DNA from: Nostoc commune NIES-4072
GTDB lineage: Bacteria > Cyanobacteriota > Cyanobacteriia > Cyanobacteriales > Nostocaceae
DNA: 64,000 nt
Reading direction: 5' to 3'
Assembly (NCBI RefSeq): GCF_003113895.1
Contig: NZ_BDUD01000001.1
Coordinates: forward strand, 6,065,244 to 6,129,243
Below, one piece after another: positions 1 to 64,000 of this stretch. How positions within the stretch are numbered: the stretch's first letter is position 1; every line of letters starts with the position of its first letter. The notes under the pieces were generated by a model, which worked only from the letters and a program-made list of their open reading frames with translations, had not been told where the DNA came from and did not search any database. Position numbers and translations under genes: made by a program.

Positions 1-281
1 TAAACCTGTTCAGGATCGAGGGGAGCAAAATCATACAGTTCCGCCAACCATAATTCTAAAGGGAAAGCTGACATGATCCCCCGTTGCCACATCTCTGATG
101 AGTGGGTGTGAGCGTTGAAAAAGCCAGGTAGCAATAGCTTATTTTTGCCATCTATAGGTGTGCCGATTACCTGTAGATTAGAAGCAATGGCTGCGATCGC
201 ACCATCTATAATCTGCACATCTACCGTTGCATAATCATCATCGGCGGCAATCAAAACATTCAAGATGGTGAAATTTAGCAT
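1..281 (-). CDS. Amidohydrolase (cytosine deaminase/chlorohydrolase type), N-terminal part
   Basis: The gene runs off the left edge of the window; about 93 N-terminal residues are visible, reading leftwards from the ATG at 281. The start is a beta-sandwich-like segment (MLNFTILNVLIAADDD), followed near residue 67 by the metal-binding strand LLLPGFFNAHTHSSEMW, whose HxH pair binds the metal in the amidohydrolase superfamily. The following RG is typical of the guanine-deaminase/chlorohydrolase branch. Substrate cannot be told from this part. It is divergently transcribed from the isochorismatase-like gene at 363 across an 81-bp gap, so the two may share a promoter region and a catabolic pathway for an amide or N-heterocycle; that link is inference. 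Confidence 0.85.
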   Translation of the reverse strand, partial: MLNFTILNVLIAADDDYATVDVQIIDGAIAAIASNLQVIGTPIDGKNKLLLPGFFNAHTHSSEMWQRGIMSAFPLELWLAELYDFAPLDPEQV

Positions 282-362
282 ATTTAACCTTGATTAAGTA
301 ATTGTATTCTCAAGTGAATTTCAAGTTACAAAATAGAAAATGGCGTTCGGTATTGCAATTTT

Positions 363-1142
363 ATGAATTTACCATTACGGACATTGGGAGTGCCACCAAA
401 TGCGTGGACAGTGAATGATGCGATCGCAGATATCACTCGTCCTCAAAAGGCCCCACAACCCGTTATTTTATCAACAGAAACTAAAACCCTGCGCCTAGAC
501 TTGGCAAAAGCAGCTATCCTCGTCATCGATATGCAAAACGACTTCTGTCACCCTGATGGCTGGTTAGCGCATATCGGCGTGGACGTAACTCCAGCGCGTC
601 AGCCTATTGAACCTTTGAACAACTTGCTTCCAGAACTGCGTGAAGCTGGTGTTCCAGTCATTTGGATAAATTGGGGAAATCGTCCCGATTTGCTCAATAT
701 TAGTGCTAGTTCGCGCCATGTCTATAACCCCACAGGGGAGGGTGTAGGATTGGGCGATCCACTGCCAAGCAATGGTGCTAGAGTACTCATGGCAGGTAGT
801 TGGGCCGCAGCAGTAGTAGACGAACTAGAAAAAATTCCCGAAGATATTTGTGTGGACAAATACCGCATGAGTGGATTTTGGGATACGCCATTAGATAGTA
901 TCTTGCGGAATCTGGGAAAGACAACATTATTTTTTGCTGGTGTTAATGCCGATCAATGTGTTCTAGTTACGTTATGTGATGCCAGCTTCTTAGGATATGA
1001 CTGTGTGTTAGTTAAAGATTGTAGCGCTACCACTTCTCCTGAATATTGTTGGTTGGCGACATTGTACAATGTTAAACAATGCTTCGGTTTTGTGACTGAC
1101 TCCCAAGAGATTTTAACAGCGCTGCAAACAGGTGAGGAGTGA
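363..1142 (+). CDS. Isochorismatase-family cysteine hydrolase
   Basis: A 259-residue alpha/beta hydrolase of the isochorismatase (cysteine hydrolase) superfamily, which cleaves amide or vinyl-ether bonds. The expected catalytic triad is present: Asp56 in VIDMQNDF, Lys166 in VDKYRMSGF, and Cys199 in NADQCV. The roughly 40-residue N-terminal extension before the core resembles ureidoacrylate-hydrolase (RutB)- or biuret-hydrolase-type enzymes rather than short nicotinamidases. The neighbours are a divergent amidohydrolase and, 238 bp downstream, a cupin, so a small amide-degradation pathway is plausible. The precise substrate is unknown. Confidence 0.85.
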   Translation: MNLPLRTLGVPPNAWTVNDAIADITRPQKAPQPVILSTETKTLRLDLAKAAILVIDMQNDFCHPDGWLAHIGVDVTPARQPIEPLNNLLPELREAGVPVIWINWGNRPDLLNISASSRHVYNPTGEGVGLGDPLPSNGARVLMAGSWAAAVVDELEKIPEDICVDKYRMSGFWDTPLDSILRNLGKTTLFFAGVNADQCVLVTLCDASFLGYDCVLVKDCSATTSPEYCWLATLYNVKQCFGFVTDSQEILTALQTGEE

Positions 1143-1380
1143 ATCAATTTTAGATTTTAGATTTTAGATTGATTTCATGCATAAATTCTCTTTCTTCCCT
1201 ACGGGACGCTGCGCGAACGATCAATATTTTAGATTTGTTCTCGTGTTTAAATTTGCTTGCTCTAGGACATTTTTGAATTTTGAATTGAATAATTCAAATT
1301 CCAAAATCCAAAATTATGTGATTCAAAACTCGATTTTAGGAATTTTCATACCCATCGATAACTTCTGAGGGGATAAATAA
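1143..1380. other. Intergenic spacer with AT-rich and Nostoc-type repeats
   Basis: The 238-bp gap holds repeated ATTTTAGATT motifs (1148-1170), a copy of the dispersed TACGGGACGCTGCGCGAACG motif (1200-1219) and AATTCAAAAT-type palindromic text. The short open frame at 1177-1368 has no recognisable domain and is built from this repeat text, so I do not call it a gene. An AGGGG stretch shortly before 1381 can serve as ribosome binding site for the cupin. Confidence 0.6.
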
Positions 1381-1836
1381 ATGTACGCTACTCGTTGTGT
1401 AATTCCGGTTATCAAATCTAGCAAAGATTACCAAGTATATCGCATCAGTCCCGATGCCTCTAATCGATTAGCAATTATCTTCGATTCGACAAGTGCTAAT
1501 ACTTCGTTGACTTGCTGTATAGAAATTTTTGATGTTGGTGGACAAACACCCCCAAATCGCCATCAGTGGGCGGTGGAAATGTTTTTCGTCCTCAAAGGCG
1601 AAGGGATCGCCATCTGTGACGGTAAGAGTGCCACAATCAAAGCTGGAGATAGTTTATTAGTGCCTCCCACTGGTACTCATTTGATTAAAAATACTGGTTC
1701 TAGTCGCTTGTACACATTGACTGTTATGATTCCCAATGAAGACTTTTCGGAATTGATTCGCAGTGGGATTCCGGCGGAGTTAGATGCAGAAGATATGGCA
1801 GTATTGGGAAGATTCGATGCTTTGATGCCCTGTTAA
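1381..1836 (+). CDS. Single-domain cupin protein
   Basis: A 151-residue protein with one cupin_2 beta-barrel. The first cupin motif is visible around residues 54-80 (GGQTPPNRHQWAVEMFFVLKGEG), with His61 and Glu66 as likely metal ligands, and the second around residues 89-105 (GDSLLVPPTGTHLIKNTG), with His100. Such proteins range from dioxygenases and isomerases to regulators, so the reaction cannot be fixed. Its position downstream of the isochorismatase-like hydrolase suggests the same pathway. It ends just before a large inverted repeat. Confidence 0.8.
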   Translation: MYATRCVIPVIKSSKDYQVYRISPDASNRLAIIFDSTSANTSLTCCIEIFDVGGQTPPNRHQWAVEMFFVLKGEGIAICDGKSATIKAGDSLLVPPTGTHLIKNTGSSRLYTLTVMIPNEDFSELIRSGIPAELDAEDMAVLGRFDALMPC

Positions 1837-1840
1837 AATA

Positions 1841-1912
1841 ATTCGTAATTTATTGGGGATTCCTCGTTTCCATGTGAAACACGGGAACGAGGAAATATTA
1901 TGAATTACGAAT
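1841..1912. terminator. Inverted repeat, likely bidirectional terminator between convergent genes
   Basis: ATTCGTAATT at 1841 pairs with AATTACGAAT at 1903, and inside them TTCCTCGTT pairs with GGAACGAGGAA around a short loop. The palindrome lies between the cupin stop and the stop of the convergent radical SAM gene. It may also be a dispersed cyanobacterial repeat, since the ATTCGTAATT arms recur at about 22680-22735. Confidence 0.55.
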
Positions 1913-1940
1913 AATTTATCGTTAAAAAACTTTTAGCTTA

Positions 1941-3596
1941 TTAACTACGAACTTTAGTCAGGATTTTTTGAGAATAAAACGAAGCTGATTCTTCGTTTTT
2001 GGCACAATCTTGAGCAAACTTAATCAAATGATGTCCGACAAGTCCAACGTGAATCAAGTTTTCAATATTACCTGCTTTTAATGCTGGCTTTGCCATTTTC
2101 CAAAAAGTTTGACGATAGTTACTAAATATGCCTACTCGCAGCAAAATATTGACTAAATAAGTTAAACCTTTGCGAATATTAGCCCCAGAGGTACGAGCTG
2201 GACTGTTAGGTACTTCGATGCGGTTTGGATAGGTGTGTTCTATGTTGTAGGCAAACCGTTGATATAAAAATTCTGGCTCATAAGCAGTTGTAATGCAGCG
2301 CCGCCACATCTCAACAACTTGCTCGTAGGGCATCAAAAACTCAACATTTGATTCGCGGCTTTCATCAAACACAAGCCGTCCTTCTGCTTCTAACCTCCGC
2401 CATAAAGGAGTTCTTGGCAATGCATGAAGTAGGTTAATTGTCAACATAGGAATTTGGGATGCCCGAATAAATTCGAGAATTCGGTCTGCTGTTTCTGGTG
2501 TATCTGTATCTAACCCGATGATGATTCCTGATACTACTTCCATACCATAGCTATTTAAAACCTGAATTGCTTTTAAGATTGGCATACTCAGATTTTGGTC
2601 TTTAGAAATGGCGTGGAGAGCATCTGGTTCTGGTGTTTCAATACCGCAAAAGATTGTGCAAAAATAGGCTTCGCGCATCATTTCCAGCAGTTTTGGACTT
2701 TGAGCTAAATTGAGCGTTGCTTCACAGGCAAACTGGATGGGGTAGCCATTGCGTTTTTGCCAGTCAATCAGATGAGGAAGCAACTTCATAGCGGCGCGGC
2801 GATCGCCAACAAAGTTATCATCAACAAAATACACTGCCCCCAGATTGCCAGATTGTCGCATTGCATCTAACTCTGCGACCACTTGCTCTGGTGTTTTCAT
2901 GCGGGGACTGTTGCCGTAGAGTTCTGGAATATCACAAAACTCGCAGCGATAAGGGCAACCACTAGAAAACTGCACATTTGCCAGGAAATAATCATTAATA
3001 TTCAGCAAATGATAAGCTGGTGTGGGAAACTCTGTTAAAGGTAAACGTTCCTTGGTTTCAAAGCGAATTTGCGCTTGAGGACGTTCCAAGTTTTGGTCTA
3101 GATACTCGATTATGCGATCGCTTGCATCTCCCAATTCACCCAAATGTAAAATATCAAACTCAGGATAATATTCTGGACACCCAGATACCGAGGGGCCACC
3201 AACAACTGTAATTTTGCCCGCTCGATGGGCAAGTTCATTAATTTGATTAATCTGTGGTTTTTGGATATGCATTCCACTCACAATCACCACATCACACCAT
3301 TGGTAATCAGCTCTCGTTGCTGATTTGACATTCTCATCAATAAACCGCACTTCCCATTCTTTAGGTAAGTAAGCAGCTACAATTAAAATACCTTGGGGTG
3401 GCATAAAAGCCCGGACATTACCCATGAGTGGGTAGGCGTGATGAAAAGTACCAAAAGAGCGGCTGTACTTGGGAAAGATGCAAAGGATACGTCGATGTTG
3501 CGAGGGAACGTAGCTGGTTCTCTTAGTGGTAGAAGCGGTTTTTGAATCGGCCGCTATATGGGTTGGGTTTTCTAAAGACTTTAGATTTACAGTCAT
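1941..3596 (-). CDS. hpnP: B12-binding radical SAM protein, HpnP-like (hopanoid C-2 methylase candidate)
   Basis: A 551-residue protein with an N-terminal cobalamin-binding Rossmann domain (about residues 35-170; GMHIQ, VVGGPSVSGCPEYYP, GELGDASD), then a radical SAM TIM barrel with the 4Fe-4S motif C214-x3-C218-x2-C221 (SSGCPYRCEFC), and a C-terminal DUF4070-type region. The motif text FGTFHHAYPL, AFMPPQG, FVDDNF and CEATLN matches what I remember of HpnP, which methylates hopanoids at C-2 using methylcobalamin and SAM. Cyanobacteria carry several paralogues of this class, so the substrate is an inference. The gene is monocistronic and convergent with the cupin. Confidence 0.7.
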   Translation of the reverse strand: MTVNLKSLENPTHIAADSKTASTTKRTSYVPSQHRRILCIFPKYSRSFGTFHHAYPLMGNVRAFMPPQGILIVAAYLPKEWEVRFIDENVKSATRADYQWCDVVIVSGMHIQKPQINQINELAHRAGKITVVGGPSVSGCPEYYPEFDILHLGELGDASDRIIEYLDQNLERPQAQIRFETKERLPLTEFPTPAYHLLNINDYFLANVQFSSGCPYRCEFCDIPELYGNSPRMKTPEQVVAELDAMRQSGNLGAVYFVDDNFVGDRRAAMKLLPHLIDWQKRNGYPIQFACEATLNLAQSPKLLEMMREAYFCTIFCGIETPEPDALHAISKDQNLSMPILKAIQVLNSYGMEVVSGIIIGLDTDTPETADRILEFIRASQIPMLTINLLHALPRTPLWRRLEAEGRLVFDESRESNVEFLMPYEQVVEMWRRCITTAYEPEFLYQRFAYNIEHTYPNRIEVPNSPARTSGANIRKGLTYLVNILLRVGIFSNYRQTFWKMAKPALKAGNIENLIHVGLVGHHLIKFAQDCAKNEESASFYSQKILTKVRS

Positions 3597-4034
3597 CGCA
3601 AATTTTACCCCGAAAAACTGAGCAGCTAATTTGACAGTTTATCAAACAGAATTCAGGAGTCAGTCGCCAGAATTCAGAATTGAATTCTGAATCGATTTAG
3701 TGGATGAATAAACGGGTTTAAAACCCCAGACGCTCCTGCGTCGCTAACGCTGCGCTATCGTCTGCACGGTGTCTACAATTGGTTGGGGTCTGAATCCCCA
3801 ACGAACATTGATTCTGACTCCTGGATTCTGACTTCTGACTCCTTCTTCAATGACACAATCACTTGTAATTCCAACTAGCTTACCGTGATATTTCAGAAGT
3901 TTTTAACTGTAAGATAGAATACTTACCCTGTTCTTTTTTAGGAATTTTACCGATAAAGTTGGTTAAAAGTTGGTATTACTGGTACGATTTTACCTAGCAT
4001 CAATTTTGGAAACAACCTATATTGCACCTTTTCT
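3597..4034. other. Intergenic region with dispersed repeats
   Basis: No credible gene is visible. It contains GAATTCTGAAT palindromes near 3650-3700, a copy of the repeat AGACGCTCCTGCGTCGC (about 3728-3745), and a GGGGTCTGAATCCCC hairpin (3785-3799). The modA promoter should lie in the last 100 bp; no clear motif was recognised. Confidence 0.5.
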
Positions 4035-4826
4035 ATGAAAAGAAGACAAATTCTTGGCTTTCTCGGTATAGCAGTTGCAGGCTTGCTCCTGGCAATTGGT
4101 TTACCATTGGTTACTCCTTCTTCTGTAGTAGCACAATCAAGCACCAACATAACCGTGTCCGCAGCTTCTAGCTTAAAAGATGCGCTGGAAGAAATTAAGC
4201 CTTTGTACCAACAAAGTAAATCAAATATCAACATTAGTTATAACTTTGGGGCTTCTGGTGCTTTGCAGCAACAGATTGAGCAAGGTGCGCCTGCGGATAT
4301 CTTTATTTCTGCTGGTCAAAAGCAGGTGGATGCCTTAGAACAAAAAGGATTGTTGCTACCAGGTAGCCGTACTAACCTGGCAAATAACAGTCTAGTCTTG
4401 ATTGTGGCTCAGGATGTTGTTGGTATCAGTAGTTTCTCCAATTTAATAAGTAGCAGAATTAATAAAATTGCGATCGGTGAACCCAGAAGTGTACCCGCAG
4501 GGCAATATGGAGAGGAAGTTTTAAAGAATTTGAAACTTTATGATCAGCTTAAATCAAAATTTGTCTTTGGTAACAATGTGCGTCAAGTCTTGGCAGCAGT
4601 AGAAAGTGGTAATGCCCAAGCAGGCATAGTTTATGCCACTGATGCCAAAACTTCCAACAAGGTAAAAGTCGTAGTCACTGCTGATGAAAAACTTCACTCA
4701 CCGATTGTCTATCCAGTAGTAGTAATTAAAAGCAGTAAAAATATTTCTGCTGCCAAACAATTTGTCCAGTTTTTATCTGGCAGTCAAGCTAAGACTGTAT
4801 TGAGAAAATATGGGTTTATTGTCTGA
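4035..4826 (+). CDS. modA: Periplasmic molybdate-binding protein ModA
   Basis: A 263-residue substrate-binding protein of the molybdate ABC transporter. It has a signal peptide (KRR, then a hydrophobic stretch 8-28, cleavage probably near VVAQ-SS), followed by the family text ITVSAASSLKDALEEI, FGASGALQQQIEQGAPADIFISAG and YATDAKTS. Its job is to deliver molybdate (or tungstate) to ModBC for Mo-cofactor enzymes such as nitrate reductase. No modB or modC follows: downstream sequence is a mobile-element junction, beyond which a MocA-like Mo-cofactor gene remnant occurs. The transporter partners may be elsewhere or have been displaced. Confidence 0.92.
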   Translation: MKRRQILGFLGIAVAGLLLAIGLPLVTPSSVVAQSSTNITVSAASSLKDALEEIKPLYQQSKSNINISYNFGASGALQQQIEQGAPADIFISAGQKQVDALEQKGLLLPGSRTNLANNSLVLIVAQDVVGISSFSNLISSRINKIAIGEPRSVPAGQYGEEVLKNLKLYDQLKSKFVFGNNVRQVLAAVESGNAQAGIVYATDAKTSNKVKVVVTADEKLHSPIVYPVVVIKSSKNISAAKQFVQFLSGSQAKTVLRKYGFIV

Positions 4827-5229
4827 GTGTCTAATTAGTAGTTGTTTGCAAGTAAGCTGAAAAAACATCTATCACTAGCCATTCCTTCGTGATAGAAAAA
4901 AGTTTTGCCAGCGTCCACAAAGGCATTTCAGTAATGCTAAACAAATAATTATTGTGGAATGTCAGCTTATTGAAGCTCCCTGTCTCTAAAGAGGCGGGGA
5001 ATTTTAATAGCTGGCTTTCGTGGGTATAAGCATCTACAGTTAGCGGGAAATTAGACAAAAATTAAGAACATGATGACAACTATAAATGAGACTTATGGCA
5101 TAAATCTTCTGATAGAGAGACGATAACAAAATGAAATTGTATTCTGTTAACAATGTCATTTATATAAAGAATTGAAATCAAAAGAATTACTCAATATTAT
5201 TACCAACAAAAAGAGAGTGGAGTAAACAG
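4827..5229. other. Intergenic region upstream of the mobile-element junction
   Basis: No supported gene. The text GAAGCTCCCTGTCTCTAAAGAGGCGGGG near 4973-5000 resembles 3' ends of TnpB-type elements common in cyanobacteria and may be a remnant. The 75-codon open frame on the minus strand here has no domain and runs through this repeat text. Confidence 0.4.
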
Positions 5230-5298
5230 ATGAGGTTTGCCCTAAGACGCCGCAAATTAGGTCAATTGATGATTCTCAGCACAGTAGGAGCAACGATC
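5230..5298 (+). pseudogene. Start of a secreted or membrane protein gene, cut by IS66
   Basis: An ATG at 5230 preceded by AGAGAGTGGAGT encodes MRFALRRRKLGQLMILSTVG and a few more residues, a typical positively charged plus hydrophobic signal-peptide start. Coding sense stops at about 5298, where GTAAGGATTC begins the terminus of an IS66-type remnant. The rest of the gene is not recognisable in the window. The original function is unknown; a periplasmic binding protein or lipoprotein would fit next to modA, but that is inference. Confidence 0.4.
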
Positions 5299-5565
5299 GT
5301 AAGGATTCAGGTCTAAGCTAGAGGGATTAAAGATGGGGTCTGCACAGCAGAGTTAACCATCGCTTTAATAGCTTGCTCAAAAAAGTCAATTACAGAACGT
5401 CCTTGACGACGACAAGTTTGAATAACCGTCAATAAATTGGCAGTATCTTGAAACCGCTCCAGAGAACGGGAACCACCACTAACTTTTCGTTTTGTGACTG
5501 CTAAACGTAACGTTCGTTCAGCTAAATTATTATCAGGGGGTATGTGCGGATGGTCTAAAAAATAC
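5299..5565 (-). pseudogene. IS66-family transposase, C-terminal remnant
   Basis: Translation leftwards from 5565 to the stop at 5313 gives a continuous segment with WYFLDHPHIPPDNNLAERTL, AVTKRKVSGGSRS and LLTVIQTCRRQGRSVIDFF, the C-terminal DDE end of IS66 transposases (the Glu of NNLAER is the catalytic acid). The element end starts GTAAGG at 5299, fitting the GTAA ends of IS66 elements. The N-terminal portion is missing because the remnant is cut at 5566 by the terminus of another insertion sequence. Confidence 0.8.
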
Positions 5566-5797
5566 CAGCAATTCTCATTTTGAAATAAATAGAGTATTAA
5601 CCCCCATCTAGAAATTCAAAATATAGTACAAAATAACTATTTTTCTGGGAAAGGCGATGCTTGTGGCGAGGGAAGCGATCGCTAAAAAAACAATTTGACC
5701 AATTATTCCTTGATGGTACAAGCCCCTAAATTTATTTATGGATAGATAAATTTTAAACTTTGCTTGGTTCAAGCCCCCGGATTTATCCGTGGGCTTT

Positions 5798-5830
5798 AAT
5801 TGCGAATTGCGAATTGCGAATTGCGAATTG
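5798..5830. repeat. Heptamer tandem repeat (AATTGCG) inside the IS left arm
   Basis: About four and a half copies of the 7-bp unit AATTGCG. The same unit forms a longer array at 22820-22874. Such short tandemly repeated heptamers are characteristic of heterocystous cyanobacteria. Confidence 0.85.
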
Positions 5831-6019
5831 TGCTGACCAATTGATTAAGTATAAATACTCAGTTCATTTGCGGGAATTGGCTGACAACGAAAAGGAAATC
5901 CAGAAAAAAGTTCTGTTTTGAGAAAAGAGAACTCAAGCGAAATAAAAATTTATAACTGTTGTCATCTCAGGTAAAATTGGTAAGTTAAAAATCCACATCT
6001 CGCGTCAAATTAATCCAAG

Positions 6020-7355
6020 ATGGCTCAAAAAACGGCGACCCTAGAAATTCATGAATTAATGCAATTTTTACGGTCATCATTACATGACTTACCCTCTGGA
6101 AAGGAAACCCGGAAATAATACTAAATATCAGGTAGAAGATGCAGTGATGGCTGCGTTTTCAGTCTTTTTTACTCAGTCACCATCTTTTTTAGAGCATCAA
6201 CGTTTAATGAATAGCAATAAGGGGAAAGATAATGCTGAAAGTTTATTTTCAATTGAGGCAATTCCTAGCGATAACCAAATAAGAAATTTATTAGATCCGG
6301 TTCCAGCGACTACTATTTTTTTGACCTTTCAAAAAGTATATCAATGGTTAGAGTCAAAGGGAGTTTTAAAAAAGTTTCTCTACTTAGATGGAGAAATTTT
6401 AGTAGCTTTAGATGGCACAGAATATTTTGCATCTAAGAAAATTAATTGCCCTCATTGTAATTGTCGTAATCATCGAAACGGAACTACAACTTATTTTCAT
6501 GGCTGTGTCACACCTGTTATAGTTTCTCCTAATCAAAAACAAGTAATTAATTTAGAGCCAGAATTTATTAAAAAGCAAGATGGACATCAAAAAGAAGATT
6601 GTGAAAATGCAGCTGTTAAAAGATGGTTAAATAATAATCATCAAAATAAGTATGGTTATCCTGTAACCCTTTTAGGGGATGACTTGTATTCTCGCCAACC
6701 TATTTGTCAATTAGCACTAAAACAAGGTTATAATTTTATTTTTGTTTGCCTAGAAACGTCACATAAAACGTTATATGAATGGCTAGAATTTTTAGAAAGA
6801 AGTGGAGACGTTACAACTCTTGAAAAGAAACAATGGGATGGGCGAAAAAATCTAATTTATCGTTATCGTTATGCTTCTAGAGTTCCCTTAAGAGATGGAG
6901 ATTCAAGTCTCGAAGCTAATTGGTGTGAAGTGACTGTTATTAATGAGAAAACCCAGAAAATCATCTACAAAAATAATTGGATAACTAATCATAAAATCAC
7001 TGGCGACAATGTTGAAGAAATTGTCAAAGCTGGACGCAGTAGATGGAAAGTTGAGAATGAAGGTAATAACGTTCTAAAAAATCACGGTTACAATTTAGAG
7101 CATAACTTTGGTCATGGTCAAAATCATCTGTGCGAATTCTTATTGTCTTTAAATTTACTAGCTTTTTTATTCCATACTGTTTTAGATTTAGTTAATTATA
7201 CTTATCAAAAAGTTCGTGAGTTATTAGCAACTCGGACTAGTTTTTTTAATGATATTCGTACCTTATTAAAATTTATTTGGTTTAAAAGTTGGTCGGAGTT
7301 TTTCTTATTTATTCTTACCGAATATATCCCGCTCACAAAAGGAAATTCTAGTTAA
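6020..7355 (+). pseudogene. DDE transposase, apparently frameshifted near the N-terminus
   Basis: The main open frame (6084-7355, 423 residues) has a plausible DDE layout: LALDGTEYF with the first Asp, a GDDLYSRQP segment with the second, and WKVENEGNNVLKNHGYNLEH with the Glu. A CPHC zinc-binding pair lies between the first two. The natural N-terminus appears to be in another frame: ATG at 6020 encodes MAQKTATLEIHELMQFLRSS and LHDLPSGK, then stops at 6116, and the main frame takes over with KPGNNTKYQ. One base (an extra G near 6103) separates the frames. Either the transposase is inactivated or it uses frameshifting. The ATG at 6084 has no obvious ribosome binding site. Confidence 0.75.
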
Positions 7356-7590
7356 AAATGTCAAAATTTGAGAGGAGGTAAAGATTATTAATTGAGAGAA
7401 TTTACAAAATAGGTTGGAATTTCAGCTATATTTATAAGTTGAAATCTATTTTTCATGGGCAGAATTTTAAAATTGTTTCTCTTCAACTAATTATCATGAT
7501 TATCTTTCAAATAAATCATAATTAGACAGAATTTCTCTATGTAAACAAGAGGACTTTATCTTCTTTTATTTTCAAAATGAGAATTGCTGT

Positions 7591-7653
7591 ATCGATATTG
7601 ATACACCAAAGGATTACGAACAATTGATATCAATTACCAAAGCGCAGAATTAA
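7591..7653 (+). pseudogene. C-terminal end of a MocA/MobA-like nucleotidyltransferase
   Basis: Immediately outside the right terminal repeat of the insertion sequence, 20 codons read IDIDTPKDYEQL and end with TAA at 7651. The DIDTPxDY box is the usual C-terminal motif of MobA-like NTP transferases such as molybdenum cofactor cytidylyltransferase MocA. The rest of the gene is absent. With modA upstream, a lost Mo-cofactor gene is an attractive but unproven reading. Confidence 0.45.
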
Positions 7654-7837
7654 CTTATTCTACTGCTATGATATCCCCGGCTTATCGCCAGTGTAAAAAT
7701 TCAGAAGCAAAGCCAAAGGCGAGAAGCAAGCTACGCAATGAGCAACTCTTGGAGACACTAACGCAATTAAAATTTTAGAGATACTTGCCTTTCAAGGTTT
7801 ACAACTGTTTCATAATTTTAGTGAATTGGTATCAGAA
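7654..7837. other. Non-coding remainder between IS junction and peroxiredoxin terminator
   Basis: No gene is seen. The text AAGCCAAAGGCGAGAAGCAAGCTACGC (7710-7736) belongs to the dispersed cyanobacterial repeat class. Confidence 0.4.
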
Positions 7838-7867
7838 CAAGAAAGTGGGGGATTCAAACCCCCCACT
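7838..7867 (-). terminator. Rho-independent terminator of the peroxiredoxin gene
   Basis: AGTGGGGG (7844-7851) pairs with CCCCCACT (7860-7867) around a 7-8 base loop. Read on the minus strand the stem is followed by TTTCTTGTT. It lies 35 bp past the stop of the peroxiredoxin gene. Confidence 0.75.
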
Positions 7868-7901
7868 GTCTTACTCAGGAACTTCGTACTGTACTTGAGT
7901 C

Positions 7902-8483
7902 TCAAACTCCTAAATACTGATTAGACAGCCAGGGTGTAGACTGTAATTTTTCTAATCGTGCCAGCACTTCTGAACTATGAATATTTGGGTTGACTTTGAC
8001 AAAAGTCTCGCGCAAGACGCCCTGAGGATCGATGATAAAACTGTGGCGCATAGATAAGGAGCCGAGCCACGAACCGTAAGCTTTACTCACTGAACCATCA
8101 GTGTCAGCCAACAGTGGGAATTTTAGTCCCTCTGAATCACAAAATTCGGCGTGAGAATCAATATCATCAGCACTTACGCCAATAATCTGGGCATTTTTTT
8201 CGAGATATTGGGGTAAGTCTTGCTGAAAACGGCGAGCCTCTATAGTACAACCGGACGTGAAGTCTTTAGGATAAAAGTAGAGAACTAGCCACTTACCGCG
8301 CAAGTCAGAGAGGGAAATTTTGCCATTACCTGTATTGGTTGGCAAAGTAAACTCTGGTGCGGGTTGATTAATTGCAGGAAGTTTACCACCAAGAGCGTTA
8401 GCAACAGGGGTAAAATTCAGCCAGCTGATGAGAGAAATACAGCTGGCAAATAATATGCTTAAAAAAGTGCGGCGGGAAATCAT
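7902..8483 (-). CDS. Peroxiredoxin of the PrxQ/BCP family with Tat-type signal
   Basis: Thiol peroxidase that reduces hydroperoxides. I choose the ATG at 8483, giving 193 residues and an N-terminus MISRRTFLSILFASC, which fits a twin-arginine signal (SRRxFL) followed by a hydrophobic stretch; the open frame extends 10 codons further up. The thioredoxin fold shows FYPKDFTSGCTIEARRF, with peroxidatic Cys79. PrxQ enzymes normally have a resolving Cys five residues later; here that position is Arg. The only other nearby Cys is Cys115 (HAEFCDSEG). It is probably exported to the thylakoid lumen or periplasm as a one-Cys or atypical two-Cys enzyme. A terminator follows at 7838-7867. Confidence 0.9.
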   Translation of the reverse strand: MISRRTFLSILFASCISLISWLNFTPVANALGGKLPAINQPAPEFTLPTNTGNGKISLSDLRGKWLVLYFYPKDFTSGCTIEARRFQQDLPQYLEKNAQIIGVSADDIDSHAEFCDSEGLKFPLLADTDGSVSKAYGSWLGSLSMRHSFIIDPQGVLRETFVKVNPNIHSSEVLARLEKLQSTPWLSNQYLGV

Positions 8484-8540
8484 GGTGCAAACCAGAATTA
8501 CAACTTTACACAAGTTTACAATTCTTGGTTGCTGCTAATC

Positions 8541-8783
8541 TCATTCTAAATGAGATTCGGGTGGGGTATCAGTGCTTTCGATGTATTGGCTATCTAAGAG
8601 AAAGGCTCCCCTAGTAAAGCGAATACCCCAATATCCACCAGGTCTGCGGTCAATGACTATACCCTCTTCGCCAATGTGAATTACATCGGGCGGGCGTAGC
8701 ATGGGCATGGGTTCAGCAGTTTTGACGTAGGGCGGTAGTGCCACAACCCGGACTTTACTACCAATTGCGAATTCTTTAGACAT
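8541..8783 (-). CDS. sipA: SipA-like regulator (NblS-interacting protein, DUF3148)
   Basis: An 80-residue protein with the conserved text KVRVVALPPYVKTAEPMPML, RPPDVI, GEEGIVIDRRPGGYWGIRF and GAFLLDSQYIE, which is the SipA/DUF3148 SH3-like family found across cyanobacteria. In Synechococcus, SipA binds the histidine kinase NblS (Hik33) and modulates signalling to RpaB/NblR during light and nutrient stress. It lies 57 bp upstream of the peroxiredoxin gene on the same strand and could be co-transcribed, which would put a redox enzyme under the same control; this is inference. Confidence 0.9.
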   Translation of the reverse strand: MSKEFAIGSKVRVVALPPYVKTAEPMPMLRPPDVIHIGEEGIVIDRRPGGYWGIRFTRGAFLLDSQYIESTDTPPESHLE

Positions 8784-9453
8784 TTTATCAAGCTAGGAGT
8801 TTTGAATTAACTCATAACTCATAACCAGCTTGAAAGTCTACTAAATTGAGCATGGATTGGAGAAGAATTCAGAATTCATAATTCAGGAGCCACCAATCTT
8901 GATGCTCTGGTGCAAGACCCTGCGCTATCCGCCAGTCGCACAAAATTTATTCTGAATTCTGACTTTCAGCTTTTGACTTTTGACTTACCCACAGGGGCTG
9001 ACTCCTAAATTCTGTTTCGATAAATAGGGAAAGGGAAAGGAGAAAAATTTCATCCCCTTTCCGCATCTTCTGCAAGAAGTCTATTAATTTTTGATTATGG
9101 AAAACAATGCTTAGACATAAGTCAAGTTAGCTATTTTTTGAAAAATTATTAGTAGAACTTACGCATTGACAGAAAAGCCAAAATAACAGGTAGAGTTTTC
9201 AAGGCTGATAGCTAGATTTTTCAATGAGATTTTAGCGATGCCTGCGGCGGGCTACGCCTACGCACTCAATCAAAGGTGATTGATAAAAGCCCGAAACAAC
9301 GTATTTAGGTTGATGCACAAGATAGTTATTTTGTACAGTGCGTAAGTCCTAATTAGGAAACTCCAAAAAATAAATTATCCAATTTCTGGGCTTCACTACG
9401 ACTTTCTCTCCCCCTAAAGCAATGGGATATTTTGTCCCTTATTGGGGATTACC
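8784..9453. other. Intergenic region containing a MITE and repeat text
   Basis: No gene is supported in these 670 bp. It has GAATTCAGAATTC palindromes around 8865-8885, a purine-rich stretch near 9025-9050, the 199-bp MITE described separately, and a weak hairpin near 9413-9446 (CCCCTAAAGCAATGGGA / TCCCTTATTGGGG) that could end the Spy-like transcript. Confidence 0.5.
9153..9351. mobile_element. MITE, family TAGGACTTACGCA, 199 bp with 5-bp target duplication
   Basis: The left end TAGAACTTACGCA (9153) matches the reverse complement of the right end TGCGTAAGTCCTA (ending 9351) at 12 of 13 positions. It is bounded by identical ATTAG pentamers (9148-9152 and 9352-9356). The inside is non-coding and includes the dispersed repeat GCGATGCCTGCGGCGGGC (9235). 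A 93-bp relative is at 49053-49145. Confidence 0.85.
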
Positions 9454-9999
9454 TTATTGACGACGCGAAGGAGCATTTTGACGGAATTGCTCTATTTTTT
9501 GGCGCTGTTCGGGGGTCAACACTGCTTGAATCTGTTGTTTTTCAGATTCCCGGATTTGTCGGATTTGGGTTTTCTGTGCTTCGCTCAGATTTAAGTCACC
9601 ATAACCACCTTTTCCTCGACGTTGACCTGGTTGCCGTTGACCTTGACCTGTTTGCCCCTGAGCCTTACGCGCTTGCCACTCAGCCCGACGTGCTTGTTTC
9701 GCCGCCTCTAACTTGGCCTTTTGTTCTGGGGTGAAAACTGCCTCCATTTTGGTGCGGCTATCGCGCTTAATTGCTTGGATTTGGGTTTTTTGGGCATCTG
9801 TTAGACCCAATTCTTTCCAAGGGCCCCTTTCTTTTTGTGGAGTTTGTGCAAGTAACACGGGTGAAGGAGAAGCTGTTTGGGCATTAACAGCAAAGGAAGT
9901 AGCAGTTAAAGTGAGAGCGATGGCTCCAGCGACTAGCGATAATGCTTTGAATTTCATTACTTGTCTGGTGGGTTTTTCCTGGTTGGATGCCATTATCAT
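9454..9999 (-). CDS. Spy/CpxP-family periplasmic LTXXQ protein
   Basis: Signal peptide (MKFKALSLVAGAIALTLT), then two similar helical segments with the LTxxQ signature: LGLTDAQKTQIQAIKRD with TPEQKAKLEAAKQ, and LNLSEAQKTQIRQIRES with LTPEQRQKIEQF. A Gln/Gly/Arg-rich linker joins them. Spy and CpxP proteins act as ATP-independent periplasmic chaperones or as sensors that restrain envelope-stress kinases. The start may be 9999, with GAGAAATT upstream, or the internal ATG at 9957 that puts the signal peptide first. The gene is divergent from the two-component pair at 10305, suggesting it is that system's target or partner. Confidence 0.85.
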   Translation of the reverse strand: MIMASNQEKPTRQVMKFKALSLVAGAIALTLTATSFAVNAQTASPSPVLLAQTPQKERGPWKELGLTDAQKTQIQAIKRDSRTKMEAVFTPEQKAKLEAAKQARRAEWQARKAQGQTGQGQRQPGQRRGKGGYGDLNLSEAQKTQIRQIRESEKQQIQAVLTPEQRQKIEQFRQNAPSRRQ

Positions 10000-10031
10000 A
10001 AGAATTTCTCTTTAGTAATCACATGAGGAGA

Positions 10032-10055
10032 AAGTCATGGTTTTACCCATGACTT
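10032..10055. promoter_or_regulatory. Inverted repeat, possible operator of the Spy-like gene
   Basis: AAGTCATGG (10032-10040) and CCATGACTT (10047-10055) form a perfect 9-bp inverted repeat with a 6-bp spacer, and a further half-site AGTCATGA follows at 10057. It lies 33 bp upstream of the Spy-like start in the divergent spacer shared with the kinase gene. The response regulator at 11579 has a LuxR-type HTH that binds such dyads, so it is a candidate operator. It could instead act as a 5'-UTR hairpin. Confidence 0.4.
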
Positions 10056-10304
10056 TAGTCATGATTGAATTTCAACAAACATGATTGACAATAAAGAGTG
10101 AGAGCTAGGAATAATAAAATTTTTGATTATGATTAATTTATCAATCATTGTTTAGCTTATTACATAATGTACTTATAGTCTAAATTCACTCTTAGTTCTT
10201 CATCCAGCGAAATTTTTAAATAGTAAAGGCTATCGCTAAAATACCCGAAAAAATCAATTATTAACTTCAACCTCTTAACTTTTAACTCATTTTTAACTGG
10301 AGCA

Positions 10305-11579
10305 ATGTGGCTAATGAGTCATCTAATTCAAATTAAAAAACATCCTTTTCCGTCTCTACTTTATCTAGAGTGGACATTACTGGCAATCACCGCATTGACA
10401 GCCTTTATACCACCTCCATTAAAGCATTTTCGTCCTAAGCCTCCAGAAATATCAATTTGTGGGGCATTTCCAGATTTGTCAGTTTGTAGCATATTACCAG
10501 AACTATCAATTTATAGTCTGATTGTTTTTGCAGTAATGGGCTTAAGATTACCCAGGAATAACCATAAAAATAAGGCAATCTACACAGGCATTGAAATTTT
10601 ATTGATTTTAATAATTGGGCTTTTTGGAGAGAGATTTGCTCGGTTGTTTCCCTTTCTATATATAATTTTAGTGACTCGTAGTTGCCTAATTTTTCAGCTA
10701 AATGGGCGTTTATTCGTTACAATTTTGTCATTTGCCTTATTTTTACTTACTACACAACTAAAATATCAATTATTCAATTTTCAAGCATCGCCACAAGCAC
10801 AAGAGCGATATCGATTTTTGATTTTGAATTCGTCACTGGTATTTGGCTTAAGTTTGGTTTTTGTGTTGTTGATGATGAATGCAGTATTGTCTGAACGGCA
10901 AAGTAGAGAAAAGCTAGCGATCGCTAATGAAAAACTGCGCCAATATGCCATGCAAATTGAAAATCAAGCTACTTTAGAAGAACGCAACCGCATTGCTCGT
11001 GAAATTCATGATTCTTTAGGACATTCTCTAACTGCTTTAAATCTGCAATTAGAAACTGCTTTAAAATTATGGCAAGCTAACCCAGGTAAGGCTGAAACAT
11101 TTCTAGCAACAGCAAAAGAATTAGGTTCAAAAGCCCTAAAAGATGTCCGCGAATCTGTTTCTACTATGCGTTTAAATCCCTTACAAGAACAATCTTTAGA
11201 ACGGGCGATCGCTAGTCTTTCAGAAAACTTTCATCGCTCAAATGGTCTTTTACCAATTTATCAAATCAACCTGGAATATCCTCTACCACCTGAAATAAAC
11301 ACCGCTATTTACCGGATTACTCAAGAATCTTTGACAAATATATCTAAATATGCTGATGCCACAGAGGTTAAACTAGAACTGGCTACGAATAGAGGCAATT
11401 TGCGATTGATAATTCAAGATAATGGTAGAGGTTTTGACTTAGGGCAAAATACTACAGGTTTTGGACTTCATAGTATGCGCGATCGCACTTTAGCACTTGG
11501 AGGTGAGTTTAATATTAGTAGCGCTCCTGGTTCTGGTTGCAAAATTATAGTTAATATTCCCTTAACGAGGTTGACATAA
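10305..11579 (+). CDS. NarL/LiaS-type sensor histidine kinase (HisKA_3)
   Basis: A 424-residue membrane kinase. About six hydrophobic segments span residues 20-195, with no large extracellular sensor domain, as in LiaS/DesK-type intramembrane sensors. Then comes a coiled-coil linker (about 195-222), the HisKA_3 dimerisation box [20 protein letters not shown] with phospho-acceptor His235, and a HATPase_c domain with [15 protein letters not shown] and DNGRGFD. It is translationally coupled to the response regulator by a TAATG overlap. The divergent Spy-like gene suggests an envelope or membrane stress signal. Confidence 0.92.
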
Positions 11580-12241
11580 TGATTAAAGTGCTGTTAGTAG
11601 ATGACCAAGGTTTAATTCGTCAAGGATTAAGAGCGTTATTAGAATTAGAACCAGATTTAGAGATAGTAGGAGAAGCAGAAAACGGTGAACAGGCTATTAA
11701 TTTAGTTGCTGAATTTCAGCCCGATGTAGTATTGCTAGATATCAGAATGCCCATTATGGATGGAGTTGCAGCGACACGAGAAATTCAAAAACGTTTTGCC
11801 AAAACTAAAATATTAGTACTGACGACTTTTGATGATGATGAGTATGTATCAGCAGCATTGCAAAATGGGGCAATGGGTTATTTATTGAAAGATACACCCT
11901 CAGAAGAATTAGCTGTTGCTATTCGTGCCATTTATAAAGGATATACTCAATTAGGCCCAGGTATAGTTAAAAAGCTGTTAACTCAGTTTTCTAATGGTAC
12001 ACCAACCCAATCACAGCCTGTACCGTCTAGTTTAGCTGAACTTACTCCTAGAGAAAAAGAGGTTTTGCGGTTAATTGCTACAGGTGCTAGTAACCGAGAA
12101 ATTGCTCAGGAACTCTACATTTCTGAGGGGACAGTAAAAAATCATGTTACGAATATTTTAAACAGATTAAACTTGCGCGATCGCACTCAAGCTGCGATTT
12201 GGGCAAATACATATTTATCCTATTTGAATGAATCAAGTTAA
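11579..12241 (+). CDS. NarL/FixJ-family response regulator
   Basis: A 220-residue regulator: receiver domain (residues 1-120, phospho-acceptor Asp54 in VLLDIRMP, acid pair DD near residue 8, and Lys in YLLKDT) and a C-terminal LuxR-type helix-turn-helix (about 152-212, [20 protein letters not shown]). It overlaps the kinase stop codon (TAATG), so the two are a cognate pair. Likely targets include the divergent Spy-like gene. Confidence 0.93.
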
Positions 12242-12262
12242 ATAATTCGTAATTCATCACGC

Positions 12263-12706
12263 TTATTTAAATAAATCCAAGCATTCATTTTTTAAAACGC
12301 CTTTGGTAACTTTGATGTTTCTAAATGACTTAGCGATCACTTCTTCGCAAGATATATTAATTTGTGATTGATTTAGAGTAATTAAATCTTGAATTGAAGC
12401 ACCATATACAATTTCTGCTACACCACTCCAAACACAAGCAGTTGCACACATCGGACAAGGTTCGCCAGTTGTATATATGCTATAACCTTCTAAAGAAGGG
12501 TTTTTAAGTTTAGCTGTTAAACTACGAATAACATTAATTTCCGCATGGGCTGATGGATCGTTGTCTTTATTAACAGTGTTATGAGCTACGGCAACGACTT
12601 CGTTATCTTTAACAATTACAGCACCATAAGGCGCATCTCCTTTTTTTGCTTCTGCCAAAGCTAAACGCATAAAATATTCTGGGTTCATATAAGCTAAGGT
12701 TAACAT
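12263..12706 (-). CDS. Nucleoside/guanine deaminase (CDA fold)
   Basis: A 147-residue zinc-dependent deaminase. The zinc motifs are HAE in DPSAHAEINVIR (His74, Glu76) and PCPMC in TGEPCPMCATAC. Proteins of this size with the C-terminal ECLDLFK resemble guanine or nucleoside deaminases more than the tRNA adenosine deaminase TadA. The ATG at 12688 (MNPEYFMRLAL) is an alternative start that fits family N-termini better. It is convergent with the response regulator gene, with a 21-bp gap. Confidence 0.88.
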   Translation of the reverse strand: MLTLAYMNPEYFMRLALAEAKKGDAPYGAVIVKDNEVVAVAHNTVNKDNDPSAHAEINVIRSLTAKLKNPSLEGYSIYTTGEPCPMCATACVWSGVAEIVYGASIQDLITLNQSQINISCEEVIAKSFRNIKVTKGVLKNECLDLFK

Positions 12707-12779
12707 AAGGATAATGATTAATAATATCGTATTTCTAATGCTATAACTGGGAATTAAGATTAGTTAATGATGGTCGAAT

Positions 12780-13571
12780 ATGTTACTGAGCAGACAAGAA
12801 ACAGAATTCTACTTAAAAGACCTGGAAACACCAATAGGTAAAGCAATTAATTTAACGCTTGCCGCTATGGTGCTAATATCATCAGGGATTTTTGTGGCAG
12901 AAACTTATAATATTCCTGATTCTGTGCGGTTTCAATTGCATTTAGTCGATAGTGCGATCGTCATTATCTTTGCGGTGGAATATTCACTCCGTTTGTGGAG
13001 TGCAGAAAACAAAATTAAGTATATTTTTAGCTTTTATTCGATTATTGACTTAATGGCGATTTTGCCTTTCTTTCTAGGAATGGTGGATATCAGCTTTATC
13101 CGCCTACTGCGATGGTTTCGGATTTTACGATTAATCAGATTTATCGATAGGAAATTTCTATTCGCCACTATCAGCACCGAAGATGGAATGATTTTTGCGC
13201 GAATATTATTTACATTATTTGCAATTGTTTTTATTTATTCTGGCTTAATTTATCAAGTAGAGCATCCGGTTAATCCTCAAAATTATGGTACGTTTTTGGA
13301 TGCATTCTATTTCTCTGTTGTCACAATGACAACTGTGGGATTTGGCGATGTTGTTCCAATTTCTGAATTAGGGCGCTTGCTAACAGTACTGATGATTTTC
13401 ACCGGAATTGCGCTGATTCCTTGGCAAGTAGGGGATTTAATTAAGCGAGTTGTGAAAACTGCTAATCAGGTAGAAACAGCTTGTTTAGGTTGTGGTTTGG
13501 CTTTCCATGATGTAGATGCTGGGTTTTGTAAAAGGTGCGGGGCTAAGTTGCCTAGTCGCAGGGTTGATTGA
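12780..13571 (+). CDS. Voltage-gated potassium channel with C-terminal zinc ribbon
   Basis: A 263-residue ion channel of six transmembrane helices. The S4 voltage sensor has Arg at regular spacing (FIRLLRWFRILRLIRF), and the pore filter reads TMTTVGFGDVVP, the K+-selective TVGFGD type. Unusually, after S6 the short cytoplasmic tail ends in two CxxC pairs (CLGCG and CKRCG, about 13 residues apart), a predicted rubredoxin-like zinc ribbon instead of an RCK or cyclic-nucleotide domain. The tail could sense redox or metals, or only stabilise the tetramer. It is followed by a 167-bp gap before the MNIO cluster. Confidence 0.9.
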   Translation: MLLSRQETEFYLKDLETPIGKAINLTLAAMVLISSGIFVAETYNIPDSVRFQLHLVDSAIVIIFAVEYSLRLWSAENKIKYIFSFYSIIDLMAILPFFLGMVDISFIRLLRWFRILRLIRFIDRKFLFATISTEDGMIFARILFTLFAIVFIYSGLIYQVEHPVNPQNYGTFLDAFYFSVVTMTTVGFGDVVPISELGRLLTVLMIFTGIALIPWQVGDLIKRVVKTANQVETACLGCGLAFHDVDAGFCKRCGAKLPSRRVD

Positions 13572-13738
13572 CAGAGTAAGTAGTGGCACTGACGAAGCAT
13601 AAATTTTAGGGTGTGCTACAATCTTGTGGTAAAGTAGATGACAAACCTGAGAAAGCCAAATGTTCTAAAAAACGCTGCAAACATTGAGTCATTTAATTTC
13701 TCTTACTTTCAGTAATTCCCTAAAAAGGAGTAAAGCCA

Positions 13739-14809
13739 ATGAATGCATTACTGCATAATCAAATTGCAGATATGTATGGGCCAGATTTTTTACTGTTTTA
13801 TTGCTTTGTCATTGGGATAACTTTGGTAGTTTGCCAGCAGCTAGTGCAAGATCCAACCAAAAACCAGCCTCTGCCGTTAATTCCTGCTGAACCAGATCCT
13901 TACGAAATCGCTTATTTGCGTTCCCAAGAAACAGGAATCGCCAATGTAGCTTTATTTGACTTGATTGTTCGGGATTATTTGCAAGTCAATGAACAATCCA
14001 TCAGCCAAGTACCAAATCATCCTGATGTATCTCACCTACAGCCTATAGAGCGTGAGGTATTTGATAAATTCTCTTCTTCTTCCACTGCTCAAACATCTGT
14101 TTGGTTGGCAACCGAGAGTATCCAGTCATACAGCAATGCCTATGAAGAAAAACTCCAAAATGAGCAATTGTTGTATGCTTCCCAGTGGCAAGAACGGAAT
14201 ATCAAAGTTGGCTTGATTGGGGCGATGATTATTTTCAGCTTGGGGGGCTATAAGCTGCTCATCGCCTTGGGTAAGGGGCGCTATAACGCAGGTTTATTAA
14301 TCACCATTGGTGTATTATCCATTATCTATTTGCTGTGGTTTGTCAGTAGGCGTACACATCTCAGCCATCGGGGAAAAATGTATCTGCAACAACTTCAAGA
14401 AACATTTACCCGATTGCAGCAGAAGGCAAAGTATGACATCCCTTCTGTATTTGATTACAACTTACTGGTGGCACTCTTTGGCGTTGAGGCGCTAGCTGGA
14501 ACCTCTTATGACTCCTACTACAAAGCCTTTTTTCCACCAACATTTTCTAGAAAAGTTACCACAGTAGAGAGTTCGTCTAGTAGCTTATGCGGTAGCTTTT
14601 CATGCAGTAGCAGTAGCCCCTCATATAGTACTAGTTATCGCAGTAGTAGTTCTGACACTAGCTCCTCATGCAGTACTAGTTCTGGCTGTAGCTCCTCATG
14701 CAGTAGTGGTTCTGACAGTGGCTCCTCATGCAGTAGTGGTTCTGACAGTGGCTCCTCATGCGGTGGTGGTTGTGGCGGTGGCTGTGGCGGTGGCTGTGGA
14801 GGAGGTTAA
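13739..14809 (+). CDS. TIGR04222-like membrane protein with Ser/Gly/Cys-rich tail, probable MNIO substrate
   Basis: A 356-residue protein. A hydrophobic segment (about 17-33) is followed by a soluble domain (about 50-150), two membrane helices (about 157-177 and 184-202), a conserved cytoplasmic part up to about 270, and a low-complexity tail: Ser-rich (278-340) with Cys at 284, 289, 311, 317, 321 and 331, then four CGGG repeats (Cys 341, 345, 349, 353). Proteins with a TIGR04222-type domain are recalled to carry just such tails. The next gene encodes a DUF692 (MNIO) oxidase, an enzyme class that modifies Cys in precursor peptides, so the tail is the predicted substrate. The ribosome binding site AAAAAGGAG precedes the ATG. 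Confidence 0.8.
   Translation: MNALLHNQIADMYGPDFLLFYCFVIGITLVVCQQLVQDPTKNQPLPLIPAEPDPYEIAYLRSQETGIANVALFDLIVRDYLQVNEQSISQVPNHPDVSHLQPIEREVFDKFSSSSTAQTSVWLATESIQSYSNAYEEKLQNEQLLYASQWQERNIKVGLIGAMIIFSLGGYKLLIALGKGRYNAGLLITIGVLSIIYLLWFVSRRTHLSHRGKMYLQQLQETFTRLQQKAKYDIPSVFDYNLLVALFGVEALAGTSYDSYYKAFFPPTFSRKVTTVESSSSSLCGSFSCSSSSPSYSTSYRSSSSDTSSSCSTSSGCSSSCSSGSDSGSSCSSGSDSGSSCGGGCGGGCGGGCGGG
14799..14804 (+). promoter_or_regulatory. Ribosome binding site of the DUF692 gene inside the upstream Gly codons
   Basis: GGAGGA/GGAGG lies in the last Gly codons of the membrane protein, about 10 bases before the ATG at 14815. It decides that start over an in-frame upstream ATG at 14758, which would read the Cys/Gly repeat out of frame as Trp/Arg-rich text. 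Confidence 0.75.
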
Positions 14810-14814
14810 GAGCA

Positions 14815-15648
14815 ATGCTTTCTCATCTCCCTAGTTTAGGCGTGGGGTTGGGTTTTCGAGAACCGTTTAAAAGTGATCTGTTTCTCAACCGTCAGCAGGT
14901 TGACTTTTTGGAAATTGTTGCTGAACACTATTTAGATGCATCTTGGCAAAAACAGCAGGAGTTAGAACTGCTTGCTGCTCATTTCCCGATAATTCCCCAC
15001 GCGATTAATCTTTCGTTAGGCAGTGCTGAAGGTTTGGATACAGATTATTTACGCAAACTTGCAGCATTAATTAAGCAACTCAACCCGCCTTGGTGGAGTG
15101 AGCATATCTGCTTTACAAAAGCGGGTGGAGTCGATATCGGGCATTTATCCCCGCTACCTTATACTCAAGAAGCTGTGGAAGTAGTCTGTCGCAATATTGC
15201 CGAAGTTCATCGCTGGGTTGATGTACCACTGATTCTGGAAAATATCACTTATATGGTGACGCTTCCAGGTGCAGAAATGACTGAAGCCCAATTTTTAGCC
15301 GAGGTGGTAGAACGTTCTGATTGTGGACTGTTATTAGATATAACGAATCTCCACACTAATGCTGTGAACTACGGCTATGATGTCCATGACTTTTTGCAAC
15401 AATTACCGTGCGATCGCATCGTACAATTACATTTTGTTGGTGGACATTGGCATGATGGTGTATTAATTGACAGCCATTCCCAATCCACACCAGTGGAAGT
15501 CTGGCAACTGATGGAAGAAGTTGTTGCCCGTGTTCCAGTTAAAGGGATTATCCTAGAACGAGATGAAAACTTGCCACCCTTTGCAGAATTGACAAAAGAA
15601 CTGCAAAAAGCACGGGAAATTAGCAGGAGTAATGCCAGATGGGGTTAG
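14815..15648 (+). CDS. DUF692 multinuclear non-haem iron oxidase (MNIO)
   Basis: A 277-residue TIM-barrel metalloenzyme of the family that includes MbnB, TglH, ChrH and bufferin-type enzymes, which use two or three iron ions to modify Cys residues of ribosomal peptides. Likely metal ligands are visible: His62 (IPHAINLSLG), Glu96-His97 (WWSEHICF), Glu142-Asn143 (LENITYM), Asp175 and His180 (LLLDITNLHTNAVN), His206 and His211 (LHFVGGHWHDG) and Glu248 (ILERDEN). It starts 5 bp after the stop of the Cys-tail protein and overlaps the next gene by 10 bp, so the three are one operon. The exact chemistry is unknown. Confidence 0.88.
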   Translation: MLSHLPSLGVGLGFREPFKSDLFLNRQQVDFLEIVAEHYLDASWQKQQELELLAAHFPIIPHAINLSLGSAEGLDTDYLRKLAALIKQLNPPWWSEHICFTKAGGVDIGHLSPLPYTQEAVEVVCRNIAEVHRWVDVPLILENITYMVTLPGAEMTEAQFLAEVVERSDCGLLLDITNLHTNAVNYGYDVHDFLQQLPCDRIVQLHFVGGHWHDGVLIDSHSQSTPVEVWQLMEEVVARVPVKGIILERDENLPPFAELTKELQKAREISRSNARWG

Positions 15649-16205
15649 CACAAACCCAGGAAGTTTTAGCCCAACTTTACACCAATACCGATTTGAGAGA
15701 GCGTTTCTTTGCTAACCCAGAAACCGTTGGCGCAGAGTTGGGGCTAAGTTGCGATGAAGCACAAAAGTTAGCTCAACTTTCAGCAAAAGAGGTAAACATC
15801 TTTGCTAATTCTCTGAAGTGGAAACGGTTGGGGGAAGTACGCCAACTACTTCCACGCACTGCGCGGGCGTTGGGTAAAAATTTTACTGCCTTATTTTGGC
15901 GATATGCTCAAACTCATGTACCAAAGGGAATCAAAAAACACAAAGAAGATGCGATCGCTTTTGCTAATTTTATCTTTAAAGTTGCCCAAGAGGAAAACCT
16001 AGATCCATTTTGGATTAGTGACTTGGTACGCTACGAAAAAACATGGCTGTTGGCTTATGAACCTACTAGCCGCTTAATTGTGTGTTGGTTTGGTTATCCT
16101 GTTGGCATAGCGAGTGCAGAGGGGATGAAGCGCCAACCAACCATCGCAATTTGGTTTCGATTCTCAAAGCGATTGCAACTGCGGCATATTGTACGCTCAC
16201 TATAG
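15639..16205 (+). CDS. Partner protein of the DUF692 enzyme
   Basis: A 188-residue protein overlapping the MNIO gene by 10 bp. The N-terminal half has the text LYTNTDLRERFFANPETVGAELGL, reminiscent of partner proteins (MbnC/BufC-like) that dock precursor peptides onto MNIO enzymes; the rest is helical (WKRLGEVRQLLPRTARALG, LFWRYAQTH) with no motif I can name. By position it should be the substrate-recognition subunit that brings the Cys-rich tail to the oxidase. The family assignment rests mostly on context. Confidence 0.65.
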   Translation: MGLAQTQEVLAQLYTNTDLRERFFANPETVGAELGLSCDEAQKLAQLSAKEVNIFANSLKWKRLGEVRQLLPRTARALGKNFTALFWRYAQTHVPKGIKKHKEDAIAFANFIFKVAQEENLDPFWISDLVRYEKTWLLAYEPTSRLIVCWFGYPVGIASAEGMKRQPTIAIWFRFSKRLQLRHIVRSL

Positions 16206-16278
16206 CGTGTTAATTACCAGGTAGTTCACGGTAAAATAATCTTTCTCTGGCGATCGCTCAGGAAAGTGATAATAATCA

Positions 16279-17115
16279 ATGTCTAACTTCAACCTCATTT
16301 CCGAATATAAAAGCTTTGGTGGCAAACTCGGCTTTTATAGCCATTTCTCCTCAACCTGTAACGGTGAAATGCGCTTTGCTGTCTATCAACCACCACAAGC
16401 AAATCAAAAACCTGTGCCGATTCTCTATTTCCTCTCTGGGTTAAGTTCCACGGAAGAGAATTTTATGGTTAAGTCGGGAGTGCAGCGCTTTGCATCTGAG
16501 TACGGTTTGATATTGGTTGCACCAGATACAAGTCCGCGTAATACTGGCATTGCAGGTGAGGATGATCACTGGGACTTTGGCACAGGTGCAGGCTTTTATG
16601 TTGATGCTACAGAGGAACCGTGGCGTAAAAACTATCAAATGTATAGTTACGTCGTCGAGGAATTACCTGCTTTAATTACCGCAAATTTCCCTACGCAACC
16701 TGAAAAACAAGGTATTTTCGGTCATTCGATGGGTGGACATGGGGCGCTTGTCTGTGCAATGAGAAATCCAGAACTTTACAAATCAGTATCAGCTTTTGCA
16801 CCTATCACTGCACCTATGCGTTGTCCTTGGGGTCAAAAGGCTTTTAGTGGTTATCTTGGCAATAATCAAGAAAGCTGGCGTGCTTATGATGCTAGTGAAT
16901 TAGTCAAAAAAGTAGGATATCACAGTTCGATTCTCATTGACCAAGGCACTGCTGATAAATTTTTAGCTGAACAATTAATGCCTGAAGTGTTTGAGCAAGC
17001 TTGTGCAGATGTTAACCAGCCGCTAAAGTTGCGTTACCAAGAAGGTTATGACCACAGTTATTATTTTATTGCCAGTTTTATTGAAGATCATATCCGCCAT
17101 CATGCGTTAGCGTAG
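16279..17115 (+). CDS. S-formylglutathione hydrolase (esterase D family)
   Basis: A 278-residue serine hydrolase that splits S-formylglutathione into formate and glutathione, the last step of glutathione-dependent formaldehyde detoxification. The nucleophile is Ser150 in [12 protein letters not shown]; the acid is near [11 protein letters not shown] (about Asp221), and the His is in GYDHSYYF (about residue 257). Text such as [13 protein letters not shown] and APDTSPR is typical. No adjacent formaldehyde dehydrogenase is seen. The extreme 3' end of the gene runs into a copy of a dispersed repeat (GCGTTAGCGTAGCTTACCG). Confidence 0.92.
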
Positions 17116-17537
17116 CTTACCGTAGGTATCGCTTTATTAATTACAGCAGTTCTCATTTATTTCAACCCTATATTTCTATTTTGATTTTTGAACAAGACTA
17201 AGATAAATACGATGGTGTAAAAGTCTAACAAAAATAATGTAATATCAGGTTCTGGTGATAACTTTTAATAAAATCTATCAATGTAGCGACTGTCTTAAAA
17301 GCCAACCTTATTAGGCGATCGTTAGTGAAACGGCGATACATGACAAATATATAGGAATCCGGTTTGATTTGGAGAAAATATACGTAGGATGTGTTAGCAC
17401 AGAGAGTACGGCATCAAACTCGTGTTCATAGTGCGTTACGAACTCCGTTCTAACACACTCTACAATACTTAATTTCGTTCAAAAATCAAATAGTAATCCT
17501 ATATAATTGGTTAAACTTTGTTCTTGAGCAAACAAAT
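17116..17537. other. Intergenic region with a 150-bp MITE
   Basis: A 422-bp gap without a gene. It carries the tail of a dispersed repeat at 17116-17135 and the TA-flanked palindromic element at 17352-17501. The promoter of the glycosyltransferase gene would have to lie inside or just after that element. Confidence 0.6.
17352..17501. mobile_element. MITE-like palindromic element, about 150 bp, copy 1
   Basis: The ends TAGGAATCCGGTTTGATTT and (reverse complement of the right end) TAGGATTACTATTTGATTT are imperfect inverted repeats, and an inner pair GTAGGATGTGTTAG / GTAGAGTGTGTTAG follows. It is flanked by TA dinucleotides. A nearly identical copy lies at 39718-39866; by eye the copies differ at about ten positions. 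A palindrome with TA target is typical of IS630/Tc1-type MITEs. Confidence 0.85.
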
Positions 17538-19988
17538 ATGAGTGATTTTGACCATTCTCAACATCGAAAAGATTATATCATCCTTTTAATAATTTGGCTG
17601 ATAGCACTAGCTATAGATAGAGTTTGGTTTTTCTTAGATGACTCGATTCCAGCCTACGATCAAAGCGCACATTTAGCTACAGCATTACATCATTATAGAA
17701 TTTTTCAAAACTTCAATATCTTCTCAGGAGATTGGTGGTTATCTCTGTGGCAATTAACTCCAAGTTATCGCGCTCCTTTTGTATATATTTGCACTGTCCC
17801 ATTTTTGATGTTGTTTGGACGTGGATATGACCAAGCAAGTTTGGTCAACTTGTTGTATACTGCGATGATTATAGTTTCAGTATATTATTTAGGTAATTTT
17901 TTATTTAATAACCGAAAAACTAGCATAACTGCCAGTATCTTTTGTGTGTTATTTCCTATTTTAGGAGTTATTCGGACAGATTATTTAATAGATTATGGTT
18001 TGACAGCAATTATTACAGTAACTTTTACAGTTTTGACGATTTGGAAAAATAGTTATATTGGGTTTTTATCATGGGGGTTAACTATTCTATTGGGCGTTGG
18101 AATAGGTTTAATCTTGTTAGCTAAACCTACAGGTTTTATTTTTATTTTAGTTCCTAGTATTTGGGCATTAATTAGTTTTATTAGAAAACGCAGATTTATT
18201 AAGCTAATTCAAGCTTGCTTATCTTTGATAATAGCTTGGTTAATTTGTAGTTTTTGGTATGGGTTAAATTGGTTAACAATTATTACATCGGCATTAAACG
18301 CTAACCAAGTTGGAAAAAGAGAGGGTGATCCTTCTCCCATAACTATTGCTGGATGGCTATACTATCCACAAATGATCCCAGAAACCGTTGGTTTACCAAT
18401 ATTATGTGTGAGTATTGGCATTTTATTGGTTTATCTGATTAAATATAAATTTACTACTAACTTAATTTCAGCAAATCTCCATAAATCGGCTCGAATTTGG
18501 TTATTAGTTACCTTAGTAAGTAGCTATATAATTTGTTCTTTAGGCACAAATAAAGACATTAGATTTATTCTGCCATGTTTTCCGATAATTAGTTTAATAT
18601 TGGCGGATTTATTCAATTTAATTGAAAATATATATTTTGATAGACTGAGATTAGCCACTTTAGTATTAAGTTGCATAGTTTTACTAAATAATTTGTTTCC
18701 ATTACCCCTAATTCAAGCATGGGGTGGTAGACATTTACCTAATAATGATGCTAAAGAATATCCTCTGGACAAACTGATACACAAAATTACCGAAACCAAT
18801 TTATATTTAAGGTCGAATTTAGGGGTAATTCCTGTTTCTACACCGCAGATAAATGAGTATACTTTAAATTATTTTGGGGCATTAGCAGATTTTCGCGTAT
18901 CCGGCAGAAAATTAACAACCAAATTATCTCAGGTAGAGCAAGATTTACAATATTTTTGTTGGTATATTACTAGAGATAATGAACCATATAACCCTGGAGA
19001 AAGTGGAGAGACTAAACGGAAATTAAAATCTTTAGTCGAATCTTCTACTGATTTAAAATTACAGGGCAATTGGATATTACCTCATGGAGATAAAATGCGA
19101 TTATATGGTTGCAAAAATCCTCCTGTAATTGTTGAAAAAATAAATAATAGCAAGTCTGTAATTAGTCTAGAAAAAATAGCGATTTCTCAACAATTAGTTT
19201 TAGATAAAAACAACCCTGTAAATTATGAAATAACAGGTTCATGGGATGATTTGCAGAATGGTATCTTACTGTTAAGATGGCAAAATGTCCAATCATCTTG
19301 GTATCACGATCATGGCATTGGCTTGGGTAATTTATACTGTGGCATCAAATGTCATCCTGAAGGAACTTTCCGGGTGAAAGAAGCCTTAGCTACATTTATT
19401 CCTAAAACACTACCACTAGGTAAATATCAGCTATCAGCACTATATTTAGATAGAAGAAACAACAAAACCACATCTTTAAATATTCCAGATATTACTGTAG
19501 ATGTGACAAATGTCGGAACAGTAGAAAAATCGCCAGCTTTAGATTTAGTTAACCGAACTTCACAGCTAGCCCAAGAGTTACAACAGGGTAAAATAAATAA
19601 TATATTTGTGCAAGTAGCTCATTTCAATCAATACGATCCTACTCAAGATTATTTAAAACAAATTGATTTCGTAGCTAATTATTATCTGCAAACAGAGCCA
19701 AATAACTTAAATTGGCGTTACACCTTAGTATTATCACAACTTTTACAGCGCCAAGTCCCAGAATTAATCCAAAATTTGAAAGAATTAACTAAATATGATG
19801 CTCAAAATCCTTATACATGGATTTATTTAGCTTTTGTTTATTTATATAATTTTCAACCTGTACAAGCTGAACAAAATTTAGCGATCGCAGAGCAACTAAA
19901 ACCAGATATACCAGAATTAAAAACTTTAAAAAGTGTAACAAATATTATGAAATTTTTGCCACTACAATGGTTTGCTACCAAGGAATAG
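17538..19988 (+). CDS. GT39-like membrane glycosyltransferase with C-terminal TPR-like region
   Basis: An 816-residue protein with about ten to twelve hydrophobic helices in residues 14-400, and the first-loop acidic motif (DDSIPAYDQSAH) seen in GT39/ArnT/PMT-type transferases that use polyprenyl-phosphate sugars. The text GVIRTDYLIDYGL and LGTNKDIRFILPCFPII supports the glycosyltransferase_39/DUF2029 group. The C-terminal 400 residues form a soluble beta-rich domain and then a helical TPR-like segment (about 720-805). It probably transfers a sugar to a lipid or exported polymer; the substrate is unknown. No sugar-pathway neighbours are present. Confidence 0.78.
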   Translation: MSDFDHSQHRKDYIILLIIWLIALAIDRVWFFLDDSIPAYDQSAHLATALHHYRIFQNFNIFSGDWWLSLWQLTPSYRAPFVYICTVPFLMLFGRGYDQASLVNLLYTAMIIVSVYYLGNFLFNNRKTSITASIFCVLFPILGVIRTDYLIDYGLTAIITVTFTVLTIWKNSYIGFLSWGLTILLGVGIGLILLAKPTGFIFILVPSIWALISFIRKRRFIKLIQACLSLIIAWLICSFWYGLNWLTIITSALNANQVGKREGDPSPITIAGWLYYPQMIPETVGLPILCVSIGILLVYLIKYKFTTNLISANLHKSARIWLLVTLVSSYIICSLGTNKDIRFILPCFPIISLILADLFNLIENIYFDRLRLATLVLSCIVLLNNLFPLPLIQAWGGRHLPNNDAKEYPLDKLIHKITETNLYLRSNLGVIPVSTPQINEYTLNYFGALADFRVSGRKLTTKLSQVEQDLQYFCWYITRDNEPYNPGESGETKRKLKSLVESSTDLKLQGNWILPHGDKMRLYGCKNPPVIVEKINNSKSVISLEKIAISQQLVLDKNNPVNYEITGSWDDLQNGILLLRWQNVQSSWYHDHGIGLGNLYCGIKCHPEGTFRVKEALATFIPKTLPLGKYQLSALYLDRRNNKTTSLNIPDITVDVTNVGTVEKSPALDLVNRTSQLAQELQQGKINNIFVQVAHFNQYDPTQDYLKQIDFVANYYLQTEPNNLNWRYTLVLSQLLQRQVPELIQNLKELTKYDAQNPYTWIYLAFVYLYNFQPVQAEQNLAIAEQLKPDIPELKTLKSVTNIMKFLPLQWFATKE

Positions 19989-20100
19989 GAGGAAAAAGTG
20001 CAGATATTAGCATATTTTGCTACTTTATCACCCACAGACTGGTATCGCCTTCATACCGTCCTAGAAGCGATAAGATGAAAAATAAATTCATACTGTGTTT

Positions 20101-20898
20101 ATGGCAACCCAACTCAGTGAAGCCAAATCCCAAACTGAACTGGTAATCTCTTGGGAAGCCTTACCCAAGGATTTTAAACTAGAGGATGAACCAGTGGAGA
20201 ATACAGGTCAGCCACTTTTGGCTGGTGCTTTGCGTGAAAGCTTAGAAATCAGTGGATTCATCCAACCCCAAATGTTGATAGCTTCTAACTTTGGTCTTTG
20301 TGCGACAGTCAACGGGCAATTTATTGCCAAAGCACCTGACTGGGTTTATGTACCATTAGTGAATCAAGTTGTGGGTAATCGCAAAAGTTATACACCCAAT
20401 TTAGAAGGAGATATCCCAGCGATCGCCATCGAATTTCTATCGGATACTGAGGGTGGAGAATATTCGGTAAAGCGAAGTTATCCACCAGGCAAATGGTTTT
20501 TCTATGAGCAAATTTTGCAGATTCCCATTTACATAATTTTTGAACCAGATGGCGGTTTATTGGAATATTATCAACTGGAAAATAAACGTTATGAGTTAAA
20601 GCAACCTGACGAAAATGGCCGTCATTGGATTGATGTAATGGGCTTATTTTTGGGAACTTGGCAAGGAACAAAAGAAGCTCACACTGGTTATTGGTTGCGC
20701 TGGTGGGATCAAGCTGGTAATCTATTACCGTGGGCTGTAGAACAGATTGAACAAGAACGCCAACGCGCCGAACAAGAACGTCAACGTGCTGAACAAGAAC
20801 ACCAACGCGCCGAACAAGAACGCCAGCAAAAAGAACGACTGATTGCTTATTTGCAATCTCAGGGTATTGACCCGAATAATTTGCCTCCGTTGGAGTAG
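20101..20898 (+). CDS. Uma2-family protein with coiled-coil tail (1)
   Basis: A 265-residue member of the Uma2 (DUF820) family, a PD-(D/E)XK-nuclease-like fold expanded in cyanobacteria, of unknown role. Core text: KAPDWVYVP, IAIEFLSDTEGGEYS and PPGKWFFYEQILQIP. The C-terminal 45 residues are a charged coiled coil made of ERQRAEQ repeats. An in-frame GTG lies two codons upstream, but the ATG at 20101 is more likely. It is closely similar to the gene at 29632-30402, indicating paralogues. Its end is followed by a hairpin. Confidence 0.85.
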   Translation: MATQLSEAKSQTELVISWEALPKDFKLEDEPVENTGQPLLAGALRESLEISGFIQPQMLIASNFGLCATVNGQFIAKAPDWVYVPLVNQVVGNRKSYTPNLEGDIPAIAIEFLSDTEGGEYSVKRSYPPGKWFFYEQILQIPIYIIFEPDGGLLEYYQLENKRYELKQPDENGRHWIDVMGLFLGTWQGTKEAHTGYWLRWWDQAGNLLPWAVEQIEQERQRAEQERQRAEQEHQRAEQERQQKERLIAYLQSQGIDPNNLPPLE

Positions 20899-20910
20899 AA
20901 ACTAAAAACC

Positions 20911-20950
20911 ACCTTTTTGTAGGGATAATTAATCAATTGCCCCTACAAAA
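20911..20950. terminator. Hairpin between convergent Uma2 and SLH genes
   Basis: TTTTTGTAGGG pairs with CCCCTACAAAA across an AT-rich loop, flanked by T and A runs on both strands. This suits a bidirectional terminator for the two convergent genes. Confidence 0.7.
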
Positions 20951-20985
20951 CTCATGCAATTTTGCAAAATAAATTAGTTTACCAA

Positions 20986-22626
20986 TTAAGCAACAATATA
21001 AGGCGAGTCAATCGCAGCTACACGGCCAGCGTCTACCAAAGCTTGGTATACCATCACCGTCACCTCAGCGCGTGTAGCATCGCGGGTAGGATTGAGTTGT
21101 TTGACGTTCGGGTGATTGACGATAATCCCCTTGTCTATAGCTTTTACTACCTCATCCTTAGCATATTCAGGAATCTTTGCTTGGTCATCAAAAGTTTTGG
21201 TAACGGTTGTACTATCAGCAGATAACCCCAATCCATTCACCAAGGAAACAATTACTTGCACGCGCTGGATATTTTTGTTGGGGGCAAAGGTATTGTCAGG
21301 AAAACCAGAGAGAAATGAACCTTGATATGCCTGCTGAATTACTTTCGATGCCCAGAAGTCTGCTGGTACATCTTTGAATTTAATCGCGGGGCGGCTTGGG
21401 GGTGGATTGAAAGCTTTTACCAGTAATGCTGCATATTGTGCCCGTGTCATCGTAGCATCTGGTTTAAATGTGCGATCTGGAAAACCATTAACTATCCCTA
21501 ACTTGACTAATTCCCGAATAAAGCCACCTGCCCAATGATTTTTAATATCGGTTAATTCTATAGTAGGCGTGGGAGTTGGTGTCGGAGTGGGAGTGGGAGT
21601 TGGTGTTGGGGTAGGAGTTGGTATTGGAATGGGAATGGGAGTGGGAGTAGGTGTTGGCGTTGGTGTTGGTGTCGGTGTCGGTGTCGGTGTCGGTGTTGGT
21701 GTTGGTGTTGGAGTGGGAATGGGAGTGGGAGTAGGTGTTGGTGTGGGCGTCGGAACCGAATTATCTGCAAACTCTACGTTTCCTGTGACTTTAGACGTAT
21801 CTATTTTATTTCCCACAGAAACCAGCTTGTTGGAACTGGCATTTTGCAAATTAAATTTACCGTTATTGCGTAAAGTATTGCCTCCTAAGTTATTGGTACT
21901 GCCGATATCTGGTAAGGCAGTTCCGATTACTGTGATACCATCGTCAGTGTTATTTTCGCAGACATTGTTACGCAATACAGGACGAGCGCTGCCAGAGATG
22001 ACAATTCCAGAACGGTTTTCGTAAGTTTTGTTATCTCGAAGGGTGGGTGATGCAGTATCACTAATGGCAATGCCAAAACCTGTTTTTAAGCAGGTATTAT
22101 CTTGAATTTGACCTTTGGAATTTTTAGCGATCGCAATTCCATTGGCTGCATTCTCACTGAACACATTACCTAGAATAACTGGATTAGCCTCACCTGTAGT
22201 AAATACTCCTTCCCGTTTACAGTTGGTGAAGGTGTTATTGGCAACAGTAGGGGCAGTTGATTCAATCCAGACACCACTACCACGGCTAGCTAAATTTGTT
22301 ACAGTCACTCCCCGCAGTTCGGCTTTATCGAGTAGTACAAATGTGACATTCTGAGCAGCAAAAGTACGGCTCAAATAGCTACCACTCCCTTCAATTAAAA
22401 TACCATTGCCTTTATTGGTTTCATTACCCACCACTGTCACCCCAGATGGAACCGTTAGCGGAAAGGCTTCACCGCTAGCAGTATTGTAATTACCTTCTGC
22501 TAGTTGAATCTTGGTGTTATCTGTAGATACTTTAAGGGCTTGCGTAATAGTTTTGAATGGGGCTTGTTGGCTACCAAGGTTAGTATCTTTGCCGGATACT
22601 GGATTTACATAAAAATTCTGAGCCAT
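20986..22626 (-). CDS. Beta-helix (DUF1565) surface protein with PT linker and three SLH domains
   Basis: A 546-residue protein in three parts. Residues 1-290 form a right-handed parallel beta-helix ([20 protein letters not shown] start, then NNxFxxN-type turns as in DUF1565/pectate-lyase-like proteins). Residues about 295-360 are an almost pure Pro-Thr spacer. Residues about 360-546 are three S-layer homology domains ([50 protein letters not shown]), which anchor proteins to peptidoglycan-linked polymers. No N-terminal signal peptide is visible (it starts MAQNFYVNP), odd for an SLH protein. The PT linker is encoded by hexamer repeats, so its length may vary between strains. Confidence 0.85.
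21563..21758. repeat. Hexanucleotide-like GGTGTC/GGAGTG repeat coding the Pro-Thr linker
   Basis: A low-complexity array of GGTGTN and GGAGTG hexamers on the plus strand encodes PTPT on the minus strand with occasional Ile. The unit is a multiple of three, so slippage would change linker length without breaking the frame. Confidence 0.85.
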
Positions 22627-22875
22627 ATTATACTTCCAAAAAATACATAGCTATCTTAGCGCTAACCATGAAAGGTTAAAATAATTCGTAGTAAAGAATT
22701 CTTCACTACGAATTACGAATTACGAATTAGTAATTAGTTAACGAACTTTGGGGGTTTAAGTCCCCAGCAAGATAGGCAGCACGTTTTGTGTCGGGGTCTA
22801 AATCCCCGTCACAAAACGTAATTGCGAATTGCGAATTGCGAATTGCGAATTGCGAATTGCGAATTGCGAATTGGT
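22627..22875. other. Spacer upstream of SLH gene with repeats
   Basis: It holds ATTCGTAAT-type palindromes (22680-22735), a dispersed stem GGGGTCTAAATCCCC (22794-22808) and the heptamer array. The phosphoketolase stop codon directly follows the heptamers. Confidence 0.6.
22820..22874. repeat. Heptamer array (AATTGCG), about eight copies
   Basis: Continuous 7-bp tandem repeats, the same unit as at 5798-5830. They end within a few bases of the phosphoketolase stop codon (22876-22878), so the transcript 3' end is made of repeats. Confidence 0.9.
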
Positions 22876-25257
22876 TTAATAGGGCCACTTCCAGTCACGA
22901 ATTTCTGGCATATCGTCGCCATACTTCTCAATGTAATGTTTGTGTTCGATCAGCTTATCTTGCAACTGCTGTTTGACATAAGCTGCCCTATATCCTAGTT
23001 TTGGTACGCGATCAATTACGTCCATCACTAAATGGAAGCGATCAAGTTCGTTAAGCACAACCATATCAAAGGGAGTGGTGGTGGTTCCTTCTTCCTTGTA
23101 GCCACGCACATGCAACTGATCGTGATTGGTATGGCGATAGGTTAAGCGATGAATCAGCCAAGGATAGCCATGAAATGCAAAGATAATGTGTTTATCAGTG
23201 GTGAAAATCGTGTCAAAGTCTTTTTCACTCAAACCGTGGGGGTGTTCGCTTTTTGGCTGTAGTGTCATCAAATCGACTACGTTTACTACCCGCACCTTTA
23301 ACTCAGGAAAGTGCTGACGCAGAATGTCCACAGCCGCTAAAGTTTCTAAGGTGGGAATATCCCCAGCACAAGCCATCACTACATCTGGTTCACCGTCTTG
23401 GTCGTTACTTGCCCATTCCCAAATACCGATGCCTTTGGTGCAATGCTTGATAGCAGCATCCATATTTAGGTATTGCAATGCTGGTTGCTTTCCGGCAACG
23501 ATAACGTTGACATAGTTGCGGCTTCTTAAACAATGGTCAGTTACTGATAGCAAAGTATTGGCATCGGGGGGTAAATATACACGAACGATCTCTGCTTTTT
23601 TATTAACTACATGGTCAATAAAACCAGGGTCTTGGTGGGAGAAACCGTTGTGGTCTTGCCGCCAAACATGGGAGGTGAGTAGATAATTGAGGGAAGCAAT
23701 TGGTTTACGCCAGGGAATATCTCTAGTCGTTTTCAGCCATTTGGCGTGCTGATTGAACATTGAGTCAATGATGTGAATAAACGCCTCATAGCAAGAGAAA
23801 AACCCGTGGCGTCCTGTGAGGAGGTAGCCTTCTAACCATCCTTGACAATTAGTTTCGCTGAGAATTTCCATCACCCGACCATCGGGGGAAAGGTGGTCAT
23901 CTTCCGGGAGAATCTGGGCAGCCCAATCCCGGTCTGTAACTTCTAGCACAGCGCCTAAGCGATTTGATACCGTTTCATCAGGGCCAACGATGCGGAAATT
24001 GCGGCTTTCTTGGTTAAGTTGCATGATATCCCGCAGGAAAATTCCGGCAACTTGGGTAGCTTCAGCGATCGCTTGCCCTGGTTTGAGAACATCTACAGCA
24101 TACTTTTGAAAGTCGGGCATCTTCAGGTCGCAAAGCAAAAGACCGCCGTTAGCGTGGGGATTGTCACCCATGCGCCGATGCCCTTTGGGAGCTAGTTCTG
24201 CTAATTCGGGAATTAGTGTACCGTTAGCGTCGAAGAGTTCTTCTGGGTTGTAACTCTTCATCCAATCTTCTAGTAGTTTCAGATGTTCTGGCTGTTTAGC
24301 TATGTTGCTCAAGGGAACTTGGTGCGATCGCCAAAAACCTTCAGTTTTTTTCCCATCAACTTCCTTGGGCCCTGTCCAACCTTTAGGGGTTTTCAAGACA
24401 ATCATTGGCCACTGGGGACGTTTGGTGAAACCGTGTACGCGGGCTTCTCTTTGGATACTTTGAATTTCGGCGATCGCTATATCTAAAGTCGCCGCCATCT
24501 GCTGGTGGACATCTGCGGGATCGTCGCCTTCGACAAAATAGGGCTTGTAGCCGTAGCCGACAAATAAGCTTTCTAATTCCTCATGGCTAATCCGTGCCAG
24601 TACTGTTGGGTTAGCAATTTTATACCCATTCAAGTGGAGGATCGGCAGTACAGCCCCATCATGCACAGGGTTAAGAAACTTGTTGGAATGCCAGCTAGTT
24701 GCTAAAGCACCTGTCTCAGCTTCACCGTCACCGACAACAGCAGCAACAATTAAGTCAGGGTTATCAAAGGCAGCACCGAAAGCATGGACGAGGGCATAAC
24801 CTAGTTCCCCCCCTTCATGGATGGAACCAGGAGTTTCCGGTGCAACGTGGCTGGGAATCCCACCAGGAAAAGAGAATTGTTTGAAGAGTTTTTGGATTCC
24901 TTCAGCATCCTGGGAGATGTTGTGATAATACTTAGTGTAAGTGCCTTCCAGATAGGTGTTGGCTACCAGTCCAGGGCCTCCATGACCAGGGCCAGCAATA
25001 TAGATCGTGTTTAGGTCATATTTTTTGATGACCCGATTCAGGTGAGCATAGATTAAGTTAAGCCCTGGTGTTGTTCCCCAGTGACCCAAAAGCCTGGGTT
25101 TGACATGTTCCAGCTTTAGCGGTTCTCTCAGTAGCGGATTGTCGAGTAGATATATCTGCCCAACCGAAAGATAGTTCGCTGCACGCCAGTAGGCGTTGAT
25201 CTTACGTAATTCTTCTTTTGTTAAAGGCTTTGTTTGTGGAGTTGTTGCTAATGTCAT
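22876..25257 (-). CDS. xfp: Xylulose-5-phosphate/fructose-6-phosphate phosphoketolase
   Basis: A 793-residue thiamine-diphosphate enzyme that cleaves xylulose-5-P (or fructose-6-P) with phosphate to acetyl-P and glyceraldehyde-3-P (or erythrose-4-P). The sequence shows [42 protein letters not shown], the TPP motif [10 protein letters not shown] and the C-terminal [20 protein letters not shown] end. I choose ATG 25257: GGAG lies 8 bases upstream, while the open frame from 25266 begins with GTG. It acts in cytosolic carbon flow to acetyl-CoA in the dark or under high carbon. The length is standard. Confidence 0.96.
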
Positions 25258-25266
25258 TATCGACAC

Positions 25267-25531
25267 TCCATTAGAGAAGGTTTTTGGCGTATCATCCAGT
25301 AAGTGATTATACTTTTTTTCAAAATAATTGCCATCTTCCCATGATCAGTTCTTCCAGCCTTTGAATTAAATTACTTGCTTCGCTTTTGAACAAAAATGGA
25401 GAGCTATGTCTAGAACGGGCTACGCTTACGCTACTAATTGATACTATCAATCAACATATTTTTCTTATAATTGCTTGGTTATAAAGTGTACTAAAATACT
25501 ATTTTTAGCATTGATAAATAATTAGGAAAAA
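25267..25531. other. Intergenic spacer with repeat text and a palindrome at its right end
   Basis: It contains the phosphoketolase promoter region, AGAACGGGCTACGCTTACGC repeat text (25410-25430), and at 25520-25543 an inverted repeat AATTAGGAA / TTCCTAATT that spans the GTG start of the next frame. No gene is seen. Confidence 0.5.
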
Positions 25532-26962
25532 GTGTTCCTAATTTTCGGATTAATCGCTGCTATCGATGAAAACTACTTGATACTGGCAAGGCTATTTAAG
25601 TTATTTAAAGACAAAATTGAGTGTATCTTATTAAATGCCTGTTATAGCGAAGTGCAAGCTGAAGCAATTTACCAACACATTAACTGCGTAGTTGGGATGA
25701 ATCGGGCAATTGGGGATAAGGCAGCGATTAAATTTGCGGTAGGCTTTTATGATGCACTGGGTGCTGATAGGTCTTATGAGGATGCCTATGAGTTTGGCTG
25801 TAGCGCTATTGATTTAGAAAGTATTCCAGAGTCTTCTACCCCAGTGCTGAAAAGTCGGAACAATCGCCAAGGTGCTATCTCTGCTAACGAAACGATTCCA
25901 GATATCGAGATAAAAACAGCAGTCTCCTTAGAAAATCCAGAAGGGCAGGTATCTCTAAACTCTGCTTTCTATGTAGAGCGATCGCCTATTGAGGTAGACT
26001 GTTATGAAGCGATTCTTCAACCAGGGGCGTTAATTCGCATCAAAGCTCCCCGGCAGATGGGCAAAACTTCGCTCATGTCGCGGGTTCTCCATCATGCTAG
26101 TCAACATGGCTATCAGACAGCACCTGTAAATTTCCAGTCAGCCGATGCAGAATTTCTCGCTAATTTAGATCAATTTTTGCAGTGGTTCTGCGCCAGCATT
26201 ACCTACGAACTGAATCTACCCGATAAGTTAGACGAATATTGGAAGGGTGTTTTAGGTAGTAAGAATAAATGTACAAATTACTTTCAACGGTATTTATTAC
26301 CCGCCATTAATAGCCCCGTAGCTATAGGTTTGGATGAAGTCGATGAAGTCTTCAAGCATCCCATAATTGCGGCTGATTTTTTTGGATTACTACGAGCTTG
26401 GCATGAACGGTCAAAGAATGAGACAGTTTGGAAAAATCTCCGGTTGGTGATTGTGCATTCTAAGGAAGTTTATATTCCACTCAACATTAATCAGTCGCCT
26501 TTTAATGTCGGCTTACCCATTGAATTGCCAGACTTAAATCAAACACAAATACAAAACTTAGTACAACGTCACAGACTCAATTGGTCTAACTCACAAATTG
26601 AAGAATTAATGACACTGGTGGGTGGCCATCCTTATTTAGTGCGGGTGGCGCTTTATGAAATTGCCCGTGGTAGGATGACGCTGGAAAATCTGCAAAAAAT
26701 CGCGGCAACTCAAGAAGGGCCTTATAGTGACCATCTGCGCCGCCATTGGCTGAATTTGCAAGAGGATGCAGAATTGCTAGCTGCGGTTAAACAAGTGATG
26801 ATGGCAAATCGTCCCGTGGATGTAGGCACAACTAAAGCGTTTAAACTCCGCAGTATGGGGTTAGTTAAGTTTCAAGGCAATGAAGTGGTGCCATTGTGTA
26901 AATTGTATCGTCAATATTTTGGGCGTAGGCGTAGCCCGCCGCAGGCATCGCTTGGGAATTAA
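25532..26962 (+). CDS. CHAT-AAA_35 ATPase, N-terminally truncated
   Basis: A 476-residue frame. Residues 20-100 are the C-terminal half of a CHAT (caspase-like) protease domain with the catalytic Cys37 (ILLNACYSEVQAEAI) and the GMNRAIGDKAAIKFAVGFYDAL text; the half with the catalytic His is missing. Then a linker and a STAND-like AAA_35 ATPase with P-loop APRQMGKTS (172-180) and a Walker B-like IGLDEVDEV. Complete proteins of this type couple a protease to an ATPase switch and are thought to act in stress or phage defence. The GTG start at 25532 is uncertain; upstream sequence is non-coding. The last 14 residues (GRRRSPPQASLGN) come from a dispersed repeat. It is probably a decaying gene. Confidence 0.7.
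   Translation: MFLIFGLIAAIDENYLILARLFKLFKDKIECILLNACYSEVQAEAIYQHINCVVGMNRAIGDKAAIKFAVGFYDALGADRSYEDAYEFGCSAIDLESIPESSTPVLKSRNNRQGAISANETIPDIEIKTAVSLENPEGQVSLNSAFYVERSPIEVDCYEAILQPGALIRIKAPRQMGKTSLMSRVLHHASQHGYQTAPVNFQSADAEFLANLDQFLQWFCASITYELNLPDKLDEYWKGVLGSKNKCTNYFQRYLLPAINSPVAIGLDEVDEVFKHPIIAADFFGLLRAWHERSKNETVWKNLRLVIVHSKEVYIPLNINQSPFNVGLPIELPDLNQTQIQNLVQRHRLNWSNSQIEELMTLVGGHPYLVRVALYEIARGRMTLENLQKIAATQEGPYSDHLRRHWLNLQEDAELLAAVKQVMMANRPVDVGTTKAFKLRSMGLVKFQGNEVVPLCKLYRQYFGRRRSPPQASLGN
26921..26956. repeat. Dispersed GCGTAGGCGTAGCCCGCC repeat at the 3' end of the CHAT-AAA gene
   Basis: The 29 bases 26923-26951 are an exact reverse-complement match of 9235-9263. Degenerate relatives lie at 28400-28434 and 29304-29336. 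Here the repeat supplies the last codons of the reading frame. Confidence 0.85.
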
Positions 26963-27034
26963 AAATTAAGAAAGTACATTAGGAGTGCAATAGGACTTTT
27001 ATCTCCAATTACCATTTAACAAAAAGGATTAACA

Positions 27035-27661
27035 ATGGTTCAATTTCTTCAAGGAAAAGATATCACCCTAGCCCAACTCATAGATCAATTTGGGCTACAA
27101 CGTGCAGACAACGAACAGTTTTTTTTAGAGTGGCAGCAAGATTTACCTGAGTTGAGTGACTTAGAAAAGCAATCTCTCAACGAAGTCAAAGCAGAATATT
27201 TGCATTTATCCCGCTACCAAATTTTAGAACCTGTAGTCAAAATGGTGGTGCTATCTCCACTATTACGTCTAGCAGGTTTTTATCAACCGCCTTTTTATAT
27301 CGCATCGGAAGAAGAGGTCAGAATTTCTTCTGAAGACGAAGGCACAGTTATTAGAGGACGTATTGATATCTTGGTGTTTCATCCTCCATTTTGGGTTCTC
27401 GTTATTGAGGCGAAACGAGCAGAATATTCTTTGGAGGTAGCAATTTCTCAAGCATTAGCTTATATGTTGGCTAATCCTGGTAATGATAAACCTACGTTTG
27501 GTTTCGTAACCAATGGTCGAGAATTTCAATTTATTAAGTTGACGAAACAGGATACACCAAGATATGCATTATCTTACACACTGTCGCTCAATCGTGGAGA
27601 TGACCTACATACTGTTGTAAAAGTGTTAAAACACCTAGCTTATTTAGTCCGTAGTTCGTAG
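27035..27661 (+). CDS. PD-(D/E)XK protein, HsdR-N-like
   Basis: A 208-residue protein with a restriction-endonuclease-like core: Asp111 in RGRIDILVF and Glu125-x-Lys127 in VLVIEAKRAEYS, followed by a Gln-containing helix (AISQALAYML). It resembles the N-terminal nuclease domain of type I restriction subunits, but no helicase, methylase or specificity gene is adjacent. Stand-alone copies are frequent in cyanobacteria and have no proven function. Similar catalytic spacing occurs in the unrelated-looking protein at 60680-61294. Confidence 0.75.
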   Translation: MVQFLQGKDITLAQLIDQFGLQRADNEQFFLEWQQDLPELSDLEKQSLNEVKAEYLHLSRYQILEPVVKMVVLSPLLRLAGFYQPPFYIASEEEVRISSEDEGTVIRGRIDILVFHPPFWVLVIEAKRAEYSLEVAISQALAYMLANPGNDKPTFGFVTNGREFQFIKLTKQDTPRYALSYTLSLNRGDDLHTVVKVLKHLAYLVRSS

Positions 27662-27735
27662 TCTCCGTGCTAACATACCTTACCAAATTTGTATTTCATA
27701 ATTTTGAATTTTGAATTTTGAATTTTGAATTGTTT

Positions 27736-28268
27736 ATGACCCAGTACCAGTATCAAGTCGGTGGTAGTCTGCCTCAAAATGCACCAACTTATGTTAGACG
27801 GCAAGCTGACCATGACCTCTATGAAGGCTTGAAGGCTGGGGATTTTTGTTATGTACTCAATTCCCGGCAGATGGGGAAATCTAGCTTGCGGGTGCAGGTA
27901 ATGCAGCAGTTGCAAACTGAGGGATTTGCTTGTGCTGTTTCGGCAAAGAAATTACCACTTTCAGAGGGCATAGCAGCGTTGTCTTCAGCCCAGATGGAAA
28001 AACTTTAGCTTTCGCCAGTAATGACAAGACGATTAAATTATGGAATCTCGACACGGGCAAAGAAATTACCACTCTCAGAGGGCATAGTAATTATGTCACA
28101 AGCGTCGTCTTCAGCCCGGATGGCAAAACTTTAGCTTCCGCCAGTCGTGACAACACCATCAAATTGTGGAATCTGAATCTTGATGATTTATTAGCACAGG
28201 GTTGCAGTTGGCTTAAGGGTTATTTGGCTAGCCATCCTGATGCGGTTAAGGTGTGTTCGGGGCGGTAG
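27736..28268 (+). pseudogene. Collapsed AAA_35-WD40 gene
   Basis: ATG 27736 starts MTQYQYQVGGSLPQNAPTYV, followed by YVLNSRQMGKSSLRVQVMQQL, the start of an AAA_35 ATPase. After FACAV (about 27940) the sequence jumps directly to WD40 text in another frame: [30 protein letters not shown], a full second repeat, and the usual C-terminal end [13 protein letters not shown]. An internal deletion of more than a kilobase has therefore fused the first 70 codons to the last two WD40 repeats, with a frame change and a stop at 28006. The parent would be like the large STAND-WD40 protein at 51169. Confidence 0.85.
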
Positions 28269-28510
28269 GGGGATGAGGAGGATGAAGGAGCGATCGCCCT
28301 TTAATATTCAAAAACAGCGATCGCTTGGTAAATTACAAATGCGATCGCACTTTATAACCTAATTGTTGCAGTGATTCTAAACTGAAATCTACAGCCAAAG
28401 GCGTAGCCGTAGCGCGTCGTAGACATCCCTCGCTAAAAAAGAAATGCGATCGCAGTTCTGAACAGCTTAAATGTAGAGTTAAAGGCGATCGCTTGGTAAA
28501 TTACTGAATC
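28269..28510. other. HIP1-rich spacer
   Basis: Five GCGATCGC or one-off HIP1 octamers fall within about 200 bp (near 28289, 28318, 28341, 28446, 28486). GCGATCGCTTGGTAAATTAC occurs twice (28317 and 28485). A copy of the GGCGTAGCCGTAGCGC repeat lies at 28400-28434. No gene is visible. Confidence 0.65.
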
Positions 28511-28523
28511 ATGGGGAGGCTGG

Positions 28524-28877
28524 GTGAGTCAGTTATCACAACAGGAAGTTTATCAAGCAATTGGCAGAATAATAGTAAACTTTCCTTTACTTGAATGTGA
28601 TAAATGTGCCAAGGCAGTCATGCAATGGTTAGCAAAAAATAGCATTGAGGGTAAGATTATTCAGCTTAGAACCAAAAGACGAAATGAAGTTTTTATAACT
28701 AGCGATCGCTGGAATCCCAATGAATCAATTACCGAAAATGGAACTCACTATGGAGTAGAAGTATTAGGACTAGTTTTTGATAATCTATCTGCTGAGGGGA
28801 TGACAAGGGAACATTGGTTACGTAATTTCCACTGTCCAAGTGAACAATTTATTGTTGAAGAGTTAGAATCTCTATAA
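28524..28877 (+). CDS. Papain-fold toxin domain protein (Tox-PL-2 type), stand-alone
   Basis: A 117-residue protein matching the papain-fold toxin 2 family as I recall it: nucleophile region LLECDKCAKAVMQWL (Cys25 or Cys28), GKIIQLRT, ITENGTHYGVEV with His75, VFDNLSAEGMTREHWL with Asp86, and CPSEQFIVEEL at the end. Such domains usually form the C-terminus of polymorphic toxins or occur alone beside an immunity gene. It begins with GTG at 28524; GGGGAGG at 28512-28518 gives ideal spacing. The next gene, 27 bp downstream, is a plausible immunity protein. Whether it acts as protease, deamidase or peptidase is unknown. Confidence 0.75.
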   Translation: MSQLSQQEVYQAIGRIIVNFPLLECDKCAKAVMQWLAKNSIEGKIIQLRTKRRNEVFITSDRWNPNESITENGTHYGVEVLGLVFDNLSAEGMTREHWLRNFHCPSEQFIVEELESL

Positions 28878-28904
28878 ATAATCAAAGTAGATGATGAAAT
28901 AAAT

Positions 28905-29261
28905 ATGAGTGGACTATTAGAAGTTGTAGACAAAATTAGAGTCAGACCTGGAATGTATCTAGGACGACCTTCTGTAAGTGACTTATTTATGTTTTTAGTC
29001 GGTTATGAATTTTCTCGCAGCGAATTAGGAATTGATATGACGGAGGAAGAAGAGAAATTTTATGATGAATTTCAACCTTGGCTGCAAAAAAAGTTTGGGG
29101 TAACAACTGTTAGCTCTTGGGCAAAGCTAATTATGCTCTCCTGCCATGATGAAAAAGCAGGATTTGAATATTTCTTTAAACTTTTTGATGAATTTTTCCT
29201 GAGAAATACAAGTTTAGACACGAATAAAACTGAGGAGATGGCGCAGCACAGTTTTAAGTAA
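28905..29261 (+). CDS. Putative immunity protein of the papain-fold toxin
   Basis: A 118-residue acidic protein. Its N-terminus, LLEVVDKIRVRPGMYLGRPSVSDLFMFLVGY, has the KIRxRPGMYLG pattern found in small immunity-like proteins next to toxin domains. It follows the papain-fold gene closely on the same strand, as expected for a toxin-immunity pair. The C-terminal residues (TEEMAQHSFK) look ragged and the gene may have been shortened by the repeat region downstream. Assignment rests on pattern plus position. Confidence 0.55.
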   Translation: MSGLLEVVDKIRVRPGMYLGRPSVSDLFMFLVGYEFSRSELGIDMTEEEEKFYDEFQPWLQKKFGVTTVSSWAKLIMLSCHDEKAGFEYFFKLFDEFFLRNTSLDTNKTEEMAQHSFK

Positions 29262-29303
29262 TTGTACTTCAAGCACCTTGCTGAGTTTAAATATAGGGGC
29301 AGG

Positions 29304-29336
29304 GTGTAGGCGTAGCCCGTCGTAGACATCGCTTGG
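29304..29336. repeat. Dispersed GGCGTAGCCCGTCGTAGACATCGC repeat
   Basis: A degenerate copy of the repeat at 26921-26956, just before the 42-bp tandem array. Confidence 0.65.
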
Positions 29337-29376
29337 TAATGAAAAGGTGCAATTCAAGTTCTGATCTCGGCGTTTC

Positions 29377-29628
29377 GAGTTCCGAACACCAACGGCCGAG
29401 CAAAAAGGTCGAAGTTCCGAGTTCCGAACACCAATGGCCGAGCAAAAAGGTGGAACTTCCGAGTTCCGAACACCAATGGCCGAGCAAAAAGGTGGAACTT
29501 CCGAGTTCCGAACACGAATGGCCGAGCAAAAAGGTGGAACTTCCGAGTTCCGAACACGAACAGCCGAGCAAAAAGGTGGAACTTCCGAGTTCCGAACACG
29601 AACAGCCGAGCAAAAAGGTCGAATTTCC
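29377..29628. repeat. Minisatellite: six 42-bp tandem units
   Basis: Exactly six 42-bp units, starting GAGTTCCGAACAC and containing GGCCGAGCAAAAAGGT, lie end to end at 29377, 29419, 29461, 29503, 29545 and 29587, followed by a partial GAGTT. Units differ mainly at CAC[C/G]AA[C/T]GG and GGT[C/G]GAA. Because 42 is divisible by 3, several frames stay open, but none shows a start signal or coding bias. The array abuts the stop codon of the Uma2 gene on the minus strand. Confidence 0.95.
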
Positions 29629-29631
29629 GAG

Positions 29632-30402
29632 TTAAACCTCCGGTTCTACTCCCAGCGCTTTTAACTGAGCTGCTAATCTCTCTGCACGCTGACTTTCTTG
29701 TTCTGCACGCTGGTGTTCTTGTTCTGCACGCTGTTGAGCAGCGTTTTTCTCTTGCCGTTCTTTTGCTGTTAACTCCAAACCCCACAGTAATAATTCGCCG
29801 TTGTCATCCCACCAACGTAACCAATAACCTATGCGGTTTTCTCGGCTTCCTTGCCATACGCCTAAAAACAAATTCATTTCGGCAATCCAGTAACGATTAT
29901 TTGCATCTGGTGTTTGCAGTTCATAATTTCCTAAATCATCTCGCCGATAAACTTCTAACACTCCGCTATCTGGTTCAAAAATGGCATAGTTTGGCACTTG
30001 TAAAATCTGCTTATAATAAAACCATTTACCAGGGGGATAGGTCGGTTTACTCGAATACTCTCCACCTTCGGTATCTGAGAGAAATTCCATCACAATTACG
30101 GGAATATCACCTTGGAGTCGTGGCGTATAACTGCGCTTCACTTCTTCTCGTGAGACTCGAATAGATGGTACATAACCCCAATCTGGTGCTTTGACGACAA
30201 ATCGATTATTCAAAGTGGCGCAGATACCGTAGTTAGTGATGGTTAAAGCATCGGTGGGTAATCTGTCAGCAAGTTCTAAGCTTTCTGTTAAAGCAGCAGC
30301 CAAGAGTGGCTGGTTAATGTTATCCACTGGCTCGTTGTCTAAAACAAAATCATCAGGTAACTTTTCCCAGGTGACATCATGGGTGGCTGCATTGGCTAGC
30401 AT
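29632..30402 (-). CDS. Uma2-family protein with coiled-coil tail (2)
   Basis: A 256-residue paralogue of the protein at 20101: KAPDWGYVP, VIVMEFLSDTEGGEYSS, PPGKWFYYKQILQVPNYAIF, then RYWIAEMNLFLGVWQG and a coiled-coil AEQEHQRAEQESQ tail. It has the PD-(D/E)XK-like fold (Asp of APDW, Glu of MEFLSD). Function is unknown. The stop codon is at the very edge of the 42-bp repeat array. Confidence 0.85.
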   Translation of the reverse strand: MLANAATHDVTWEKLPDDFVLDNEPVDNINQPLLAAALTESLELADRLPTDALTITNYGICATLNNRFVVKAPDWGYVPSIRVSREEVKRSYTPRLQGDIPVIVMEFLSDTEGGEYSSKPTYPPGKWFYYKQILQVPNYAIFEPDSGVLEVYRRDDLGNYELQTPDANNRYWIAEMNLFLGVWQGSRENRIGYWLRWWDDNGELLLWGLELTAKERQEKNAAQQRAEQEHQRAEQESQRAERLAAQLKALGVEPEV

Positions 30403-30566
30403 AATCAGAATATCTCAAGTACAAATTCAATTTATGCGATGTGCAATTTAAGATTGTGACCTCTCTCCAAACCTCTCTCCTAAAAGGAGAGAGGCTTTGA
30501 ATTTCCCCCCTTCCCTTATAGGGAAGGGGCTGGGGGGTTAGGTCAGAGTAAAAATTGCACACGGCA
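30403..30566. repeat. Two hairpin repeats between Uma2 genes
   Basis: CCTCTCTCCTAAAAGGAGAGAGG and CCCCTTCCCTTATAGGGAAGGGG-like stems lie at about 30473-30535. Both are common dispersed cyanobacterial hairpins and may act as terminators or transcript stabilisers. Confidence 0.65.
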
Positions 30567-31292
30567 TTACTCCTGAGCAAGGGTTCGCACTTCTTCTACT
30601 GACAATCCCAAAGCTTGGGCAATCTGTTCGATGCTCAAATTCATTTGCAATAATCGGGGTATGGCATCTCTCCTAGCTTGTTCTGCAAGTTCCGCCCGTT
30701 GCCGTTCTTGTTCGGCATTGCGAGAAATTTCTGTGTAAGTTAAAAACCGTTCTCCATCAGGGCGATATAGCTGCAAACCCTCTGGTGATGGAGCAAACCG
30801 AATTTTTAACCGAGGACTCACCCAATCTTCCATTAGGGGGATGACATCTAACCCATCTTCGCTACGCAACCATCCATGCAAATTATTTCGCTCAGGATCG
30901 TAAATGTAGTACTCTTCCACGCCATAGCGATCGTAGAAAAGTAATTTTTTGTCCATTTCAGTTTGTGTGTTGCTGGGAGAAAGAATTTCAAACACCACTT
31001 GCGGTGCAACTCCCTCCTCTTTCCATTGTTGGTAGCACAGGCGATCGCCTTTTGGTCTGCCCAATACCACCATCACATCTGGGGCGTTAACGATTTTGTT
31101 GCGTCCCTCTACGGGATACCAAAATAAATCTCCCGCGACAAATACATTTGGATCGTCGGCAAATAGCCAATCTAAATTCTGCTTAATTTCTACAATCCAG
31201 CCAAACTGTATGGTATTATTTGCCACTGGTTGTCCGTCACTATCTGGGTAGATGACCTCTGGCTGCGTCGGCGGTTGGATTTGCGATACCAT
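30567..31292 (-). CDS. Uma2-family protein (3)
   Basis: A 241-residue Uma2 protein of another subgroup: VFVAGDLFWYPVEG, NAPDVMVVLGRPKGDR, PQVVFEILSPSNTQTEMDKK and YDRYGVEEYYIYDP, the canonical DUF820 text with Asp (APDV), Glu (FEIL) and Lys. Its C-terminal 45 residues hold a short coiled coil and a helix-turn-helix-like LSIEQIAQALGLSVEEVRTL. The open frame extends 16 codons upstream, but MVSQIQPPTQPEV at 31292 is the more natural start. Function is unknown. Confidence 0.85.
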   Translation of the reverse strand: MVSQIQPPTQPEVIYPDSDGQPVANNTIQFGWIVEIKQNLDWLFADDPNVFVAGDLFWYPVEGRNKIVNAPDVMVVLGRPKGDRLCYQQWKEEGVAPQVVFEILSPSNTQTEMDKKLLFYDRYGVEEYYIYDPERNNLHGWLRSEDGLDVIPLMEDWVSPRLKIRFAPSPEGLQLYRPDGERFLTYTEISRNAEQERQRAELAEQARRDAIPRLLQMNLSIEQIAQALGLSVEEVRTLAQE

Positions 31293-31473
31293 AGCTTCGC
31301 CCTCAGAAGGATTTAAATCGGGATGCTTCCAAATTAGCAAACTCTTAAGGATATTTGCGCCATGAATCTGGAACGAGAACTAACTAAAACAGTACGATTG
31401 TTCTACTATAAACTGATTAAAGATAGTATTATTAAGGACTGTTTCATAAGAAACTCCTTCTTTGCCGCCCAAT

Positions 31474-34377
31474 ATGTCAGACCAACAGCTAGCAGCATCC
31501 TTGAATGGACATCTTCCGTACCCCAGCCACAACAGCCAGAATACCATTCGGATTCGGGGTGCTAGGCAGCATAATCTGAAAAATATTGACTTGGAATTGC
31601 CACGCGATCGCCTAATCGTATTCACTGGCGTTTCTGGTTCTGGTAAGTCTTCCCTAGCCTTTGATACGATTTTCGCTGAAGGGCAACGTCGCTATGTGGA
31701 ATCCCTCAGCGCCTACGCACGGCAATTTTTAGGACAACTGGATAAGCCGGATGTCGAAGCGATTGAAGGTTTAAGTCCAGCAATTTCTATTGACCAAAAA
31801 TCAACGTCTCATAACCCGCGTTCCACTGTCGGTACGGTGACGGAGATTTACGACTATTTGCGGCTGTTGTTTGGTCGAGCTGGCGAACCCCATTGTCCGA
31901 TATGCGATCGCTGTATTGCACCCCAGACAATCGATGAGATGTGCGATCGCATCATGGAATTACCAGATCGCACCCGCTTCCAAATTCTTGCACCCGTTGT
32001 CAGAGGAAAGAAAGGCACACACCGTAAGCTTTTGTCAAGTCTGGCTTCTCAAGGTTTTGTCCGCGTGCGGATCAATGGGGAGATCCGCGAACTGTCAGAT
32101 TCCATTGAATTGGATAAAAATTTTACCCACACAATCGAAGTGGTAATTGACCGCTTGGTGAAAAAGGCTGATATCCAGGAGCGTTTGGTTGATTCCCTGT
32201 CTACGTGTCTCAAGCAATCGGGTGGTATTGCCGCCATTCTGGTGAGTCTGCTTGATGACGACGGACAAGAAAAAGAAGAAGAATTAGTATTTTCGGAAAA
32301 TTTTGCTTGTCCAGAACATGGCGCGGTAATGGAGGAACTATCACCGCGATTGTTCTCCTTTAACTCGCCTTATGGTGCTTGTCCGCACTGTCATGGCATC
32401 GGGACTTTAAGAAGATTTGCGCCAGACTTGATCGTACCTGACTGGGAAGCGCCGGTTTATGCTGCGATCGCGCCTTGGTCAGAAAAAGATAATTCTTATT
32501 ACTTGGAATTACTTTATAGTGTAGGACAGATTTATGGGTTTGAGTTACAGACAAATTGGAGCAAGCTGACAGAAGAACAGCAGCAAATTATTTTGTTTGG
32601 AGAGAAAGATGAACGAGCCGCAGAGGCACAAAGAAAGCAGAGTTTTAAAGGTGCTATTCCAATTTTGCAACGGCAGTATGAGGGTGGTTCTGAATTAATT
32701 AAGCAAAAATTAGAGCAGTATTTAATCGATCAACCTTGTGAAGTTTGTAAGGGAAAACGATTAAAACCGGAAGCCTTGGCGGTGAAGTTGGGACAATATG
32801 GAATTTTAGAATTAACTACCGTATCAATTCGAGATTGTCGAGAGAGAATTGAGCAATTTAAGTTGAGCGATCGCCAGTTACAAATTGCTGATTTAGTCCT
32901 AAGAGAAATCAAAGCTAGATTGCAATTTTTGTTGGATGTAGGTTTAGATTATCTCACCCTTGACCGTCCCGCCATGACTCTTTCCGGTGGCGAAGCCCAA
33001 CGAATTCGTCTAGCAACGCAAATTGGTTCTGGTTTAACAGGAGTTCTCTACGTTTTAGATGAACCAAGTATTGGTTTGCATCAACGAGATAATGGCAGGT
33101 TGCTCAAAACCTTAACTAAATTGCGCGATTTGGGTAATACATTAATTGTCGTTGAACACGATGAAGAAACAATTCGTGCAGCTAACCACATTGTTGATAT
33201 TGGCCCTGGTGCAGGAATTCACGGCGGAAATATTATCGCCCAAGGTGATTTTCAGGCGTTATTAGCAGCAGAAGATTCCTTGACGGGTGCATATTTATCA
33301 GGAAGGCGAGTAATTAGTACACCAGCAGAACGCCGAGAAGGGAATGGGCGTAGTTTGGGAATTAAAAATGCTCATCGCAACAATTTAAGAAATATAGATG
33401 TAGACATTCCGCTAGGTAAACTCGTCTCTATTACTGGTGTGTCTGGTTCTGGCAAATCTACGCTGATTAATGAATTACTCTATCCATCTCTGCAACACCA
33501 TTTAACTAAGAAAGTTCCATTACCCAGACATTTAGATAAAATCCAGGGATTGAATGCGATTGATAAAGCGATCGTTATCGATCAATCCCCAATTGGACGC
33601 ACACCACGTTCTAACCCTGCAACTTACACAGGAATTTTCGATGCGATTCGAGATGTCTTTTCCCAAACAGTAGAAGCCAAAGCTAGGGGTTACAAACCCG
33701 GACAATTTTCCTTCAACGTTAAAGGTGGACGTTGCGAAGCTTGTAGCGGACAGGGTGTGAATGTGATTGAAATGAACTTTCTCCCGGATGTTTACGTGCA
33801 ATGCGAAATTTGTAAGGGTGCAAGATACAACCGCGAAACTTTGCAAGTGAAGTATAAAGATAAGTCAATTTCTGATGTACTGAGAATGACAGTTGAGGAA
33901 AGCTTAGACTTTTTCCAGAATATACCCAAAGCGATCGCGCGTTTGCAAACTCTATTTGATGTCGGCTTGGGTTATGTCCAACTAGGACAACCTGCGACTA
34001 CCTTATCTGGTGGTGAAGCACAACGGGTAAAATTAGCAACAGAACTATCTCGACGCGCCACAGGTAAGACCCTTTATTTAATAGATGAACCGACAACAGG
34101 GTTATCTTTTTACGATGTTCACAAATTGTTAGATGTGTTGCAACGATTGGTAGATAAAGGCAATTCAATTTTAGTAATTGAACACAACTTAGATGTAATT
34201 CGTTGTTCTGACTGGGTAATAGATTTGGGGCCAGAAGGTGGCGACAAAGGCGGAGAATTGATTGCTGTGGGTACACCAGAGGAAGTTGCAAAAAATCCCA
34301 GGTCTTATACTGGGCAATATTTAAAGCAGGTGTTGAAACAGTATCCGGCAAATACAACTACTATAAAACATAGATAG
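31474..34377 (+). CDS. uvrA: Excinuclease ABC subunit A
   Basis: A 967-residue UvrA, the damage-scanning ATPase of nucleotide excision repair, which loads UvrB on lesions. It has two ABC modules: Walker A TGVSGSGKSSLAFD at about residue 51 and a second near 33440 (TGVSGSGKSTLIN), each with an LSGGEAQR signature, plus zinc-binding Cys sets (CPICDRC, CEVCKGKRL, CEACSGQG and CEICKGARY). The start is ATG 31474; a TTG lies four codons upstream. Length and order are standard. Confidence 0.97.
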   Translation: MSDQQLAASLNGHLPYPSHNSQNTIRIRGARQHNLKNIDLELPRDRLIVFTGVSGSGKSSLAFDTIFAEGQRRYVESLSAYARQFLGQLDKPDVEAIEGLSPAISIDQKSTSHNPRSTVGTVTEIYDYLRLLFGRAGEPHCPICDRCIAPQTIDEMCDRIMELPDRTRFQILAPVVRGKKGTHRKLLSSLASQGFVRVRINGEIRELSDSIELDKNFTHTIEVVIDRLVKKADIQERLVDSLSTCLKQSGGIAAILVSLLDDDGQEKEEELVFSENFACPEHGAVMEELSPRLFSFNSPYGACPHCHGIGTLRRFAPDLIVPDWEAPVYAAIAPWSEKDNSYYLELLYSVGQIYGFELQTNWSKLTEEQQQIILFGEKDERAAEAQRKQSFKGAIPILQRQYEGGSELIKQKLEQYLIDQPCEVCKGKRLKPEALAVKLGQYGILELTTVSIRDCRERIEQFKLSDRQLQIADLVLREIKARLQFLLDVGLDYLTLDRPAMTLSGGEAQRIRLATQIGSGLTGVLYVLDEPSIGLHQRDNGRLLKTLTKLRDLGNTLIVVEHDEETIRAANHIVDIGPGAGIHGGNIIAQGDFQALLAAEDSLTGAYLSGRRVISTPAERREGNGRSLGIKNAHRNNLRNIDVDIPLGKLVSITGVSGSGKSTLINELLYPSLQHHLTKKVPLPRHLDKIQGLNAIDKAIVIDQSPIGRTPRSNPATYTGIFDAIRDVFSQTVEAKARGYKPGQFSFNVKGGRCEACSGQGVNVIEMNFLPDVYVQCEICKGARYNRETLQVKYKDKSISDVLRMTVEESLDFFQNIPKAIARLQTLFDVGLGYVQLGQPATTLSGGEAQRVKLATELSRRATGKTLYLIDEPTTGLSFYDVHKLLDVLQRLVDKGNSILVIEHNLDVIRCSDWVIDLGPEGGDKGGELIAVGTPEEVAKNPRSYTGQYLKQVLKQYPANTTTIKHR

Positions 34378-34410
34378 ACAGGCTGACGGGTCTTTAAAAG
34401 GAGAAGCTCA

Positions 34411-35604
34411 ATGAATGATCGGGAGTTAGAAATTCTCCTGAACGACCTGGAATCAGATCGGGTAGAACGTAAGGCTTCGATATCTGACAAAGGTAAGCTT
34501 TGTGAGGCAATTTGTGCATTTGCTAATGACTTGCCTAACCACCAAAAAGCAGGAGTTTTGTTTATTGGGGTTCATGATAATGGCATTTGTGCAAACCTTC
34601 CCATAGATGATAGGCTTTTGCTTACACTCTCAGCTATGCGGTCTGATGGGAACATTTTACCTTTTCCGACAATGATTGTTCAAAAGCGAAGTATTGGTGG
34701 TTGTGAACTCGCTGTAGTGATTGTAGAACCATCAGATGCTCCACCTGTACGCTTTAATGGACGTGTTTGGATCAGAGTTGGCCCCCGTCGAGCTACTGCT
34801 ACAGCAGAAGAAGAACGTCGTTTAGCTGAAAAAAGACGCTCAAAAGACTTACCTTTCGATCTACGACCCCTATCATCAGCCAGTTTAGATGACCTCGATT
34901 TAGAAATTTTTCGTCGAGTTTATTTGCCTTCTGCCTTAGCAAACGATATTCTTCAAGAAAATCAACGCACTATTGAACAACAACTTCAATCAATGCGTTT
35001 TGCAACAGTTGAACCGTTGCCTAAACCAACTATCTTGGGCGTGCTAGTTATAGGTAACGATCCTAGACAATTCGTTCCCAGTGCCTATGTTCAATTTCTT
35101 CGCATTGATGGCATCGAGTTAACAGACCCTATTAAAGACCAAAAGGAAATTGGCGGCCCGCTTCCAGATTTGTTGCGGATGCTGGACGAAACTTTTCAAG
35201 TTCATATTTCAGTAGCGACAGACATCACTGCTCAACCAATAGAGTTGCGACAGCCTGACTATCCAATAGTTGCATTGCAACAATTAGGAAGAAATGCGGT
35301 TATGCATCGCACTTACGAAGGGACAAATGCCCCAGTAAGAATTACATGGTTTAATGACCGAATCGAAATTCAAAATCCCGGCGGCCCTTTCGGTCAAGTA
35401 AATCGGCAAAACTTTGGAAAAGCAGGCATAACAGACTATCGAAATCCTCACCTTGCCGAAGCGATGAAAAATCTTGGCTATGTTCAGAGATTTGGTATAG
35501 GAATTCAATATGCTCGGCAGCAACTTCAAAAAAATGGTAATCCACCTCTGGAATTCACTGTGGAAGATGCCCATGTCTTGGTCACGCTTAAGAGAAAACC
35601 ATGA
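34411..35604 (+). CDS. Schlafen/AlbA_2 ATP-binding protein
   Basis: A 397-residue protein. Residues about 13-130 form an AlbA_2 (Schlafen-core-like) domain: ESDRVERKASISD, LCEAICAFANDL, VLFIGVHDNG and WIRVGPRRATATAEEE. The C-terminus carries an HATPase_c_4 region (GRNAVMHRTYEGTNAPVRI and QNPGG). The family covers putative transcription regulators and defence-associated nucleases or ATPases. A good ribosome binding site (AAAAGGAG) precedes the ATG, and the gene overlaps the following ParA-like gene by ATGA, so they form a stoichiometric two-gene unit. Confidence 0.82.
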   Translation: MNDRELEILLNDLESDRVERKASISDKGKLCEAICAFANDLPNHQKAGVLFIGVHDNGICANLPIDDRLLLTLSAMRSDGNILPFPTMIVQKRSIGGCELAVVIVEPSDAPPVRFNGRVWIRVGPRRATATAEEERRLAEKRRSKDLPFDLRPLSSASLDDLDLEIFRRVYLPSALANDILQENQRTIEQQLQSMRFATVEPLPKPTILGVLVIGNDPRQFVPSAYVQFLRIDGIELTDPIKDQKEIGGPLPDLLRMLDETFQVHISVATDITAQPIELRQPDYPIVALQQLGRNAVMHRTYEGTNAPVRITWFNDRIEIQNPGGPFGQVNRQNFGKAGITDYRNPHLAEAMKNLGYVQRFGIGIQYARQQLQKNGNPPLEFTVEDAHVLVTLKRKP

Positions 35605-36671
35605 GTACAAAAATTATTGCTTTCTTCAATAACAAAGGAGGAGTTGGTAAAACTTCCTTGGTTTATCACTTGGCATGGATGTATCAAGATTTAGGGTTGC
35701 GAGTAGTTGCAGCTGATCTTGATCCTCAAGCTAACCTCACTGCTGCTTTCTTAGATGAGGAACGTTTGGAACAAATTTGGTTGGAGAATGATCAACCAAC
35801 TACTATTTTTGATTGTATTCAACCCCTATTAAAAGGTATTGGGGATATTGATAATCCGCATTTGGAATATGTTCAAGAAAATCAGCCCTCACGACAATTA
35901 ACCTTATTGTCCCCGTTTTTAGAATTAGGCTCATTAGCTCTTTTGGTCGGAGATTTAGCACTTTCTGGATTTGAAGATGAGCTTTCAGCACAGTGGCCTA
36001 ATTGTCTTGGTGGAGGTGGTCAAGAACGAGCTTTACGGGTAATTTCTGCTTTTTGGAGAATTCTGCAACAAACAGCTATTAATCATAAAGCAAACATAAT
36101 ATTGATGGATTTAGGGCCTAATTTAGGTGCAATCAATCGTGCAGCATTAATTGCAGCCGACTATGTTGTTGTTCCTCTTGCACCAGATTTATTTTCTCTA
36201 CAAGGCTTGCGTAACTTAGGCCCTACATTGCGAACTTGGCGCGAAGAGTGGCAAGAAAGATTAGCCAAAACAAGTTCTTCAGGTAAGAAAGGTCTTGCAT
36301 CAGATTTACAGCTTCCTCAAGGAACAATGCAACCTGTTGGTTATATCGTTTTACAGCACTCAGTAAGGTTAGATCGTGTAGTAAAAGCATATGAACGTTG
36401 GATCGCTCGTATTCCAACAGTTTATCAAGAGGTTGTTTTAAATAGTAAGAGTGAAAATATCTCTATAGAAAATGATCCAAACTGTTTGGCTCTGCTCAAA
36501 AACTACCAAAGCTTGATGCCAATGGCTCAAGAAGCTCATAAACCTATGTTCTACTTAAAACCTGCTGATGGTGCTATTGGCGCTCATACTAAAGCAGTGA
36601 AAAATGTTTATGAGGATTTTAAGAAATTAGCTCATAAGATAGCAGAACAAACGCAACTAGAAATTTCATAA
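35601..36671 (+). CDS. ParA/MinD-like P-loop ATPase
   Basis: A 356-residue ATPase with the deviant Walker A NNKGGVGKTSLVYHLA near residue 10, the ADLDPQANLT segment near residue 38, and the late ILMDLGPNLGAINRAAL Walker B-like strand. It lacks a partner ParB and centromere-like repeats, so plasmid-type partitioning is doubtful. Start ATG overlaps the stop of the Schlafen-like gene by four bases. With that partner it looks like a defence or stress module in which the ParA-like protein is the ATP-driven sensor or scaffold; this is inference. Confidence 0.85.
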   Translation: MSTKIIAFFNNKGGVGKTSLVYHLAWMYQDLGLRVVAADLDPQANLTAAFLDEERLEQIWLENDQPTTIFDCIQPLLKGIGDIDNPHLEYVQENQPSRQLTLLSPFLELGSLALLVGDLALSGFEDELSAQWPNCLGGGGQERALRVISAFWRILQQTAINHKANIILMDLGPNLGAINRAALIAADYVVVPLAPDLFSLQGLRNLGPTLRTWREEWQERLAKTSSSGKKGLASDLQLPQGTMQPVGYIVLQHSVRLDRVVKAYERWIARIPTVYQEVVLNSKSENISIENDPNCLALLKNYQSLMPMAQEAHKPMFYLKPADGAIGAHTKAVKNVYEDFKKLAHKIAEQTQLEIS

Positions 36672-36690
36672 TTCCATTTATTTTTATTTA

Positions 36691-36797
36691 CTGTAAATAA
36701 ACAATTTCTACAAGGCAAATCGTTGGTATGTAAATAACAATTTCACCGCGTTCGCACTCCTCAAAAGCCTGGTTAGCAGCAGGACTAAGACGCACCT
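36691..36797 (-). pseudogene. VapC-like PIN-domain toxin remnant
   Basis: On the minus strand, 36797 to 36691 reads VRLSPAANQAFEECERGEIV and then IYIPTICLVEIVYLQ, the typical second helix and strand region of VapC PIN ribonucleases (Glu of CLVEIVYL is a metal ligand). A stop precedes it in frame and the remainder runs into unrelated sequence that overlaps the ParA-like gene end. Only about 35 codons survive. Confidence 0.65.
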
Positions 36798-36847
36798 ATT
36801 TTAATCTTAATTATTCTGCATCTCAAGAATAAATATCTAACAGCTAA

Positions 36848-37560
36848 CTAGTTCTCTTCTCCTCTTTGCCAAAACTGCCGTAAAATTTCCCCTGGCTTTC
36901 TATCCCAGGTGTCGATATGCTCGTATATCAAATTATCTTGATTGAGCTTATACGTTGAATAGCCATTAAAAAGCAAACCTGTTTTCCAGGGAACGCGCAA
37001 CACTCCCCGCACTGTCCAATTTGCTAAAATCGTATCTTCGGCTGACTGATAAATCTCATGTACATCAAAGTAAATTTGGGTAAAGAATAGCCGAGCGTGA
37101 AATCGCAAAGTCCAAAATATAATGCGATAGTTAAATTTGTATTTGAATGTATTTACTGGCAGGGTAAGCGCATCTAATTTTGTAGCTCTTAATACAGACA
37201 AAAAGCTTAAACCTCTATCTGAATATCAGTCTTTCATTCAAAATAGGACAAATTGTCGTAAATGATTGAAAAAACATGGGTCAAATAGCTTTTTATGTTT
37301 TTTGACCACATAAAGACGAAAATGTCAATCCCACCCCTTGGCTCAGTGTAGTAATTTGGAACTGATTTGTGCTTTGGCTGAACCCCAAAACCACCGTGTC
37401 AATAGGGTTTGAGATGCGCTTACCCTGTATTTACTGGGTCTTTAAAATAGATATCGTCTGTATAAATGTGATATGAAATATCTTTTTCAAAAAGTGTTGG
37501 TAAATCCTCTTTTAGAGTTTTAATTACCCGTTCTACCGATAATTGAGATTCCACGCGCAT
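36848..37560 (-). pseudogene. DUF2358 protein gene interrupted by a MITE
   Basis: The N-terminal part starts at ATG 37560 (MRVESQLSVERVIKTLKEDL, DIYFKDPVNT) and the C-terminal part (FKYKFNYRIIFWTL, IYFDVHEIYQ, FNGYSTYKLNQDNLIYEH, TWDRKPGEILRQFWQ) resumes at 37159. Removing 37160-37437 (the element plus one target copy) gives exactly 145 codons in one frame. DUF2358 is a small SnoaL/NTF2-like family conserved in cyanobacteria and plants, without assigned function. The break is clean, so the insertion is recent. Confidence 0.92.
37160..37427. mobile_element. 268-bp MITE with 16-bp TIR and 10-bp target duplication
   Basis: The left end CAGGGTAAGCGCATCT (37160-37175) is the exact reverse complement of the right end (37412-37427). 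TATTTACTGG occurs immediately outside both ends (37150-37159 and 37428-37437). There is no coding capacity inside. It lies in the DUF2358 gene. Confidence 0.95.
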
Positions 37561-37566
37561 TTTTCC

Positions 37567-38712
37567 TTAAAAAATCTTTTTTAACAACCGTTGCCAAATA
37601 GAAGATGTACTCTTGTTAATCACAGCACCCGCACTCAAATCAGACAGAGTGGGAAATGATGCAGACTTAGCATAAGGCCCATTTCGTAAAACTTTAGCTA
37701 GGGTATTGTTATTCTCTCGCAAACCTTCGTAAAAAAAGAATACCTCTCCTTGAATGCCAAGTTGGCGATTGTATTCAATTGCCTGCACCAAATATTCTGG
37801 ACTAATACAATAACTGCCAAGCTTCATCAGTATTCCTGGTGCTAACTTCAGCAACGTCGCATCTGTGAACTGCTGGTTTACTAGTTTATCAGCGATCGCA
37901 CAATAACTCCCAAAATCACGGCGATAAATCTGCGGCTGAATCATATCGACTATTCCCCGCTTCAGCCATGCGGGTGAGTCTTGCAGATATTCCTGGAATG
38001 CCCAATCATGGATATTAGGTGCGATCGCTACTAATAAGTGAGGATTCACCCTTTTCACTTCCCGGTAGAGACTCGCCAAAAACTCAGTGAGAATATCTGC
38101 ACGCCACTGTAACCATTGTTTATCCTTGGGGTTCTGTGGCGGATTGCGATCAAATTCCTGATGATAACGTCTTACAGTTACCTCATCATAGCCACCTTCA
38201 CAGGGGAATGCAGGGAAGCGATCGTCTCCTTGAACACCATCCACATCATAATTCTTTACAACTTCCAGCACCAAGTTCAAGAAGAATTTTTGCACCTGTG
38301 AGTCGAGTGCATTCAACCACTCAAAGCCGTTTTTCTTCAGTAAATTGCCGTTACAGTCACGCGCAGTCCATTCCGGTTTTTTTTGTAAAAGTACACCACC
38401 ATTCAAATTGTAGGAACTGGCAAAACCGTATTCAAACCAAGGAATAACTTTTAACCCAACTCGCCGCGCCTCAACTACTACCTCTTCTAAAGGGTCACGC
38501 CCTACAGACAGATGGTCAATTTCGACTCCAAAAGTCTGCTGCATTGTTTGACTAGGATATAAAGTTACTGCTTTGTTCCAAACAACGGGAAACACCACAT
38601 TAAATCCCGTTTCGGCAAGGAAATCCATCGCCTCGGCAATGCGTTCCTTTGACCTGAGAACCTTACTATCAGTAGTAGTCAGCCAGATACCACGGGTTTC
38701 GATTATTGCCAT
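37567..38712 (-). CDS. GH10-like (GHL10/DUF187) glycoside hydrolase-type protein
   Basis: A 381-residue TIM-barrel protein starting MAIIETRGIWLTTTDSKVL; the open frame extends 11 codons more. Text such as NVVFPVVWNKAVTLYPS, VIPWFEYGF, WLNALDSQVQ, DGVQGDDRF and VDMIQPQIYRRD is typical of the GHL10/DUF187 family, with Asp/Glu residues at likely catalytic strands. Substrates are polysaccharides or peptidoglycan-type glycans, not defined. No signal peptide is visible. It follows the DUF1206 gene on the same strand by 33 bp, probably one transcript. Confidence 0.85.
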   Translation of the reverse strand: MAIIETRGIWLTTTDSKVLRSKERIAEAMDFLAETGFNVVFPVVWNKAVTLYPSQTMQQTFGVEIDHLSVGRDPLEEVVVEARRVGLKVIPWFEYGFASSYNLNGGVLLQKKPEWTARDCNGNLLKKNGFEWLNALDSQVQKFFLNLVLEVVKNYDVDGVQGDDRFPAFPCEGGYDEVTVRRYHQEFDRNPPQNPKDKQWLQWRADILTEFLASLYREVKRVNPHLLVAIAPNIHDWAFQEYLQDSPAWLKRGIVDMIQPQIYRRDFGSYCAIADKLVNQQFTDATLLKLAPGILMKLGSYCISPEYLVQAIEYNRQLGIQGEVFFFYEGLRENNNTLAKVLRNGPYAKSASFPTLSDLSAGAVINKSTSSIWQRLLKKIF

Positions 38713-38745
38713 TTCTAGAAATTGAAATTCTCGGCACTGCACCAT

Positions 38746-39564
38746 CTAAACATTGACTAGCCGACGATACCGCGCCTGTATTATTGTGTAAATCCCATAG
38801 GCAACCAAACCTAGTGCCACAATACCCAAAAGCCATGCTCCGTTAGGCTGTTGCGCTAGTGTCTGTAATACTTCATCCAAACCTTCTGCGGTAGCAGCGT
38901 TCGATTGCCTTGCAGCTTCAATTAAAAACCAACCGATAATACAAAATACTATACCCCGTGCCGCTAAACCAAATCTGGAAATCCTCATTACCCATTGGGC
39001 TTCTGTGTTGCTTAACTCAGTTAAATTGAGTTCTTTACGAAATTTGCCACTAAAAGCTTGATAAAACTGATAGAAGCCTAGAGCAATTACAAACACCCCC
39101 ACAGTTCCAACTAACCATTCACCAAAAGGTTGAGAAAGCAAACGTGCTGTGGAAGCTTCAGTAGAATCACTACTATTTTTACCGCTACCTGTACCCATAA
39201 CAATTTTCACAGCACTTAAGGCTAAACTTGCATAAATCAAGCCATTAACTGCATAACCAATTCGCACTGCCAAACCTTTGGCATCATTACCTTTATTTTC
39301 TGGGTCTTTAATTGCCTGTACAAAACGCCAGATTACGTATCCAATCAAGCCAATTGCAACTAAAGCCAGCAAAAATTTACCAAATGGCTGGTTGACGATT
39401 GTTTGGAGAGCGCCTTGGGTATCAGTTGTTTTACCACCCCTACCAAAAGCCGCCTGTGCTGCCAGTAGTCCAACTATACCGTAAACTACTCCCTTGGAAA
39501 CATAGCCAAATCGTCCCAGTCGCTCAACCCACAATGAAGTATGGTTTGTCAACTGTTGTGTCAT
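38746..39564 (-). CDS. DUF1206 membrane protein
   Basis: A 272-residue protein of three DUF1206 repeats, each with two transmembrane helices and the pattern RxGRFGYVSKGVVYGIVGLL, VRIGYAVNGLIYASLAL and ISRFGLAARGIVFCIIGWFL. I take ATG 39564 (MTQQLTNHTSLWVERLG) since upstream codons lack similarity to the repeats. Function is unknown; it is an inner-membrane protein found in many bacteria. Confidence 0.9.
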   Translation of the reverse strand: MTQQLTNHTSLWVERLGRFGYVSKGVVYGIVGLLAAQAAFGRGGKTTDTQGALQTIVNQPFGKFLLALVAIGLIGYVIWRFVQAIKDPENKGNDAKGLAVRIGYAVNGLIYASLALSAVKIVMGTGSGKNSSDSTEASTARLLSQPFGEWLVGTVGVFVIALGFYQFYQAFSGKFRKELNLTELSNTEAQWVMRISRFGLAARGIVFCIIGWFLIEAARQSNAATAEGLDEVLQTLAQQPNGAWLLGIVALGLVAYGIYTIIQARYRRLVNV

Positions 39565-39717
39565 GAGTAGTTGGAGAGAATTATATCTACTTTTACCAAA
39601 ATTTACCCACGACTCACATCTACCCCAAGGCAAATTGTCTAATATTTTTGCAAACAATCACTATCGTAATACTGTCTTTTAATAGATGTGAGGCTGCTAA
39701 AAATAATATTACAGTTA

Positions 39718-39866
39718 TAGGAATCCGGTTTGATTTCTGAAAATATACGTAGGATGTTTTAGCACAGAGAGTACGGCATCAAACCCTTGATAATAGTGCG
39801 TTACGAACTCCGTTCTAACACACTCTACAATACTTAATTTCGTTCAAAAATCAAATAGTAATCTTA
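39718..39866. mobile_element. MITE-like palindromic element, about 150 bp, copy 2
   Basis: Second copy of the element at 17352, in the same orientation, flanked by TA on both sides, lying 54 bp upstream of the epoxide-hydrolase-like start. It may supply promoter or terminator signals to that gene. Confidence 0.85.
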
Positions 39867-39920
39867 TATTAAGCACAGTATTATTATTTAGTGTTTTTTA
39901 ATGCTGAGTTGGGATTAATT

Positions 39921-40784
39921 ATGTCTCTAATAGAAAGTTCTTGGAAACACGAATATATAACTACCAATGGGGTGAAACTACACTATGTCACCCAAGGTGA
40001 AGGCCGCTTAATGTTGATGTTGCATGGGTTTCCTGAGTTTTGGTACTCTTGGCGGCATCAAATACCAGAATTTGCCCAAGATTTTAAAGTAGTCGCCCTT
40101 GACTTGCGTGGCTATAACGATAGTGATAAACCAAATGAGCAATCAGCTTATGTAATGGATGAGTTTATCAAAGATATTGAGGGAGTAATTAAAGGATTAG
40201 GATACCAAAAATGTGTATTAGTTGGACATGATTGGGGAGGTGCGATCGCTTGGAATTTTGCATACACTCACCCCGAAATGTTAGAACAATTAATTATTCT
40301 TAACTTGCCTCATCCTGCCAAATTTGCTCAAGGGTTACGCACTCCCCAACAGTTGCTACGTAGCAACTATATATTTCTGTTTCAACTACCGTGGATACCA
40401 GAATTACTTTTACAATCTTCAGACTACCAAGTAATTGAAACAGCTTTTAAAAATACAGCAGTTAACAAGAATGCTTTCACTCAAGCAGATATTGACGCTT
40501 ATAAAAATGCTGCGGCAAAACGCGGTGCCCTCACAGCAATGTTGAACTACTACCGCAATATTTTTCAACAGAGAATGCTAAATCCAAGTTGGGACGTTCT
40601 GGAAGTGCCAACACTGATGATTTGGGGAGAAAATGACACTGCACTCGGCAAGGAACTAAGCTACGGCACCGCAGCTTATGTCAAAGACTTTCAAATCAAG
40701 TACATACCTAATTGTGGTCATTGGGTGCAACAAGAACAACCTGAATTGGTTAATCAGTATATGCGAGAATTTTTGAGGACTTAA
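39921..40784 (+). CDS. Alpha/beta hydrolase, epoxide-hydrolase-like
   Basis: A 287-residue alpha/beta hydrolase. The oxyanion motif HGFPEFWYSWRHQ, nucleophile Asp in VGHDWGGAIAW, two likely lid tyrosines, and a C-terminal IWGENDTALG acid plus NCGHWVQQE histidine agree with soluble epoxide hydrolases, which add water to epoxides. Haloalkane dehalogenases are the alternative. The start at 39921 (MSLIESSWKHEY) is favoured over 39891. Confidence 0.88.
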   Translation: MSLIESSWKHEYITTNGVKLHYVTQGEGRLMLMLHGFPEFWYSWRHQIPEFAQDFKVVALDLRGYNDSDKPNEQSAYVMDEFIKDIEGVIKGLGYQKCVLVGHDWGGAIAWNFAYTHPEMLEQLIILNLPHPAKFAQGLRTPQQLLRSNYIFLFQLPWIPELLLQSSDYQVIETAFKNTAVNKNAFTQADIDAYKNAAAKRGALTAMLNYYRNIFQQRMLNPSWDVLEVPTLMIWGENDTALGKELSYGTAAYVKDFQIKYIPNCGHWVQQEQPELVNQYMREFLRT

Positions 40785-41057
40785 AGAAGTATAAATACTT
40801 ATCAAAATAGCCAAATTATGGCAAGTAGTGGAAACTTTTAAAAAGATTTAATAGTGATTTAATACTGGCAGTTTTTGAAGGATTGTCAAAGAAAAATCGC
40901 CAAAAATCAGAATTAACGGCATTTTTAGATTACCGTTATGCCTGTCTCATATCCCAACTAAGTTGTCAAGAGATAGATTGACCTCAAGAAGTTTAATGAG
41001 ATAATAGAGTTGTGAGGGACAGAACGGACGCAACTTGATTATTTAAGGGGGAAAATT

Positions 41058-41513
41058 ATGAAACTCCAGCTATTAGCGGCCATGGCCTTAGCAACTCCCC
41101 TATTTTTCAGTAGCTCGGTTAGAGCCGAGAATCCGCAGGACTTAGAAAAGCTGCTTTCAACTGGGGCATGTGTTAACTGCAATCTATCCGGAGCTAACCT
41201 TAGTGGCGCTCATTTAATTGGTGCTGACTTGAGAGGCTCGAAGCTCCAAGGAGCCAACCTAGTAGGCGCTAACCTCGAAGGTGCTGACTTAACTGGTGCA
41301 AACTTGGCAGGTGCTAACCTAACATCCGCTTATGTAAGCAATGTGAATTTGAAGCAAACCAATCTCAACGGCGTAAATTTTACTCGCGCTACGATTCACG
41401 ATTCTAATGTGTATAAAGCATCAATGAATGATCTCAACCTCACTGATGCCGAAATCTTTAACACTGGAATCGGGGTTGGTGGAGAAGATGCTGAGATTCC
41501 GGATTGGGACTAG
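41058..41513 (+). CDS. Secreted pentapeptide-repeat protein
   Basis: A 151-residue protein with signal peptide (MKLQLLAAMALATPLFFSSS, cleavage near VRA-EN), a short helix with two Cys (ACVNCNLSG), then about 15 A(D/N)LxX pentapeptides (residues 42-130) predicted to form a right-handed quadrilateral beta-helix. It probably sits in periplasm or thylakoid lumen. No biochemical role is established for this class. A GGGGGAAAATT ribosome binding site precedes the ATG, and a strong terminator lies 200 bp downstream. Confidence 0.9.
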   Translation: MKLQLLAAMALATPLFFSSSVRAENPQDLEKLLSTGACVNCNLSGANLSGAHLIGADLRGSKLQGANLVGANLEGADLTGANLAGANLTSAYVSNVNLKQTNLNGVNFTRATIHDSNVYKASMNDLNLTDAEIFNTGIGVGGEDAEIPDWD

Positions 41514-41713
41514 TACCGCAGGAAGTCAAAACTCAAAAAGCTTATAGGGTAGACTTTTTGGCCATTTTGAATGGGGTGGTTTATTTAGGTCGTACTGTAC
41601 TAGGCTAAACTGAATAGGCAGGTTAGAATAAACACAACATCAGAGAAACTGGTTTTTTGCCAGCATTATCTTTAAAATCTGCCTATACGCTATACAAAAA
41701 TAAAAAATGAAAT

Positions 41714-41756
41714 CCCTCTGCGTTGTAGTAAAATTACTACACGCAGAGGGGTTTTC
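41714..41756 (+). terminator. Strong Rho-independent terminator
   Basis: CCCTCTGCG with TGTAGTA pairs with TACTACA and CGCAGAGGG around an AAAT loop, followed by GTTTTCTT. It terminates transcription from the pentapeptide gene. Confidence 0.85.
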
Positions 41757-41924
41757 TTATTTGGGTTGAATCGAATATCTGTGCAAAAAAGTGGAATTTA
41801 GGCTAAAAAGTTTTACTATATATAGCTTTCAGGCTTTTGATTATTTTTCATTAAATTTTTAACTAATTCGGCGGAATTCCCCATCCGTCTACAGCTCAGG
41901 GGATGGATAGCCGGGTGATGACGA

Positions 41925-41975
41925 AACCACCCCACTCCTTAATCAACCTGCGGTTGATTAAGGAGTGGGGTGGTT
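41925..41975. repeat. Perfect 24-bp inverted repeat with 3-base loop
   Basis: AACCACCCCACTCCTTAATC continuing to CAACC, then TGC, then the exact complement, forms a 24-bp perfect hairpin about 75 bp upstream of tnpB. It could sequester or terminate readthrough into tnpB, or be a subterminal hairpin of the element. Confidence 0.9.
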
Positions 41976-42035
41976 GAGAAATCACCAATTATTTTATTTT
42001 ATCACAATCTATATTTATGATAAAATAAAGACATC

Positions 42036-42046
42036 AAGGAGGTGAT
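42036..42046 (+). promoter_or_regulatory. Near-perfect Shine-Dalgarno of tnpB
   Basis: AAGGAGGTGAT matches the anti-SD almost fully and sits 5 bases before the GTG at 42052, fixing that start. Confidence 0.9.
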
Positions 42047-42051
42047 ATTGA

Positions 42052-43281
42052 GTGTTACACAAGGTTGTACAAGTCCGTTTATATCCGTCAGTTGAGCAAG
42101 AAATGCAACTAGCTCAAACATTTGGGTGTGCTAGATGGTGGTGGAATTACGCTCTAAATAAGTCGATTGAAACTTATAAAGAAACGGGTAAGGGACTTAG
42201 CCGTGTAGCACTCAACGCATTTCTTCCTACACTCAAAAAGGCAGAAGAGACTGTGTGGTTAGCAGATTGTTATAGCCAAGTTTTACAGGCTACAACACTC
42301 AATCTAACTACAGCCTACAAAAACTTTTTTGAAAAACGTGCTGGATTTCCTAAGTTCAAGTCTCGGCATGGAAAACAGTCTGTCCAATATCCTCAAAATG
42401 TCAAAATCGTAGATGGTAATGTCAAACTTCCTGGCAACATAGGGATAGTCAAAGCCAAAATACATAGAGCGATTGAGGGAAAAATCAAGACTGTTACTGT
42501 GAGTAAAACGCCTTCTGGTAAATATCTTGCATCCATTCTGACTGAAATTGAAGGTGAAAATCCGGTTATTTCAGAAGGTAAAATTTATGGCATTGATTTA
42601 GGACTAAAACACTTTGCTGTCGTAACCGATGGCGAGAAAGTGTCTTTTTACGATAATCCCAAGCACCTTGCCAAGCATGAGAAAAACCTCAAACGTAAGC
42701 AGAAAAAATTAGCACGTAAACAAAAGGGGAGTAATTCAAGAAATAGATATAGAAAAGTTGTTGCCAAAGTGTACGAGCGAGTTAGTAACTCAAGGCAAGA
42801 TTTTCTGCATAAACTTAGTTACAAGTTGGTCAGCGATAGCCAAGCTGTCATAGTAGAAAATCTTAATGTCAAAGGCATGGTTCGTAATCACAAATTGGCG
42901 AAATCAATATCTGATGTAGGATGGGGAACATTCACTAACTTTCTAGCCTATAAGCTAGAACGCAGAGGTGGAAAGTTGGTTGAAATTGATAGGTGGTTCC
43001 CCAGTTCTAAGCTTTGCTCTAACTGTTTTTATCAAATAGGTGAGAGACAAGAGGATGTCCGTGAGTGGACTTGTCCTCATTGCAATACTCATCATGATCG
43101 TGATGCGAACGCCGCTCAGAACATTAGAGCAGAGGGTATCAGAATGATTTTGGCGGAAGGTTCAGCCGTCTCTGCTGTAGGAGGGGAGGTAAGTCCTATT
43201 CTTGGGCGAAAGTCTAAGTTTAGGCACTCCCCTTTGATTACAGAAGCCCCAACTTCAACCGTACTCGGTAAGTTGGGGTAG
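42052..43281 (+). CDS. tnpB: TnpB RNA-guided endonuclease (OrfB)
   Basis: A 409-residue TnpB, the ancestor-type of Cas12. N-terminal HTH/WED text (YPSVEQEMQLAQTFGCARWWWNY), RuvC acids Asp182 (GIDLGLKHF), Glu269 (VENLNVKGM) and Asp351 (HDRDANAAQNI), and a zinc ribbon (CSNC at about 322, CPHC at about 341). All catalytic residues are intact, so it is probably active with an omega-RNA from its own 3' end. It starts with GTG. No tnpA lies next to it. Confidence 0.95.
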   Translation: MLHKVVQVRLYPSVEQEMQLAQTFGCARWWWNYALNKSIETYKETGKGLSRVALNAFLPTLKKAEETVWLADCYSQVLQATTLNLTTAYKNFFEKRAGFPKFKSRHGKQSVQYPQNVKIVDGNVKLPGNIGIVKAKIHRAIEGKIKTVTVSKTPSGKYLASILTEIEGENPVISEGKIYGIDLGLKHFAVVTDGEKVSFYDNPKHLAKHEKNLKRKQKKLARKQKGSNSRNRYRKVVAKVYERVSNSRQDFLHKLSYKLVSDSQAVIVENLNVKGMVRNHKLAKSISDVGWGTFTNFLAYKLERRGGKLVEIDRWFPSSKLCSNCFYQIGERQEDVREWTCPHCNTHHDRDANAAQNIRAEGIRMILAEGSAVSAVGGEVSPILGRKSKFRHSPLITEAPTSTVLGKLG

Positions 43282-43297
43282 TTCACTAAGTTGAACT
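43200..43297 (+). ncRNA. Predicted omega-RNA scaffold at the 3' end of tnpB
   Basis: The tnpB 3' end and right end contain the stem CCCCAACTT (43247-43255) / AAGTTGGGG (43270-43278) with a 14-base loop, then AGTTCA/TGAACT. TnpB families make omega-RNA from exactly this region, with guide sequence copied from the flank beyond the right end (about 43298 onward). Position and stem are seen; the RNA itself is inference. Confidence 0.55.
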
Positions 43298-43347
43298 GAT
43301 CTCTACACACAAATCGAAGATGTTTCGTTAAGCTGTTAGCGCTATGA

Positions 43348-44199
43348 TTGAGCTTTAGTGAACGTCTTATGCATTGGTTGTTATCTGGGCCGTTGAGTAT
43401 AGAGAAATTGACGGTTAATATTACAGGGTTGCCTGCATCTTTACAAGGTCAGAAGCTGGTGCAGTTGTCAGATTTTCACTACGATGGTTTGCGGCTGTCG
43501 GAAGAAATGTTAGAAAAAGCGATCGCATTTACTAACGAAGCTAAACCAGATTTAATTCTATTAACTGGTGACTACATAACTGACGATCCAACGCCGATTC
43601 ACCAACTGATACTTCGACTCAAACATCTGCAAAGTCGCTGTGGTATCTATGCTATTCTTGGCAATCACGATATACATTACCAAAACGCAAAAACAGAAGT
43701 TACCGATGCCCTTACTAGCATTGGAATCCACGTCCTTTGGAATGAAATCGCCTATCCACTAGGAAAAGAATTACCATTGGTAGGATTAGCTGATTATTGG
43801 TCACGGGAATTTAATCCTGTACCATTAATGAATCAACTAAACCCCGACACACCCCGCATCGTTTTATCCCACAACCCAGATACTGCGGAGATACTGCAAA
43901 CATGGCGAGTTGACTTACAATTATCTGGTCATACTCACGGTGGTCAAATCGTGATTCCCGGAATTGGCCCAGCAATGTTTTTTTACGACAAGCTTGCAGA
44001 AAAAATACCTAAAAAAGTGCAGCGTCGATTTCCATTTTTGTCAGAAAATATTTCTGTAGTCAGCCATTGGGAATGGGCACAGGGTTTCCATAAGCTGGGG
44101 AAAAATCAGCTATATGTCAATCGTGGTTTGGGAACTTACCTCCCAGGACGCTTATTTTGCCGCCCAGAAGTTACTATAATCACCCTACAGGTTGAGTAA
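43348..44199 (+). CDS. Metallophosphoesterase (1)
   Basis: A 283-residue calcineurin-type phosphoesterase with all metal motifs: LSDFHYDG (Asp42, His44), LLTGDYITDD, LGNHDIHY and LSGHTHGGQ. It resembles membrane-associated YkuE-type enzymes; the N-terminus is amphipathic without a clear signal peptide. The TTG at 43348 aligns with the ATG start of its neighbour; an internal ATG at 43369 is the other option. The paralogue at 44375 is nearly identical over most of its length, so this is a tandem duplication. The TnpB element lies just upstream. Confidence 0.88.
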   Translation: MSFSERLMHWLLSGPLSIEKLTVNITGLPASLQGQKLVQLSDFHYDGLRLSEEMLEKAIAFTNEAKPDLILLTGDYITDDPTPIHQLILRLKHLQSRCGIYAILGNHDIHYQNAKTEVTDALTSIGIHVLWNEIAYPLGKELPLVGLADYWSREFNPVPLMNQLNPDTPRIVLSHNPDTAEILQTWRVDLQLSGHTHGGQIVIPGIGPAMFFYDKLAEKIPKKVQRRFPFLSENISVVSHWEWAQGFHKLGKNQLYVNRGLGTYLPGRLFCRPEVTIITLQVE

Positions 44200-44374
44200 G
44201 TAATCTAAATTTAAAAATTCAAGAACAGAATCACAGCAGGTATTCTAGCTAATGAGTACCTGTAGTTTAGTTTCAGAATTTCAATCAATTAGTTAATTGT
44301 ATCTGGAGTAGATGACATAAATTATTGCAGTTTATCAAGTTACATTTTAATTTTGGTAAGCTGTAAGCGCTGGT

Positions 44375-45229
44375 ATGAGGAGTATCGGTTGCCTTATGCA
44401 TTGGTTGTTTACAGGACATTTAAGAGTAGATAAAATCACGGTTAAGATTGCGGAACTTCCAGCATCTTTACAAGGTACAACGCTAGTGCAGTTGTCAGAT
44501 TTTCACTACGATGGTTTGCGGCTATCGGAGGATATGTTAGAAAAAGCGATCGCACTTACTAACGAAGCTGAACCAGATTTAATTCTATTAACTGGTGATT
44601 ACGTAACTGACGATCCGACACCGATTCACCAATTGGTGCATCGACTCAAACATCTGCAAAGTCGCTGTGGTATCTACGCCGTACTTGGTAATCACGATAT
44701 CTATTACAGCCACTCAAAAGCAGAAGTTACACAGGCGTTAACTAGCATTGGGGTGCATGTGCTTTGGAATGAAATCGCCTATCCACTAGGAAAACAATTA
44801 CCATTGGTAGGATTAGCTGATTATTGGTCACGGGAATTTTACCCTGCACCAGTCATGAATCAACTAGACTCGGTTACACCCCGTATCGTTTTATCTCATA
44901 ATCCAGATACAGCTAAGATATTGCAACAATGGCGGGTAGATTTGCAACTATCTGGTCATACCCACGGTGGGCACATCGTAATTCCAGGTATTGGCCCTGT
45001 AGTATTTTATTATAAAAAGCTACTCAAACAAATTCCCAAAAAATTACGGCGTTGGGTAACATTTTTCTTAGGAGACTGTTCTAAAGTCGTGCGATATTGG
45101 GAGTGGGCGCAAGGGTTTCACAAGGTCGAAGAAAATCAACTATATGTCAATCGCGGTTTAGGAACTTATAAACCAGGACGTTTATTTTGTCCGCCAGAAG
45201 TGACTGTAATTACGTTAGTTAGTCATTAG
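44375..45229 (+). CDS. Metallophosphoesterase (2), tandem paralogue
   Basis: A 284-residue paralogue of the previous gene with the same DFHYDG, GDYVTDD, GNHDIYY and GHTHGGH motifs. The last site differs (GGH instead of GGQ), and the region after residue 200 diverges most, which hints at changed substrate. The 5' leader GTAAGCTGTAAGCGCT also matches the leader of copy 1 (TTAAGCTGTTAGCGCT), so the duplication unit included regulatory sequence. Confidence 0.88.
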   Translation: MRSIGCLMHWLFTGHLRVDKITVKIAELPASLQGTTLVQLSDFHYDGLRLSEDMLEKAIALTNEAEPDLILLTGDYVTDDPTPIHQLVHRLKHLQSRCGIYAVLGNHDIYYSHSKAEVTQALTSIGVHVLWNEIAYPLGKQLPLVGLADYWSREFYPAPVMNQLDSVTPRIVLSHNPDTAKILQQWRVDLQLSGHTHGGHIVIPGIGPVVFYYKKLLKQIPKKLRRWVTFFLGDCSKVVRYWEWAQGFHKVEENQLYVNRGLGTYKPGRLFCPPEVTVITLVSH

Positions 45230-45810
45230 TATTGGGCATTGGGCATTGGGCATTGGTCTAAATAAATGACAAAGGACAGCCCTTACTGGTCAGTGTGCAA
45301 TTTAAATACCTAACACTCAAAGCAGAAACCGCCTGAAGCTACGGTGGATAAGTATCAGCAGCTTGGGGCGGTTTCTTGAAGATTGGAGAATTCAGAAGTA
45401 ACTAACTCAAACTAAGGTGGACAGCATTGGCGATCGCTCTACTCAGAATTGCACATCCTTACATTCCAACTAGGCAGGCATTTTCTGGCTGTGCGTTTTA
45501 ATACCTCCAAAACAACTCATTGAACTTAAGGCGAAAACACATTCAATGGATGCCACAACTTCAAGAGCGATCACAAGAACATTAGAGCAGGAGGTACAGG
45601 CTCTAACTGGAAAGTTTTTGTTTAACTCTTAACCTGTTTGTACCTTGCTCTTAATCTAGCATCATGTTTGTTTAGCTACAAGACACCTTTACTAAACTTG
45701 AGTACCATTTACTTTTCGCAACAATTCAGAAATCTTTCTTAAAAATTATTCCCACTTGTTAGATGTTGGCGTTAATCCCAGCATCATCAAGTGGGCTGAT
45801 TCAGAAGCCG
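45230..45810. other. Intergenic region with heptamers and a terminator
   Basis: Three ATTGGGC heptamers follow the phosphoesterase stop (45233-45256), then the hairpin at 45325-45377. The remaining 430 bp show a HIP1 site (45431) and no gene. Confidence 0.6.
45325..45377. terminator. Hairpin GAAACCGCC / GGCGGTTTC
   Basis: GAAACCGCC (45325) pairs with GGCGGTTTC (45367) around a 33-base insert that can itself pair, followed by TTG. It is a likely terminator of the phosphoesterase transcript. Confidence 0.6.
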
Positions 45811-46527
45811 TTATTGAGCAGAACCGCCTGTAGTAGTATCATCTGCGGTAGAAGAACCGCTATTAGATGTACTGTTTGACTGGTCTACTCCTTGAGGTGG
45901 AGTGGTTTTAGAGGTATCACTTTTCGTACTTGGCGCAACAGTATTAGTAGTTGGACTTTGTGTCGCTTTAGGGGTTGGCTGGATTACAGAAGGCGCTTTT
46001 TCTGCGGCAGGCTGCTGGGGTGGAATAGTAATGTTAATATCCGGTTGGCGAGGTGCAGACGGAGGCGTAACCTGCTGTTGTGGAACAGGAACAGCAACAG
46101 GAACAGGTACTTCCCTAGTTCTTTCGATTATCGTTGTTTTTGTTTGAGGAGAAGCACTAGGAGTTGGACTACTAGTTGGTACAGGAACTGCGACCGGCAC
46201 AGTATTGTCAACGGCTGCGTTATTCTGCTGGTTGAAGTACCAAACTCCACCTATAATCAAACCAAGTATAGAAGTAAGAATAATACCCAACAGCAAACCA
46301 CCACTAGCATTATTTTCATCACGCTGGGCTAAATCTTCTTGCTGGTAGCTACGCTCAACATTTCGACCTTGTACGTAACCGTTAGTGTAAGAGTTAGGAT
46401 TAGCTGTGCTGTTCTTGACTGTTTCAGTAGTTCGTGTCAAGTCAGTATGAATATTACCATTAATATCTGTGTAAGATTCTTGCTTGATTTCACTGTTTTT
46501 GCTTTCGCGTTCATTGGGAATAGACAT
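45811..46527 (-). CDS. Single-pass membrane protein with Pro/Thr/Ser-rich tail
   Basis: A 238-residue protein with a polar N-terminus (residues 1-74), one transmembrane helix (about 76-97, GLLLGIILTSILGLIIGG), then a long low-complexity tail rich in Pro, Thr, Ser and Gln with two VPVAVPVP stretches. The layout suggests a cell-wall-spanning or surface-exposed anchor. No domain is recognised. The predicted topology is N-in, tail-out. A Shine-Dalgarno-like GAGGAG lies upstream of the ATG at 46527. Confidence 0.75.
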   Translation of the reverse strand: MSIPNERESKNSEIKQESYTDINGNIHTDLTRTTETVKNSTANPNSYTNGYVQGRNVERSYQQEDLAQRDENNASGGLLLGIILTSILGLIIGGVWYFNQQNNAAVDNTVPVAVPVPTSSPTPSASPQTKTTIIERTREVPVPVAVPVPQQQVTPPSAPRQPDINITIPPQQPAAEKAPSVIQPTPKATQSPTTNTVAPSTKSDTSKTTPPQGVDQSNSTSNSGSSTADDTTTGGSAQ

Positions 46528-47070
46528 AGCTGTTGATTTAACTCCTCAATAAGATTTTGAAAAACTAAAGTTTTGTAAGAACAAGAGGTTTTAATGAGCT
46601 TAAAAATTTATGTTGCTGATAGAATATTGAGTTTTATTTGCTACTCAACTGTTGGTAATTATCAGAATAACCTCTGAGATTAGACATGTGGCTCTATCTC
46701 CAGGAAGTTAATACTTAATCGAAAGAAAGATTCTCCTAAAGATAGATGTTATTAAACGGTTAGGTGATGTGTTGATAAAAACATCGCCGTAAAGATAAAG
46801 GACTGATTATTGTAAAGACGGCGATTTATCGCGTCTCTTGCCTTAACCGAACCGTATTGGCTTAACTGTTAGCTTCCTCACTCGCCTGGAACTAAAGTTC
46901 TTTGGCTTTTAGCTAAAGTCTACTCAAGTAGACTAAAGATTTTTGGCTATATTTTTAGTCATCAACAGAAGACTTTCGCTATTAGCAAGGAACTAAAGTT
47001 CCTTGCGGGACATGGCTTTTACGTTAAGTTGATGAGCAATGCTTGTCTGATATGTATTCTACGCAACTTC
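46528..47070. other. Intergenic region with palindromic repeats
   Basis: No gene. GGAACTAAAGTTC occurs at about 46888 and 46990, with the palindrome AGTCTACT-CA-AGTAGACT at 46917-46934 between them, and the dispersed text GACGGCGATTTATCGCGTCTC at about 46817-46837. These are repeat-type sequences common in this group. Confidence 0.55.
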
Positions 47071-47682
47071 TCATCTCCAACGCCGATTTAGCCGCAATAT
47101 CTTTTTAATCTTCTGACAAAATCTTTCTAGCAGAGGTCTAGGTTTTGATACATATCTAGGCGATCGCACTCTCCGTGCAGCACCCGGATTTGTTAACTCT
47201 TCTTCTATTTGTGCAGCTTTATTTAAATCGGAAGCGGCTCTATATTCGTATCCCAGTTGTGAACAAACTAGCCCACGATATTTATACGCCTCAACATAGT
47301 GAGGATTGAGACGAATTGCATGGGTGAAATCTGCGATCGCATCCTCATACCTTCCTTCTGTAGCATTTTCTACCCCTAAACTATAGAAAGTTTCAGCATC
47401 CCAACGATTCACAGATATTTTTGTGGGATTTTTACGCGAAGATGAAGATAGATTTTCAGAAATAGGAGGCTCAGATGGACTTTCTGATTTGAGCTTGTTG
47501 TAAGCTGAGTTGATTGATTTGATTTTTTCCTCAGCTTCTTGTTTTTGCTTTTGCTCAAGAAAGCGATCGGGATGCCAAATTTTCACCAGTTGACGGTAAG
47601 CTCGCTTTAGTTGTGCTTGTGATGCACCCGGTTCCAACCCAAGAATTTCATAAGCATGATTGATATCGAGGTCATCGCGCAT
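47071..47682 (-). CDS. J-domain protein with TPR repeat
   Basis: A 203-residue co-chaperone-like protein: N-terminal J-domain with HPD at residues 37-39 (AYEILGLEPGASQAQLKRAY, KIWHPDRF), a linker, then TPR-like repeats (YSLGVENATEGRYEDAIADF, AIRLNPHYVEAYKYRGL) and a basic tail. J-domains stimulate DnaK ATPase; the TPR gives client or membrane-partner choice. It is divergent from the tocopherol cyclase gene with 29 bp between starts. Confidence 0.9.
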   Translation of the reverse strand: MRDDLDINHAYEILGLEPGASQAQLKRAYRQLVKIWHPDRFLEQKQKQEAEEKIKSINSAYNKLKSESPSEPPISENLSSSSRKNPTKISVNRWDAETFYSLGVENATEGRYEDAIADFTHAIRLNPHYVEAYKYRGLVCSQLGYEYRAASDLNKAAQIEEELTNPGAARRVRSPRYVSKPRPLLERFCQKIKKILRLNRRWR

Positions 47683-47687
47683 ACTGA

Positions 47688-48785
<1,098 letters not shown>

Positions 48786-48842
48786 GATAATGTTTGGCAG
48801 TCTCGGTAAAAGTACTGCTATAATTATATGTGCTTCATAGTT

Positions 48843-48916
48843 GGGGTTGTAGCTCAGTTGGATAGAGCGGACGCCTCCTAAGCGTCAGGTCGTGCGTTCG
48901 AGCCGCACCAATCCCG
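48843..48916 (+). tRNA. tRNA-Arg (anticodon CCU)
   Basis: A 74-nt cloverleaf: acceptor GGGGTTG / CAATCCC (one G-T pair), D-stem GCTC / GAGC, anticodon stem ACGC / GCGT with loop CTCCTAA (anticodon CCT), and T-arm GTGCG-TTCGAGC-CGCAC. CCA is not encoded. No intron is present. Confidence 0.95.
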
Positions 48917-49052
48917 TAAGCAAAGAAATCCCTAAGACCTTGACTAATAGAAGGTAATAGGGATTTTATTTTTACTCTAGTAGCTGGAAAATGCCTCTTT
49001 TAATTTTTCTGCATCAAGTCATTTTACGAATGCGAATAGTTTTAGATGAAAT

Positions 49053-49145
49053 TAGGACTTACGCAAAAATTGCTAAAAAGCTTAATTTCTCGAACCGCCA
49101 AGACGCCAAGAGCGCCGAGAATTCGTAGAGTGTGCGTAAGTCCTA
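49053..49145. mobile_element. MITE, family TAGGACTTACGCA, 93 bp, inserted in the DUF5615 toxin gene
   Basis: Perfect 13-bp inverted ends TAGGACTTACGCA / TGCGTAAGTCCTA, flanked by GAAAT on both sides (49048-49052 and 49146-49150). It is the short relative of the element at 9153-9351. It lies in the last codons of the DUF5615 toxin. Confidence 0.92.
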
Positions 49146-49465
49146 GAAATAACAGTAAAAGCTCCTAATAATTCATCTGCATGTTGATTAATGGCATTGG
49201 CAACAATTTCTGCTCTATCATTTGCAGATAAACCGAATAACCGAATTAACACAACACCTGTTGCAATTCGGCGCAAACGAAAAACTAACTCACCAAAATC
49301 CTTATCTGATGTCAATAGAATTGCACCTTCATTGTTAGCCAAATTCAAAACTTCATCGTCAGGAATTCCTGGTTCCATTTCCACAACATACAAAGTTTCG
49401 TGACCATCAAGCCGTAGACGTTCAACGATTTGCCTATCTAAATTTTCATCCGCTAAAAACTTCAA
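49082..49465 (-). CDS. DUF5615 PIN-like toxin with C-terminus replaced by a MITE
   Basis: A 127-residue protein. Residues 1-106 are a DUF5615/Mut7-C-type PIN-like domain (MKFLADENLDRQIVERL, PDDEVLNLA, ILLTSDKDFGELV), whose Asp residues form the nuclease site. From residue 108 the sequence (RTYAHSTNSRRSWRLGGSRN) is encoded by the MITE at 49053-49145. The original end can be rebuilt: removing the element and one GAAAT copy gives VISSKTIRIRKMT and a stop in frame. It overlaps the antitoxin stop by four bases. Confidence 0.88.
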   Translation of the reverse strand: MKFLADENLDRQIVERLRLDGHETLYVVEMEPGIPDDEVLNLANNEGAILLTSDKDFGELVFRLRRIATGVVLIRLFGLSANDRAEIVANAINQHADELLGAFTVISRTYAHSTNSRRSWRLGGSRN

Positions 49466-49692
49466 GAAGCTTTCTCAATCGTTGGATAAACCACATCATA
49501 CCTTAAAGCTTGAGCCGCAAATGCCAAAGCTGCTTTAATCCCTTCATCGGTAAGTCGTGGATGCGCTTCGAGCATTTGCTCAGGTGTTTCACCCGCAGCA
49601 AGTTTTTCAAGAATTAACTCAACTGTAATACGAGTTCCTGAAATGACAGGTTTGCCCATCATTATTTTTGGATCGGATACGATTTTTTGCAT
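49462..49692 (-). CDS. DUF433 antitoxin
   Basis: A 76-residue DUF433 protein (SDPKIMMGKPVISGTRITVE, LEKLAAGETPEQMLEAHPRL), an HTH-like family that serves as the antitoxin and autoregulator of DUF5615-type toxins. It precedes the toxin and overlaps it by four bases, the classic arrangement. Confidence 0.93.
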   Translation of the reverse strand: MQKIVSDPKIMMGKPVISGTRITVELILEKLAAGETPEQMLEAHPRLTDEGIKAALAFAAQALRYDVVYPTIEKAS

Positions 49693-49718
49693 GGATTAAG
49701 ATTATTTTGATAGATGAT

Positions 49719-49856
49719 TAACGGAACTTAAACATTTTTGAGATAAATAAGCCTCAAGCCCATGCAGGGTAAGGGAAATACACCATTAGCCCAAAAATGG
49801 CTCAAACCTAGATATATCAATAAACCAAGTAAAATGATTTCAAAATCTCTCTGTAT
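49719..49856. repeat. Long direct repeat, copy A
   Basis: About 138 bp beginning TAACGGAACTTAAACATTTTTG, repeated in the same orientation at 49964. The copies share CCATGCAGGG, AAGGGAAATACNCCATTAGC and ATATATCAATAAACCAAG. No coding content is seen in either. Confidence 0.8.
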
Positions 49857-49963
49857 ATAGATTTGAGATTTTTTTCTGGGTGTTTTTTGTCTAAATCCTA
49901 TTAATATATATAACGCGATACGCTGTTCGCACGCGGCACATCTCATGTGTCTGACTTATTTTA
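49857..49963. other. Spacer between the direct repeats
   Basis: About 107 bp of AT-rich, non-coding sequence. No gene or recognisable signal is seen. Confidence 0.5.
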
Positions 49964-50104
49964 TAACGGAACTTAGACATTTTTGAGAGAGAAACAAGCC
50001 TCAAACCCATGCAGGGCAAGGGAAATACGCCATTAGCTCAAAAATGGCTCAAACCTAAGATATATCAATAAACCAAGCAAAAAGATGTCAAAATCTATCT
50101 GTAT
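49964..50104. repeat. Long direct repeat, copy B
   Basis: Second copy of the 49719 repeat, about 85-90% identical by eye, starting TAACGGAACTTAGACATTTTTG. The stretch 50105-50351 after it contains two HIP1 sites and no gene. Confidence 0.8.
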
Positions 50105-50351
50105 TTTGCCTAGAAACTTTAGTTAATGTTAGAAAATAAAGGCTCAAAGCTCGGCTAAATCAAAGTTTCAGAATCTTGCTTCGATTATTGTTTTCCGAAA
50201 GTGGCAAAAGAGGGATAACTCCATTTCAAACACAGAGACTTTACTCATGCAAAAAGTCTATTGGGTTAAGCCAGCGATCGCTCCTCCAAGACTGAGAGCG
50301 ATCGCGCATCAAATATGGCAAGAAGACGACTAGAAGAAATTTCTTCGCTAA

Positions 50352-50975
50352 TCAGCGACTCATTGCAAAAATCTGTTCAGCCGTTAAGGGAATATTCGGA
50401 AACAATCTAGAATCAATTCGATCCTGCCCTCGAAACACCTTTGGGGGTAAATACTCTCCATCTTCAAGTTGGTAGATTGTAATGGTTGGCTGTTTAGGAG
50501 AGCCAATAAACCGAATGCCACCAAAAGCAGCATAGTCCACAATGATGTACTCGAAAACGCCCAAGTCCTCATATTCAGCAAGTTTTGTCAGATAGTCGTC
50601 CTTCCAGTTGTTGCTAACGACTTCAATGATTCCGGGTGGTGGAATATATGCAGCAGCAGAACTAGAGCTAGTTTTCATTCTCTGCCATTCAACTCTTGCA
50701 AATATGACAATATCTGCTTTCCGGCTTTTTTCTTTTTCTGTTGGTGCTGTTTTGAGCCGAACTTGCTTGGACTGACGCGACACATAAGGCAGGTCATTTT
50801 CTTGGCAGTGATTTTCTAAGTAGCTACACAGTCGCTCGATCAAATCCTCATGATTTGCATTTGGTTCTGATAATGGCACAGGAATTCCATCCAATAGCTC
50901 AAATTCTCTGCCTGAACCATCATCCCAGGCAAGAAACTCTTCAAAAGTCAGTGGTTGTGTGACGGTTGCATACAT
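50352..50975 (-). CDS. Uma2-family protein (4)
   Basis: A 207-residue Uma2 protein of a different subgroup: LTFEEFLAWDDGSGREFELLDG, EKSRKADIVIFARVEW, PPGIIEVVSNNWKDDYLTKL and YEDLGVFEYIIVDY, giving the Glu, Asp and Lys of the PD-(D/E)XK-like site. I prefer the ATG at 50975 (MYATVTQPLTFEEF) over 51020. Function is unknown. Confidence 0.85.
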   Translation of the reverse strand: MYATVTQPLTFEEFLAWDDGSGREFELLDGIPVPLSEPNANHEDLIERLCSYLENHCQENDLPYVSRQSKQVRLKTAPTEKEKSRKADIVIFARVEWQRMKTSSSSAAAYIPPPGIIEVVSNNWKDDYLTKLAEYEDLGVFEYIIVDYAAFGGIRFIGSPKQPTITIYQLEDGEYLPPKVFRGQDRIDSRLFPNIPLTAEQIFAMSR

Positions 50976-51168
50976 CACCCTCGCTCCCTTGCTGACGAGT
51001 ACTTCACTCAATGCTACCAAGATGTACAGCTTTGTTTATGAATCCTGCTTGATTTTCCTGCCGTAGTTCTGAAACAACAGCTTGAGGTTGAGTTGAGGAA
51101 CGAAACCCAACATTATAAAAGCTCGGCTTCATTTTAAATTAACGATCTGAATGGGAACAAAGTCTCCA

Positions 51169-54100
51169 TCACCTACTAGAACACAAGGCACGTTCGCTCT
51201 TCATTACCTTCTGATTAGTCTGCAAATAATCATGTAGCAAATTGCAACCCCGTGCCAGCAATTTTTCCAGTTCGATATCTGCCAAATTCTGGAAAATCAC
51301 TGTACCATTACCACTACCCGCAGCTAGAGTCTTGCCGTCATTACTGAAACTGACGCTGGTTAACTCTTGCTTATCACCTTTCAAAGCAATCAGCAACGTC
51401 CCTTCTCGGTTCCAAATTCTCACTTTGTCATCACTGCTAGCTGCCAAAGTTTTACCATCGGGGCTAAAACTCACACTGATGAAACTATCACCATCGCCTG
51501 TAAGATTATTTAGCAAATGACCGTCCCGGCTCCAAATCTTCACCGTGTTATCAATACTAGCTGAAGCGATCGCTTTTCCATCAGGCGACCAAGCAACCCC
51601 ATTTACCCGGCGACTATGACCATTTAAGTTGTATAGCAATTTACCATCTAAATTCCAGATTTTTACTGTTTTGTCATCGCTGGCTGATGCTAGCAACTTG
51701 CCATCTGGGCTAAAGCTTACCCAATTCACCGCATCTTGATGTCCCTGCAAGGTGTTGAGCAGTTTACCATCTCGACTCCAAAGCTTTACTGTTTTATCTT
51801 TACTAGCTGAGGCAATTACTTGACTATTAGGCGACCAAGCTACACTCAAGACGGTATCTTTATGACCCTGCAAGGTATTGAGTAGTATACCGTCACGACT
51901 CCAAAGCTTCACCGTTTTATCTTTACTGGCCGAAGCAATTACTTGACCATCGCGGCTGAAACTAACGCCCCAAACTTCACCCTTATGCCCCGTGAATGTA
52001 TTGAGTAGTTTACCGTCTCGACTGAAAAGTTTTATAGTTTTGTCTCGACTTGCTGCTGCTAAGGTGCGATCGCCTGGGCTAAAACTGATGCTAGTTACCC
52101 AGTCATTGTTATCGGCTTTCGGCTTTTGCAGTAACACATCGTCCAAATGCCAGAGTTTTATACTTTTATCGCGGCTTGCAGAAGCCAAGGTGCGACCGTC
52201 TGGGCTGAAACTGACGCTATTCACCCAATTATTATGCCCCTTCAGGGTTCCGAGCAACATACCTTCAGAACTCCAAAGTTTGATCGTCTCATCGGTACTT
52301 GCGGAAGCGATCGCTTTCCCATCATGGCTAAAAGTGACGCTGGTAACTCCAGCACTATGCCCCGATAAGGTTCTCAGTAACTTACCCTCTAGATTCCACA
52401 GTTTGATTGTCTGGTCTAAACTAGCAGAAGCAATAGTTTGACCATCGAGCGACCAAGCTACACTCAAGACTGCATCATCATGTCCCTGGAAGGTTTTAAG
52501 CAGCTTACCATCCCGATTCCACAATTTCACCGTCTTATCAGCACTCCCGGAAGCAATGGTTTGTCCATCAGCTGACCAAGCGACACTTAAAACTGCACCA
52601 TTATGTCCCTGCAAAGTTTTGAGCAGTTTACCATCCCGATTCCACAGTTTCACCGTCTTGTCACTACTCGCCGAAGCAATAATCTGACCATCTGGACTAA
52701 AACTGGCACTATTCACGACACCCTGATGCCCTAATAAAGTAGTAAGCAGTTGACCCTCTCGACTCCAAAGTTTTACCGTCTTATCTTGACTGGCGGAAGC
52801 AACGATTTGGCTATCTGGGCTGAAACTGACGCTATTAACTACATCTCCATGCCCCGATAATGTTTTGACCAAGCTACCATCGGGATGCCAAAGTTTAATT
52901 GTAGTATCCGCACTGGCTGAGGCAATTAAAGAGCGATCAAGGCTAAATGTAACACTATTTATCCCGGATATATGTCCGTCGAAACGGTTATATTCTCTTA
53001 ACCCGGAAACTGCTTGATATAGTGCCGTCTGTACTTGTTCTCTAGTATTGGAATCTACCCAGACTGTTTGTTGTAATTTTCTCCCTGCTTTTAAACCTTC
53101 TTTTAAAGCATCAATACCTTTTTGGGATGCAAATAAGGCTTCACTAGATGCGCTGAGGGTTTTTATTTCGCTATCTACTGCTGTGACGATGGAAACACTT
53201 AATCCTAATATGGCGAGAACAGAAGCAGTAAGTGCAATTTTTAATGAACGATTTAATTGAGCTTCACTGAGCCTTTGTTTCTTTTGACTTTCTGCGAGTT
53301 TAGCTGTTAATTCTTTTTCTTTGAGTTCAGCTCGTAATTGCTCAATTTCTAACTGACTTAATTCTTCGCGCTTGTGTAATTCCCGCAATTCTGTTAATAA
53401 ATCCAAACCCTGTTGAGGATAAGGATCTACTAATTGCGATCGCTGCTCATTTTGGCTAAGTTCACTCTTAAGTCGCTCAATCTCAGCTTGACTCTGTTCT
53501 ACTTTGTAACGTAGTTGGTTAAGTTGTACCTGTAAACTCGATTCTTGTTGTTGCAAGTAGCGAATTAAGTCTACTAAATAATCATGAATCAGTTGATAGC
53601 GTTCTGGTACATCAGGGAATAGTACCACTAAACCGGAGCTAACTAAAATCTCTAATACTAACTCTAATTTACTAGCATCTTCTAATTCTGCTAGTTGCGC
53701 CGCTAACTCAGCACGAGTTTTAAAAGGTCGGTTGTTACTTTCATCTGTTAATAAGTATAAGACGAGTAACGCAGCTCGTTCATTTTCTGGGCCGCAGTCT
53801 TTAATCAGTTCTTTTAGATATCGCTCAATGAGTTTGTTGGGTCTATATGGCTGATATTCTTCTAGTGTAGTAATTCGCTCATCTTGAATTTGCGCTCCTA
53901 CAACTTGCAATTCAATGGGGCGGACTTCTCCAAATCCTGTGGATAAATCTTCGATTAAGGCATCAATTAAAGCAGGCTCTAAATTTAATTGCGATCGCTC
54001 TGTCAACTTTCGGATAATTGCTTTAGCATATTCTGGCGAAAAATTATTTAACTGGTAGCGAATATGTTTGTCAAGAATATTATTATTAATCGCTTCTAAT

Positions 54101-56298
54101 GCGGAAACATTTTTAAAGTCTAATAAACGATGTAAATAATCTTCTCGCAGGGAAAGGATAACTTTGACAAAGGGTATATTCAGGCAGTCGCTAATAAATT
54201 TATCAAATTCTTGCTTTTGATTGCGATCGCTATAACCAAAGAAAAATTCTTCAAACTGGTCAAAAATTAAAACTGTGATCAGATGGTTATCAGCATTTTC
54301 TTTTAGTTGTTGTAAAATTTCTAAGATGGTGATGGGTGTATCCGAGTAGGGCAAAGTTTCCGCTTCCATAGCTGCTTCTGCTTCTGGGATGATGTCAGCA
54401 TAGATGGCAAGGGATGCGTCATTAGACATCGCCTCATTTAAAGATTTTCCTAATTCCCGTGCCCAATCGGTGTAAACTTGTAGGACTACAGGTACAGCTA
54501 TTTGATCGCCAATAGCTCGATTTTGCAGTGCTGGAACTAACCCCGCAGTTACAATAGAACTCTTACCTACCCCTGATTGACCGTGAATCACCGTTAATTT
54601 TCGATCAGCGCGGCTAATTCTGCCAATTAAGTTATCAATATCACGCTCACGTCCAGAAGCTGCAATTTCTAAAGCAACGCTGCTACTCCCAGAAGGTGAC
54701 ATCAATGCTGGGTTTGTCGCCTGTCTTTGCGGTTGCAAGCGTCCCGCACCGATGAAAGCCCGAAAACCATACTGTTGCTCAACAGAACGCCGTTTCTGTC
54801 GTATGTAATAGGCTTCCAAATATCGCCCTTCTTCAAAGTAGAGCGATCGCAGTGTCCGCAATAAGCGAATATAACGATGGGCATCGTATTGATGGGCGCT
54901 GCTTTCTAAGGCTGCGGGTAGTTCTTTTGTCGCTTTGTCTAAGTATTCACGGGCTACTTCTAGCTCACCTAAATTTCGCTGTGCTTTCGCTAAAACTAAA
55001 TAGTAAATTTGCCCCAACAGTAACGGAAATAAGCAGTTATAAGGGTCATTGTGTTTTTGCGCCTCACCTAATTTCAGTAGTGATACATGTGCTAATATAC
55101 TCGCCTGTACCCACCGCGATTGCTGCACAGCCACTTGTGCCAGAAAACCATAGTCACAAGCTAATTGGATTTGACTACCATAAGTTTGATGCAACTCCAA
55201 AGACTTTTGAGCAACCGTCTGCAATTCTTGCCACTCTTGCAGATATTGCAAAACTTCAGCGAGTTGACTAATAAATCCAGCAACTATATCTGGACGACCA
55301 GCCACTTGTAAGATAGTCAAGCACTGCTGAAAATAAAATTTAGCTGTGTACCAATGACGGCGGTTTTCAGTTTGATTTTGCTCTGCTAAACGGCAATAAC
55401 ATAGCCCAATATAAAACAGCAAAACTCCCTGTCGCAAAAGCAATGGAGATGGGCGAGATGGAGGTGTAGGCGAAGAAAATGCTTCCCCTGCCTCCCCTGC
55501 TCCTTCATCCGCCTTCTTCGCCAATTGCTGCCAAACTTGCAAGCTTTGCTGAAAATGGTTTAAAGCTGGATTAATGCGATCGCTAATATAATTATCTAGA
55601 CCAAAAACAAATTCTAAACTAGCGTGTAATTCTGGCTCTAAGGTAATACCACGATTGTGCAACTCTCTAATGGCAAAGTGGAGTTCATAGCTATGTTCCC
55701 AGACTTGCTCCACAGTGACATAATTCTTGGCAACTTGAGGAGGTTGGTGTTGTGCAGAATCGTTTGGTAACACCGTCGCAAATAAAGAGTCAGTTTCTTG
55801 TTGCAAAAATTGCAGCAATGATTCAGTTGTCATCTCAAACCGAATCGGTGTCGCCGCCCAACTAGCAAAATCTGGCGCTAAACGCACAACCTTTTGCAAC
55901 ACTTCCTCATTCATCCACACAATCATCGGAAATGGGTGGCGTTTGCGAAATTCATCACGAATATGATTGATAGACCTCAGTAGATCGTCAAGTCCATCTA
56001 CTGACTCTAAACCCAAAATCATCAACGCCGAGGGCGGATTATCTTGGTTTAGCAGTTGTAAATGAATACTTGTATAAAGGCTTCTAGCATTATGCGACAA
56101 AACAACCTTTTGAATTCGGTGTACTCCTGAATAGAGTTCTTCGAGCCGTTGCAGCATTCGCTCTTGCAAAACTCGATAATTGCAGCACACCAAAACCAGG
56201 GAGAATTGACCGCTAGAAAGGGTAATTGCTCTCCCCAAACTTCGTAAAGCACGCTCGTTTGCTGCTCTTATATCTGCTTGTGGGTGTCGTTCAACCAT
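51169..56298 (-). CDS. Giant TPR-STAND ATPase-WD40 protein (14 WD40 repeats)
   Basis: A 1709-residue protein. Residues 1-180 form an alpha/beta sensor-like domain (FSLVLVCCNYRVLQERML, ALMILGLESVDG, PFPMIVWMNEE); about 230-520 is TPR-like; about 545-900 is a STAND NTPase with Walker A HGQSGVGKSS near 573-582 and Walker B VLIFDQFEEFFFG; about 930-1040 is coiled coil with a transmembrane helix (IALTASVLAILGLSVSIV); 1100-1680 carries 14 WD40 repeats, enough for two propellers. Such proteins are switch ATPases that oligomerise on ligand binding and act in signalling or phage defence. It overlaps the ATPase gene upstream by 31 bp. Confidence 0.88.
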   Translation of the reverse strand: MVERHPQADIRAANERALRSLGRAITLSSGQFSLVLVCCNYRVLQERMLQRLEELYSGVHRIQKVVLSHNARSLYTSIHLQLLNQDNPPSALMILGLESVDGLDDLLRSINHIRDEFRKRHPFPMIVWMNEEVLQKVVRLAPDFASWAATPIRFEMTTESLLQFLQQETDSLFATVLPNDSAQHQPPQVAKNYVTVEQVWEHSYELHFAIRELHNRGITLEPELHASLEFVFGLDNYISDRINPALNHFQQSLQVWQQLAKKADEGAGEAGEAFSSPTPPSRPSPLLLRQGVLLFYIGLCYCRLAEQNQTENRRHWYTAKFYFQQCLTILQVAGRPDIVAGFISQLAEVLQYLQEWQELQTVAQKSLELHQTYGSQIQLACDYGFLAQVAVQQSRWVQASILAHVSLLKLGEAQKHNDPYNCLFPLLLGQIYYLVLAKAQRNLGELEVAREYLDKATKELPAALESSAHQYDAHRYIRLLRTLRSLYFEEGRYLEAYYIRQKRRSVEQQYGFRAFIGAGRLQPQRQATNPALMSPSGSSSVALEIAASGRERDIDNLIGRISRADRKLTVIHGQSGVGKSSIVTAGLVPALQNRAIGDQIAVPVVLQVYTDWARELGKSLNEAMSNDASLAIYADIIPEAEAAMEAETLPYSDTPITILEILQQLKENADNHLITVLIFDQFEEFFFGYSDRNQKQEFDKFISDCLNIPFVKVILSLREDYLHRLLDFKNVSALEAINNNILDKHIRYQLNNFSPEYAKAIIRKLTERSQLNLEPALIDALIEDLSTGFGEVRPIELQVVGAQIQDERITTLEEYQPYRPNKLIERYLKELIKDCGPENERAALLVLYLLTDESNNRPFKTRAELAAQLAELEDASKLELVLEILVSSGLVVLFPDVPERYQLIHDYLVDLIRYLQQQESSLQVQLNQLRYKVEQSQAEIERLKSELSQNEQRSQLVDPYPQQGLDLLTELRELHKREELSQLEIEQLRAELKEKELTAKLAESQKKQRLSEAQLNRSLKIALTASVLAILGLSVSIVTAVDSEIKTLSASSEALFASQKGIDALKEGLKAGRKLQQTVWVDSNTREQVQTALYQAVSGLREYNRFDGHISGINSVTFSLDRSLIASASADTTIKLWHPDGSLVKTLSGHGDVVNSVSFSPDSQIVASASQDKTVKLWSREGQLLTTLLGHQGVVNSASFSPDGQIIASASSDKTVKLWNRDGKLLKTLQGHNGAVLSVAWSADGQTIASGSADKTVKLWNRDGKLLKTFQGHDDAVLSVAWSLDGQTIASASLDQTIKLWNLEGKLLRTLSGHSAGVTSVTFSHDGKAIASASTDETIKLWSSEGMLLGTLKGHNNWVNSVSFSPDGRTLASASRDKSIKLWHLDDVLLQKPKADNNDWVTSISFSPGDRTLAAASRDKTIKLFSRDGKLLNTFTGHKGEVWGVSFSRDGQVIASASKDKTVKLWSRDGILLNTLQGHKDTVLSVAWSPNSQVIASASKDKTVKLWSRDGKLLNTLQGHQDAVNWVSFSPDGKLLASASDDKTVKIWNLDGKLLYNLNGHSRRVNGVAWSPDGKAIASASIDNTVKIWSRDGHLLNNLTGDGDSFISVSFSPDGKTLAASSDDKVRIWNREGTLLIALKGDKQELTSVSFSNDGKTLAAGSGNGTVIFQNLADIELEKLLARGCNLLHDYLQTNQKVMKSERALCSSR

Positions 56299-57605
56299 GA
56301 TTTAAATTTTTCCGTCTCTGCTAAAACTGGGTTGACGGCAAACCAAGCTCCCTGATGATCGCGGTATTCAAATACAAATAAACTTCGCAAGAGAGCGTGG
56401 TATTGTATATCACCTCTGACTCTCTGCTGTTGCACCACCTGAAAGATTAGTTCCCACTCATGAGGATCGATGGCGTTGGCTCGGTAATCCCGTTGTCTTT
56501 GAATTACCAATTCGACACACTCCCGCTCAAAGGGTGGATCTTGTTCTCGCAGACAGTCAAACAGTAACCCTAGCAAGTCGCGTACATGACCACCACTAAT
56601 CAGGCACAATCGATCTAAGGTTTCCCGACTATCAAACACCTCTGTAATTAAGCGTAACCGATCGCTAGGTAAAATGTCTGGAAAAGCTCTAGCTAGCACC
56701 ATTTGCTGCATCATTGCTAGCCCTTGGGTGAAAATCTCCCCAGAGCGCAAACGTACAGGTATCATCGGTAACATTTTTGGGGCGACTCCTCCACCTAAAC
56801 GATGCTGAAGTTCGGCGCTATCGTTGGAGAAAGTCAGGGCTAAGGGAATAGTGTAGACTACATGACAATTCAGTTTGCGTAACTGTTCACCCCGCTCAAT
56901 AAATAAATATTCTGGTAGCGATCGCCCTGATGGTAAAGGTCGAATTGCAACTCTATCTAAGTTATCAACAATAACTACCAGTCCTTTTTTACCCCTGGTT
57001 TTCAGTTCTTTGTTGGCACGTTCTAGCAATTCTTGATTAATTGATTGTAAAATATTTGCTGTTCGCGGTTCGAGATAATCTCTTAACCGCCGCCGCAATT
57101 GGGGACTTTCTTTCGTTTTAGCGGTAATTTTAGCAATTCCTACAGATAATTCTGCTTCTACCCCAAGGTCAATTGGTGTTTGCAAAAAATCCACAATTTC
57201 ACCAAACAACTTGGTAAAATAGCTAGGTTTGAGTCTAATTTTCATTGCTTCTAGGCTTTGACTCACTTGGCCTGCGATCGCCAACAAAATATCAGTCACA
57301 TCCACATCTGCCATTTCTAAGACATGGGTAGACTCAAAGTAAACTACATGAAATTGCTGCACTTCCAACTCAGCTTTGAGCCGCAACAACTCCGTTGATT
57401 TTCCACAACCGAGATGTCCTGTAAATAGTTGACAGGTTGGGACATCTGGCGATATTCTAGCGATCGTGCGCTGCAAAGCCTCGATAATTTTGCCACCCCG
57501 CACCGCAGCAAAATCGATATAGTACCTGCGATCGCTGGCATTTCCTATAATTAGAGGTCTGCTCGGATTGCAAGCCTGATAAAATCTTTCTAAATCTAGG
57601 AGCAT
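56268..57605 (-). CDS. P-loop ATPase paired with the STAND-WD40 protein
   Basis: A 445-residue AAA/STAND-type ATPase: Walker A FTGHLGCGKSTELL (residues 61-74), Walker B VVIVDNLDRV near residue 215, and a helical C-terminal half with RxxxLxxLxGG sensor-like text (LDRLCLISGGHVRDLLGLLFD). It precedes the giant WD40 gene with a 31-bp overlap, so the two proteins are made together. By position it is either the upstream sensor or a partner ATPase of the same complex. No effector domain is seen. Confidence 0.8.
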   Translation of the reverse strand: MLLDLERFYQACNPSRPLIIGNASDRRYYIDFAAVRGGKIIEALQRTIARISPDVPTCQLFTGHLGCGKSTELLRLKAELEVQQFHVVYFESTHVLEMADVDVTDILLAIAGQVSQSLEAMKIRLKPSYFTKLFGEIVDFLQTPIDLGVEAELSVGIAKITAKTKESPQLRRRLRDYLEPRTANILQSINQELLERANKELKTRGKKGLVVIVDNLDRVAIRPLPSGRSLPEYLFIERGEQLRKLNCHVVYTIPLALTFSNDSAELQHRLGGGVAPKMLPMIPVRLRSGEIFTQGLAMMQQMVLARAFPDILPSDRLRLITEVFDSRETLDRLCLISGGHVRDLLGLLFDCLREQDPPFERECVELVIQRQRDYRANAIDPHEWELIFQVVQQQRVRGDIQYHALLRSLFVFEYRDHQGAWFAVNPVLAETEKFKSWLNDTHKQI

Positions 57606-58192
57606 AACTAATCGAGTTCACTCAGGAATAGGGATGACAAAATCTACTGATTAAATATATTGGTTTTAAGGAATTGAACCCTTATAAGTACACTAAGTAC
57701 ATCTCACCTAAACTACTAACTAAACTAGCAGCACTCAGGATAATTGTTCATATATAAGTTATGTGTAGCACATTGCAATGCTGATATTTAATTTTAAGTA
57801 AGCAGAAATACTACTAGAGGTAAAGGATTGGGGACTGGGGACTGGGGACTGGGAAGAAGGAATAAGGGTGTACTGAGTTTTGTTCAAAAATAAAGTATGA
57901 GTCCCATATAAGTATAAATAGCAAAAAGACCTTACCTTAAATAAGGTACTCTTATGAATATTAAAAATATCCAATACAAAAAAAGGTACTGCGAAGTACA
58001 ATTTTCTAGTGTTTTTGAATATAGAGTTTTGTTACAGCAATTTTGAGCTTAATCTCGTTGCTAAATCATGATTTTGTTAATGAAACAGATCTTTTTGCTA
58101 ACGAAACAGATCCTTTTGTTAACGAAAACCATGATTTTAGCTACAACAGCTTTTGCATTCAGGGTAAAGACCTCTGAAAAACGGGAAGTAAT
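57606..58192. other. Intergenic region with heptamers and a 21-bp repeat
   Basis: It contains about 3.4 copies of GGGGACT (57830-57853) and three 21-bp imperfect units (58071-58133, TTTTGTTAACGAAACAGATC type). The short open frames here follow the repeats and are not called. Confidence 0.6.
58071..58133. repeat. Three imperfect 21-bp tandem units
   Basis: Units ATTTTGTTAATGAAACAGATC, TTTTTGCTAACGAAACAGATC and a third ending in ACCATG, non-coding. Confidence 0.7.
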
Positions 58193-59050
58193 CTACAAAC
58201 CCATTGAGTATAAAATAATGCGATCGTGCAGCTTGTCGGGCAAAATATGCTTCAGCAAAGCTCCAATTTTGGCATCTTGTCCAACAAGATAGCGTGTTTT
58301 GGGTTTTTTTGCAGTGAGCGCATGAACAACAGCTTGAGCGACAAGATCCGCAGAAATTCCCCTAGCTGCGATAATTTGCATTTTCTCACGGACAATATTC
58401 ATCGCCTGACCGTAGAGACTTTGTGCTGTTTGGGATAGATCGTGCTGTGCTATTTCAGATTGACTTAACGACTTTTCCCAGATTGGGGTAGCGATGGAAC
58501 CAGGTTCAATAATTGAAACCGAGATTCCCCAAGGGCTTAACTCCATCCGCATTACATCATTGAGTGCAACAAGCGCAAATTTGGAAGCATTGTAAGCGCC
58601 CAGAAACGGCGTCGGGCTTCTACCAGAAATAGAACCCATATTGACAATTCGGCCCCGACTCTGGCGTAATAGACCAAGAAATGCTTGTGTCACTGCTAAT
58701 TGTCCAGTGACATTAACCTGCATCTGGTGTTGAAATTCTGCGATCGCTAATAATTCTAAGGGGCCTGGGACAGCAATTCCAGCATTATTCACTAAACCTA
58801 AAATCCCCGCACCACCGACTGCGTTTGTTACCCGATCAACAGCAGCTGCGATCGATTCAGCGTCAGTAACGTCTAAAAAAATCGGAATCAGCCTTTGTGA
58901 TCCTTTCTGTTTAAGTGTTTGAGCATCAATATCTTGACGCACCCCAGCAAAAACAGAGAAGCCCAACTGGTCTAAAAGCAAAGCACACGCCTGACCAATT
59001 CCTGTTGATGCTCCTGTAACCACTACTGTGCGCTGATTTCCTGCAACCAT
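58193..59050 (-). CDS. Short-chain dehydrogenase/reductase (classical SDR)
   Basis: A 285-residue NAD(P)-dependent oxidoreductase: cofactor motif TGASTGIG (residues 12-19), NNAG near residue 88, catalytic Ser in MGSISGRSP, YNASK with Tyr and Lys, and IEPGSIATPIW. It belongs to the retinol/17-beta-hydroxysteroid-dehydrogenase-like SDR group that act on ketones of lipids or steroids. Substrate is unknown; there is no operon partner. Confidence 0.93.
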   Translation of the reverse strand: MVAGNQRTVVVTGASTGIGQACALLLDQLGFSVFAGVRQDIDAQTLKQKGSQRLIPIFLDVTDAESIAAAVDRVTNAVGGAGILGLVNNAGIAVPGPLELLAIAEFQHQMQVNVTGQLAVTQAFLGLLRQSRGRIVNMGSISGRSPTPFLGAYNASKFALVALNDVMRMELSPWGISVSIIEPGSIATPIWEKSLSQSEIAQHDLSQTAQSLYGQAMNIVREKMQIIAARGISADLVAQAVVHALTAKKPKTRYLVGQDAKIGALLKHILPDKLHDRIILYSMGL

Positions 59051-59089
59051 TAACTCTCTCCGTATGATGATGAAATTACTGAAATTACG

Positions 59090-59197
59090 GGCGTTGCTGA
59101 ATTGAAGAATCTGGATGTAGAGACGTAGCTTTTCTTCGTCTCTCCAAGGATTTTGGTATTATGCAAAATCATTTTCATACATGGAATCAGCAACGCC
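59090..59197. mobile_element. 108-bp MITE with 8-bp target duplication
   Basis: Ends GGCGTTGCTGA and TCAGCAACGCC are exact inverted repeats, and AAATTACG flanks both sides (59082-59089 and 59198-59205). The inside holds a hairpin AGAGACG / CGTCTCT. Non-coding. Confidence 0.9.
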
Positions 59198-59219
59198 AAA
59201 TTACGAATTACGCATTAGT

Positions 59220-59450
59220 TTAGTCTCTGCAAGTACCAGCACGAAGACAATCTTCGGTTTGGTCATCTCTAGCTGATATTTGCCACGGGAATTTATCTAA
59301 CTGAGAATTTGTGCTGTAAACAACTAGAGCAGTTACTACGGGAAGCTGGTTTTCGACAATTGACATGTCACCACTACAAGTATTGCCTAGTTGAGCATTG
59401 TATAAATACACAGGCAATGCCATCAGTCCAATGCAAATTGTCTGATTCAT
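59220..59450 (-). CDS. Small secreted Cys-containing hypothetical protein
   Basis: A 76-residue frame with a good ribosome binding site (TGAGGTG, 59452-59458). The hydrophobic start (MNQTICIGLMALPVYLYNA) fits a signal peptide; mature text has three Cys (GNTCSGD, TEDCLRAGTC). I do not recognise the family. It could be a small lumenal or periplasmic protein. Confidence 0.5.
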   Translation of the reverse strand: MNQTICIGLMALPVYLYNAQLGNTCSGDMSIVENQLPVVTALVVYSTNSQLDKFPWQISARDDQTEDCLRAGTCRD

Positions 59451-59856
59451 AACACCTCAGCAAAAAATTTCCGATTACGCTATGTATGTATAGATACCAC
59501 CTTGATGAACCGGATTTCCAAACTGAGTATTGTTATGATGTTGTGTCAATTTACTCAGCGCTAGCCGCAGAGACGTAATTTCTAAATTATCGGTTCCACT
59601 CTTTTTTTAGGTTCAACATTGCCTACAAGATGGCTTACTACTAATTTATGCAGATGCAATCCGAAAAAACAGGACAAAAAACCCACAGCATTGAAAAACA
59701 TATCTTGCTAGCCGCATTCCCCAGATAAAATAATGAAGAGTGCTGAGTCACCGCAATGGCCGATGACCAACAAAAAAAGATACAAGCCCATAAATAAATT
59801 AAATTTAGGGGATTGTTAATTTTAAATTTTGAATTTTGAATTCGGAGCGAAGCGAC
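59451..59856. other. Intergenic region upstream of tatC
   Basis: About 400 bp without a gene; TTTTGAATTTTGAATTC text just before the tatC start is a dispersed cyanobacterial motif, also seen near 27710-27730. No clear promoter motif is recognised. Confidence 0.5.
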
Positions 59857-60651
59857 GTGACGCCTTCACAAGACGTAGATACTATAAACGTTCCCAACAT
59901 CGACCCAGAAGAATATGACAACTCAGACACCGATCCTCTCGATGAGTTGCCAGGTGAAGTTGAAATGTCCCTTTTCGACCACCTCGAAGAGTTGCGACAG
60001 CGCATTTTCTATTCTCTGATTGCCGTAGCAGTGGGTATTATTGGCTGTTTCTTTGCCGTTAAGCCCATTGTCCAACTACTTGAGGTTCCCGCACAAGGAG
60101 TAAAATTTCTTCAACTTGCACCCGGAGAGTATTTCTTTGTCTCCGTGAAAGTTGCAGCCTACACTGGCCTCATACTTACTAGTCCTTTTATTCTTTACCA
60201 GATTATCCAGTTTGTGCTTCCAGGACTAACCCGCCGTGAGCGCCGGATACTGGGGCCTGTGGTTTTGGGTTCTAGTCTGCTGTTTGGAGCAGGGTTAGTA
60301 TTTGCCTATTTACTGCTTATCCCCGCAGCGTTAAAATTTTTCATCAGCTACGGAGCAGATGTTGTTGAACAACTTTGGTCAATTGATAAATATTTTGAAT
60401 TTGTGCTGCTACTGTTATTCAGCACTGGTTTAGCATTTCAAATTCCGATCATCCAACTGTTGCTCGGTAATTTGAACATTGTCTCGTCTGAACGAATGGT
60501 TGCTGGTTGGCGTTACGTAATTATGGGAGCAGTCGTTTTAGGAGCAGTGCTTACACCTTCTACTGACCCCTTAACTCAAAGTCTTTTAGCCGGAGCAGTC
60601 TTAGGGCTTTATTTCGGTGGTGTTGGACTGGTTAAACTTACAGGTAAATAA
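59857..60651 (+). CDS. tatC: Sec-independent protein translocase TatC
   Basis: A 264-residue core subunit of the twin-arginine translocase, which recognises RR signal peptides with TatA/B and moves folded proteins into the lumen or periplasm. It shows the motif [16 protein letters not shown], the P-loop-like [20 protein letters not shown] and [10 protein letters not shown] typical of TatC, with six transmembrane helices. I choose GTG 59857 (GGAG 10 bases upstream); the frame extends to TTG 59836. In this window, the Rieske protein and the peroxiredoxin carry Tat-type signals. Confidence 0.95.
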
Positions 60652-60679
60652 CGATATTCCAAAAAATCTCAACTTAGTT

Positions 60680-61294
60680 TTAGTTAAGGAGCGCAGTTAG
60701 TAAGATCCTAACCACTATTTCCAACTCTTCGGTAACACGATAAAGGTTGATTGCTTGCTCAATATGTTGTGTTTGTCGGTATAATCTGCCAAATTGCCAA
60801 ACATTACCTGTTGTTACTGCTCCTAATATTTCTGTTTGAGTCGAATCAGTCCACCTATCAAGAGCTATCATCTCAGTTGCCAGTTGTGTAAATCCCCTAT
60901 TTATATCTGCTTGCTTGGCTTCAATCACAATTAAATTAGTTTGTGTTCTGAGGAAATAATCTAAATTACCTTGAAGTCGGTTATCAACTTTAATAGTGTA
61001 TTCAATTCGTAATTTAGCACGGGAATAGTGAATTAAATCGGTAACAATTGGCGCAATTAGCATTTCCCGGCGTGTAGCTTCGTTCTCCAAATCTACATAG
61101 GGTAAAACTTCCTCAATTCGATGCTTGAGGTCACTAAGTCGGTCTAATGTACCAGAATATTGTGGTAAATCAAGAAATTTGCGCTCGAAGGAATAGCCAA
61201 ATTCAGCAACTAAATCGTCAACCGCAAATCCTAACTCAAAGTAATTACTAAAAGTATACGAGCGATTTGGATCTAGCAATGGTTGGCGGCTCAT
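60680..61294 (-). CDS. PD-(D/E)XK nuclease-like protein
   Basis: A 204-residue protein with Asp112 (GNLDYFL), Glu125 and Lys127 (LIVIEAKQADI) and a following Gln-containing helix (FTQLATEMIAL), a restriction-endonuclease-like core. No partner gene is adjacent. It is convergent with tatC, separated by 28 bp. Role unknown; such proteins are common in Nostocales. Confidence 0.72.
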   Translation of the reverse strand: MSRQPLLDPNRSYTFSNYFELGFAVDDLVAEFGYSFERKFLDLPQYSGTLDRLSDLKHRIEEVLPYVDLENEATRREMLIAPIVTDLIHYSRAKLRIEYTIKVDNRLQGNLDYFLRTQTNLIVIEAKQADINRGFTQLATEMIALDRWTDSTQTEILGAVTTGNVWQFGRLYRQTQHIEQAINLYRVTEELEIVVRILLTALLN

Positions 61295-61393
61295 TTAAGT
61301 TTCCTGCAATTTGTCAATATCTTTCCGAAGGCATTTTTGTATAAAAAAGACTTTAATTACTCAAAAAATTATTAATGCTAATGCAATAGTAGG

Positions 61394-61714
61394 TCATAAT
61401 ATCCATTCCGAAGAACGTTCACCCAAATCTAGAGGAATGCTGACAGCTTTGCCGAGTCGGGGGCGATCGCGTGTTTGGGTAATATATGTTTGTACCTGCG
61501 TTGACCCACCCAAGGCATGAAGATAATTAGCAATGGTGTCAAGATGCTCTTGGTACTCCGCCTCACTCAAGGGAAAAGAAGCTTGCTCCAAGTATTTCCA
61601 CATGACTTGCAAAAATATCTTTCCCTGTGCCCGTCGAAACTGGACATCATAGGAATATCCCCACTTATCAAGCAACATCTGACGTAATTCCTGTCCTGTC
61701 ATAGCTTTTCTCAA
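61394..61714 (-). CDS. DUF3067 family protein
   Basis: A 106-residue protein with GQELRQMLLDKWGYSYDVQF, GKIFLQVMWKYLEQASFPL and LSEAEYQEHLDTIANYL, typical of DUF3067, a family of cyanobacteria and plastids without a proven role. The ATG at 61702 is an alternative start. It is divergent from petC. Confidence 0.85.
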   Translation of the reverse strand: MRKAMTGQELRQMLLDKWGYSYDVQFRRAQGKIFLQVMWKYLEQASFPLSEAEYQEHLDTIANYLHALGGSTQVQTYITQTRDRPRLGKAVSIPLDLGERSSEWIL

Positions 61715-61930
61715 TCAGATTTTACATTTAGTTATGATGTTAAGTTCCGTGACTCCAGTATGATAAGGATATAAAGAAATGTAATGCTAACAGAAAAGAT
61801 GCTTTTTATATCTTGGAATAAAGAAGTATGGCATCGTTGTGAGCGCTAGCATTTCGACTTAGACAAGAGTTCCTCAAGTACAGTACTTTTGTCAAAATGC
61901 TTAACAAAATACACAAAGAGCGCGTAGATT

Positions 61931-62470
61931 ATGGCTCAATTTTCTGAATCAGCAGACGTGCCCGATATGGGGCGTCGTCAGTTCATGAATCTGCTCACTT
62001 TTGGGACTGTCACTGGAGTGGCTCTGGGTGCATTGTATCCCGTTGTCAACTACTTTATTCCACCTGCTGCTGGTGGTGCTGGTGGCGGGACAACGGCAAA
62101 AGACGAGCTAGGTAACGATGTTAGTGTCTCTAAATTTCTAGAAAACCGGAATGCAGGCGATCGCAACCTAGTCCAAGGGCTAAAGGGAGATCCTACCTAT
62201 ATTGTGGTAGACAGCAAAGAGGCGATCAAAGATTATGGCATTAACGCCATCTGCACCCACTTAGGTTGTGTAGTCCCCTGGAACATTGCAGAAAACAAGT
62301 TTAAGTGTCCTTGTCATGGTTCCCAGTATGACGAAACTGGTAAAGTTATTCGGGGCCCAGCACCGTTGTCTTTACCTTTAGCCCATACCAATGTAAAAGA
62401 CGACAAAATCGTTTTGACCCCTTGGACTGAAACCGACTTCCGCACCGGTGATCCAGCTTGGTGGGCTTAA
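61931..62470 (+). CDS. petC: Cytochrome b6f Rieske iron-sulphur protein
   Basis: A 179-residue Rieske protein carrying the 2Fe-2S cluster that passes electrons from plastoquinol to cytochrome f. The Tat-type signal anchor ([12 protein letters not shown], residues 14-25) stays as transmembrane helix, followed by the Gly-rich hinge (AAGGAGGGT). Cluster boxes: CTHLGC (Cys108, His110, Cys113) and CPCHGS (Cys126, Cys128, His129). It is the first gene of the petC-petA operon. Confidence 0.98.
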
Positions 62471-62472
62471 TC

Positions 62473-62504
62473 AGTGCTGAGTGCTGAGTGCTGAGTGCTG
62501 AGTG
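62473..62504. repeat. Heptamer array AGTGCTG between petC and petA
   Basis: Four copies of AGTGCTG plus a partial one, starting just after the petC stop. Confidence 0.95.
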
Positions 62505-62563
62505 AGGGAGATGAGGGAGCAGGGGAGGATGAGGGAGTGAGGGAGGGAAAAGAATTAATAATC

Positions 62564-62650
62564 AATGCCCAATGCCCAATGCCCAATGCCCAATGCCCAA
62601 TGCCCAATGCCCAATGCCCAATGCCCAATGCCCAATGCCCAATGCCCAAT
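62564..62650. repeat. Heptamer array AATGCCC, twelve copies, between petC and petA
   Basis: Twelve exact, uninterrupted copies of AATGCCC plus AAT. The reverse complement unit (GGGCATT) occurs three times at 45233-45256. It lies in the transcribed spacer of a core photosynthesis operon. Confidence 0.97.
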
Positions 62651-62686
62651 CACTAATGACTAATTCAATCTTTGCCCTTATTAGAG

Positions 62687-63688
62687 ATGAGAAATGTTTT
62701 CTTAAGAGCGAGGTTAACTCGCAGCGCTAGAGCGATCGTAAAAACATTGCTCATAGCGATCGCTACTGTGACATTTTACTTCACCAGCGATTTAGCCCTT
62801 CCCCAGTCAGCTGCCGCCTATCCCTTTTGGGCACAGCAAACCTATCCCGAAACCCCCCGCGAACCAACAGGGCGGATTGTTTGTGCCAATTGTCACCTAG
62901 CAGCCAAGCCGGCAGAAGTAGAAGTTCCCCAATCGGTGCTACCTGACACTGTATTCAAAGCTGTGGTGAAAATCCCTTATGATCTTAGCGCCCAGCAGGT
63001 TGGTGCCGATGGTTCTAAGGTTGGCTTGAACGTCGGTGCTGTGCTGATGCTACCTGAAGGCTTTAAGATTGCTCCTGAAGATCGTCTTTCCGAAGAACTT
63101 AAAGAAGAAGTTGGCGACACTCCCTTCCAACCCTACAGCGAAGACAAAGAAAACGTCGTCATCGTCGGCCCCTTACCAGGTGAACAGTATCAGGAAATCG
63201 TCTTCCCTGTTCTTTCTCCCAACCCCGCAACCGATAAAAACATCCACTTCGGTAAATATTCAGTTCACTTAGGTGCTAACCGAGGACGCGGACAAGTTTA
63301 TCCCACTGGCGAAAAGAGCAACAACACTGTTTACAATGCTTCCGCTACTGGCACAATTACCAAGATTGCCAAAGAAGAAGATGGAGACGGTAACGTTAAA
63401 TATCTAGTCAACATTCAACCTGAATCTGGTGATGTTGTCGTTGATACGATTCCTTTAGGGCCAGAACTGGTTGTTTCCGAAGGGCAAACAGTTAAGACTG
63501 GTGATGCTTTGACCAGCAACCCCAATGTCGGTGGATTCGGTCAAAAAGATGCAGAAATCGTATTGCAAGACGCCTCTAGAGTTCAATGGATGATTGCGTT
63601 CATCGCTCTTGTAATGTTAGCCCAAGTTATGCTTGTGCTGAAGAAGAAGCAGGTTGAGAAAGTTCAAGCTGCTGAAATGAATTTCTAA
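62687..63688 (+). CDS. petA: Cytochrome f
   Basis: A 333-residue c-type cytochrome of the b6f complex that hands electrons to plastocyanin or cytochrome c6. Signal peptide up to AAA-YPFWAQ, with mature N-terminal Tyr45 as the axial haem ligand; haem motif CANCH at residues 66-70; large beta-rich lumenal domain; C-terminal membrane helix ([18 protein letters not shown]) and a stromal tail. The start is ATG 62687; the frame extends to a TTG at 62672. It is co-transcribed with petC and ends before a strong terminator. Confidence 0.98.
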
Positions 63689-63714
63689 ATTCTTTGCTAA
63701 ATCATTATTTGTAG

Positions 63715-63744
63715 GACAGGCATCTTGCCTGTCTTTTTTTACTA
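63715..63744 (+). terminator. Rho-independent terminator of the petCA operon
   Basis: GACAGGCA-TCT-TGCCTGTC followed by TTTTTTT. Clear stem with a U-tract, 27 bp after the petA stop. Confidence 0.95.
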
Positions 63745-64000
63745 TATCTACACGAAACATGCAAATTTGGGAATTAACTGCTAGTAGACATTGAAAATGT
63801 CGATAAATGAATCTTATTAGAATGTCACTAGCCAGAAATTATATAACTAATCTTTCACTGGCTATATGGACTGAAGTTGATGTTTAACCATACGTATATT
63901 AGTTAGCTGTAGTAAGAAAATTATCTGTGGCACATTAAAGCAACACAAAGATAATCTGAATAGTGCGCCAGAATTTCCTGGACTTTAAGTTGCCACTTAG
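63745..64000. other. Non-coding right edge
   Basis: No gene or clear signal seen; AT-rich sequence. Confidence 0.5.

What the first reader, a model, noticed from the sequence alone, without database searches (positions are those of the whole stretch)
13739..16205. Three-gene MNIO cluster with a membrane-anchored Cys/Gly-repeat protein as substrate
Seen: a membrane protein ending in a Ser-rich segment and four CGGG repeats (ten Cys in the last 75 residues), a DUF692/MNIO oxidase 5 bp later, and a small partner protein overlapping it. Known: MNIO enzymes such as MbnB, TglH and bufferin enzymes install thioamide, oxazolone or thiooxazole groups on Cys of small peptides. Inference: the tail of a full-length integral membrane protein is modified in place, giving a tethered metal-binding or redox polymer rather than a released peptide. 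No excretion or protease gene is nearby, which supports a tethered product.
Basis: partly seen in the sequence, partly recalled or inferred. Interest (0 to 1): 0.88.

Follow-up and report, generated by a model that had tools for sequence, protein, structure and literature searches.

The report
Membrane protein with enzyme-modified cysteine tail
A cyanobacterial operon pairs a membrane protein that ends in a cysteine-rich tail with an iron enzyme and its helper, which probably remodel the tail's cysteines while it stays anchored; the pairing is already in print, but relatives in which an unrelated radical enzyme takes the iron enzyme's place, and signs that the tail faces the cell interior, are additions made here.

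Summary
A TIGR04222 membrane protein (13739-14809), an MNIO/DUF692 oxidase (14815-15648) and a TglI-like partner (15639-16205) form a tight three-gene unit in a Nostoc-like genome. The central idea is not new: Antoine et al. 2025 (PMC12452194) propose TIGR04222 proteins as MNIO substrates with 'PME-type 2' partners.

Added here. (1) 42 of 46 related loci with enough downstream sequence keep complete MNIO and partner. (2) Each of those 42 has at least one TIGR04222 copy with 4 or more tail Cys. (3) Against exclusivity: 23 of 24 long-form relatives with neither enzyme beside them keep 2-8 tail Cys; 19 of 20 fused-long-form genomes searched have no MNIO. (4) In three loci a radical SAM/SPASM gene stands where MNIO and partner would lie; the tree makes these separate events. 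(5) Charge bias around TM1 favours a cytoplasmic tail, against the published periplasmic proposal.

Most likely: tail Cys are oxidised in place, perhaps to thiooxazoles, giving a tethered metal- or redox-active polymer. Chemistry and function are untested.

The parts
13739..14809 (+). TIGR04222 / DUF2207_C integral membrane protein, 356 aa, proposed substrate
   Evidence: TIGR04222 92.6 bits; PF20990 34.3 bits; AlphaFold2 mean pLDDT 81.7
13790..13846 (+). TM1 (residues 18-36), preceded by 17 residues without Lys or Arg
   Evidence: hydropathy and charge count; helix 14-35 in the model
13847..14179 (+). Loop between TM1 and TM2 (residues 37-147), mostly folded in the model, inferred cytoplasmic
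   Evidence: model; charge counts
14180..14347 (+). TM2-TM3 helical hairpin (residues 148-203)
   Evidence: model helices 148-179 and 184-203; hydropathy
14570..14806 (+). Disordered Ser/Gly/Cys tail (residues 278-356) with ten Cys, proposed modification site
   Evidence: pLDDT under 50 over most of this stretch; tail Cys in relatives
14759..14806 (+). Four CGGG repeats at the C-terminus (residues 341-356)
   Evidence: sequence; columns C341, C345, C349 at least 90% and C353 invariant in 49 proteins
14815..15648 (+). MNIO (DUF692, PF05114) oxidase, 277 aa
   Evidence: PF05114 305.6 bits; BufB model 252 bits, below its cut-off of 310; H62, H97, E142, D175, N178, H206, D219, H221, E248 invariant in 26 aligned sequences
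15639..16205 (+). MNIO partner protein (PME-type 2 / TglI-like), 188 aa
15639..15827 (+). N-terminal helical part of the partner (residues 1-63), perhaps Os1348-like
16008..16202 (+). C-terminal part of the partner (residues 124-188) with three strands, read as a short RRE-type domain

Best explanation
A membrane-anchored, enzyme-modified cysteine polymer. The TIGR04222 protein inserts in the membrane with its short N-terminus outside and with both the folded loop and the Cys/Gly/Ser tail in the cytoplasm. The MNIO and its TglI-like partner form a cytoplasmic complex that docks on the protein and oxidises several tail Cys in place, most likely to 5-thiooxazole (or the isomeric oxazolone-thioamide), without later release. 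The modified tail then serves as a tethered binding site for copper or another thiophilic metal, or as a redox buffer. Shown: gene order, its conservation, protein families, partner fold, tail Cys conservation, a second enzyme type in the same gene position. Inferred: topology (from charge and relatives), substrate identity. Guessed: which heterocycle is formed, and the metal or redox role.
For: 42 of 46 loci keep TIGR04222 with complete MNIO and partner, and each of the 42 has a copy with at least 4 tail Cys. In the phylum samples all 35 classed proteins with MNIO within 1.5 kb have 5-12 tail Cys. 14 of 46 loci carry two or more TIGR04222 copies. The partner has the TglI fold. The MNIO keeps nine candidate iron-site residues in 26 of 26 aligned sequences (iron roles recalled, positions align with MbnB, TglH or 3bww). 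In L084/L175, L176 and L134 the open frame of a radical SAM/SPASM protein overlaps the end of the TIGR04222 gene, with no MNIO or partner in the stretch held; the other two enzymes are 57% and 48% identical to L084's, and the tree needs 3 changes for this label, as many as its starred branches force. Best named relative of two of them is SbtM, a thio(seleno)oxazole maturase; SbtM makes a thiooxazole (passage), the group reported in bufferin (passage). Topology: K+R on the C side of TM1 exceeds the N side in 50 of 60, equals it in 7, is lower in 3; per-residue K+R over all flanks is higher on the proposed inner side in 55 of 60. 19 of 22 assigned long forms have a further hydrophobic segment before TM1, in L003-L008 and L011 with most Lys/Arg before it, which gives the same sense.
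Against: 23 of 24 long-form proteins without either enzyme beside them keep 2-8 tail Cys, and 19 of 20 genomes with the fused long form searched for PF05114 lack it: Cys tails do not require MNIO. Four short-form proteins with 4-7 tail Cys (L022, L186, L205, L208) have neither enzyme in the flanks held; L009 (7 Cys) I set aside as a piece of a frame-broken long form (split match). Cys-less paralogues stand in three MNIO loci, L075, L095, L096; the L095 one is G390's second match, which I had not put in the table, so with it the count is 35 of 36. For L176 the best named radical SAM relative is ACGX, SbtM seventh; no enzyme reaches a curated cut-off. With loop and post-TM3 stretch matched for length, K+R after TM3 is higher in 30, equal in 15 and lower in 15 of 60, so TM3 says little. 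The published authors read the tail as periplasmic. No modification was observed.
Confidence: 0.5

Rival explanations
1. Same substrate, other side: the tail is modified before translocation and ends up in the periplasm, where it buffers copper like a bufferin (the side is that of Antoine et al. 2025).
For: Stated in PMC12452194 from predicted topology and AlphaFold2 models. The short TM2-TM3 loop holds Lys/Arg (mean 1.63 in 4-13 residues), about as dense as the stretch after TM3.
Against: TM1 charge bias points the other way in 50 of 60 and fits this reading in 3; per-residue bias over all flanks points the other way in 55 of 60. DUF2207-type relatives L025 and L028 start with a hydrophobic, signal-peptide-like segment and then a large domain before TM1 (no signal-peptide program was run), which gives a cytoplasmic tail if the shared TMs keep their sense.
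Confidence: 0.22
2. The tail is not the MNIO substrate: its free Cys bind metal or form disulfides by themselves, and the MNIO modifies another protein or another part of TIGR04222.
For: 23 of 24 long-form proteins without either enzyme beside them keep tail Cys; 19 of 20 fused-long-form genomes searched have no MNIO; no MNIO or partner in 20 of 20 long-form neighbourhoods fetched. A few short forms keep the tail without either enzyme in the flank.
Against: The only Cys columns among the invariant or nearly invariant ones of 49 short-form proteins are in the tail. MNIO-adjacent tails hold more Cys (35 proteins, median 7, against 24 long forms, median 5; Mann-Whitney p 4e-6, kinship not corrected for). 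Radical SAM/SPASM genes in the same position are hard to explain if the tail is not a substrate.
Confidence: 0.22
3. The modified tail is cut off and released as a diffusible metallophore, with the membrane part acting as an oversized leader.
For: The characterised MNIO products in the table of PMC12452194 are RiPPs (passage). Tails vary in length and repeat number between relatives, as core peptides can.
Against: No protease or exporter family recurs with the three genes beyond the synteny of related cyanobacteria, and none was seen among the 17 ORFs scanned around the window's cluster.
Confidence: 0.06

Closest known systems
TIGR04222-MNIO clusters of Antoine et al. 2025 (PMC12452194; abstract, section 18 and found passages seen)
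   Same: Same membrane family, MNIO, PME-type 2 partner; Cys/Ser/Gly C-terminal tail; substrate role proposed there.
   Different: They report mostly Actinomycetota and a periplasmic tail. 'Cyanobact' and 'Nostoc' do not occur in the main text, and 'radical SAM' occurs only in two reference titles; figures and supplements could not be seen, so cyanobacterial members may well be in them.
Bufferins (BufA-BufB-BufC)
   Same: MNIO closest to the BufB model (252 bits); Cys-rich substrate.
   Different: BufB cut-off of 310 not reached; no DUF2063 match for the partner at E up to 1; substrate is a multi-TM protein.
TglHI (pearlin biosynthesis)
   Different: TglHI acts on the C-terminal Cys of TglA to give 3-thia-Glu (table in PMC12452194).
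SbtM and ACGX radical SAM/SPASM maturases
   Same: Best named relatives of the radical SAM in MNIO's place in L084 and L134 (SbtM) and L176 (ACGX); SbtM makes a thiooxazole (passage in PMC11002830).
   Different: 127.7-156.4 bits against cut-offs of 350 and 400: a separate family. Not present at the window's own cluster.

Membership tests
MNIO (PF05114) enzymes | PF05114 score above gathering cut-off | tested here: met
   305.6 bits against 25
MNIO (PF05114) enzymes | Conserved iron-site His/Asp/Glu/Asn residues | tested here: met
   H62, H97, E142, D175, N178, H206, D219, H221, E248 invariant in 26 sequences, with alignments to 3bww, TglH and MbnB; ligand roles recalled
MNIO (PF05114) enzymes | Multinuclear iron and oxidative activity on a substrate | not testable with these tools
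   Needs protein
Bufferin system (BufABC) | MNIO over the BufB model cut-off | tested here: not met
   252 bits against 310
Bufferin system (BufABC) | Partner with the DUF2063 Pfam signature | tested here: not met
   No Pfam family at E up to 1 for the partner
TIGR04222-MNIO-PME2 cluster (Antoine 2025) | TIGR04222 protein over cut-off next to an MNIO gene | tested here: met
   92.6 bits against 43; 5-nt gap
TIGR04222-MNIO-PME2 cluster (Antoine 2025) | Partner structurally like NGO1945/TglI without the DUF2063 signature | tested here: met
   [not shown]
TIGR04222-MNIO-PME2 cluster (Antoine 2025) | Cys-rich tail exposed to the periplasm | tested here: inconclusive
   TM1 charge bias and relatives favour the cytoplasm, TM3 is neutral when length-matched; no experiment
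TIGR04222-MNIO-PME2 cluster (Antoine 2025) | Tail Cys post-translationally modified | not testable with these tools
   Unproven there too

The most novel reading that the evidence does not exclude
A full-length integral membrane protein is a heterocyclised 'tethered metallophore' on the cytoplasmic face: two unrelated oxidation systems, MNIO plus partner and a single radical SAM/SPASM enzyme, are interchangeable on the same Cys-Gly tail and install the same kind of Cys-derived ring. DUF2207-type relatives with (CHSA)n tails beside a radical SAM gene (L139, L140, L219) would extend this to a wider class of enzyme-modified membrane-protein tails.
Probability: 0.28. Interest if true: 0.82.

Novelty: new member of a known kind. 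Interest (0 to 1): 0.55.

Why it matters
MNIO enzymes are known as makers of modified peptides. If they modify the tail of an intact membrane protein, ring chemistry known from copper-binding peptides becomes a way to build fixed metal or redox sites on membranes. A radical SAM enzyme in the place of the MNIO pair gives a sharp test: if both give the same mass change on the same kind of tail, the product matters and the route does not. The topology question, inside or outside, decides between cytoplasmic and periplasmic roles and can be settled with standard fusions.

Tried and rejected
Tried without result: promoter and terminator scans gave no more sites than shuffles (2 against mean 5.2, 2 against mean 2.8). 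Foldseek found no good match for the TIGR04222 model among solved structures (best E 0.74), and profile searches found none by sequence (none at E up to 1; best E 0.59). VIA-align gave only middling Z (best 8.9, 81 residues, 2.9 A). A likeness of the long form's N-terminal domain to plant glycine-rich-domain proteins, which I recalled, found no support in Pfam or NCBIfam. Two paper searches brought nothing to the point.

Considered and rejected: that the tail is mere low-complexity drift (C-terminal Cys columns nearly invariant); that the third gene is a second precursor (TglI fold); that the flanking genes of the window belong to the system (K+ channel family in 23, sensor kinase and regulator in 21, deaminase in 20 of 53 loci, the positions printed being all cyanobacterial); that S-formylglutathione hydrolase downstream belongs to it (5 of 53 loci).

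Limits: the protein database could not be searched. Actinomycetota, the main home of TIGR04222 by PMC12452194, were not sampled: the group drawn for L095, whose record is titled Actinomycetota, appears to be Armatimonadota, since its loci repeat L097 and L085. MNIO was sought genome-wide only in the cyanobacterial and the L095 samples and in single genomes. In the samples, 77 matches were over the family cut-off (24, 22, 2, 13, 3, 13); 75 went into (left out: G390's second copy, tail without Cys, and a second piece of the G890 gene), 71 into (cut, masked or tails under 15 residues dropped), 60 into the charge counts. I count L024 as part of an MNIO array although its own flank shows none: MNIO lies further on in that genome. 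Short forms L010 and L204, with 1 and 0 tail Cys, have neither enzyme, but L010 falls among long forms in the tree. The tree's bootstrap had not settled and some rows are long. Alignments used part of what I had: A4 49 of 64, A5 38 of 43, A6 26 of 43.
Full report
WHAT IS THERE. The window lies in an 8.2-Mb genome of a cyanobacterium; the closest named relatives in the scan are Nostoc species (97% identity over the query). Three genes on the + strand form the unit: TIGR04222 membrane protein 13739-14809, MNIO 14815-15648 (5-nt gap), partner 15639-16205 (10-nt overlap). Family scores: TIGR04222 92.6 bits (cut-off 43) and PF20990 34.3 (33); PF05114 305.6 (25); the partner has no Pfam family at E up to 1 and only sub-threshold NHLP-type matches. 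The tail holds ten Cys in its last 73 residues and ends in four CGGG repeats. Each family gives one match in the genome.

WHAT IS ALREADY KNOWN. Antoine et al. 2025 (PMC12452194; abstract, section 18 and passages found by search were seen, not the whole text, figures or supplements) report that 40% of more than 1,000 signal-peptide-less Cys proteins encoded before MNIO genes are TIGR04222, propose subsets of them as MNIO substrates, describe PME-type 2 partners, and read the Cys tail as periplasmic. They also state that more than a quarter of TIGR04222 proteins lack C-proximal Cys and that not all are linked with MNIO. The only other paper found with the word TIGR04222 uses it in passing.

THE UNIT IS CONSERVED. 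A genome scan with five Nostocales sequences gave 52 loci, from cyanobacteria and from records titled Acidobacteria, Armatimonadetes, Planctomycetota, Verrucomicrobia, Myxococcales, Bacteroidetes and others. Of 46 with at least 1.7 kb after the last TIGR04222 gene, 42 have complete MNIO and partner, and each of the 42 has at least one TIGR04222 copy with 4 or more tail Cys; three of them also hold a copy without tail Cys (L075, L095, L096). The four others: L084 (radical SAM instead), L059 (broken MNIO, tail with 12 Cys), L071 (MNIO elsewhere in its genome), L079 (truncated TIGR04222 and MNIO, partner kept). 14 of 46 have two or more TIGR04222 matches. The next most frequent neighbour families are in 19-23 of 53 loci, in the printed positions all cyanobacterial.

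TAIL CYS AND CONTEXT. In six phylum samples (386, 251, 247, 216, 5 and 237 genomes) 77 TIGR04222 matches were over cut-off; 75 were classed by what lies within about 1.5 kb, and 71 had usable tails. Short form: 35 with MNIO, 5-12 tail Cys (35 of 36 if G390's second, Cys-less copy, left out of the table, is added); 3 with a radical SAM, 6 each; 8 with neither, with 0, 1, 4, 4, 7, 7, 7, 7 (L024, with 4, belongs to an MNIO array; L009, with 7, I take as a piece of a broken long form). Long form (170 or more residues before the domain): 24 with neither, of which 23 keep 2-8 Cys and one (L025, DUF2207-type) has none; and 1 with a radical SAM and 11 Cys (L219). In the two samples searched for both families, 19 of 20 genomes with the fused long form have no MNIO match (G360 has); G053, which carries L025, has none either. 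In 20 of 20 long-form neighbourhoods of 9.5-14 kb my MNIO and partner profiles found nothing, and no other neighbour family lay in more than 3 of them, apart from an antisense frame of the gene itself. So an MNIO cluster comes with a Cys tail, but a Cys tail need not come with MNIO.

A RADICAL SAM IN MNIO'S PLACE. In L084/L175 (record titled Desulfomonile tiedjei MAG; no PF05114 match in that assembly), L176 and L134, the open frame of a radical SAM/SPASM gene overlaps the end of the TIGR04222 gene, with no MNIO or partner in the stretch held; exact start codons are not settled. L084's scores 72.3 bits for PF04055 and 38.2 for SPASM; the other two are 57% and 48% identical to it. Best NCBIfam models: SbtM thio(seleno)oxazole maturase for L084 (153.9 bits, next ACGX 136.5) and L134 (132.4, next NirJ 126.8); for L176 ACGX 156.4, SbtM seventh with 127.7. 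Cut-offs are 350 (SbtM) and 400 (ACGX), so the enzyme is a family of its own. A tree of 89 TIGR04222 domains needs three separate changes for the radical SAM label, as many as starred branches force; the bootstrap had not settled. SbtM turns Cys into thiooxazole with loss of four hydrogens (passage in PMC11002830), and bufferin carries thiooxazole (passage in PMC12452194). This suggests one product by two routes; it does not prove it. I saw no mention of radical SAM with TIGR04222: PMC12452194 has the phrase only in two reference titles, and the listings for TIGR04222, YciQ/DUF2207, SbtM/thiooxazole and PF20990 showed nothing on it by title or opening lines.

TOPOLOGY. The short form has a 17-residue N-terminus without Lys/Arg, TM1, a loop of about 110 residues that folds in the model, a TM2-TM3 hairpin and the tail. 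In 60 proteins where the segments could be assigned, mean K+R was 0.48 in the 15 residues before TM1, 2.35 after it, 2.35 before TM2, 1.63 in the TM2-TM3 loop (4-13 residues) and 3.75 in the 15 residues after TM3. The C side of TM1 exceeded its N side in 50, equalled it in 7, fell below in 3. After TM3 the 15-residue count exceeded the loop in 50, but matched for length only in 30, with 15 equal and 15 lower, so TM3 is nearly neutral. Per residue over all flanks, the proposed inner side is richer in 55 of 60. DUF2207-type relatives L025 and L028 have a hydrophobic start and a large domain before TM1, and 19 of 22 assigned long forms have a further hydrophobic segment before TM1. This leans to a cytoplasmic loop and tail, where the MNIO is. 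The published periplasmic reading remains possible.

HOW IT MOST LIKELY WORKS. The MNIO-partner complex meets the tail in the cytoplasm, either as the protein is made or after insertion, and oxidises several Cys. The product stays on the membrane. A role in metal or redox chemistry is inferred from bufferins and methanobactins, not from data on this family. The long form shows that the tail can be useful without MNIO, either with free Cys or with another enzyme elsewhere in the genome.

VERDICT. A sound observation of a class already proposed in print. What I add is wide synteny, the tail-Cys count by context, the radical SAM in MNIO's place and the topology argument. After the recount the odds of the periplasmic rival went up slightly (0.20 to 0.22) and those of the novel case down slightly (0.30 to 0.28), because TM3 turned out nearly neutral and a Cys-less copy had been left out; the odds of release went from 0.08 to 0.06 so that the four stay within one.

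Noticed in passing
L139:664-2412, L140:333-2114, L219:1-2331: DUF2207-type membrane proteins (TIGR04222 below or just at its cut-off) that end in (CHSA)n Cys repeats, each with a radical SAM match on the same strand in a frame that runs past the gene's end. The tail differs from the Cys/Gly type but the arrangement is alike.
   Followed up: partly
L083:7252-7995, L084:7247-7990, L089:6972-7985, L102:8955-9743, L205:530-1360, L208:2279-3043 (-), L022:2232-3020 (-): A nucleotidyltransferase-like gene (sub-threshold PF01909 in L084; the first four form one BLAST family; the last three judged by eye) lies beside TIGR04222 in several non-cyanobacterial-type loci, also where no MNIO is in the flank.
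   Followed up: partly
[not shown]
   Followed up: partly
L075:8997-9785, L095:8954-9850, L096:10429-11142: TIGR04222 paralogues without tail Cys lie in MNIO loci together with tailed copies.
   Followed up: partly
long forms, e.g. L003, L006, L007, L008, L011: The extra hydrophobic segment before TM1 ends in a lipobox-like motif ([LVI][TA][SGA]C) although it lies about 150-240 residues from the start. Motif recalled.
   Followed up: no
window 9454-12241: Sensor kinase, response regulator and an LTXXQ-family protein upstream keep their place in 19-21 of 53 related loci; probably shared synteny.
   Followed up: partly
L059 and L079: Clusters with a broken MNIO gene; in L059 the TIGR04222 tail is intact with 12 Cys, in L079 the TIGR04222 gene is truncated and the partner kept.
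   Followed up: no
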